From positions 1-32,932 of the forward strand of contig DASZFO010000222.1 in assembly GCA_035939775.1 (NCBI GenBank): 32,932 bases of DNA, given 5' to 3'. This stretch comes from Pirellulales bacterium (GTDB taxonomy: Bacteria > Planctomycetota > Planctomycetia > Pirellulales > DATAWG01). Under the pieces are notes generated by a model that had not been told where the DNA came from, did not search any database, and saw only the letters and a list, made by a program, of their open reading frames with translations. Shown in pieces: positions 1 to 32,932 of this stretch. Within the stretch, counting starts at the first letter, position 1. Each line of letters begins with the position of its first letter. The translations under genes and the position numbers were made by a program.

Positions 1-556
1 CCACGAAGCGCCGGCCGTATTCACGCTTTATGTCCTGATCGGCGCGGTGATCATCAAGGAAGTGATGTTTCGGCTGTTGCACCGCACCGGCCAATCGATC
101 GGCAGCGAGGCGGTGAAGGTGACCGCCTGGCACCATCGGGCCGACGCGATCACCTCGGGCGCCGCGTTCATAGGCATTTCAGTCGCTTTGATCGGCGGCC
201 CCGGCTACGAGCAAGCCGACGGCTGGGCGGCGCTCGTGGCCTGCGTCGTGATCGCCTACAACGGCGTGCGCCTGTTCCGCGGAGCGCTCGATGAGATGAT
301 GGACAAAGCTCCGCCGCCTGAGATCGAGGCCCGCATTCGCGAAATCGCCCGAGGAATCCCCGATGTGGCGGCGATCGAGAAATGCCGCGTCCGACGTAGC
401 GGCCTCTCGCTGTTCGTCGAGATCCACGTCGAAGTGGATGGCAGCCTCACCGTCCGCCGCGGCCACGAGATTGCCCACGACGTGAAGCAAGCCCTGCTGG
501 AGGCCCAACTCTCGATTATCGACGTGACGGTGCACATCGAACCGGCTGGCGGATGA
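1..556 (+). CDS. Cation diffusion facilitator (CDF) metal transporter, C-terminal part (5' end outside window)
   Basis: The reading frame is open from base 2 and has no start inside the window, so only the C-terminal ~184 residues are present. The visible part begins in a membrane helix and then has the CDF signature HHRADA. Its H-x-x-x-D pattern supplies metal ligands in the fifth helix of the family (as in YiiP). A hydrophobic pair of segments follows (AFIGISVALIG, AALVACVVIAY). The cytoplasmic C-terminal domain comes last, with the family's acidic/His pattern (FVEIHVEVDG, then GHEIAHDVKQAL and VTVHIEP). CDF proteins export Zn2+, Fe2+, Mn2+, Co2+ or Cd2+ by proton antiport as homodimers. 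The metal cannot be told from this fragment because the first metal-site helix is missing. Family assignment is firm. Confidence 0.9.
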   Translation, partial: HEAPAVFTLYVLIGAVIIKEVMFRLLHRTGQSIGSEAVKVTAWHHRADAITSGAAFIGISVALIGGPGYEQADGWAALVACVVIAYNGVRLFRGALDEMMDKAPPPEIEARIREIARGIPDVAAIEKCRVRRSGLSLFVEIHVEVDGSLTVRRGHEIAHDVKQALLEAQLSIIDVTVHIEPAGG

Positions 557-570
557 AGTGCCGAAGGTCA

Positions 571-730
571 GAGTTCGGAGGTCGGAGGTCAGCGGTTGCA
601 GTTCGCAGATCGTGCGTTAGCCGGTTCGCTTGCGAACCGAAGTGCGTGACGGTCGTTCATCCCGCCGCAAGCGACGGGGCTAACGACCGCGAACCAATTC
701 CTCCGACCTCTGTCCTCCGATCTCCGGCTT
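571..730. repeat. Cluster of short palindromic intergenic repeats
   Basis: The spacer between the transporter and the oxidoreductase holds stacked repeat units. A GGAGGTCGGAGGTC-type unit lies at 575-590, and diverged CCTCCGACCTC-like copies in the opposite sense lie at about 699-725. Between them, 623-638 reads ggttcgcttgcgaacc, a 7-bp perfect stem with a 2-base loop, inside a longer stretch that recurs inverted at about 6191-6227. At 660-684 a CCCGCCGCAAGCGACGGGGC unit precedes CTAACGACC, itself an inverse of the GTTAG at 616-620. An 82-codon open frame covers the region, but its translation is repeat-derived and resembles no protein, so I do not call it a gene. Confidence 0.6.
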
Positions 731-811
731 CCTTCTTGTCGCTGGCTTGCGACGACAATTCCAGCCCGCTATCCTATCCGTTGTTCACTTCCTATCGCTA
801 AGGAGAAGGCC

Positions 812-1957
812 ATGAACGACATCGGCGTGGCAGTCGTCGGGGCGGGATTCATCGGGCCGGTTCACGTGGAGGCCTTGCGCCGGCTGGGGCTTCCCATCCG
901 CGGCATCCTGGGCTGCGACGATGCCGAATCGCAGCGCGCCAAACAGTCGCTCGGCCTGCCGAAGGCCTACGCCAGCCTCGACGAGGTGCTGGAGGATACG
1001 ACCGTGCAGTCGGTCCATCTCGCCGTGCCCAACGTGCTGCATTATGAATTCGCCAAGCGGGCCATCACCGCGGGCAAGCACGTGCTGTGCGAAAAGCCGC
1101 TCGCAATGACTTCAGAGCAATCCGGTGAATTAGTCGAATTGGCCAAGGGGAAGCGATTGGCGGCGGCAGTCTGCTACAACGTGCGCTTCTATCCGTTGAA
1201 TTTGGAAGCCCGCGACCGAATCGCGCGCGGCGAAGTGGGCCAGATCTTCGCAGTCAACGGCAGCTACACGCAAGACTGGCTTTTCTACGACACGGACTAC
1301 AACTGGCGCGTGTTGGCGGATCAAGGCGGCGCGCTGCGGGCCGTGGCGGACATCGGCACGCACTGGATGGACCTCATCACGTCCGTAACCGGATTGGAAG
1401 TCGAATCCGTGATGGCCGATCTGAACACCGTGCATCCCATCCGCAAACGACCGAAGGGAGAAGTCGAAACCTACAGCGGCAAATTGGCGACCGAGCGGCC
1501 AACCGAGCCAGTCGCGATCAATACCGAAGACTACGGCTGCGTGCTATTCCGCTTCAAAGGCGGGGCGCGCGGCAGCCTGTGGGTCTCGCAGGTGACCGCC
1601 GGGCGCAAGAACTGCATTCGCTACGAGATTGCCGGATCGAAGACCGCCCTGGCCTGGAATAGCGAATCGCCCAACGAGCTGTGGATCGGCCACCGCAACC
1701 AAGCCAATGAAAGCCTGATTCGCGATCCATCGCTGGTCGGGCAGCTTGCCCGCGGCTATCTCAATTATCCGGGCGGGCACAACGAGGGCTTTCCCGACGC
1801 TTTCAAGCAATGCTTCCGCTCATTTTACAACTACATCGCGGCGGGCGACTTCGCGGCCGAACCGCTCTATCCGACCTTCGCTCAAGGCCACAAGGAAGTG
1901 CTGCTCTGCGAAGCGATCTTGAAGAGCCATCAGAAGCAAGCGTGGGTCCGGGTGTAG
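812..1957 (+). CDS. Gfo/Idh/MocA family NAD(P)-dependent oxidoreductase
   Basis: The 381-residue protein has the N-terminal Rossmann motif [14 protein letters not shown] (residues ~8-21). The conserved [10 protein letters not shown] loop near residue 95 carries the Lys that contacts cofactor and substrate. DIGTHWMDL, containing the usual catalytic His of the C-terminal domain, is near residue 186. Length is normal. These enzymes oxidise or reduce hydroxyl groups on sugars, inositols and related compounds. The substrate cannot be predicted here. The start is supported by AGGAG at 801-805, 6 bases before the ATG. The gene stands alone on this strand after a repeat-filled spacer. A second, only distantly similar family member lies at 4761-5957, and neither has sugar-pathway neighbours in the window. 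Confidence 0.92.
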
Positions 1958-1964
1958 GCCCAAG

Positions 1965-1995
1965 TTGACGGCAGCTTGGTAAGATGTTATCTTAC
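1965..1995 (+). promoter_or_regulatory. Promoter with overlapping palindromic operator for vapB (possibly leaderless transcript)
   Basis: TTGACG (1965-1970) and TATCTT (1988-1993) are spaced by 17 bases, as in a housekeeping sigma promoter. A perfect inverted repeat gtaagat-gtt-atcttac (1979-1995) covers the -10 element and ends 4 bases before the ATG at 2000. A start point about 7 bases after the -10 falls on that ATG, and there is no Shine-Dalgarno sequence. AbrB-type VapB antitoxins, alone or with VapC, typically repress their own operon by binding such palindromes. Sequence elements are seen; function is inferred. Confidence 0.6.
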
Positions 1996-1999
1996 AATT

Positions 2000-2230
2000 A
2001 TGAAAACGTCGCTATCGTCGAAAGGACAAATCGTGTTGCCCGCCGACTTGCGGCAGCAAGATGCACTTGTGGCCGGTCAACAGTTCGAGATCGAACGAAT
2101 TCAGGCGGGCGAGTACCGACTCAAGGCGATTCCAGGGACTGGGGAGCTAGGGATCGTCGAGTGGCTACTTTCGTGTCCAGTCAAGGGCTGGTTTCAACCC
2201 ATGCCTTCCGAATCGACGGCGGATTTGTGA
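2000..2230 (+). CDS. vapB: VapB-type antitoxin, AbrB/SpoVT (swapped-hairpin) DNA-binding family
   Basis: The protein has 76 residues. The N-terminus MKTSLSSKGQIVLPADLR is the characteristic AbrB/MazE-like swapped-hairpin beta-barrel motif. The C-terminal tail (residues ~50-76) would bind and neutralise the toxin. I chose the ATG at 2000 rather than the in-frame TTG at 1976, because the AbrB fold begins exactly there and the upstream codons lie in the promoter palindrome. The vapC gene starts 31 bases downstream on the same strand. By analogy with other VapBC operons, VapB should repress its own transcription through the inverted repeat at 1979-1995. The pairing and motif make the call secure, though the family is short and divergent. 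Confidence 0.85.
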   Translation: MKTSLSSKGQIVLPADLRQQDALVAGQQFEIERIQAGEYRLKAIPGTGELGIVEWLLSCPVKGWFQPMPSESTADL

Positions 2231-2261
2231 AGGCGGATGTCAATCAAACAAACCGGCATGA

Positions 2262-2669
2262 ATGTTTCTCGTCGACGTCAATGTTCTCAGTGAGGCCACC
2301 AAGCCGAGGCCCAGCCAATTGGCTCTCGACTGGCTCGATCGCAACCGTTCGGAGTTGTCTGTAAATCCGATCATTCTCGGCGAGTTGGAATATGGGATTC
2401 TTCGCCTGCCGGTAAGTCACAATCGGACAAAATTGCTCGACTGGTTCACTGCCGGCCTCACCCGATTGTCCACGTGGCCGATCGACCGGGAAACCGGTCA
2501 CGTCTGGGCAGGTCTCCTGGCCCGGCTCGTCCGTAAAGGTCGTGCAATGCCGGTCAAGGACAGCTTGATCGCAGCGACGGCGCTCCAACATCAACTCACG
2601 GTGGCCACGCGCAACACGCGAGATTACAAGCACGCCGGTGTACGGCTGGTGAACCCGTTTAATTCTTGA
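2262..2669 (+). CDS. vapC: VapC/FitB-type PIN-domain ribonuclease toxin
   Basis: The 135-residue protein is a complete PIN domain with its acidic active-site residues in order. Asp5 is in FLVDVNVLSE, Glu41 in GELEYGI, and Asp100 in VKDSLIAATAL. Asn118 and Asp121 are in TRNTRDY. VapC toxins are Mg2+-dependent endoribonucleases that cut tRNA or rRNA when freed from VapB. The FitB-like spacing and the FLVDVNVLSE opening fit the subgroup that pairs with AbrB-type antitoxins. The start ATG (2262) is fixed by the first beta-strand carrying Asp5. This is the only toxin-antitoxin module in the window in which both partners look intact. Confidence 0.9.
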   Translation: MFLVDVNVLSEATKPRPSQLALDWLDRNRSELSVNPIILGELEYGILRLPVSHNRTKLLDWFTAGLTRLSTWPIDRETGHVWAGLLARLVRKGRAMPVKDSLIAATALQHQLTVATRNTRDYKHAGVRLVNPFNS

Positions 2670-2678
2670 CGACCGGCA

Positions 2679-4757
2679 TCACTCGAGCCTCAAATCCAGC
2701 GGGAGTCTTTCACCGCCGTTGATGGTGAACAGCGCAAGCAGGGTTTTTTTGCTGGTGGATTGCGGGATGAATTTGACGCCGCCGTCGGCCATCGCGGCCA
2801 GGAAGCCGCCGTCGCGCTCGCCGAACAGGCCGGCCGACGGATCGCGTTCATCGATCGCCAGATCGTCCGGCTTGGTCCACTGTACGGCCCGATCCGGCGC
2901 CGCCTCGACGACGAGAATCGTTTGCGAAAGACCGTCGGTGAAATCGGCAGGCTTCCGCCCTTGCTCGCCGAAGAACGCGAACTTCCTGCCGACCGGCACG
3001 AGCATCATCGTGCGATTGAATTCCCCGACCGGTTTTCCGAACGGCGAGCGATAGACCGCCGGCATGCGCGGCAACAAGCGCTTGTTGGACTGGCTATCCC
3101 AAGGCTGATCTAGGCGGAATTGCTTATAGAGATTCTGCTGGCCCAGAGATGGCAGGATCGCCACGCGCCAGCTCAAGAGCGGTTTGCCTTGCGAATCGCA
3201 AATCGCTGCCGGCGGAAACTGACCTTCCGCGTCGGCATAGGAGCGCATCGCGAGTGCGATCTTCTTGAGATTATTTTCCGCCGGCCCGCGCTTGAACTCC
3301 TCGCCGGACTTTGGCCGGAGATTTGCCGGGTTTCTGAGCGGATTGTTGTCGCCCGGATTCGGCGAATTGTTGCTTGCGAACGGCGTAGTGCCGTTGCCAG
3401 GAAACAGTGGAATCTTGGATGGCGGCCCATTCGGCTGCTGCGGGACGGGGCTGAAGGCTTTCGCGCCCGAAGCACTTGTGTCTGGCGCGGCCGGGCCGCG
3501 AGCAAAGGATCCGCCCACTCCCTTGAACGAATCGACCAACGATAGGATCGTGTCGATTTCAATCGTCACGCTGGCGCGAATCGTGGGGCCCGAGTTCGAT
3601 AGCTCGAGCGAATCAAGGATCTTGGCCGCGTCGGGAGGCATTTTGGCAGAGTTCATTTTCGCGGCGGCTAGCATCCCGTCGCCCATTTTCTTCATCTGCT
3701 CGGCCGTGGCCGCGTCCTTGAAGATCGCAATGCCCCTAAGCCGGATGTCGTCGCCGATGTCCGCTTGCAATCCGCCGCCGCGAATCGCGTCCGGCCCAAA
3801 GGGCATCGCGCTCAGGTTGGCCCCGACCGGTCCGGCGGCTCTGGCCAGGTTTTTCAGCGAGCCGGCCATCGCCAGCGACTTCGAGAAATCGACCTCGTTC
3901 ATCGCGGCTGTCAATTCGTCGGAGAGCCTGGCGGGACCGTCGCGTTCGAGGACCTCGCGCAGCGCAGTCTCTTCGCCGACGGCCACTGTCCGATCATCGA
4001 TCCGGCAGAACGCCATGCGATTGCTGATGTTCATTTCGTACCGGCCCACCGATTTCTTGACCCTTTGATTCGCGTCGGCAAAATCCTGGTCTGTCACGAT
4101 GCGATTGAAATGAACGACGCCCGCCCCCTGGCCCGTTTGCGCGCGAGCGCCGATCGTCATTCGGCCGACATCCTCGGGCTTGAACTTGGAATCCTTGGGG
4201 ATACTGCGATTCAGTGCAGTGAGCATGTCCGCGGCTCGGGCCTTGATCTTTTGCCCCGCGCCGCTGGAAATGATCCCTTTGATATCGGCCGAGAGCACGA
4301 AATCGGAATCATTGGGCACAAAACGGAGATCGCTTCCCGCTCCGCCTTTCGGCCCGAGAACCATCCAAGCACCGATCCCGCCGCCGGCGAGAAACAGCAG
4401 GATTGCAAGAGCGATCATCGGAACGCCCAGGCCCGTCGACGGCCCGCCGGCACGCTCGATCACCGGCGGTGCGATGGACTTGCCGATCCGCGAGTCGAAG
4501 GAGCCTTCTGCTTGCATCTCGATCGACGGTGGTCGAGGCGGCCCTCTCCAAGCCGGCGCCGGCGCGGATTGAGCTGGCTCCGGCATGGGACGATGTTCCG
4601 CGACAACTTCCGCAACGAACAGCGGTGGCGCAGCGACGGCCGCCGCCGGAACATCGACCGGCGCATTACACTTCGGGCAAGGCACCCGCCGCCCAGCAAA
4701 CTGTTCTGGAGCCGATAACTTCTGCCCACAGCTAATGCACGTTACGGTGATGTTCAT
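2679..4757 (-). CDS. Zinc-ribbon membrane protein with C-terminal DUF1559 domain
   Basis: The protein has 692 residues. The N-terminus holds a short zinc ribbon with C-x2-C pairs (Cys7, Cys10, Cys27, Cys30), typical of planctomycete proteins that begin with a cytoplasmic ribbon. A Pro/Ala-rich linker follows, then one transmembrane helix at ~112-134 (PMIALAILLFLAGGG). The middle (~145-410) is a predicted extracytoplasmic alpha/beta region of unknown function. A Pro/Asn/Gly-rich linker leads to a C-terminal segment (~495-692). That segment matches the DUF1559 pattern: NLKKIALAMRSYADAEGQFP, then LSWRVAILPSLGQQNLYKQF, and a late DGLSQTILVVEA. DUF1559 usually sits behind a prepilin-type leader, which is absent here. 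The start codon lies 3 bases after the stop of the upstream oxidoreductase, so the two are probably cotranscribed. The molecular role is unknown. Confidence 0.85.
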   Translation of the reverse strand: MNITVTCISCGQKLSAPEQFAGRRVPCPKCNAPVDVPAAAVAAPPLFVAEVVAEHRPMPEPAQSAPAPAWRGPPRPPSIEMQAEGSFDSRIGKSIAPPVIERAGGPSTGLGVPMIALAILLFLAGGGIGAWMVLGPKGGAGSDLRFVPNDSDFVLSADIKGIISSGAGQKIKARAADMLTALNRSIPKDSKFKPEDVGRMTIGARAQTGQGAGVVHFNRIVTDQDFADANQRVKKSVGRYEMNISNRMAFCRIDDRTVAVGEETALREVLERDGPARLSDELTAAMNEVDFSKSLAMAGSLKNLARAAGPVGANLSAMPFGPDAIRGGGLQADIGDDIRLRGIAIFKDAATAEQMKKMGDGMLAAAKMNSAKMPPDAAKILDSLELSNSGPTIRASVTIEIDTILSLVDSFKGVGGSFARGPAAPDTSASGAKAFSPVPQQPNGPPSKIPLFPGNGTTPFASNNSPNPGDNNPLRNPANLRPKSGEEFKRGPAENNLKKIALAMRSYADAEGQFPPAAICDSQGKPLLSWRVAILPSLGQQNLYKQFRLDQPWDSQSNKRLLPRMPAVYRSPFGKPVGEFNRTMMLVPVGRKFAFFGEQGRKPADFTDGLSQTILVVEAAPDRAVQWTKPDDLAIDERDPSAGLFGERDGGFLAAMADGGVKFIPQSTSKKTLLALFTINGGERLPLDLRLE

Positions 4758-4760
4758 GGT

Positions 4761-5957
4761 CTACTTCCTCGCCCTCTTATGCCGTAGCGGCAGCCAGGCG
4801 CCGTTCTCGCGGCTGCTGGCCACCGATTGCTCGATGAAGTACATCCCTTCGACGCCGTCGTTGACGTTTGGATAGACCGTATCGACTGTGGCGAACTTTT
4901 GACCCGCGGCCCTGGCGGCCATGGCGTCGAAAGCTGCCCGATACACATTGGCAAACGCTTCGAAAAAGGCCTCTGGATGGCCGCATGGTAGACGGCAAGC
5001 GCCTTTGCCCGCCTCATTAATATAGGGCGCAAGTGGGTCTCGAGTGTAAATCGCGTGGGGCTGGCCATTGCGGCGAACCACCATTTTGTTCGGCTCCTCT
5101 TGATGCCACACGAGCGAGCCTTTCGTGCCGTCGATCTCGATGAATAGATCGTTCTCCCGGCCATGACTGATTTGCGAAGCGGTGACGGTCCCCAGTCCGC
5201 CGTTCTCGAAGCGAATCACGGCCGTGCCGTAATCGTCGAGCTTCCGGCCCGGCTCGAAAATCTTGAGATGGCAGCTTATCGAATCGGGCATCAGGCCGGT
5301 CATATAGCGGGCTAGGTTGTAGGCGTGCGTGGCAATATCGCCGAAGCACCCGGCGGCGCCGCTCCGCGCGGGATCCGTTCGCCAGCCGGCCTGCTTCTCG
5401 ATGCCGGCGATTAGCGGCTTGCGGAGCCAGCCCTGAATATAGAACGACCGCACGGCGTTGATCTCGCCAAACTCTCCCCCAAGGATCATCTGGCGGGCTT
5501 GCCGCACAAGCGGATAGCCGGTGTAGTTGTGCGAGACGGCAAACACGACGCCGGAGCGGTCGACGATTTCGGCAAGCTGCTCGGCTTGCGCCAGATCGAA
5601 CGTGATTGGCTTGTCGCAGACGACGTTGAAGCCCGCCTCGACGGCCGCCTTAGCGATCTCGAAGTGCGTGTTGTTCGGTGTCGTGATCGAGATGAAATCG
5701 ACGCGCTGGTCGGCTGGCAGGGCCTTTTCCTTTTCGACCAATTCGCGATAGGAGCCATAGGCTCGCGCGGGCGGCACATCATAATCGGCCGCGGAGGCCT
5801 TGGAGCGCTGCGGATCGCTGGAAAAGGCGCCGGCCAAGAGAGCGGCCCGATTGTCGAGCACCGCGGCCGTGGCATGCACTCGGCCGATGAACGAGCCTTG
5901 GCCGCCGCCGATCAAGGCCATCCGCAGCTTGCGATTGAGAGTTCCGTTGGTGGGCAT
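4761..5957 (-). CDS. Gfo/Idh/MocA family oxidoreductase
   Basis: The 398-residue protein opens its Rossmann fold with ALIGGGQGSFIGRVHATA near residues 14-31. The conserved lysine loop is CDKPITFDLAQAEQL, with Asp in place of the common Glu before Lys-Pro. The catalytic-domain motif is CFGDIATHAYNLARYMTG. The GGGQGSFIG opening and the FYIQGWLRKPL segment belong to a subgroup often labelled as dehydrogenases of sugars or inositol-like compounds, but the substrate is unknown. It is the first gene of an apparent two-gene minus-strand unit with the DUF1559 protein, 3 bases apart. The start ATG at 5957 is the only good option close to the fold. Family call is firm. Confidence 0.92.
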   Translation of the reverse strand: MPTNGTLNRKLRMALIGGGQGSFIGRVHATAAVLDNRAALLAGAFSSDPQRSKASAADYDVPPARAYGSYRELVEKEKALPADQRVDFISITTPNNTHFEIAKAAVEAGFNVVCDKPITFDLAQAEQLAEIVDRSGVVFAVSHNYTGYPLVRQARQMILGGEFGEINAVRSFYIQGWLRKPLIAGIEKQAGWRTDPARSGAAGCFGDIATHAYNLARYMTGLMPDSISCHLKIFEPGRKLDDYGTAVIRFENGGLGTVTASQISHGRENDLFIEIDGTKGSLVWHQEEPNKMVVRRNGQPHAIYTRDPLAPYINEAGKGACRLPCGHPEAFFEAFANVYRAAFDAMAARAAGQKFATVDTVYPNVNDGVEGMYFIEQSVASSRENGAWLPLRHKRARK

Positions 5958-6392
5958 TTTTGGGGACTGGGGGCTAGGGGCTGGGGACTGGGAAGGCGGC
6001 GGCCGCGTCGCGGTCGCGTCATTCGAGGCCCGAGCCCCGAATCCCGATCCCCGCTTCAGTTCTCCCCATTTTTATGAAATGCCGCGACGTTCGCCAGTCG
6101 CGGGAAGAAAAATTGAGTTCCGCCCCGAACAAGTTGGCGGAAAGTTTGGCCATTCACCGCAATTCGTCCCGCGCGTCCGCCTTCCGGCGGTCGTACTTCG
6201 GTTCGCAAGCGAACCGGCCAACGAACGATCTTCCTTTTACCGACCGCCGGCTGGCCACTGCCGACTTCTGCCCCGTTCCGCGCTGGCGAGCGGTTCGGCA
6301 AACGGGTATGATGCCCGATGACGGGGGAAGCGGAAATCGCCGGCGGCAAGGAACACGTTGCTGGGATTTAACCATTTATGGAGCAGACGAAC
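5958..6392. other. Divergent intergenic region filled with short repeats
   Basis: This 435-base spacer between divergent genes has no convincing gene. From 5962 to 5992 it holds a low-complexity GGGGACTGGGGGCTAGGGGC run. Positions 6200-6215 are an inverted copy of the 7-bp-stem palindrome ggttcgcaagcgaacc found at 623-638, and its flanks (about 6191-6227) also match, so the two are copies of one dispersed element. A long open frame across 6074-6736 is in the wrong frame for the following membrane protein and looks like GC-rich read-through. No clear promoter was identified. Confidence 0.55.
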
Positions 6393-6971
6393 ATGACCAA
6401 GTTGTTTCGGCGCACGCGCGCGGTTTGGCTGATGGCCGGAGTTCTTGCGGCCGCGATGGTCGGCGGGATGTTGTCGGGAGTGGTCTTGCATTGGTTCAGC
6501 CCTGCGGGCGACGACCGCCCTCTGGCGGATGGTTTTTTCAAGGCGATCAACGCGCACGCCTCCGCCACCAATTCGCAAGAATCGCTGATCCTCGCCACCG
6601 GCGAGGTGGACACAGCGATCGAAGCAGTCTACACGCTCGACCCGCTAACCGGCGAGCTGCGTGGGGCCGTGCTCAATCCGGCCAAGGGAGGATTCGCCGG
6701 CCGATTCAGTTATCCGAACCTAGCCAAGGATTTTGAAGGTGTGAAGAACCCGAAGTTCTTGATGGTTACCGGCGTCGCCGAAATGCGGCAAGGCTATCGC
6801 GGCGGCAAATTTGCGAGGAGCGCGGTCTACGTGGCCGAAGTCACCAGCGGCAAGGTTGTTGCCTATGGCGTCCCCTGGGACCCGACCAAAGCGGCTTCCC
6901 CGCAAGGCTACGTGGGGACCCTTATTCCACTCGGCGCATTCACGGCCCGCGACACCTCGATCCGGCAGTAA
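6393..6971 (+). CDS. Membrane-anchored or secreted protein of unknown function
   Basis: The protein has 192 residues counted from the ATG at 6393, which has GGAG at 6380-6383, nine bases upstream. An in-frame ATG at 6378 would add five residues but lacks a ribosome-binding site. A basic start is followed by one hydrophobic helix (VWLMAGVLAAAMVGGMLSGVV). A soluble domain follows, probably outside the membrane, with EAVYTLDPLTGELRGAVL and KFLMVTGVAEMR. The C-terminal part includes VYVAEVTSGKVVAYGVPW, a beta-rich pattern that could be part of a repeat or propeller-like fold, though I cannot name a family. It precedes thiS on the same strand but is separated from it by a 26-bp perfect hairpin. 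Functional linkage to thiamine synthesis is therefore doubtful. Confidence 0.7.
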   Translation: MTKLFRRTRAVWLMAGVLAAAMVGGMLSGVVLHWFSPAGDDRPLADGFFKAINAHASATNSQESLILATGEVDTAIEAVYTLDPLTGELRGAVLNPAKGGFAGRFSYPNLAKDFEGVKNPKFLMVTGVAEMRQGYRGGKFARSAVYVAEVTSGKVVAYGVPWDPTKAASPQGYVGTLIPLGAFTARDTSIRQ

Positions 6972-6975
6972 AATC

Positions 6976-7041
6976 GTTTAACCCGGAGCCAACGGCGACG
7001 GTGGCAGGTAAGTGGCCGTCGCCGTTGGCTCCGGGTTAAAC
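6976..7041. repeat. Perfect 26-bp inverted repeat (long hairpin) between membrane-protein gene and thiS
   Basis: The left arm is 6976-7001 and the right arm 7016-7041. They are exact reverse complements over 26 bases (gtttaacccggagcc... against ...ggctccgggttaaac), with a 14-base loop at 7002-7015. It begins 5 bases after the upstream stop codon and ends 21 bases before the thiS ATG. No T-tract follows, so it is not a standard intrinsic terminator. It could act as an RNA-stabilising or attenuating hairpin, or be a REP-like mobile palindrome. Confidence 0.85.
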
Positions 7042-7062
7042 AATGCGAGACCTATAGACGAC

Positions 7063-7287
7063 ATGTTGCAACAAACTGCGAAATCGGCGATCGTCCGGCT
7101 CAACGGTCAGCCGCGCGAAATAACGACCGGCACATCGGTCGCCGCGCTCTTGACTGAGCTGAGGCTGGCAGCCAATCAGGTGGCCGTCGAAGTGAATCTC
7201 GATTTGGTCCCGCGAGCGATCCATGGCGAGCATTTACTAGCGGACGGCGATCGTGTGGAAATCGTCACCCTCGTCGGCGGCGGATGA
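7063..7287 (+). CDS. thiS: Sulfur carrier protein ThiS
   Basis: The 74-residue protein has a ubiquitin-like fold pattern (VRLNGQPREITTGTSVAALLTEL, shown in part). It ends in the obligatory Gly-Gly: its last residues are VEIVTLVGGG. ThiS is adenylated and thiocarboxylated at that C-terminus and donates sulfur to ThiG in making the thiazole of thiamine. The ATG at 7063 gives the standard ThiS length. The longer frame from 7012 would start inside the long hairpin and is rejected. thiG follows 87 bases downstream. No ThiF, ThiO or ThiE is in the window. A TPP riboswitch was looked for upstream and not found. Confidence 0.9.
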   Translation: MLQQTAKSAIVRLNGQPREITTGTSVAALLTELRLAANQVAVEVNLDLVPRAIHGEHLLADGDRVEIVTLVGGG

Positions 7288-7298
7288 AACGTCCGACT

Positions 7299-7329
7299 CC
7301 CTCTCCCTCTGGGAGAGGGCTGGGGTGAG
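7299..7329. repeat. REP-like CCCTCTCCC hairpin between thiS and thiG
   Basis: A perfect 9-bp stem, ccctctccc (7299-7307) with gggagaggg (7311-7319), has a 3-base loop and is followed by CTGGGGTGAG. A second copy in the opposite orientation lies at 13451-13482. This is a dispersed repeat of a kind common in GC-rich bacterial genomes. Lying between two genes that work together, it may weakly attenuate or stabilise the mRNA. Confidence 0.7.
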
Positions 7330-7374
7330 AGGCATTGTCAATCGACACTAAAACGCACCGCTGGTGGTTAGCCC

Positions 7375-8256
7375 ATGAACCACGTGGCCATGATCGACAT
7401 CTCCGCCGAGGACAAGCTGCGCGTCGGCAGCCACGATTTGAGCAGCCGCTTGATCGTCGGCACGGGCAAGTATGCCAGCTATGAGTTGATGGGCAGGGCG
7501 CTTGAACTTTCAGGCACCGATTGCATCACCGTCGCCGTCCGCCGCGAGCGATTGATCGACTCCGCGGGCAACAATCTACTCGATTTCATCGATAGCCGCC
7601 GCTACACGCTCCTGCCCAACACGGCCGGCTGCTTTACCGCGGACGACGCGATTCGCGTGGCGCGGCTGGGTCGCGAGATTCTCCAGGGCCTCGAAAATCC
7701 CGGCGCCGATTGGGTCAAGCTCGAAGTGCTGGCCGACAAGAAGACGCTCTTGCCCGATCCGGTCGCGACGCTCGAAGCCACCGAGCGGCTGGTCGGCGAG
7801 GGCTTTCAAGTGCTCTGCTACACGAGCGACGATCCGATCATCGCACGGCGGCTGAAGGAGGCCGGCGCGACGAGCGTCATGCCGGCCGGCAGCCCGATCG
7901 GCTCGGGACAAGGCATCCTCAATCCCAATAATATCCGCATCTGTCTGGAGTATCTCAAGGAAGGGGATCCCGATTATCCGGTCATCGTCGATGCGGGCGT
8001 TGGCACGGCGAGCGACGTGACCATCGCTATGGAATTGGGCGTCGACGGCGTGCTCTTGAACACCGGCATCGCCCACGCCGCCAATCCGCTCGGCATGGCC
8101 CAAGCGATGAAGGCCGCGATGCTCGCCGGCCGGTTGGCCTATCTCTCCGGCCGAATCCCCAAGAAGCTCTACGCCACCGCCAGCAGTCCGGAGGCCGGAA
8201 GAATTGAGGCCAGCGGCCGGGGACCAGAGGCCCGGGAAGCGGTACGTCCGAAATGA
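7375..8256 (+). CDS. thiG: Thiazole synthase ThiG
   Basis: The 293-residue protein has a TIM-barrel fold that condenses deoxyxylulose phosphate, dehydroglycine and ThiS-thiocarboxylate to thiazole phosphate. Visible hallmarks are [41 protein letters not shown], and the catalytic Lys115 in [17 protein letters not shown]. The phosphate-binding region is [15 protein letters not shown], with [19 protein letters not shown] after it. The family normally ends near the sequence [10 protein letters not shown]. Here about 20 extra residues rich in Gly, Glu, Ala and Arg follow, and their DNA looks like intergenic repeat (GGGGACCAGAGGCCCGGG), so the tail is probably acquired. ThiS is directly upstream. 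The start ATG at 7375 is reasonable; an ATG at 7390 is an alternative. Confidence 0.95.
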
Positions 8257-8559
8257 CGCTGCGACGGCAGTCGCTTGGGGCCGAATTTGCGGTTCTTGTC
8301 GGCGATGATCGTGCAGCACCGTGGCCCGATCGCCTCTTCCGCAACGTTGACTTTCGGCAGCCGTAACGTAGATAAACTACGACGGACATCGCCATTTCTC
8401 CCCAGTGGCAAGTGAGCCGCCGCGCAACGTTGGAGTTCGGGCTTTAGCCTGCCCGGAGCAGCCTGAAAGCTGAACACCGACCGACCGACTTCCGACCTCC
8501 GACTTCCGACCTCCTGCATCGCGAGCGAGGCGGATGGCAATCACGACTGGGTGACTTCA
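8257..8559. other. Intergenic region with repeat remnants
   Basis: There is no gene in this ~300-base spacer. It holds an imperfect inverted repeat at about 8430-8479 (ggagttcgggctttagcctg against the complement of gcctgaaagctgaacacc). It also holds a tandem CCGACTTCCGACCTCC unit at 8486-8514, related to the units near 575-590 and 699-725. A short stem around 8367-8380 (cgtag/ctacg) is also present. I found no sigma-54 (-24/-12) element and no clear -10/-35 pair for the response regulator downstream. Confidence 0.5.
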
Positions 8560-9987
8560 ATGAAAAAAGGCTCGCTCCTCCTGGTAGACGACGATCGGCA
8601 CGTCCTGGAATCGATGGCCGAGTGGCTGCGCGAACAGGGATATCGGGTCGATGCAGCCGCCGACCGTGCCGCTGCCATCGCTGCGCTGGGCCGAAAAGCG
8701 TTCGACCTGGTACTGGCCGATATCCGACTGCCCGACGGTGACGGCTTCGATGTGCTGGCCCATTGTCGCGAGCACTATCCGCGCACGTCGGTCATCCTGC
8801 TCACCGGTTACGGCACGGTCGAGGCGGCCGTCGAGGCCATCCGCGCAGGGGCCTTCGATTTCCTCACCAAACCGCTGATCGATGAAGAGCTGGAGATGGC
8901 GATCCAGCGGGCCCTCAATCAGCGCGAGGTGCTCGAAGAGAACAAGAACCTCAAGGCCCAGCTCGATCTGCGATTCGGCATGGAGAACATCATCGGCCAC
9001 GATCATCGGATGCTGCGCATCTTCGACATGATCGACAGCATCGCCGACACCAAGGCCACCGTGCTCATCACCGGCGAAAGCGGCACCGGCAAATCGCTCG
9101 TCGCTCGCGCCATCCATCGCCGCAGCTCGCGCCGCAACAAGGCGTTCGTCGAGATCGCCTGCGGGGCGTTGCCCGAGACGCTGTTGGAAAGTGAACTGTT
9201 CGGTCACGTCGCCGGGGCCTTCACCGGCGCGGCGGGAGATAAGCTCGGCAAGTTCATGCAGGCCGACGGCGGCACGATCTTTCTCGACGAGATCAGCACT
9301 GCCAGCCCAGGGATGCAAGTGAAACTGCTGCGGGTAGTGCAGGAGATGGAGTTCGAGCAGGTGGGCGGGAACAAGACATTTCGCGTGGATAGCCGCGTGA
9401 TCCTCGCCACGAACGAAGACCTTGCACAAGCCGTGGCCGCCGGCCGCTTCCGGCAGGACCTCTATTATCGCGTGAACGTGATCAACATCGAGCTGCCGAG
9501 CCTCCGCGATCGGATCGCCGACATCCCGCTCTTGGCCAAGCACTTCTTCGAGCAGATCCGCGAGGAATCGGGCAAGAAGATGCACGGGATCAGCGACGAC
9601 GCGATCGTCGCCCTGCAGCGGCATCGCTGGCCGGGAAACGTGCGCGAGCTGCAAAACGTCGTCGAGCGGGCCGTGCTGTTGGGCAAGAGCGACAAGGTCG
9701 GCGTCGAAGACCTGCCGCTGAACCTCGCCGCCGCGGCCCCGATCTCGGCCTCCGCCGCCGCCGGACGCTCACTGAAGCAAGCTCTCGAAGCCCCCGAGCG
9801 GCAGATCATCCTCGAAGTGCTCGAGAGCAACAACTGGAACCGCCACGCCACGGCCGAAACCCTGGGGATCAACCGCACCACGCTCTACAAGAAGATGAAG
9901 CGCCTCGGTCTGGAAGATGGGCACGGGGATGCGACAACCCGCCGCGTTATATCAGGCCTCGGCCCCGCGCCGAGCGGCGCAATCTAG
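8560..9987 (+). CDS. Sigma-54-dependent response regulator, NtrC family
   Basis: The 475-residue protein has three complete domains. (1) Receiver, ~1-120: acidic pocket Asp10-12, phosphoacceptor Asp54 in [13 protein letters not shown], Thr82 and Lys104. (2) AAA+ sigma-54 interaction domain, ~145-375: Walker A GESGTGKS (172-179), the GAFTGA loop that contacts sigma-54 (219-224), Walker B TIFLDE (239-244), and [15 protein letters not shown]. (3) C-terminal Fis-type helix-turn-helix at ~425-455 ([20 protein letters not shown]). It should bind enhancer-like sites and drive ATP-dependent open-complex formation at sigma-54 promoters after phosphorylation. No histidine kinase gene is adjacent, so it is an orphan in this window and its stimulus is unknown. 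I prefer the ATG at 8560 over the GTG at 8551, because the receiver fold begins immediately after it. Confidence 0.95.
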
Positions 9988-10118
9988 CGCATCCCAGTGT
10001 ACTCCCCACGCCCCGTCGTGAGGAAGCGGAATCACAGCGCGGCGCGATGACGACACTCGCGCGCTCAGAGCTATCCGTCTTCCTCCGCAGACACTATAAT
10101 GGCCGTTGAGGAAATTCT

Positions 10119-10319
10119 ATGACGAGCCGACGCTACACGGTATTCTTAGAAGCACAATCGGATGGCGGATATCACGCCGCATGGCCGGCCCTGCCAGGTT
10201 GCCACTCGGAAGGCGACACGCTCGACGAAGCGACCGCCAACATTCGCGAGGCGATCGAGGTCTACGTCGAAAGCATGTTCGCTCACAACGAAGCGCCACC
10301 TATCGAAGACGTGGTTTGA
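10119..10319 (+). CDS. Orphan HicB-like antitoxin (HicB/UPF0150 fold)
   Basis: The 66-residue protein matches the HicB partial RNase-H-like fold. It reads YTVFLEAQSDGGYHAAWPAL, then PGCHSEGDTLDEATANIREAIEVYVE in sequence. HicB normally neutralises the HicA mRNA interferase. No HicA-like gene (a ~60-residue dsRNA-binding fold) is found on either side: the next gene downstream is the unrelated HAD hydrolase on the other strand. The protein also ends without the C-terminal DNA-binding extension seen in longer HicB proteins. The start is supported by GAGGA at 10108-10112 and a TATAAT at 10095-10100, although no good -35 element is present. It is either a solitary antitoxin or a regulator of a distant system. 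Confidence 0.8.
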   Translation: MTSRRYTVFLEAQSDGGYHAAWPALPGCHSEGDTLDEATANIREAIEVYVESMFAHNEAPPIEDVV

Positions 10320-10350
10320 CGGTTGACGAGTTTGTGGCGCGCCTTTGAAC

Positions 10351-11058
10351 TCAGCGTCCGCGGTGCGCCGATTGAACGGACTGAAGCATCTCGAGGAATC
10401 GCCCGCAATCTCGGAAATCGGGTAAGATGAATTGCGCGCCGTGCGCTCTTAGTTTCCGCGAATGATCTCCGTTTGCGACCGCAATGAAGGGGATGCCGAG
10501 CCGCCGGCTTGCTTGCAAGTCCCACAAGCCGTCCCCGACATAGATGACCGATTCAAATTCCTCTCTTCCGCAACGTTCGAGCGCACGTGCATGAGCGATC
10601 GACATGATCTGTTCGCGCTGCGTCGAATCGTCGGCCGAGGAAAATGCAATTGTTTCAACGTTGAAGCCGGCCATGCGAAGTTTGAGTTGCGCCGATCGCG
10701 CCCATCCCCCTGTGGCCAAAGCGACGGCCAGATCGTCTCTCGCCGACAGCGCTGAGAGCATGCTCAAAGCGCCGGGGATTGGCGAGCACGAAATCCGATT
10801 CGCGCAAAGAGCCTGATGCAGCAGCTCTACGAATCGATCCCGGATCCGCTCCACGTCGCCACGAATCGGCATGCGGCCAAAGTGCGACACAATGATCTCC
10901 GTGGCGATGCCGGAGTCCGTTACGTGTTGATACCGCGACCAGTCGCGATCGATCTGCGGCAGGTTCAGCACTTCCGCTACCGCCTGAGCATAGCAATCCG
11001 CGTCGACATCGTCGGATTGCGTCAGCGTGCCATCGATATCGAACATGACGAGATGCAT
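10351..11058 (-). CDS. HAD-superfamily hydrolase, phosphoglycolate phosphatase-like
   Basis: The 235-residue protein carries the HAD motifs in order. Motif I is MFDIDGTLT with nucleophile Asp7 and acid/base Asp9. Motif II Thr lies in VALATGGW. A basic residue follows for motif III (in the AQLKLRMAG region). Motif IV is VIYVGDGLWDLQASRRLG. A helical cap lies between motifs I and II. This is the layout of Mg2+-dependent phosphatases such as Gph, which remove phosphate from small metabolites such as 2-phosphoglycolate. The substrate is not certain. The frame stays open for about 118 codons upstream, but that part overlaps the opposite-strand DUF433 gene and has no fold. The start is set at 11058, just before motif I. 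Confidence 0.88.
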   Translation of the reverse strand: MHLVMFDIDGTLTQSDDVDADCYAQAVAEVLNLPQIDRDWSRYQHVTDSGIATEIIVSHFGRMPIRGDVERIRDRFVELLHQALCANRISCSPIPGALSMLSALSARDDLAVALATGGWARSAQLKLRMAGFNVETIAFSSADDSTQREQIMSIAHARALERCGREEFESVIYVGDGLWDLQASRRLGIPFIAVANGDHSRKLRAHGAQFILPDFRDCGRFLEMLQSVQSAHRGR

Positions 11059-11172
11059 AGCAAGTTGGCACAGGCTGCCTCTTGGTGTCCGCGTCTTCAC
11101 GAACCGCACTGGACGCGGAGGGGGTTCGATAGCGTAGAATGTAAAAGAATCAATGGCCCAGGGTCTAGTTCG

Positions 11173-11541
11173 ATGACGACGCGTGATTTCGAGCCACTGG
11201 CGGTCGCGGTGCCGCTCCGCGAGGAGCCGGAGGGAGTGTTTCGCGTTGGCAGGAGCCGTGTCCTCTTGGAACTGGTGCTCCGGGCGTTCAAGGCCGGCGC
11301 CACGCCCGAGGCCATCGTCCAGTCCTATCCGACGCCTGATTTGGTAGACGTCTACGCGGTCGCTAGCCGCTTTCTGGCGGCGCCTGCTCCGTTTGAAGAT
11401 TATCTGCGCCATTGCGACGAAGCGGCGGAGGAGGTCCGGCGGAAGCTAGAAGAGGTTCAGGGTCCTCAGGGCAATCTGCGTGCGATCTTGTTAGCCCGCG
11501 CGAAAGTCATGGAGGACGAGCGTGCTCAGGCTGCTCAGTGA
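11173..11541 (+). CDS. DUF433-domain protein, probable antitoxin of a DUF433/DUF5615 pair
   Basis: The protein has 122 residues. Positions ~18-75 (VFRVGRSRVLLELVLRAFKAG, shown in part; then ATPEAIVQSYPTPDLVDVYA) match the DUF433 winged-helix pattern, whose hallmark is a strand-strand-helix run ending in a Tyr-x-x-hydrophobic segment. A charged helix (~90-115) follows and could bind the partner. The gene overlaps the next gene by 20 bases in another frame, typical of translational coupling. DUF433 proteins commonly sit beside DUF5615 PIN-like proteins and are thought to act as their antitoxins. The ATG at 11173 is chosen because the upstream open frame lies antisense to the HAD gene. The downstream toxin appears frameshifted. 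Confidence 0.8.
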   Translation: MTTRDFEPLAVAVPLREEPEGVFRVGRSRVLLELVLRAFKAGATPEAIVQSYPTPDLVDVYAVASRFLAAPAPFEDYLRHCDEAAEEVRRKLEEVQGPQGNLRAILLARAKVMEDERAQAAQ

Positions 11542-11873
11542 TGAGAATTTCAATGGCGACATCCTGCGCGGCCACTTTCGCCGACGCCCTGAATTGAACG
11601 TCGCTCGCGTTCAAGACGTCGGACTCGGCGCGGCTCTTGACCCAGATGTCCTGGCAAAGGGCAGCCGTCGAAGGTCGCATTGTGCTCACGCATGACCGCA
11701 ACACTTTGCCGAACTTCGCCTTCGAGCGAGTGCGGGCAGGACAGCCGATGGCTGGCGTGTTTGTTGTCAGCGATCTGATGCCTGTCGGCCAAGCCATCGA
11801 CGAAATCAGGCTCGCAGTCGAGTGCATGACGCCGGATGAGTGCAAGAATCTAGTGACGTTCTTTCCGATGTAG
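11522..11873 (+). pseudogene. DUF5615 PIN-like toxin, interrupted by a +1 frameshift
   Basis: Frame 1 starts at GTG 11522 and reads VLRLLSDENFNGDILRGHF, then LNVARVQDVGLGAALDPDVL. This is the N-terminal half of a DUF5615 protein, with Asp and Glu of the active site in SDEN. It then runs into AKGSRRRSH and a stop. The second half, AAVEGRIVLTHDRNTLPNFA and the rest down to VTFFPM, is intact in the frame that ends at 11873. Dropping one G from the AAAGGG run at 11656-11661 would restore one continuous ~116-residue protein. The break is therefore a single-base insertion. It could be a real mutation, an assembly error in a homopolymer, or less likely a slippage site. The start overlaps the DUF433 antitoxin by 20 bases. 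Confidence 0.8.
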
Positions 11874-11970
11874 TTGTCCGCACGCGCGAGCCAACGGCAA
11901 ATTGTCTCGATATGGAGGTCGAGGAAGATCCCCTAAAATGAGAACGTGCGGCAGCGGCGGCGAGGCGTCG

Positions 11971-12576
11971 TCACGGCGGGGCGTGATGACTGCACTCTTC
12001 CTCCACCGCCGCTTGTAGTTCCTTGAACAATCGCGCCAAGTCTGCCGGCTGGTGGTGGGCGTTTAAGCCGCTGGGGTTCGGCAAGAGCCAGAGCGTTGCG
12101 CCGGCCAATCGTTCGGGCTGCCGGCCGAGAACGGCGCGCGGACGGCCGAATGCGGCGCGGTATGAAGTCAATCCGAGCAGGGCTACGAAACGCGGGCGAT
12201 AACGCCGCACCTTGCGCTCCAGCCGCTTGGCCGCTTGCTGCAGCTCAGCCCGCGTTAGCTCATCGGCGGTCGCCGTTGCCCGGCCGACGATATTGGTGAT
12301 TCCCAGGCGGTAGTCCAAGAGCCGGATTTCCTCGAACGGCGGTAGAACTCTCGGAGTGAATCCGCCCGCATGCATCGCCGGCCAAAAGCGATTGCCGGGA
12401 CGGCCAAAATGATGCCCGATAGCCGCGGAGTACAGGCCCGGATTGATGCCGACGAAGAGCACCTGAAGTCCGTGGTCGATCACATCCCGAACGGTTCCCG
12501 CCCGCGCCGACTCAAGCTGGGCCCGCGTCGGCCGCCAGGGCTCTTCCGTTAGCTCGACTGGTTGTGTCTTTCCCAT
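11971..12576 (-). CDS. mug: G/U(T) mismatch-specific uracil-DNA glycosylase, Mug/TDG family
   Basis: The 201-residue protein has the family's first motif GINPGLYSAAIGHHFGRPGN (residues ~43-62), where Asn45 is the residue that positions the catalytic water in Mug. It also has LDYRLGITNIV and the second motif LPNPSGLNAHHQ near residue 170, which wedges into the DNA base stack. The enzyme removes uracil, ethenocytosine or thymine mispaired with guanine, starting base-excision repair. The ATG at 12576 is chosen because an in-frame ATG 11 codons earlier adds only a poorly conserved hydrophobic stretch. Convergent or unrelated genes lie on each side. Another base-excision glycosylase, AlkA-like, lies at 26477-27154. 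Confidence 0.92.
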   Translation of the reverse strand: MGKTQPVELTEEPWRPTRAQLESARAGTVRDVIDHGLQVLFVGINPGLYSAAIGHHFGRPGNRFWPAMHAGGFTPRVLPPFEEIRLLDYRLGITNIVGRATATADELTRAELQQAAKRLERKVRRYRPRFVALLGLTSYRAAFGRPRAVLGRQPERLAGATLWLLPNPSGLNAHHQPADLARLFKELQAAVEEECSHHAPP

Positions 12577-12638
12577 GGCCACGCATCGTATCAGCGCCAA
12601 GTAGGCCATTCCAATACGTTGGGGGCCACTCTAATTTG

Positions 12639-12702
12639 TGAGCGCGCTCATATTATCTCTTGACACGCGGCCGCTTCGGGTAATAATATGAGCGTGGTCA
12701 TT
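12639..12702 (+). promoter_or_regulatory. tetR promoter flanked by two palindromic operators
   Basis: TTGACA at 12660-12665 is a perfect -35, and TAATAT at 12684-12689 is a -10 with an 18-base spacer. Flanking it, tgagcgcgctca (12639-12650) is a perfect 12-bp palindrome and tgagcgtggtca (12691-12702, with a T/G overlap at 12689-12690) is a degenerate copy. The two sites are also joined in a 12-bp perfect inverted repeat: 12645-12656 cgctcatattat against 12683-12694 ataatatgagcg. This arrangement fits two TetR-family dimers autoregulating the gene at 12739. Confidence 0.7.
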
Positions 12703-12738
12703 ATAAGTGGGGCGGAGCCGGCCCTGGAAAGTTGAACG

Positions 12739-13341
12739 ATGCGAATCACCGCGGAAGAAAAGAGTGCGACGCGACAGCGGATTTTGCAAGCCGCAGTCGA
12801 ATTGTTCCGCGCCCGCGGATTCGATGCCACCACGACCCGCGATATTGCCGGAGCGGCGGAGATCGCGACCGGGACGCTTTTCAACTACTTCGCCACCAAG
12901 GAAGCGATCGTGGGATCGCTCGCGGAGGAGGCCCTCGTTCGGGCTCGGGCCAACTTCGCGCGGCGAAACGGCGCTCGCGACCTCGAAGAAAACTTGTTCA
13001 CGTTGGTCGCGTCCGAGTTGCGGCAACTTAAGCCACTGCGGAAATTTATCGCACCGCTGTTGGAGACTTCGCTCTCGCCGCTCTCGACGGCGCGGCGACC
13101 AGAAGCGGCCGAATCGTTGCGGATCGAACATTTGGAGATCGTCGTTCAATTGGCTCGCGGCGACGGCATCGCCGAGCTTTCGCCGCTGGCCATGCAGGTT
13201 TACTGGACGCTGTACATGGGAGTCCTGGCATTCTGGGCCGATGACAAATCACCCAAACAGGAAGACACGCTCGCTCTGCTCGATCAGTCGCTGGCAATGT
13301 TCGTCGCGTGGTTGAACGGCGGACAAGGTGGAAATAATTAG
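12739..13341 (+). CDS. TetR/AcrR-family transcriptional repressor
   Basis: The 200-residue protein has the TetR N-terminal helix-turn-helix. It reads RQRILQAAVELFRARGFD, then TTTRDIAGAAEIATGTLFNY, ending FATKEAIVGSL (residues ~12-60). The C-terminal ligand-binding and dimerisation half (~65-200) is divergent, as usual, so the inducer is unknown. Two palindromes around a strong promoter lie directly upstream (12639-12702), which suggests autoregulation. The AarF-like kinase gene follows 150 bases downstream on the same strand. Only a REP-type hairpin and no clear terminator lies between them, so both may be transcribed from this promoter. The kinase would then be its likely target. Confidence 0.92.
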   Translation: MRITAEEKSATRQRILQAAVELFRARGFDATTTRDIAGAAEIATGTLFNYFATKEAIVGSLAEEALVRARANFARRNGARDLEENLFTLVASELRQLKPLRKFIAPLLETSLSPLSTARRPEAAESLRIEHLEIVVQLARGDGIAELSPLAMQVYWTLYMGVLAFWADDKSPKQEDTLALLDQSLAMFVAWLNGGQGGNN

Positions 13342-13450
13342 AACGCGTAGCGAACCCGGTCGGGACGGTCCCCTTCGCCCAGCCGGAGTTGTTAGGCGCT
13401 CTTAGGAGCGAATAGGCGCCATTCGAAAAAGGTTAGTCCCCGAAAAACTC

Positions 13451-13483
13451 CCTCACCCCGGCCCTCTCCGAAAGGGAGAGGGA
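13451..13483. repeat. REP-like CCCTCTCC hairpin overlapping the aarF ribosome-binding site
   Basis: The stem ccctctcc (13462-13469) pairs with ggagaggg (13475-13482), with a 5-base loop; CTCACCCC (13452-13459) precedes it. This is the inverted form of the thiS-thiG repeat at 7299-7329. The right arm and next bases, GGGAGAGGGAAG, end 6-8 bases before the ATG at 13492. The stem therefore contains the only good Shine-Dalgarno sequence of the kinase gene, and when folded it would hide it. Confidence 0.65.
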
Positions 13484-13491
13484 AGAATACC

Positions 13492-14958
13492 ATGCCCACT
13501 TCCATTTCCGAATTGATTGCCGCGCTGCCGGAAGACGTTGAGACCGCGAAACAGCCGGCGGCGGCCGGATTGCCGGCACTGGGCTCGACAGCATCGTTGC
13601 CCGCGGATGTCTCGCGAATTTCGTTCCGACCCGTTCCAATCGGCCGGTTCCGCCGACTCACCGCGCTCGGCACTCTGCAAGCCAAGATCGGGGCGGCCTA
13701 TTTATTCCATTGGCTGCGAGGATGGTTCAAAAGCGCCGACGACCAGAAGCGGTTGTTGGCGGAAACGCATTGGCGGACCGCGCTGAAGCTCTTGGATTCG
13801 ATGAGCTATTTGCGCGGCGCGGTGATGAAAGTCGGCCAGACGTTGGCCAACTTCCCCGACATCGCCCCGCCCGAATTCGTCGAGACCCTCGAGCAGCTCC
13901 ACTTCGACGCTCCGCCGATGCATTGGTCGCTGCTGCGGGAATTGGTGCATAACGAGCTGGGAGATGATCCGGAAAACGTTTTCGCTCGGTTCGATGAGCG
14001 GGCTTTTGCCGCCGCATCGCTCGGGCAAGTCCACGGCGCCCAATTGAAAACGGGCGAAGAAGTCGCGATCAAGATTCAATATCCGGGCATCGCGCGGGCG
14101 GTCGAGGCCGATTTTCGCAATTTGTTCTTGTTCCTGCTCCCGAGTCGGCTCGGCAAGGATTGGGAAAGCACGAAAGACCAATTCGACGATTTGCGAAATC
14201 GGATCGAGCAGGAGACCGACTACGTGCAGGAGGCCACCCACTTGGAAAAGGCGCGATTGCTGTTCCGCGACGCGGACGGGATCGTCGTGCCACGCGTGTT
14301 TCCGCAATTCTCGACGACGCGGATACTGACGATGGAGCGGGTCGAGGGAATTCATCTGCGTGAGTTCATCGCGCGAAATCCGTCGCAAGACGAGCGAAAC
14401 GAAGTCGCCGGCAAGATTCTGCGGGCCTGGTATCGGATGTATTACGCGGGGCGGATGATGTATGTCGACTTGCATCCGGGCAACTTCCTGGTGCTCGACG
14501 ATGGTCGGCTGGGGCTCATTGATTTCGGGCTCGTCATGCCGATGGACGCTGAAGAATGGGAATGGGCTCGCCGACTCGATCGGCCGCTCACCACAGGCCG
14601 CCAGGAAGATCGCATTCCGGCCATCAAAGAATGGAGCGACATCCGCGACGACGAGACCGACCGCCTGCGGGTCAACGGCGAGTTCGCCGATTGGTGCTGG
14701 CGATCGCGCTCTCATGCTGGCGATTTCGACTTTGGCGACGAACCCGATTTCCGCCGCGGCATTGAGATTTTCACGGAATTGGTCCGCAAGCGCTATTCGC
14801 GGGCGCGCTTCAACTCAACGACCATCGCGCGCTGCCAATTCGGGATGCGGGCAGTGCTGTATCTCTTGAAAGCTCGGATCGATCTGCGACCGATCGCCGA
14901 GGAAGAGGTCAAAGCCGCGGGCTGGGACCGTAGTGACTATGCGGCCGACGAGCGATAA
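13492..14958 (+). CDS. AarF/UbiB (ABC1/ADCK) family atypical kinase
   Basis: The 488-residue protein has all family hallmarks. Lys113-x-Gly-Gln116 is in MKVGQTLANFPDIAPPEFV (the inhibitory KxGQ helix). The Ala-rich loop is AAASLGQVHGA. The ATP-site Lys194 is in VAIKIQYPG, and the QETDYVQEA glutamate follows. The catalytic loop is Asp326-Leu-His-Pro-Gly-Asn331, and the metal-binding motif is Asp344-Phe-Gly. These enzymes support ubiquinone or other isoprenoid-lipid metabolism as ATPases or kinases. The N-terminus has no clear membrane helix. The Shine-Dalgarno GGGAGAGGGA lies within a repeat hairpin just upstream. The neighbouring TetR gene suggests ligand-controlled expression. The physiological substrate is unknown. 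Confidence 0.92.
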   Translation: MPTSISELIAALPEDVETAKQPAAAGLPALGSTASLPADVSRISFRPVPIGRFRRLTALGTLQAKIGAAYLFHWLRGWFKSADDQKRLLAETHWRTALKLLDSMSYLRGAVMKVGQTLANFPDIAPPEFVETLEQLHFDAPPMHWSLLRELVHNELGDDPENVFARFDERAFAAASLGQVHGAQLKTGEEVAIKIQYPGIARAVEADFRNLFLFLLPSRLGKDWESTKDQFDDLRNRIEQETDYVQEATHLEKARLLFRDADGIVVPRVFPQFSTTRILTMERVEGIHLREFIARNPSQDERNEVAGKILRAWYRMYYAGRMMYVDLHPGNFLVLDDGRLGLIDFGLVMPMDAEEWEWARRLDRPLTTGRQEDRIPAIKEWSDIRDDETDRLRVNGEFADWCWRSRSHAGDFDFGDEPDFRRGIEIFTELVRKRYSRARFNSTTIARCQFGMRAVLYLLKARIDLRPIAEEEVKAAGWDRSDYAADER

Positions 14959-14960
14959 TC

Positions 14961-14994
14961 CGTGACTGGGTGACAAGATGACCAGGTGACAGGG
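14961..14994. repeat. Short tandem TGAC-containing repeat
   Basis: The 34 bases after the kinase stop codon consist of near-tandem 8-9-base units: gtgactggg, tgacaaga, tgaccagg, tgacaggg. A similar fragment, gactgggtgac, occurs at 8546-8556. It looks like a low-complexity intergenic repeat between convergent genes. No stem or T-tract suggests a terminator. Confidence 0.5.
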
Positions 14995-15015
14995 CTGAAA
15001 GAGCGACCGGGCGAT

Positions 15016-16893
15016 TCATGGCGCATCGGTCCGCTTCCGCGCTTTTTCCAGCGTGATCCCGGAGAGACTCGGCATCGCCAGGCGATACCAATGGGCGGCG
15101 CGCGCGCGCATGGATTTGAGGTCCAACTCGTCGATTTGCTCCTGCCGCTGCCGCGCCAAATCCCACCAGCCATCGGCCAGTTCCACCTGCTCCCCCGGCT
15201 GGGTCGGAATTCTCGATTCCATTTCGACTAGCCGATACAAATCTGAGTCGTTCGCTTTCGCCAAGTACGGCAATGCCGCCTGCCAATTCTGCTTCACGAA
15301 GCATTTGAACTTTCCGACGGTCAGATTCGCGTCCGGGTCGTTGGGATCGGCGCGCAACCGGTCACTGGCCGCCTCGAATACCTTGAGTGAATTCCGAATC
15401 TGCTTGATGCGCTCCGTCGACTCTCGGGCCTGCTGATGGAGGGTGGCATCCCTCAGCCCGGTTGCCTGATTCAAGGTCAGGGTGGCCAATTCCAGGGCAT
15501 TTTCGTAGCGATCGTCGGCCAACGCCCGATCAACCAAGTCGTAAGCCGCCGCCGCGATCGTGCTCCGCGCCAGCGGCGTAATGTACTGCGATTGGGCCAA
15601 TTGCTTCAGCGTCTCGGCTTTGAGCGTCCAAGGATCGACTTCGTAATACGTGCTGATCCCGCCCACCATGTCCGAGGCCAGACGCACGTCGCAGTATTTG
15701 ACGGCCAAATCGAGTGCCTTTTTCGCCAAGACATAGCGCTCCGTTGGTTTGTCAGTCGTATCGTTGGCCAATGCCGCGAGCTTGTGGGCAAGGGCAATTT
15801 GTTCGTTGACACCTTTGGCCTGAAGTTCTTCACCCAGCGCCTCTTTCACTTCATTTTCCGATTTTCGATGAGCTTCGGGAGTGGGGACGGATGAACGGAC
15901 GATGGCCGGCGCGGAAATGACCGGAGCGGTCTCGATCGGACCGGACTCTCGCGGCTGCTGGGCAGTCCGCGATCCAAAACTGCTCGAGGCCGAATTGGCC
16001 TCGCCAAAACTCGGAACATTCTCGCGTGGGCGTCCCGTTTGCTCCGCCGCTGGTTCGGCGGGAGCAGAAGGTTTTTCCGCGGTGGTCGACTCCGCCGCGG
16101 CTCCGATTCGCGCCGCCACGTTCGGCGGCAGGCCCCGATGCGCGAGAGAGGCGTGGTATTCCGCGTTTTTCCACATCGTGAATCCTTGGAACCCTGCATA
16201 GAGGAACCCGCCGATTACCGCCGAGCCAACAAGCAGTTGAACCAAGGTCGGGCTGATTCGCATCTGGAACCGTTTTCTCCGTCGAGGGAGCACGGATTGA
16301 GCCGCGCAGGCATCGGCCACCGCCTTGTCCCAAGCGGCCGAGCGGGGAGCGAGTTCCAGCTTCGGGGCGACGTCGATCCGCCTCACGCCTACGTCCGCGA
16401 CGTCCTTCCTCGCCGGCGATTTGAGCGGGGCGGCCAGGCTCATGGGGTCAACGGATTTGCCCGTTGCGGCAGCGGGCTTCGCCGGCGCCGCTGGGGCTGA
16501 GGGGGCAACCGGCCTGCGTAGCGCGATTGGCTCTTCCTTCGGCGGCGCGGTCGTCGCGGGGCGGGAAGCCGGGGCGGGTGCGGCCGGCGCCGCTGGCTGC
16601 GGCCGGCCCCGTTCGAGACGCTGCCGCAAGAGTTCGTCGTATTTCGCCCGCCGGTCGGGCTTGAGCAGGCAGATCCTCGCCGCTGCGACTTCGTTGAGCA
16701 GCTTTTGCGAAAGGTCGGAATGCGGCCCGGCGTGGAACGACCGCAGGTGGGCCATCCGCTGATCGGCCGCCATTTCAATCACGTCCGAGTCGGGCTCATA
16801 AAGACGGATTCCCAGTAGGCTGTAATGGTGGGCAGGCTGCTCCTCAGGGGGAATTCCCAGCCATTTATAATAGGGATCGAACGGAATCGACAT
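15016..16893 (-). CDS. Planctomycete J-like domain membrane protein of unknown function
   Basis: The protein has 625 residues. Positions 1-95 (DPYYKWLGIPPEEQPAHHYS; AADQRMAHLRSFHAG; SQKLLNEVAAARICLLKPDR; KYDELLRQRL) follow a J-domain helix pattern, but the His-Pro-Asp tripeptide that activates Hsp70 is absent. So it is J-like, not a working DnaJ cochaperone. A Pro/Ala-rich linker follows (~95-205). One membrane helix lies at ~214-233 (LVQLLVGSAVIGGFLYAGFQ). After a second linker comes a conserved helical domain (~345-620) with DKPTERYVLAKKALDLA and ADGWWDLARQR, ending AAHWYRLAMPSLSGITLEKA. The topology implies a cytoplasmic J-like head and an extracytoplasmic tail. It is divergent from the lipoprotein gene at 17219. 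The function is unknown. Confidence 0.8.
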   Translation of the reverse strand: MSIPFDPYYKWLGIPPEEQPAHHYSLLGIRLYEPDSDVIEMAADQRMAHLRSFHAGPHSDLSQKLLNEVAAARICLLKPDRRAKYDELLRQRLERGRPQPAAPAAPAPASRPATTAPPKEEPIALRRPVAPSAPAAPAKPAAATGKSVDPMSLAAPLKSPARKDVADVGVRRIDVAPKLELAPRSAAWDKAVADACAAQSVLPRRRKRFQMRISPTLVQLLVGSAVIGGFLYAGFQGFTMWKNAEYHASLAHRGLPPNVAARIGAAAESTTAEKPSAPAEPAAEQTGRPRENVPSFGEANSASSSFGSRTAQQPRESGPIETAPVISAPAIVRSSVPTPEAHRKSENEVKEALGEELQAKGVNEQIALAHKLAALANDTTDKPTERYVLAKKALDLAVKYCDVRLASDMVGGISTYYEVDPWTLKAETLKQLAQSQYITPLARSTIAAAAYDLVDRALADDRYENALELATLTLNQATGLRDATLHQQARESTERIKQIRNSLKVFEAASDRLRADPNDPDANLTVGKFKCFVKQNWQAALPYLAKANDSDLYRLVEMESRIPTQPGEQVELADGWWDLARQRQEQIDELDLKSMRARAAHWYRLAMPSLSGITLEKARKRTDAP

Positions 16894-17218
16894 CGGCAGC
16901 CCCGTTGCGACGCAGCAAAAAAACCATCGCCGTCAGGCCAATGCTGAGGAATTCGTTCGACAGACTTGGCTCACACGATGATCGGGCGGCATTTGCCGTT
17001 CGAGGCGGCAAACCCCCCTGCCCCATTCTAGCATCGCGCCGGCATCGGCAACTAGCGATCCCGCCGCAATGCTGGCAAGCATGCGCAAGCGTTCAATTCC
17101 TATACCCTTGAATCCGGTCGGCCGCTATGATTGCCGCCCCCAAAGGATGGCGGCGGCGAACTGTCCGCCGGATGCCGTATCACTTTCTCGATCCATTTCA
17201 CTTGAGCGAGGTGCGACC
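16894..17218. other. Divergent intergenic region, largely featureless
   Basis: This ~325-base spacer between two divergent genes should hold promoters for both. I see a perfect 7-bp hairpin, tttgccg (16992-16998) with cggcaaa (17006-17012), not followed by a T-run. I also see a lone TATGAT at 17126-17131 as a possible -10 for the lipoprotein gene, without a matching -35. Two open frames in it (16905-17111 and 17069-17218) look like read-through and carry no fold. Confidence 0.45.
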
Positions 17219-17605
17219 ATGAAGCGATTGGGATATTTGCTGGTGTTGGCGAGCACGGGTTTGTTCGGCGCGGGTTGCGGACACCATGACGACGATCGTG
17301 GGGCACACGCGGTCAAGGTCGACGCCGATCGGGCCGCTCAAGACGCGGGCCGCGCGGCACACGACGCCGTGCAGACGGCTCACGACGTCCAACATGCCGT
17401 CGAAGCGGATGTCGTTCGCGGAATCGATCGCGCGGACGGATTTGCCGCGCCGGCGCCGCTGGTCCGAGACGGTGGGCCTGATCATTCCCAGGACGCGATC
17501 GCCCATCAAGAGAAGCGACTGGGAGAGGACGTCAAACGGGAAGCGTCGGACGCGGCGGCCGCCGAGGCCAAGCTGCTAACCGAGAAGTTGTTTAACACGA
17601 AATAG
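17219..17605 (+). CDS. Small predicted lipoprotein, alanine/charged-residue rich
   Basis: The 128-residue protein has a signal peptide MKRLGYLLVLASTGLFGAG followed by Cys20 (FGAGC lipobox). It should be lipidated and anchored to a membrane. After GHHDDD comes a long amphipathic helix with repeating Ala-His-Asp-Ala spacing (AAHDAVQTAHDVQHAVEAD, about 40-75). A second charged helix lies at ~100-125. This composition resembles coiled-coil or LEA-like envelope proteins, but no family is recognised. The ATG at 17219 is set by the signal peptide, and the frame upstream to 17069 is not coding. A good intrinsic terminator follows at 17635. Confidence 0.75.
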   Translation: MKRLGYLLVLASTGLFGAGCGHHDDDRGAHAVKVDADRAAQDAGRAAHDAVQTAHDVQHAVEADVVRGIDRADGFAAPAPLVRDGGPDHSQDAIAHQEKRLGEDVKREASDAAAAEAKLLTEKLFNTK

Positions 17606-17634
17606 CCGGCGGCCCGAAATTTGCCATGACGCCG

Positions 17635-17667
17635 AAAGGGGATGCGCAAGGCATCCCCTTTTATTTG
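17635..17667 (+). terminator. Intrinsic terminator of the small lipoprotein gene
   Basis: A perfect 11-bp stem, aaaggggatgc (17635-17645) with gcatccccttt (17651-17661), has a 5-base loop and is followed by TATTTG. It lies 30 bases after the stop codon. The stem ends in T-rich sequence on the plus strand and A-rich sequence on the other, so it may also stop transcripts from the convergent gene at 17749. Confidence 0.8.
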
Positions 17668-17714
17668 CGCCCCACTGGCCGACGCCAACCGCGGTTGCGC
17701 GTCGAGCAATCGGA

Positions 17715-17743
17715 GGATGCGTCTGCGCTTCGCGCGACGCACC
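17715..17743. repeat. GGTGCGTC/GACGCACC-type hairpin repeat, copy 1
   Basis: ggatgcgtc (17715-17723) and gacgcacc (17736-17743) form an 8-bp near-perfect stem around a GCGC-rich loop. A related copy lies at 28385-28411. It sits between the terminator and the 3' end of the minus-strand gene. Confidence 0.55.
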
Positions 17744-17748
17744 GTACA

Positions 17749-18870
17749 TTACGGCCGCGTGGCGCTGAATTCTTCGACGACCTGCTTGGCCGTCAGCTTC
17801 TCGTCGATCGGGATCGACCGGCTGCGGAGCGCGGCAATAGCGTCGCGGTAATTGGCATCCATTTTAGGATCGGGCCTTGCTTCTCCGTAGCTCAATTCTT
17901 GCAACTTCGAGAGCGCAGCGACGTCGATGCTGGCGACGAGCTTGCCGTGTCCGTCGTCTTCCGCGCGGAGGATGGAAGTGAGTGCAACGGCGTAGTTTCC
18001 CGGCTTGGCCTTGAGCTGCTCGGCGACTCCGTTCGTCCAGAGGTCGATCGTGGTCTTTAGTTCGCGGCAATCGTCGCGCGAGAGGGGCACGGAGAGTTCG
18101 AATTCAGCGCCGTGGCGTCGGACGGCCAGTTCGCCGGCTGCAATCGCCTTCCGGAGCAGTGCCAGCGACGCGTTGTCCAACGGGACCCCTCCCTGATTCT
18201 GATCCTTCGGTGAATTGCCGGGCGCGGGAGCCGCTTTGCCGTCGGGCTGGTTGCCGGCGCCGTTCTTTTTATTGGCGTCGAAGCCCTGGGCGATTTGCCG
18301 GCGGAATTCATCCCACGATCCGTATTTGCCTCCGTCGGCCCGCCGCTTGATCTCGCTGTCGATCGCCTCCACCAGCGATGGCCCAAAGATTTCCTTGTTC
18401 CGCGCGGCAAGTGCCGCGTCCACCACTTTGCCGCTGGCGGTCACCTCGTGAAAATAGGCCAGCGTGTTGTCCTTGGTGAGGAAGAATTTGCCCGGTTGGA
18501 CCATGATCGTATCGAGTGGGATCGAAGTCTCAAGGGTTGGGTTGTTCGCGGCGCTGGCGGCGCCGAGATTGATCACCCTGTAATGACCCGCGTCGATACG
18601 GAGGATCGCGGACAGATCGAAGAGCCGAAAGACTTCGGGATACATGATGATCTGGTCGCGCTCGCTCCAAAGCTCGGCGAGATGCGTGAGATCGGCGGAC
18701 GCGTCGCTTCCGATGTTTAATTCAAGCTGCATGTAACGAAACGTGTCGGTCGGCTGATCGTAGGTGACGAACTCGAAGATGTCGCCCTTAAGGCAGCCGC
18801 AACAGGAAAGGGCCAGCACGAGCAAGCCAAACATCGGCCTGACGCGAAATCGAAGACTCGAATTCGTCAT
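17749..18870 (-). CDS. Exported protein of unknown function, possible lipoprotein
   Basis: The 373-residue protein opens with a basic start, a hydrophobic core (PMFGLLVLALS) and a cluster of cysteines (CCGC). It is therefore exported and probably lipidated at one of those Cys residues, though the lipobox is imperfect. The body has two parts: about 30-190 and 240-370. They are joined by a Gly/Asn/Pro/Asp-rich linker (~200-240; NGAGNQPDGKAAPAPG). The first part includes DTFRYMQLELNIGSDASADL and a helix-rich segment; the second has AVRRHGAEFELSVPLSRDDC. No known domain was recognised. It faces the small lipoprotein gene convergently, and no operon partner is close. Confidence 0.75.
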   Translation of the reverse strand: MTNSSLRFRVRPMFGLLVLALSCCGCLKGDIFEFVTYDQPTDTFRYMQLELNIGSDASADLTHLAELWSERDQIIMYPEVFRLFDLSAILRIDAGHYRVINLGAASAANNPTLETSIPLDTIMVQPGKFFLTKDNTLAYFHEVTASGKVVDAALAARNKEIFGPSLVEAIDSEIKRRADGGKYGSWDEFRRQIAQGFDANKKNGAGNQPDGKAAPAPGNSPKDQNQGGVPLDNASLALLRKAIAAGELAVRRHGAEFELSVPLSRDDCRELKTTIDLWTNGVAEQLKAKPGNYAVALTSILRAEDDGHGKLVASIDVAALSKLQELSYGEARPDPKMDANYRDAIAALRSRSIPIDEKLTAKQVVEEFSATRP

Positions 18871-18980
18871 GAGTTACTCTCGAAAAGGATGGCCTGATTC
18901 ATTCGCCGCCTGGGCCGCATAAGCAAGAGGCCAAGTTCCTACAAAAAATTCCCGGCGCTGAACGTGCCCGCCGGCATGTG

Positions 18981-19451
18981 TCAGCCGTGGCAAATCCCCT
19001 GCCGCACCACTTCGTAGGCGGCGATGGCGACGCTGTTCGAGAGATTCAGGCTGCGGACTTGCGGGCGGATGGGAATCCGCAGCGCGCGGTCGGGATAGGT
19101 TTCCAAAAGCGATTTCGGCAGTCCCTGCGACTCGCTGCCGAACACGAACACATCGCCCGCCACGAAGCGCGGTTCGGTGTAGAGTCGTGTCGCCGACTTG
19201 GTGAAAAGCCAAGGGCGACATGGCGGTAACCGCTCGACAAGCGCCGGCCAGTGGTCTGCCAGCTCCCATTCCAGATGCTCCCAATAATCCAGCCCCGCTC
19301 GGCGGAGATAATAGTCGTCCATTCGGAAACCCAGCGGGCGGACAAGCCAGAGCTTGGCACCGACTGCGACGCACGTCCGCCCGACGCTCCCCGTGTTGTA
19401 GGGAATCTCCGGTTGATAGAGGACCACGTGCAAGCAAGGTTCGTACTTCAC
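18981..19451 (-). CDS. trmL: tRNA (cytidine/uridine-34-2'-O)-methyltransferase TrmL
   Basis: The 156-residue protein has the same length as E. coli TrmL. The N-terminal motif VVLYQPEIPYNTGSVGRTC is the SPOUT-family opening. FVFGSESQGLP binds S-adenosylmethionine. PIRPQVRSLNLSNSVAIAAYE forms the knotted C-terminal end. The enzyme methylates the ribose of the wobble base in certain leucine tRNAs. I place the start at GTG 19451, preceded by GGGAAAG. A TTG at 19520 would add 23 residues that are absent from family members. The divergent neighbour at 19560 starts 108 bases away; a TATAAT at 19508-19513 may serve that gene. Confidence 0.9.
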   Translation of the reverse strand: MKYEPCLHVVLYQPEIPYNTGSVGRTCVAVGAKLWLVRPLGFRMDDYYLRRAGLDYWEHLEWELADHWPALVERLPPCRPWLFTKSATRLYTEPRFVAGDVFVFGSESQGLPKSLLETYPDRALRIPIRPQVRSLNLSNSVAIAAYEVVRQGICHG

Positions 19452-19559
19452 GTCTTTCCCATACCGCGCGGCCGCGGGCCGGTCAACACTGGCAACTCTG
19501 GTTCCGCTATAATTCGACAATGACTACACTACTCCGAACCAACATTCGCGAAATGGGTC

Positions 19560-20114
19560 ATGCCCGCTAGAAGAACCATAGCCGTCCTGATTTCGATGCT
19601 GGCGCTGGCGGTCTGCGCTCGGGCGGCGAACTTCTCCGAATTCAAACCGTTCACGTCCGCGGCGGGAGAATTCACGATTTCCTTTCCCGGCCAGCCGGAG
19701 CAATCGACGAGCACCTTCAAGGCGCCGCTGGGCAATGTGGAACTGCACGTATTCCGATCCGCGCGCAACAACGAGCGGGAAGTGTACACGCTCACATACC
19801 ACGACCTTCCCAGCGCGCAGGTCAACAGCGATGGCCCGGAAAAGGTGCTCGATGCGGCCCGCGACGGCGGCATCGAAGCCACGCACGGCAAACTCATCAA
19901 GGAAACCAAGGTTGCGTCGGCAAGCGAGAACCCGAGCCGCGATTTGAAGATCGAGATTCAGGGGGTGACCACCTACTCGCGAATGATCTTGGCGGGCAAT
20001 CGGCTGTATGTGATTATGGCCTATCCCGATGGCAGCAATGGTTCGAGCGACCGCGCGAAGGCGTTCCTCGATTCATTCAAATTGACCAGAGAAAATGCGA
20101 TAAGTGAAAAGTGA
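19560..20114 (+). CDS. Secreted protein of unknown function
   Basis: The 184-residue protein has a clear signal peptide (TIAVLISMLALAVCARA, cleavage predicted after Ala-Arg-Ala at ~22). The mature part begins ANFSEFKPFTSAAGEFTISF, then PGQPEQSTSTF. This FTISFPGQP opening with a following beta-rich domain and the late VIMAYPDGSNGSSDRAKAFL, DSFKL is a recurrent pattern in small exported bacterial proteins whose function is not known. The gene ends 13 bases before the LpxL-like acyltransferase gene on the same strand, so the two may share a transcript. No catalytic residues stand out. Confidence 0.75.
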   Translation: MPARRTIAVLISMLALAVCARAANFSEFKPFTSAAGEFTISFPGQPEQSTSTFKAPLGNVELHVFRSARNNEREVYTLTYHDLPSAQVNSDGPEKVLDAARDGGIEATHGKLIKETKVASASENPSRDLKIEIQGVTTYSRMILAGNRLYVIMAYPDGSNGSSDRAKAFLDSFKLTRENAISEK

Positions 20115-20127
20115 CCTCTGACGGATC

Positions 20128-21057
20128 ATGTCCATGCGAAGTTTCAAGGATGTTGGCGACTATCTGGCTTATCTTGTCGTGCGCGTGCTGATTTGCGTGG
20201 TGCAGGGGATGCGGATCGAGACCTGCGCCGTGGTCGCGCGCTGGCTGGCCGTGCTGGCCAACGACGTGATTCGGCTGCGCGGCCGCGTGATCGAGGAGAA
20301 TCTGCGGTTGGCGTTTCCCGAACTTTCGGAAAACGAGCGGCGACGATTGGCACGGCGAATGTGGGAGCATCTATTCCTGATGGTGATCGAAATTGCCCAC
20401 GCCCCGCGAAAAATTCACGACACGACCTGGCGGCGCTACATCCGCTTCACGAACCAGCGCGAGATGATGCGCACCCTGTTCGTCGATCGGCCGAAAGTTG
20501 CTGTCTCCGGGCATTTCGGGAATTTCGAATTGGCGGGATATACGTTCGGGCTGTTCGGCTTCGACACGTACGCCGTCGCCCGCCCGCTCGATAATCGATT
20601 TCTGGATCGTTTCGTCCGCACGTTCCGCTCGGCGCGCGGCCAGCATATCTTGGCGAAGAACGGCAGCGCCGGCGAGATCGCCGAATTGCTCGAACGCCGC
20701 CGCACGTTGTCGGTGCTCGCGGATCAGAATGCCGGGCCGAAGGGATGCTGGGTGAATTTCTTTGGCCGGCCGGCGTCGACGCACAAGGCGATCGCGCTCT
20801 TCTCGCTGTCGAACGACGCTCCGATCATGGTCGGCTTCGCGCGGCGGCTGGGCGAGCCGCTGCATTTCGAAATGGGGACGGAGTTCATCGCCGATCCGCG
20901 GAATCTCGCGCCGGCGGAGCGCGGGGTCAAGGAGCTGACCCAATGGTTCACCAACTGCCTGGAGCAAGTGATCCGCCGCGCCCCGGAACAATACTGGTGG
21001 GTCCATCGCCGCTGGAAAGACAGCCCGCCGACCCGCGGCCGCAAACAAGCGGCGTGA
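20128..21057 (+). CDS. LpxL/HtrB-type lysophospholipid (lipid A) acyltransferase
   Basis: The 309-residue protein has the family's membrane-associated N-terminus. The acyltransferase motif is HFGNFE (His129-x4-Glu134), where the His is the catalytic base. A later segment, VLADQNAGPKGCWVNFFGRP, matches the substrate-binding DQ-G-G-x-F motif. These enzymes transfer acyl chains to lipid A precursors or other lysophospholipids at the inner membrane. That fits planctomycetes, which have a Gram-negative-like outer membrane. The next gene, a Rieske protein, starts 15 bases after its stop, suggesting one transcript; no other lipid-A gene is near. The start is likely the GTG/ATG around 20128, with GGA upstream. 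Confidence 0.9.
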   Translation: MSMRSFKDVGDYLAYLVVRVLICVVQGMRIETCAVVARWLAVLANDVIRLRGRVIEENLRLAFPELSENERRRLARRMWEHLFLMVIEIAHAPRKIHDTTWRRYIRFTNQREMMRTLFVDRPKVAVSGHFGNFELAGYTFGLFGFDTYAVARPLDNRFLDRFVRTFRSARGQHILAKNGSAGEIAELLERRRTLSVLADQNAGPKGCWVNFFGRPASTHKAIALFSLSNDAPIMVGFARRLGEPLHFEMGTEFIADPRNLAPAERGVKELTQWFTNCLEQVIRRAPEQYWWVHRRWKDSPPTRGRKQAA

Positions 21058-21072
21058 ACGAAACGTGTGAAT

Positions 21073-21399
21073 ATGCCTAACTGGATTCGAATCGCCGCCG
21101 TGAGCGATTGCCCGCCGGGGACCGCGCTGGAGTTGGCGGCGGGCGAGCGAGTGATCGCGCTTTTCAACGTCGAGGGCACTTTCCACGCGCTGGACGGCAT
21201 CTGTCCACATCAAGGAGGGCCGCTGGGCGACGGGGATCTTGCCGGCTGCATCATCACCTGCCCCTGGCATGGCTGGCAATTCGACGTGCGCACCGGCCAG
21301 AATCAATTGAGCGCCAGCATTCGCCAGCCGAGCTTCCCCGTCCGGGTCGAAGGCGACTTCGTGCTCGTGGATCTGGACGCGACGGAGCCACACGAGTGA
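21073..21399 (+). CDS. Rieske [2Fe-2S] ferredoxin-like protein
   Basis: The 108-residue protein is a soluble single Rieske domain with both cluster motifs: Cys44-Pro-His46 and Cys63-Pro-Trp-His66-Gly-Trp. These are the two Cys and two His ligands of the [2Fe-2S] centre. Similar stand-alone proteins (NirD-like or dioxygenase ferredoxin-like) transfer electrons to oxygenases or nitrite reductase. No partner reductase or oxygenase is near. The start is taken at ATG 21073 rather than GTG 21067, two codons earlier. The stop TGA overlaps the GTG start of the next gene (GTGA), so the acetyltransferase is almost certainly translated from the same mRNA. Confidence 0.9.
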   Translation: MPNWIRIAAVSDCPPGTALELAAGERVIALFNVEGTFHALDGICPHQGGPLGDGDLAGCIITCPWHGWQFDVRTGQNQLSASIRQPSFPVRVEGDFVLVDLDATEPHE

Positions 21400-22349
21400 T
21401 TCGGTATCGCTGCTTCTTGAACGACGATCCGCCGCGATTGGCTGAGATCTGGCGCGGCTGTGCCGGACGCCCCGGCTTGGCGCAGCCAATCTCCGCCACG
21501 ACTTTCGATATATTGGTGTTGGCAAAGCCCTATTTCGATCGCGAAGGCTTGATTCTCGCATTGGACGACGAGCGGCCCGTCGGATTCGTGCATGCCGGAT
21601 TCGGTCCGAACGCCGATGAAAGCGGGCTTTCGACGGAACTCGGCGTCACCGTGCTGCTCTTGACCGTCAGCCATCCCGACGAGCCGGCCATCGCCGCGGA
21701 ATTGCTTTCCCGCAGCGAGGAGTATCTCCGCCGTCGCGGGGCGAAAGTGCTCTACGGGGGCGGAATCCAGCCGCTCAATCCATTTTATAGCGGGCTCTAC
21801 GGCGGCAGCGAATTGCCCGGCATTTTGGACACCGAGCCCGAGACGCAAGCCCTGTACCGCGGGCACGGCTATCGCGAGATCGATCGCACGGTGGTCTTTC
21901 ACCGCGAGCTGATTGGCTTCCGCCCACTGGTGGATCGCCAGCAGATGCAAATTCGCCGCAATACGGACGTCGAGGTCGTGGTCGATCCGCCGCCGCGTAC
22001 CTGGTGGGACGCGTGCGCCATGAGTTCCTTCGACCGCACGATCTTTCGCCTGCGGTCGCGGGCAGACGGGCAAGAGATCGCGTCGGCGACGTTCTGGAAC
22101 ATGGAATCGTTCGCGGCCGCGCGGGGCGTGCGCACGAACGGCCTGATCGACGTGCAAGTCGAGCCGTCCCACCGGCACAAAGGGCTGGCCAGCTACTTGA
22201 TCGGCGATGCGCTGCGGCAGCTTCAAGAGGAATCCATCGCCTTGGTCGAAGTTCAAACGATGAAGGGCAATTCGGCCGCGGTAGGCATGTATCGCAAGCT
22301 CGGCTTCGAGCAAGTCGATTCCGGGGCGGTGTTTCGCAAGGAGAATTAA
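21396..22349 (+). CDS. Double-domain GNAT N-acetyltransferase
   Basis: The 317-residue protein has two GNAT halves. The N-terminal domain (~1-160) has the fold pattern and a weaker acetyl-CoA signature around ALYRGHGYREID. The C-terminal domain (~170-317) has a complete signature: VEPSHRHKGLASYLIGDA, then NSAAVGMYRKLGFEQVD. Two-domain GNATs occur in mycothiol synthase and in some aminoglycoside or protein acetyltransferases, but the substrate here is unknown. The GTG start at 21396 overlaps the Rieske stop (GTGA). Its stop codon overlaps the stop of the convergent MFS gene (TTAA), so transcripts from the two strands meet here. Confidence 0.88.
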   Translation: MIRYRCFLNDDPPRLAEIWRGCAGRPGLAQPISATTFDILVLAKPYFDREGLILALDDERPVGFVHAGFGPNADESGLSTELGVTVLLLTVSHPDEPAIAAELLSRSEEYLRRRGAKVLYGGGIQPLNPFYSGLYGGSELPGILDTEPETQALYRGHGYREIDRTVVFHRELIGFRPLVDRQQMQIRRNTDVEVVVDPPPRTWWDACAMSSFDRTIFRLRSRADGQEIASATFWNMESFAAARGVRTNGLIDVQVEPSHRHKGLASYLIGDALRQLQEESIALVEVQTMKGNSAAVGMYRKLGFEQVDSGAVFRKEN

Positions 22350-23614
22350 AACTCCATCGGCTCCATCGTCGCCGCGGCTCGGCCATAATCGCGTCCGCGG
22401 CGGGCCGAGTACAAAATCATCACCAGGCCCAAAGCCATCGTCCCCGCGGCGACGGCGTACGGGAGCAGAATCCCGTGCCGCAATAGCGGAACCCCCATCA
22501 TCGGCCCGAGGATGCGGGCCAGCGCACTAACGCTTTGGCTCAGCCCCAAGATGCCTCCTTGTTTTGCCGGGTCGCTTCGCCGCGAGATTAGCGACGTGAG
22601 TGACGGCATCATGAAGGCGAACCCGCACACAACGATCGAAAGCGCCGCAAACAATTCCCAGCGGCTCCCCGAGCTGACCGCGGCGATCATCACACTGAAA
22701 CCGAGAATCTCCAGCACGGCGCCGCCGGTGGCCATCACCGCTTCTGGAATGCTGCCCGATAGGCGGCGCACCAACACCCCTTGGGCGACACTCAACGTGA
22801 TGCCGATGTAGGCGAATGTGTACTGGATGTGGCGAAAGTCGAAGTGAAACGGGCTGTCGGTGACTTTGTCCTTTTCTCCTTTGAGCAATAGGGCCAAGGT
22901 CGTTTCATAGTTCGCAAACGCCAGCACAAGGATGAACAGCGTCAACAGCAACGGACCGATCGATGGCGTGGCCAGTGCGTCGCGGAGCGCGCCGGTGTCG
23001 AATAACCGGCGGGCGGCGCTCTTGCTGCCGGGTTTCAGCGACTCGGGCAGCTTGAAATAGGCCAAGGTGATCGCCACCGCGGAGAGCGCGGCCGCCGCAT
23101 AGCCGGGCCCTGGCCCCGCGACCCCTTCGCCGCTCGGCATGGCCAGGCTCCCCAACAGCGGCCCGAACGTGAAGCCCAAGCCAAACGCCGCACCGATAAG
23201 CGCCATCCCCTTCGCGCGGTTTTCCAAACTGGTTGTGTCGGCGATGTAGGCCTGAGTGATCGGGATATTCGCGCCGGCGATCCCCGCCCCGATCCGCGCG
23301 ACGAACAGCCAGAACACGCTCCGCCACACGGTCGCCAGCCCGAACATCGCGTAAAACACGACCGAGCCGGCCAATCCGATCATCAGCACGGGCCGGCGGC
23401 CGATCCGATCGGAGAGCCGTCCCCAGATCGGCGCCCAAAGAAACTGCATCGCCGAAAAGCTGGCCATCAGCAAGCCAATCAGCAGACCGCTTTCATCGGA
23501 GGCAAAATCCTGGGCGTAAATCGGCAACAGCGGCAGCACCATGCCAAAGCCCAACAGATCGATAAAGACCGTCAGGAAGATAACGACCAGGGAGCCGGTT
23601 TTTGGAGAGGACAT
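22346..23614 (-). CDS. MFS transporter, tetracycline-resistance (TCR/TetA-like) type
   Basis: The 422-residue protein has about twelve hydrophobic segments. It opens SLVVIFLTVFIDLLGFGMV, near the TetA opening sequence. The MFS motif A between helices 2 and 3 is GRLSDRIGRRPV. AFGLGFTFGPLLG marks helix 5 of drug:H+ antiporters. The family exports tetracyclines or other amphiphilic drugs by proton exchange, and the actual substrate cannot be inferred. The frame stays open upstream into a repeat element, so I start at ATG 23614; ATG 23644 is an alternative. Neither has a good ribosome-binding site. Its upstream region contains the nested inverted repeat shared with apt. Confidence 0.88.
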   Translation of the reverse strand: MSSPKTGSLVVIFLTVFIDLLGFGMVLPLLPIYAQDFASDESGLLIGLLMASFSAMQFLWAPIWGRLSDRIGRRPVLMIGLAGSVVFYAMFGLATVWRSVFWLFVARIGAGIAGANIPITQAYIADTTSLENRAKGMALIGAAFGLGFTFGPLLGSLAMPSGEGVAGPGPGYAAAALSAVAITLAYFKLPESLKPGSKSAARRLFDTGALRDALATPSIGPLLLTLFILVLAFANYETTLALLLKGEKDKVTDSPFHFDFRHIQYTFAYIGITLSVAQGVLVRRLSGSIPEAVMATGGAVLEILGFSVMIAAVSSGSRWELFAALSIVVCGFAFMMPSLTSLISRRSDPAKQGGILGLSQSVSALARILGPMMGVPLLRHGILLPYAVAAGTMALGLVMILYSARRGRDYGRAAATMEPMEF

Positions 23615-23761
23615 AGATGCTGGGCAAGTTATTGGCGGGTTCATTGCGAGGCGTCCAAAGTCTACCGAAACCGTCGCCGGCTCGCATCCCGACTTCGGGC
23701 AGCACTGTTTCCAATCGTCGTCGGTCCTTATATTGCAGGAGCGTGACGGATTACCAACTTC

Positions 23762-23875
23762 GAGCCTATCCGAGAACCGCCGGGGACTGTCCCCCTTTTG
23801 CGCGGGCACCATCGCCGCGATGGTCGGAGCAAAACGGGGACTGTCCCCTTTGCACCGCGGTTCTCGGATAGGCTC
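23762..23875. repeat. Element A: 114-bp nested palindromic element in the MFS/apt divergent region
   Basis: The outer arms are perfect 19-bp inverted repeats: gagcctatccgagaaccgc (23762-23780) against 23857-23875. Inside are two same-direction copies of the self-complementary 13-mer ggggactgtcccc (23782-23794 and 23836-23848), 54 bases apart. Between them is a third hairpin, ccatcg/cgatgg (23809-23823). The whole element is an MITE-like cruciform with no coding capacity. It ends 18 bases before the apt ATG (23894) and stays open in frame on the apt strand. Confidence 0.75.
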
Positions 23876-23893
23876 TTCACCCGCGGTGCCCTT

Positions 23894-24430
23894 ATGCCGA
23901 CTTCTCCCACCGGTCTCCGTCTAACCGATTACATCCGCGACATCCCGGATTTTCCGAAGCCGGGGATATTGTTTCGCGATATCACGCCGTTGTTGGCGGC
24001 GCCGGAGGCCCTTCGCGAAACGATCGCGCAACTGGCGGATCATTATCGCGACGCGCGGGTCGGCGTGGTCGCGGCGGCGGAGGCCCGCGGCTTCATCTTC
24101 GCCGCGCCCCTGGCCATTGAACTAGGCGTTGGCTTCGTGCCGGTCCGCAAGCCGGGCAAGCTCCCTTTCGACACGCATGCCTTTCATTATGAATTGGAAT
24201 ACGGCACCGACACGCTCGAAATCCACATCGACGGCGTCTCGCCGGGACAAAATGTGCTCTTGGTCGATGACCTGCTGGCGACCGGCGGCACGATGCAAGC
24301 CTGCTGCCGGCTCGTGGAAAAGGCCGGCGCCCATGTGGCGGGCTGCGCGTTCGTCATCGAATTGCTCTCGCTGGGGGGCGCGCCGCGCTTGGCCCCTTAC
24401 GAGTCGTTCAGCCTTGTGAAATACCCGTGA
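23894..24430 (+). CDS. apt: Adenine phosphoribosyltransferase
   Basis: The 178-residue protein is of normal Apt length. It has [20 protein letters not shown] at the N-terminus, the purine-binding hood [11 protein letters not shown], and the PRPP-binding loop [14 protein letters not shown]. Apt salvages adenine to AMP using PRPP. The frame is open upstream to 23798 through repeat element A, which would add 32 unrelated residues. The ATG at 23894 matches the usual Apt start. A clear ribosome-binding site is missing; the element just upstream may affect translation. The phosphoesterase gene starts 11 bases after the stop codon, so the two are probably cotranscribed. Confidence 0.93.
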
Positions 24431-24440
24431 AGGCGGCCAC

Positions 24441-25034
24441 ATGGGGCGCTACGTCATCCTGCGACACGATTGCGAAAACGGCCGGGGACTGTCCCCTTTT
24501 GTGTCCGCCGTGACGGATTCGGCGGTCGCGGAAAAAAAGGGGACTGTCCCCCTCTCCGCAGGCCGTTTGCGTACGTCGGGTGTGCATTGGGATCTGATGC
24601 TCGAATCGGGCGCGGCGCTCCGCACTTGGGCGCTTGCCGCCGAGCCAGCGTCGGACATTCTGATCGCGGCGGAGCAACTGCCCGACCATCGACTGGCCTA
24701 TCTCGACTACGAAGGCCCAATCTCCGGCGACCGCGGCACCGTCATCCGCTGGGACGCCGGGCACTTCGAACTCTTGAGCGAGACGCCTCTAGTCGAGCCT
24801 CGAAGCTGCTTTGACCAGTTGGGTGCCATGCCCACGGCTCGGCGTGGGCATGAGCCGCACGAAGGCATGGCCACTCAGAGCAGTGGCCATGGCACCCGTC
24901 CCTTCTCGATTGAAGCTCCACTAGCACTCCGAATTGCGCTTACCGGCGATCGCCTGCGCGGCGAAGCAACCCTAGCGCGATCGTCCGCGGCGAGCAACTC
25001 ATGGCAATTCGTTTTCCATCCGCGACAAACATAA
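24441..25034 (+). CDS. LigD-type 3'-phosphoesterase-like protein carrying two in-frame repeat insertions
   Basis: The 197-residue protein is recognisable as the polymerase-ligase N-terminal (LigD phosphoesterase-like) domain. RYVILRHD and VHWDLMLESGAALRTWAL carry the His residues of the fold. PDHRLAYLDYEGPISGDRGT comes next, and ALTGDRLRGEATL with the final WQFVFHP closes the barrel. In LigD, this domain trims 3'-phosphate or ribonucleotide ends in non-homologous end joining. Here the first two motifs are split by 36 unrelated residues (12-47), and a second foreign stretch (~120-158) lies before the last motif. Both are translations of palindromic repeats B and C, and both preserve the frame. 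Removing them restores a contiguous small family member. It is either a working protein with tolerated surface loops or a decaying gene that has not yet lost its frame. Confidence 0.8.
   Translation: MGRYVILRHDCENGRGLSPFVSAVTDSAVAEKKGTVPLSAGRLRTSGVHWDLMLESGAALRTWALAAEPASDILIAAEQLPDHRLAYLDYEGPISGDRGTVIRWDAGHFELLSETPLVEPRSCFDQLGAMPTARRGHEPHEGMATQSSGHGTRPFSIEAPLALRIALTGDRLRGEATLARSSAASNSWQFVFHPRQT
24472..24572. repeat. Element B: palindromic element inserted in the phosphoesterase gene, resembling element A
   Basis: It carries two copies of ggggactgtcccc (24484-24496 and 24539-24551) 55 bases apart, the same core and spacing as element A. The central hairpin ccgccg/cggcgg and outer arms aaacggcc (24476-24483)/ggccgttt (24561-24568) differ in sequence from element A. 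It is coding here, giving residues about 12-47 of the protein. Confidence 0.7.
24821..24897. repeat. Element C: 77-bp GGGTGCCATG palindromic element inside the phosphoesterase gene
   Basis: The ends are perfect 10-bp inverted repeats: gggtgccatg (24821-24830) and catggcaccc (24888-24897). Two inner 10-bp hairpins are also perfect: catgcccacg/cgtgggcatg (24827-24836/24843-24852, 6-base loop) and catggccact/agtggccatg (24866-24875/24882-24891, 6-base loop). It encodes residues ~127-153 in frame with no stop. The sequence differs from element B. Confidence 0.75.
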
Positions 25035-25099
25035 TCGCGGCGGGCTCGTGGCCAAAAACCAAGGCAGCATTTCGCTTCGCACCCTGGCAAAATGCGGCC

Positions 25100-25717
25100 A
25101 TGGCTGAAATCCGGTCCGACGCCGCTGAAGCTTTGCCCGCCGCGCATGGAATCTGGGAGCGATACGTCATGGCGCTCGACGAAGTCACGGACCGGATGCG
25201 GCGAATCGGGCGGGCACTGAACGATGCGCAAGTCGAGTATGCCTTGGTCGGCGGCCAAGCTGTGGCGTTGAGGGTGGCGACCCAAGACCCCGCCGCCGTC
25301 CGCACGACCAAAGACGTGGACATTTTGTTGCGCCGCGACGACCTGCCGCGGGCACGCGGCGCCGCGGCCACCGTCGCGATGGACTACTTCGAGGTCCAAG
25401 GCGTCGGCATGTTTCTCGAACGGTCCGATCCCAACCCGCGGAGAGCCGTTCGACTCCTCTGGTCCGGCGAGAAAATTCGCCCCGATTATTCGCTCCCGTC
25501 GCCGAGCGTGGACGAGCGCGAAATGCTCGAACAGAACACTCCCGTCATCTCGCTGGCCGGACTCGTGCGCATGAAGCTACTGTCCAACCGCGATCAAGAC
25601 CGAGTCCACCTCCGCGATTTAATCGGGGTCGGGCTGATCGGCCGCGATCTTCTCTCCTCCCTGCCAGCGGATTTGGCCGGTCGACTTGAAGCTCTGTTGA
25701 ACGAAGCCGGGCAATGA
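25100..25717 (+). CDS. Nucleotidyltransferase-fold protein (possible MNT/AbiEii-like)
   Basis: The 205-residue protein has the NTase-fold signature with Gly-Gly in YALVGGQAVALR and the acidic pair in RTTKDVDILL (Asp72 and Asp74). The rest of the domain includes ISLAGLVRMKLLSNRDQDRV and HLRDLIGVGL in a helical tail. Such stand-alone proteins include MNT antitoxins/AMP-transferases and AbiEii-type toxins, but no HEPN or AbiEi partner gene is adjacent. The role (toxin, antitoxin or nucleotide modifier) is open. I use ATG 25100; ATG 25169 with GGGAG upstream is an alternative and may be the real start. It lies 66 bases after the phosphoesterase gene and could be in the same transcript. Confidence 0.75.
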   Translation: MAEIRSDAAEALPAAHGIWERYVMALDEVTDRMRRIGRALNDAQVEYALVGGQAVALRVATQDPAAVRTTKDVDILLRRDDLPRARGAAATVAMDYFEVQGVGMFLERSDPNPRRAVRLLWSGEKIRPDYSLPSPSVDEREMLEQNTPVISLAGLVRMKLLSNRDQDRVHLRDLIGVGLIGRDLLSSLPADLAGRLEALLNEAGQ

Positions 25718-25786
25718 ACATCAAATTTGAAATTGGGAATTGCGGAACAGCGGCTTTATCATGCGCTGTCGGGTAGAATGGTCACT

Positions 25787-26005
25787 ATGGACGAGCCACG
25801 ACAGGACAGCTTGCGGCGACACCAGAGGACCTTTTGTCGGGAGGTGCTATTTGCGATCGCCATGGGAGTCTTCGTCCTTATAAATTGGGCGCTAAATGAT
25901 CGTGATTCTTGGGGTCGGTCACATTTCTGGATTATGGGTAGCTTGTCTGCCGTAACTTGCGGTTTGCTCTTCTTCTTGGTCAGACGGTGCCGTTGGAATA
26001 AGTAA
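25787..26005 (+). CDS. Small two-transmembrane (2TM-like) membrane protein
   Basis: The 72-residue protein has two hydrophobic helices (LFAIAMGVFVLINWAL at ~19-34 and IMGSLSAVTCGLLFFLV at ~47-63). They are linked by a short polar loop, with Arg-rich ends (RRHQRTF at the N-terminus, RRCRW at the C-terminus). The N-W pair after the first helix and the layout resemble the 2TM domain found alone or before histidine kinases. No kinase is attached. The start ATG 25787 is preferred; ATG 25778 is only three codons earlier. Function is unknown. Coding potential is moderate because the protein is short. Confidence 0.6.
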   Translation: MDEPRQDSLRRHQRTFCREVLFAIAMGVFVLINWALNDRDSWGRSHFWIMGSLSAVTCGLLFFLVRRCRWNK

Positions 26006-26103
26006 AAATCACTTCAGTTTTTCGATTGGCACATCGGCAGATTGTACCACAAACCGAAATCGGTGCGGCGACGCATATTCGTTCGTCGGTCGGTGGAATG
26101 CGA

Positions 26104-26136
26104 CTATGACCGATCGCCCGAGTCGACGAAGATCAT
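26104..26136 (-). pseudogene. Stub of a VapC PIN toxin, 10 codons
   Basis: The ATG at 26136 lies 11 bases after the antitoxin stop, with GGAAG just upstream, as in a vapBC operon. It reads MIFVDSGDRS and then a stop. MIFVDSG is a typical first strand of a PIN toxin with its first active-site Asp. The rest of the domain is missing: downstream bases to 26009 do not encode other PIN motifs in any frame I examined. The toxin seems to have been lost by deletion or frameshift. Confidence 0.6.
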
Positions 26137-26147
26137 TTCTTCCAACC

Positions 26148-26396
26148 CTACAAAACCAGGTCGTGGTCACGGTTGGAAAACTGGTCTTGAGCGCCCTCCA
26201 AGGGAAGCATTGCGGTCTCCTCGAGCATCGCCGCCAATGCGGTACGTTGGCGGCGGACCGCGTCGGCATGCTCATCGGCCAGTGGCTCGCCCTTACCTAG
26301 AATAGTCAGCGATACCACCGCGTGTTCCTTGAGGTCCACCGGGTGAAGCGGCTTGAGGACGCCATTCTCGTAGATGGCCGTAATGGGCTCCTGCAT
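26148..26396 (-). CDS. DUF104 (AF2212-like) family antitoxin, toxin partner lost
   Basis: The 82-residue protein starts MQEPITAIYENGVLKPLHPV and continues DLKEHAVVSLTI. This is the characteristic DUF104 domain, with strand EAIYENGVLKPL-like and the following L-x-E-x-x-x-V-x-L. The polar C-terminal tail (~40-82) would hold the partner toxin. The frame continues upstream (14 codons) to an in-frame ATG at 26438, but DUF104 begins at the ATG used here. The gene is complete. Its expected vapC on the same strand is only a 10-codon stub, so it is an antitoxin without its toxin. It may be kept as a spare antitoxin or be in decay. Confidence 0.8.
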   Translation of the reverse strand: MQEPITAIYENGVLKPLHPVDLKEHAVVSLTILGKGEPLADEHADAVRRQRTALAAMLEETAMLPLEGAQDQFSNRDHDLVL

Positions 26397-26476
26397 GATG
26401 TGATTATACTTCGCTACCGGCGGCAAAGTCGAGTACAATCGACGCGGATTGCAAACTGGTTGCCTGTTAAACTTTC

Positions 26477-27154
26477 ATGCCCAATCACCGTCAAATCCAC
26501 CGGCATTTCAAGCGGGCCGATCCGGCGCTGGCCGAGGTGGTCAAGCAAGTCGGGCCGTTCACTTTGAAGCCGCAGCGCGATCGGTTCAAGATGCTCGTGC
26601 GATCGATCATCTCGCAGCAGATTTCGATCGCGGCGGCCCGCTCGATTCGCGAGCGATTGGAAGCTCGCGTCGCGCCGCGCGGGATTCGCCCCGAGACGAT
26701 TGTCGGCCTTTCGATCGAGCAGTTTCGCTCGGTCGGGATCTCGCGGCAGAAGGCCAGTTATCTGCACGACCTCGCCGATAAGTGCGGCGACGGAACCGTG
26801 CGCTTGTCGCGGCTGGGCCGGATGAGCGACGACGAGGTGATCGAGGAGTTGATCCGGGTCAAAGGGATCGGCCGCTGGTCGGCCCACATGTTCTTGATTT
26901 TCGCGCTCGGCCGGCCCGATGTCTTTCCGCTGGATGACCTGGGCGTGCGGATGGCAATTCAGCACCTGCACAAGTTCAAGGAACTTCCTAAGCGCGACGA
27001 ATGTCTCGCTGTTGGCAGCCGCTGGAAGCCTTATGCGAGCATCGGAAGCTGGTACTGCTGGAGATATCTCGATCTCAGTCGGAAAAGCGGCTCGAAAAAA
27101 ATATCGGCCCCAACTCCTGTCACAAAGGGCACGATAAAGACAAAGAAGAAATGA
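26477..27154 (+). CDS. DNA-3-methyladenine glycosylase II, AlkA-like HhH-GPD family
   Basis: The 225-residue protein has the HhH-GPD fold. MLVRSIISQQISIAAARSIR is the conserved QQ helix. The helix-hairpin-helix is IRVKGIGRWSAHMFLIFALG (~127-146), and the catalytic aspartates are in FPLDDLGVRMA (Asp153/Asp154). The enzyme removes 3-methyladenine and other alkylated bases from DNA in base-excision repair. The C-terminus has a Lys-rich tail (ending IKTKKK), which may help DNA contact. The SRPBCC gene starts 15 bases after its stop, so they may be cotranscribed. With the Mug glycosylase at 11971 this window encodes two base-excision enzymes, although they are not clustered. Confidence 0.92.
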   Translation: MPNHRQIHRHFKRADPALAEVVKQVGPFTLKPQRDRFKMLVRSIISQQISIAAARSIRERLEARVAPRGIRPETIVGLSIEQFRSVGISRQKASYLHDLADKCGDGTVRLSRLGRMSDDEVIEELIRVKGIGRWSAHMFLIFALGRPDVFPLDDLGVRMAIQHLHKFKELPKRDECLAVGSRWKPYASIGSWYCWRYLDLSRKSGSKKISAPTPVTKGTIKTKKK

Positions 27155-27169
27155 TCCGGGAGAACCGCT

Positions 27170-27592
27170 GTGCACGAATTGCTTCATGGAATCTACATCC
27201 AGGCCCATCCCGAGAAGGTCTATCAAGCGATCACGACGGCCGACGGGCTGCGGCAGTGGTGGACGGCCGATTGCGTGGTCGAGCCGCGTGTTGGCAGCGT
27301 GGCCGAATTTGGTTTCTTCGGCCGTAAGGCCGTTTTTCGGATGCGGATCGACGAATTGGTCCCGAGCCAGCGAGTCGTCTGGCAATGCGTCGGCGGGCCT
27401 GACGAATGGCCGGGCACTCGCCTGACGTGGGACCTATCGGAAGACGCCGGCAAAACGCGCGTCCGCTTCCAGCAAACCGGTTGGCCGCACATCGAAGGCC
27501 ATTTCCGCCCCGCCAACTCGACGTGGGGCGCTCTTATGTACAGGCTGAAAGACTACGCGGAAGGCAAATCGCCTGGGCCGCATTTTAAGTAG
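27170..27592 (+). CDS. SRPBCC/START-like protein, AHSA1-type
   Basis: The 140-residue protein opens HGIYIQAHPEKVYQAITTAD, the usual first strand and helix of the Bet v 1/START fold, and continues LRQWWTADC. Its last helix is WGALMYRLKDYAEG. These proteins form a hydrophobic cavity that binds lipids or other small molecules, and some act in stress or polyketide pathways. The ligand is unknown. The GTG start has GGGAGA at 27158-27163. It follows the AlkA-like gene by 15 bases. The stop codon TAG (27590-27592) lies within the first bases of a CAGGCG repeat, so the repeat abuts or defines the C-terminus. Confidence 0.85.
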   Translation: MHELLHGIYIQAHPEKVYQAITTADGLRQWWTADCVVEPRVGSVAEFGFFGRKAVFRMRIDELVPSQRVVWQCVGGPDEWPGTRLTWDLSEDAGKTRVRFQQTGWPHIEGHFRPANSTWGALMYRLKDYAEGKSPGPHFK

Positions 27593-27670
27593 GTGTCGTT
27601 CAGGCGTCGTCGCCTGACAATCCCGGGCGACTATCGACGTGCGACTGTCAGGCGAGGACGCCTGACCTAC
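27591..27670. repeat. Inverted pair of CAGGCGTCGTCGCCTGAC-type palindromic repeats
   Basis: caggcgtcgtcgcctgac (27601-27618) is nearly self-complementary. An opposite-sense copy, gtcaggcgaggacgcctgac, lies at 27647-27666, followed by CTAC, the reverse of the GTAGG that begins the other copies. A third copy lies at 28346-28369. The first copy's GTAGGT flank contains the stop codon of the SRPBCC gene. The pair forms a large stem between convergent genes and could act as a bidirectional barrier. Confidence 0.7.
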
Positions 27671-27709
27671 TTTGCGGCCTCCGATTCTCGCGCCCGCCGG
27701 TCGCTCGCC

Positions 27710-28240
27710 CTACTTTTTCGACACGATCTTCACGCCGTGCACGTAAAGATTGCGATCGTAGGCCCCTTCTTTGTACACGTCGTTGGTGAACGCGATCACC
27801 AGCTTGTGGTCCCCGGCTTTGAGCGTGACGGGCAGCGTGTAGTCTTTGGCGGAGTCGTCGGTCAGTGCCGTCTCATCCCCGACGGCCTTATCGGCGACGA
27901 CGGCCTTGTCATCGATGGTCAGCTTGAATTTGGCAGGGCCGTCGATCTTGGCGTCGCCGGAGTTTTGCACGGAATCGCCCGAGGCGCTCACTACAATTTC
28001 ATACTCGCCGTCGGCCGGCGCCTTGAACGTCGCTTCCGCGGGGCCATTGGTATAGAAGAACAGTTTGCCCTCGCTCTCATTGAAGCCGAACATCGCCTCG
28101 GGGTTGGTGATTTCCTTTGCGGGCTTGAACTTGAAATCCTTCAATTCGATCGTGATCGCGTCGTCGGCCCGGACCAGCGTAACCGAGGCGAGCAGGATCG
28201 CCAGCGAGCAAAGCGAGATGACGAGAGCGCGGCATTTCAT
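27710..28240 (-). CDS. Secreted protein with a predicted carbohydrate-binding-like beta-sandwich
   Basis: The 176-residue protein has a signal peptide (ALVISLCSLAILLASVTLVRA). The mature part reads DDAITIELKDFKFKPAKEI, then AEATFKAPADGEYEIVVSAS, and later LPVTLKAGDHKLVIAFTNDV. This is the strand pattern of xylan- or other sugar-binding CBM-like folds, which planctomycetes often secrete. It ends NLYVHGVKIVSKK. No catalytic domain is attached. The start ATG 28240 has GGGAGGGA on the minus strand about 8 bases upstream, a strong ribosome-binding site. The family match is a pattern judgement and needs a domain search. Confidence 0.75.
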   Translation of the reverse strand: MKCRALVISLCSLAILLASVTLVRADDAITIELKDFKFKPAKEITNPEAMFGFNESEGKLFFYTNGPAEATFKAPADGEYEIVVSASGDSVQNSGDAKIDGPAKFKLTIDDKAVVADKAVGDETALTDDSAKDYTLPVTLKAGDHKLVIAFTNDVYKEGAYDRNLYVHGVKIVSKK

Positions 28241-28661
28241 AGCATCGTCCCTCCCAAGATTTCTCTTCGAGCGTGAGCCCGGAACCAATCCAGGCAGACA
28301 ACCACTGTTGATCGTATCTTCGCCCGAGGCGATGTCAACCAACAGGTAGGTCAGGCGTCGTCGCCTGACGACTCAGAGCGGTAGGGTGCGTCGAGTCCGC
28401 GCTGACGCACCGGAACCGGCGGTGATAGTGGGCTTCCGAGCCTTGATGTACGCTACTGCGACTGCAGGGGAGATAATTCGGGGACTGCGCCGATTGACGC
28501 AGATTTCAAGAAACGAGCCGTGCGCTCGGATATCACTCAAACAAACCCGCGAAAATCGGTGAAATCTGCGGATCATTTACGGACTTGTTCGGCGCGCTGA
28601 GGGGTCTCAAAATGACGTTTCAGAATCGGTGAATCGGTATCGCGACGAATGAGCTTGTCCA
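28241..28661. repeat. Intergenic region with three repeat families upstream of the TOTE gene
   Basis: There is no gene in this ~420-base spacer. It holds a CAGGCG repeat (28346-28369), a perfect ggtgcgtc/gacgcacc hairpin (28385-28392/28404-28411, related to 17715-17743), and an 11-bp inverted repeat cgcagatttca/tgaaatctgcg (28498-28508/28560-28570). CCGATT and AATCGG flank the latter (28490-28495, 28554-28559). Together the repeats may mark the edge of an acquired segment. No clear promoter for the downstream gene was found. Confidence 0.6.
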
Positions 28662-31478
28662 ATGGTTCAGCAACACATCTCGATCGACAATTTCTCTCCG
28701 CCCGAGGCCAAGATCGCGTTGTTTCGTTCGCTCTTCCGCGGGCGAGATGATGTCTACCCGCGGCGCTTCGAGAGCCGCAAGACCGGCAAATCTGGGTATT
28801 CGCCAGCTTGTGCCAACGAGTGGGTGCAGGGCGTGTGCGAGAAGCCCAGGATCAAGTGCTTCGATTGCCTGCACAAACGCTTTCTGCCGATCACGAGCGA
28901 AGTCATCCGCTGGCACCTTTCCGGGCATGACGACACCGGACGCGATTTCGTCATGGGCGTTTACCCAATGCTCCTCGACGAAACATGCTTCTTCTTGGCG
29001 ATAGACCTCGACAAAGCGCATTGGCAAGAGGATGCATGCGCCGTCCTGGAAACTTGTCATCGGCTGCATCTGTCCGCGGCGCTGGAGCGCTCGCGCTCCG
29101 GAAACGGCGGGCATATCTGGCTGTTCTTCAAACAAGCGATTCCCGCGACGGTTGCGCGAAAGCTCGGGGCGCATCTCTTGACCGAAACGATGGAGCGACG
29201 GCCCGACATCGGGCTCGATTCGTACGATCGCTTCTTTCCGAATCAAGACACCCTCCCGCGCGGCGGCTTCGGTAACCTAATCGCCCTGCCGCTGCAAAGA
29301 CGGCCGCGAGAATCCGGCAACAGCGTGTTTCTTAACCAGAGCGGCGTGCCGCACTCCGATCAATGGGCCTATCTGGCAAGCGTTCCCAAGATCGCCCGAT
29401 CGACGATCGAGGAAGTCGTTGCCACCGCCGAGAAACGAGGCCGGGTTGTCGGTGTCCGTTTGGCTATCCCTGACGAGGATGATTCCGCGCCTTGGACCTT
29501 GCCCCCGTCGCGCCGACGGAACGAGCCGGCGTTAGCTGAGCCGCTCCCCGATCGCCTCGAGCTGATCCTGGGCAATCAAATCTATTTTGCCAAGGACCAA
29601 TTGCCACCGGGACTTCGCAACCGACTCATTCGGCTGGCAGCATTTCAGAATCCGGAATTCTACAAAGCCCAAGCGATGCGCCTGCCGACCTATGGCAAGC
29701 CGCGCGTCGTTGCCTGCGCCGAAGACCATCCATTGCACATCGGATTGCCGCGCGGTTGCTTGGACGACGCGCAAAAGCTCCTGGCGGATCTGGGAATCGA
29801 GATGATCGTGCGCGACGAGCGGATGGCCGGCATACCGCTGGATGTGAAGTTCCTCGGCGAGTTGCAGCCCGGGCAGTTGGCTGCCGCCGAAGCAGTGCTC
29901 GCCCACGAGACGGGCGTTTTGTCCGCTCCGACGGCCTTCGGCAAGACCGTGATCGCCGCTTGGCTTATCGCCCGGCGCGGCGTTAACACGCTGGTTCTGG
30001 TGCATCGCCGCCAGTTGCTCGAACAGTGGCTGCGACGGCTCGAAGCATTCCTAGGACTTCCGCCAGACGCAATCGGCCGCTTCGGCGGTGGCGGCAAGAA
30101 ACGAACTAGCTCGATCGATGTTGCGCTCATTCAAAGCATCGTCCGCAAGGGAATAGTAAATGACCTGGTCGGAGAGTATGGCCACATAATCGTAGATGAA
30201 TGTCACCATTTGCCCGCGCAGAGCTTCGAGCAGGTCGTTCGGCGGTCGAAGGCGAAATTCGTCACCGGCCTGTCGGCGACCGTCGCGCGCAAAGACGGCC
30301 ATCACCCGATCATCTTCATGCAGTGCGGGCCCGTTCGCTGCCGCGTCGATGCGAAGCAGCAGGCGGCGGCGCGCCCGTTCGAACACACCGTGCGCGTCCG
30401 GCCGACAGGATTTCATGCGGTGGAACCATCGTCCGAGGACATGCGAATCCAGTTTCAGGAATTCTATTCGCAGTTGGTCGCCGACGACGCGCGGAATCGC
30501 GTCATCTGCGGCGACGTGCAGGAAGCTGTCCGGCATGGCCGCTCCCCGCTCGTATTGACCGAGCGCAATGACCATCTTGACGACTTGGCCGAGCGGTTGT
30601 CGACGAGCATCCGGCATCTTGTCGTTCTGCGCGGCGGCATGAGGCAGAGCGAGATTCGCGCGGTGATCGAGCGCTTGGCAACAATCCCCGAGACGGAGGA
30701 TCGAGCGCTGCTGGCGACCGGAAAATACATCGGCGAGGGTTTCGACGACGCCCGGCTCGACACCCTGTTTCTCGCGCTTCCAATTTCTTGGCGCGGAACG
30801 GTCGCGCAATACGTCGGCCGCTTGCATCGCCTCCATCATCGCAAACGCGAAGTGCAAGTCTACGACTATGCCGATCTGAATGTGCCGATGCTGGCCCGGA
30901 TGTTCGACCGTCGCTGCCGAGGTTACGAAGCCGTCGGTTACCAAATCCAACTCCCGGCCAGCGCCGCGGCGGGATGGCCGGTGGACGTGCCACTTCCGGT
31001 CGATCCGGAGTGGAAACGCGACTACTCGGCCAGCGTGCGGCGGCTCATTCGCGACGGAGTCGATTTGCCATTGGCGAATCTCTTCGCTAGTTCAGCTCGC
31101 TCGCCTTCGGCGGATGCCGAGGGCGCGGATCGGGCCCGCAGCGCGACCGAGCCCTTTCTGTTTCGCCGATTGGAAACGCTGCCGGACACTCGCGGGCGAT
31201 TTCGGCTCAATGCCGCGCTGCCGATTCCGTTCGACCAGGTTGGGCAAATGGAAGTGGACTTGCTCTGCGCCGACGCGCGGGTGGCCGTGGAACTCGACGG
31301 CTCGCAGCATCTCGACGGTGCCGATGCCTATCGTCGCGACCGGCGCAAAGACCTGCTCTTGCAGGAAGGCGGCTACTTCGTGCTCCGCTTCCTGGCCGAG
31401 GATGTCGGTAAACACCTCGATGCGGTGCTCGACGCGATCTTGCGAACGCTGTCGAGCCGGCGACCGAGAAGGGAATGA
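28662..31478 (+). CDS. TOTE-type conflict protein: AEP primase + SF2 helicase + DUF559 nuclease
   Basis: The 938-residue protein combines three enzymes. (1) ~1-260, archaeo-eukaryotic primase of the TOTE type: a Cys cluster (Cys50, Cys59, Cys66, Cys69) probably binds zinc, the Asp-x-Asp pair is AIDLD (Asp115, Asp117), and His151 is in SGNGGHIWLFF. (2) ~390-770, SF2 helicase: Walker A APTAFGKT (Lys428), DECHH (Asp512 first), GLSAT, and QYVGRLHR with arginine fingers (~716-723). (3) ~850-938, DUF559/Vsr-like nuclease: Asp866 and Glu877-x-Asp879 in MEVDL...VAVELDGSQH, then YRRDRRKDLLLQEGGYFVLR. Active-site residues appear intact in all three. TOTE proteins are thought to unwind, prime or damage foreign DNA. 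A Uma2 nuclease gene follows 72 bases downstream. The gene has no phage or transposon neighbours in view. Confidence 0.85.
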   Translation: MVQQHISIDNFSPPEAKIALFRSLFRGRDDVYPRRFESRKTGKSGYSPACANEWVQGVCEKPRIKCFDCLHKRFLPITSEVIRWHLSGHDDTGRDFVMGVYPMLLDETCFFLAIDLDKAHWQEDACAVLETCHRLHLSAALERSRSGNGGHIWLFFKQAIPATVARKLGAHLLTETMERRPDIGLDSYDRFFPNQDTLPRGGFGNLIALPLQRRPRESGNSVFLNQSGVPHSDQWAYLASVPKIARSTIEEVVATAEKRGRVVGVRLAIPDEDDSAPWTLPPSRRRNEPALAEPLPDRLELILGNQIYFAKDQLPPGLRNRLIRLAAFQNPEFYKAQAMRLPTYGKPRVVACAEDHPLHIGLPRGCLDDAQKLLADLGIEMIVRDERMAGIPLDVKFLGELQPGQLAAAEAVLAHETGVLSAPTAFGKTVIAAWLIARRGVNTLVLVHRRQLLEQWLRRLEAFLGLPPDAIGRFGGGGKKRTSSIDVALIQSIVRKGIVNDLVGEYGHIIVDECHHLPAQSFEQVVRRSKAKFVTGLSATVARKDGHHPIIFMQCGPVRCRVDAKQQAAARPFEHTVRVRPTGFHAVEPSSEDMRIQFQEFYSQLVADDARNRVICGDVQEAVRHGRSPLVLTERNDHLDDLAERLSTSIRHLVVLRGGMRQSEIRAVIERLATIPETEDRALLATGKYIGEGFDDARLDTLFLALPISWRGTVAQYVGRLHRLHHRKREVQVYDYADLNVPMLARMFDRRCRGYEAVGYQIQLPASAAAGWPVDVPLPVDPEWKRDYSASVRRLIRDGVDLPLANLFASSARSPSADAEGADRARSATEPFLFRRLETLPDTRGRFRLNAALPIPFDQVGQMEVDLLCADARVAVELDGSQHLDGADAYRRDRRKDLLLQEGGYFVLRFLAEDVGKHLDAVLDAILRTLSSRRPRRE

Positions 31479-31550
31479 AGTAGTAACGTTTTCACGTGCT
31501 GGCTAGTAGAATGTTTATGCTGGCGTTAATGCCTGTCGAGGAGAACCGCA

Positions 31551-32174
31551 ATGAGTACTCTTGAACAAGCACCACCCGCATCCAACACGATCCCACCGCC
31601 GACGCCGCTTGCACCCCATCGCTTCAGCGTCGAGCAGTACCACCGGATGATCGAGGCGGGCATCCTGACCACGAGTGATCGAGTTCAGCTTCTCGAAGGA
31701 GTGATTCTGGAGATGACACCCGTTGGCATTCCGCACATGTATGCTGTGCGAGGGATGATGCGAGCGATTTTGCGGCTGTTGCCTAACGGGTGGGACGTCG
31801 CCGTCCAGCAGCCTGTGAGGCTCGTCGCGAGCGAACCGGAACCTGATTTGTCGGTCGTCCGTGGCAGTTACCTTGACTACCACGATCATCATCCGGGACC
31901 GGGCGAAATCGGGCTCGTGATCGAAGTTGCCGAGTCGGCACTGGGCCTCGACCGCGGCGCCAAGGCCCGCGTCTATGCGGCGGCCGGCGTGCCGGAGTAT
32001 TGGATCGTGAACCTGATCGATCGGCAGGTCGAGATCCATCGCGATCCGCGTACCGGGGAATCAGGGGAGCCTGCATATCAAACGGGCGAGATCGTCCCAA
32101 CGACCGGGGTACTGAAATTGGTGCTCGACGGTCGCCTCTTGGGCGAAATCTCGGTGGCCTCGATCTTGCCGTAA
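31551..32174 (+). CDS. Uma2-family (DUF820) PD-(D/E)XK nuclease-like protein
   Basis: The 207-residue protein has the Uma2 pattern: HRFSVEQYHRMIEAGILTTS, LLEGVILEMTPVGIPHM, and the nuclease core EPEPDLSVVRG with IGLVIEVAESALGLDRGAK, then ARVYAAAGVPEYWIVNL. The Asp in PDLSV and the Glu in IEVAES with the following Lys are the putative metal-site residues. Uma2 genes are multicopy in Planctomycetota and cyanobacteria, and their role is unsettled; both mobile-element and defence links have been proposed. A GAGGAGAA ribosome-binding site precedes the ATG. It directly follows the TOTE-type gene on the same strand and could belong to the same unit. Confidence 0.88.
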   Translation: MSTLEQAPPASNTIPPPTPLAPHRFSVEQYHRMIEAGILTTSDRVQLLEGVILEMTPVGIPHMYAVRGMMRAILRLLPNGWDVAVQQPVRLVASEPEPDLSVVRGSYLDYHDHHPGPGEIGLVIEVAESALGLDRGAKARVYAAAGVPEYWIVNLIDRQVEIHRDPRTGESGEPAYQTGEIVPTTGVLKLVLDGRLLGEISVASILP

Positions 32175-32195
32175 GCGATGTTGCCCCCCGCTCTC

Positions 32196-32932
32196 TCACT
32201 CGCCGCGGCTGATGAACAAGATTTTCACAGAGCGCGTTTCCTTGCGGAAGTGTAAGCCGGTCTGCGCCGTGATGTTGGCGAGAACCAGCTTCGGGTCGCG
32301 ATCCTCGGCTTCCATCTCCTTGGTAAACGGCGATCGGCCGTGCAGAAACCAGCTCAACTCACCCGTTGGCGGCGATTTCACTTCCGAAACGATCGGCGTG
32401 CCGATCCAATCGCCGACCCAATCGAGGAATTCACGGAAATCTCCGGTCCCCCCGCCGGAGCCGCTGTTTGGGACAAGTTGCTTGCCGAAGACGTCGATCG
32501 CGTCGAGAGTGACCGTTTTGTCCGCGTAAATCATCGTATCCTTGTCATGCCCGCCGGGAATCGACTTGTGCTCGTAGGTGCCGTCGACGACATAAACGGG
32601 CCGCGGGGCCGCGCGAAACTCCATGCGAACTGGCACCGTGGTTGCGTTTTTCAAGATCGCGACCAACTCTTTGATGATCTGCTCATCGCCCACTCCGGGC
32701 CGAACTATCCAATCGCCGGGGATTGCTTTGTCGAGCAGTTCCGACGGCCCATCAATCGATTGCTTCTTGATCCCGAGCATGGCATCGCATAGCCCCGAAA
32801 TCGTATAGCCGCCGTCAGCCGAACCGCCGAAAGTCATTCCCCAGTCGCGAAGTCGTTCGTTCGACCAGTGAAAGACGATCGCCGACGGGCCGGCGGGAAT
32901 CGCCTCGGCTTGCGTTGGATTGGCAGTGCGAT
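32196..32932 (-). CDS. Protein of unknown function, 5' end outside the window
   Basis: The frame is open from the window edge and carries at least 244 codons ending at 32196. Internal ATG 32837 is an in-frame Met, not a trustworthy start. Upstream residues read VFHWSNERLRDWGM. The rest includes TISGLCDAMLGIKKQS, an acidic middle part (TYEHKSIPGGHDKDTM), and a C-terminal segment LVLANITAQTGLHFRKETRS that ends VKILFIS. The last part has the look of a secretin-type short domain (helix plus two strands), but no family is certain. It is convergent with the Uma2 gene. Confidence 0.6.
   Translation of the reverse strand, partial: RTANPTQAEAIPAGPSAIVFHWSNERLRDWGMTFGGSADGGYTISGLCDAMLGIKKQSIDGPSELLDKAIPGDWIVRPGVGDEQIIKELVAILKNATTVPVRMEFRAAPRPVYVVDGTYEHKSIPGGHDKDTMIYADKTVTLDAIDVFGKQLVPNSGSGGGTGDFREFLDWVGDWIGTPIVSEVKSPPTGELSWFLHGRSPFTKEMEAEDRDPKLVLANITAQTGLHFRKETRSVKILFISRGE

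Follow-up and report, generated by a model that had tools for sequence, protein, structure and literature searches.

The window, by which we mean the whole stretch of 32,932 nucleotides analysed here, is a single contig (C222) of a Pirellulales genome of 6.39 Mb in 384 contigs, and at its heart for our purposes is a short gene, stop-free over 197 amino acids, in which two unrelated palindromic repeats, elements B and C, lie in frame (Table 1). The relatives returned by our searches are planctomycetes, several of which bear the name Pirellulales. A further copy of element B sits just upstream, and because the listed first codons of the neighbouring MFS-type open reading frame are read from that copy, the true start of that gene is probably further in. 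The window holds other repeats too: another palindromic family (GTCAGGCG...CGCCTGAC) occurs twice, at 27595-27670 and 28346-28380, and there are more inverted repeats, 29-40 nt long and 93-97% complementary, at 607-646 / 6192-6231 and at 6973-7044.

Table 1. Features at and near the interrupted gene, in positions of the window
Feature	Position	Strand	Evidence
Intergenic B element, complete with its two outer inverted arms; MFS-type gene on one side, apt-like gene on the other (upstream of the latter)	23762..23875	+	
LigD-type 3'-phosphoesterase gene (PF13298), 197 aa, both inserts inside	24441..25034	+	Pfam, Foldseek, invariant residues
Element B, 33 codons; a class-55 palindromic element represented by its inner part, outer arms missing; reads (C)ENGRGLSPFVSAVTDSAVAEKKGTVPLSAGRLR	24473..24571	+	Repeat family, absence from homologues, hairpin z=-5.0
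Two GGGGACTGTCCCC cores of element B, paired at a spacing of 55	24484..24551	+	
Net insertion due to element C: 132 nt, 44 codons (LVEPRSCFDQLGAMPTARRGHEPHEGMATQSSGHGTRPFSIEAP)	24789..24920	+	Repeat copies; absence from homologues
CTAG, left border of C, possible target duplication	24789..24792	+	
75-nt core of C, with a REPIN-like layout of two different, mutually inverted GGTGCCATG hairpins	24822..24896	+	32 genome copies
CTAG, right border of C, possible target duplication	24921..24924	+	

The initial annotation described this as a LigD-type phosphoesterase gene carrying two different palindromic repeats without loss of frame, and that description has stood up well, since the frame runs open through both repeats, the protein matches PF13298 (LigD_N) and the repeats recur genome-wide. 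The domain match has an E-value of 3.8e-12, and of 2.1e-13 for a shortened version without the two stretches; the nearest solved structures are LigD phosphoesterase domains, with a Foldseek match to that of P. aeruginosa LigD at E=4e-9. In an alignment with 37 homologues the protein retains 15 of 15 family-invariant residues, including H9, H49, D51 and H83, and the active-site residues have thus not been lost. From the domain match and these catalytic residues we assign the product as a LigD-type 3'-phosphoesterase, and it would be expected to have kept its enzyme activity. Could it nevertheless be a decaying pseudogene, in which constraint was relaxed, the protein being perhaps dispensable, and two in-frame insertions persisted by chance? 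We think this unlikely. It is true that two insertions lie within one short gene, that the codon signal is weak at the C terminus and that the same genome encodes a full-length LigD with an intact PF13298 phosphoesterase domain of its own, but the codon signal is strong in the central core, there is no stop, every invariant residue is kept and a stand-alone homologue is present in 316 of 396 genomes of the order. Decay at this locus would, moreover, leave unexplained the in-frame copies in nadE, hemH and other genes that we describe below.

The borders of both inserts can be drawn from the homologues, none of the 37 of which carries either stretch. Residues 15-39 and most of residues 116-159 of the window protein have no or almost no counterpart in the alignment, and the distance between H9 and H49 is 39 residues, as against 5 or 6 in most homologues; taking out the 33 residues of B brings it to 6, as in 10 of the 37 (18 have 5). 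The distance between G107 and G169 is likewise 61 residues, and without the 44 residues of C it becomes 17, the value found in 28 of the 37. The insert-free forms therefore join precisely, which the initial annotation had proposed to check, and the lengths first proposed (36 residues for B, about 39 for C) are corrected to net values of 99 nt or 33 aa and 132 nt or 44 aa. The notion that these are ordinary conserved parts of a phosphoesterase subfamily has a vanishingly small chance of being right, given that the corresponding positions are unoccupied in nearly all of the homologues and that both stretches recur elsewhere as DNA repeats on both strands.

An AlphaFold2 model of the window protein places insert B between the strands at 2-10 and 48-56 and insert C between those at 99-116 and 161-169, with a pLDDT of about 95 for most of the core and of about 42-70 for the insert blocks, so that both are predicted to occupy low-confidence loops between the strands of a confident core. 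It is because both insertions are multiples of three and fall in loops between strands that the gene stays open and the elements would be read as loops. At the nucleotide level both fold into hairpins better than all of 200 shuffles (z of -5.0 for B and -4.7 for C). The window copy of B has neither outer arms nor a target duplication; with the arms missing, either it has been trimmed or it predates C.

Element B belongs to a large family. Its core, GGGGACWGTCCCC, occurs at 385 sites in this genome (0 for a reversed control pattern), at 23 sites in the sole other genome of the same family, and at 0-47 sites in 295 other genomes of the order, most of which have none. Complete copies are bounded by inverted ends such as GAGCCTATCC and GAACGCCTAA, and 21 of 55 such copies are flanked by identical 3-bp sequences, most often TTA or TAA, against 6.5 expected from shuffling and with 0 of 2000 shuffles reaching as high a count; element B makes a 3-bp target duplication. 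Its copies fall into length classes, one of 99 or 117 nt, giving a net 102 or 120 nt with the duplication and so multiples of three, and another of 100 or 118 nt (net 103 or 121). Several observations lie to one side of this. A third repeat (CTCTCCC...GGGAGAGGG) is nested in some copies of B (L193:14921-15027, L241:662-744, L183:8328-8410 and L203:13871-13954), the nested pair still being in frame in the first two; in another genome of the order (G120:C1:512843-513578) the core forms a dense cluster, at intervals of 22-113 bases, in contrast to its dispersal in the present genome; and a distant planctomycete family (G515, G639, G665) carries another kind of element, one that pairs GGGGACTGTCCCC with GGGGACAGTCCCC.

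How often is element B found inside genes? Our survey covered 1.89 Mb (about 30% of the genome) and 157 of the 385 strict sites (41%), and coding calls were made by a codon-usage score of our own devising, applied with fixed padding and no gene finder to both flanks of 103 copies. By this measure 15 of the 103 are in frame and open, and one more lies in the full-length LigD gene. Where both flanks are coding on one strand (n=23), the phase is kept across the element in 20 and shifted in 3, and of the 20 phase-keeping copies 15 are open and 5 contain a stop. Most telling is the comparison of length classes: among copies with a spacing that points to a net length divisible by three, 13 of 45 are in frame and open, compared with 2 of 58 among all others (Fisher P=0.0004). 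In-frame hits had guided the choice of some contigs, and the comparison was therefore repeated without them, giving 10 of 38 against 2 of 54 (P=0.003). It is mainly this contrast that supports a filter on coding insertions, and the frame-compatible subfamily is probably over-represented in genes because selection removed insertions that broke the frame. The same contrast bears on a quite different idea, namely that the elements are cut out of the RNA, or that ribosomes skip them in the manner of mitochondrial bypass elements, the protein being made without them. Strong hairpins in both transcripts might conceivably be used for skipping, yet frame and stops would then be irrelevant, whereas the in-frame copies are open and nearly confined to the frame-preserving class, and neither transcript has an Rfam match above the gathering score (there are three weak hits to hairpin microRNAs). 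We regard removal or skipping as highly improbable.

The genes that carry B in frame have little in common. They include those for ferrochelatase, BioA, PolX, NAD synthetase, an ABC ATPase, UbiD and KdpA, together with an FGE-like protein, mannosyltransferase-like proteins and histidine kinases, and an earlier survey, with element borders set by arm alignment, added an HD-domain protein. For the first seven of these, the alignment with solved homologues covers both flanks of B and is interrupted at B itself; ferrochelatase, with a nearly intact copy, is the strongest single case. In the full-length DNA ligase D gene (L231:1041-3941, minus strand) the element lies in the linker between ligase and polymerase and is read in the same frame as in the window. 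The copy in the UbiD gene (L223:8643-8735) ends in a short in-frame tandem run (GEKGPGEKGPGEKGTVPF). Overall, element B is inserted in frame in at least 15 other genes for unrelated, everyday enzymes, and these insertions are probably read as protein loops. It had been suggested that in-frame survival might reflect either tolerated surface loops or a host-gene preference: the former agrees with the homologue joins, the in-frame copies elsewhere and the modelled loop positions, while the latter finds no support because the hosts of B are functionally unrelated and spread across the genome.

These hosts also allow two further explanations to be weighed. Were short repeats to have joined unrelated contigs inside genes, an assembly as fragmented as this one, with elements as repetitive as these, is where one would look for it; in every case examined, however, a single gene continues across the element, with one homologue aligning to both flanks, and an assembly artefact seems to us exceedingly improbable. 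The other is recruitment, with the added segments giving their host proteins a useful new property. The segments do sit in functional genes, and several copies have no outer arms, as expected if they are old, but the host genes share nothing, most of them receive closely similar peptides, model confidence for the segments is low and tolerance is sufficient to account for them, all of which makes recruitment very unlikely.

Element C is a smaller family, with 32 copies of its core in the genome and 0 of the reversed control pattern. It is typically 128 nt plus CTAG, a net 132 nt, and its inner hairpins are enclosed in longer inverted ends. Identical 4-bp flanks are seen in 5 of 19 copies against 3.0 on shuffling (P=0.08), so the CTAG could be a duplication or could be part of the element ends. 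The initial annotation had proposed a search for in-frame coding copies of both elements elsewhere in the genome; B has many, but for C, among about 44 copies we find, besides that in the window, one that is probably in frame (L228) and two weak candidates (L230, L237). Coding copies of C are rare, and the two families thus differ in how often they are found in genes.

Neither family led us to a mobiliser. The genome has four DDE_Tnp_1 hits and four Y1_Tnp genes, and no transposase bounded by a matching pair of ends turned up, either within the sampled 30% of the genome or around the four DDE_Tnp_1 hits, so that none of these four is supported as a parent insertion sequence. Mobilisation by a RAYT was rejected as well, none of the four Y1_Tnp loci being flanked by cores of B or C, and a 680-bp pair of B-like ends on L203, briefly attractive as a parent element, proved to be ordinary genes. 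By eye, neither a GTAG nor a CGTC tag could be made out.

With a probability that we put at about 0.88, two different non-autonomous, palindromic, MITE-like elements have been inserted independently into one phosphoesterase gene, have preserved its frame and are read as loop segments of its product. The best reading overall is that these are selfish elements tolerated as disordered loops, a counterpart in the Planctomycetota of the Rickettsia palindromic elements. Insertion would depend on a transposase provided in trans; the gene would survive where the new sequence keeps the frame, brings in no stop and lies in a loop, and the surviving element would then be translated as a hydrophilic, probably disordered, segment. 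Other insertions would be lost from genes, and intergenic copies alone would remain. One may go further and imagine a selfish family in which length plus target duplication has become fixed at a multiple of three and both strands are open, so that it spreads within genes as well as between them and coding compatibility is a trait of the element itself, beyond host selection alone; this is a tentative extension to which we would give rather low odds. Whichever is the case, a second example in a large-genome planctomycete, beyond Rickettsia, suggests that the process is general. The two length classes of B, one frame-preserving and the other not, form a natural control by which selection on coding insertions can be measured directly, and near-identical inserted peptides in many host proteins offer a test of the extra loop that an enzyme will bear.

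How do these elements compare with known systems? Our search of the open-licence literature returned no planctomycete precedent, absence there being weak evidence, and no occurrence of four B and C core strings. The available parts of a paper on Coxiella MITEs (PMC5896051) and of one on GTAG/CGTC repeats that names Planctomycetes (PMC3733652) describe no such planctomycete case. Inverted repeats within protein-coding genes are also a feature of nematomorph mitochondria, in which the coding palindromes are perfect and both arms encode protein sequence (PMC6649704), whereas B and C are dispersed mobile elements common to unrelated genes. The inner part of C, with its two inverted GGTGCCATG hairpins, and the four Y1_Tnp genes in the genome recall REPs and REPINs with their RAYTs, but the Y1_Tnp genes lack flanking B or C cores, C is set within longer inverted ends and B has its target duplication. 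A target duplication is not expected of RAYT insertion, and on the evidence here B is not a RAYT-linked REP.

By the features tested, both B and C are MITE-like. With bacterial MITEs such as QMITE1/2 of Coxiella, ERIC and Correia/NEMIS they share short length, terminal inverted repeats, high copy number and the want of a transposase gene, as well as, for B, target duplication. For such MITEs, occasional in-frame fusions are reported (PMC5896051), while here in-frame insertions in the interior of conserved enzymes make up a substantial share of copies and no parent insertion sequence was found. The closest likeness is with the Rickettsia palindromic elements, several families of 100-150 nt that lie in frame in unrelated conserved genes and are read as protein segments (Ogata et al. 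2000, 2002; described in PMC10969869 and PMC3733652). A 2024 review that makes no mention of planctomycetes calls such a high in-frame frequency of palindromic elements unusual to Rickettsia (PMC10969869). There are also differences: the phylum is another one, the host genome is large and GC-rich, and B has a visible 3-bp target duplication and coding copies that track length class, neither of which we found described for the Rickettsia elements in the papers accessible to us. Nevertheless, B and C are palindromic repeats, B occurs in frame in several unrelated conserved protein genes and, in the AlphaFold2 model of the window protein, the host fold appears to tolerate both inserts. The resemblance that the initial annotation drew to the Rickettsia elements is thus strengthened by the precise homologue joins, the many in-frame copies of B and the loop positions, and, likened by features and not by sequence, and with no claim of family membership, B and C may well work as those elements do.
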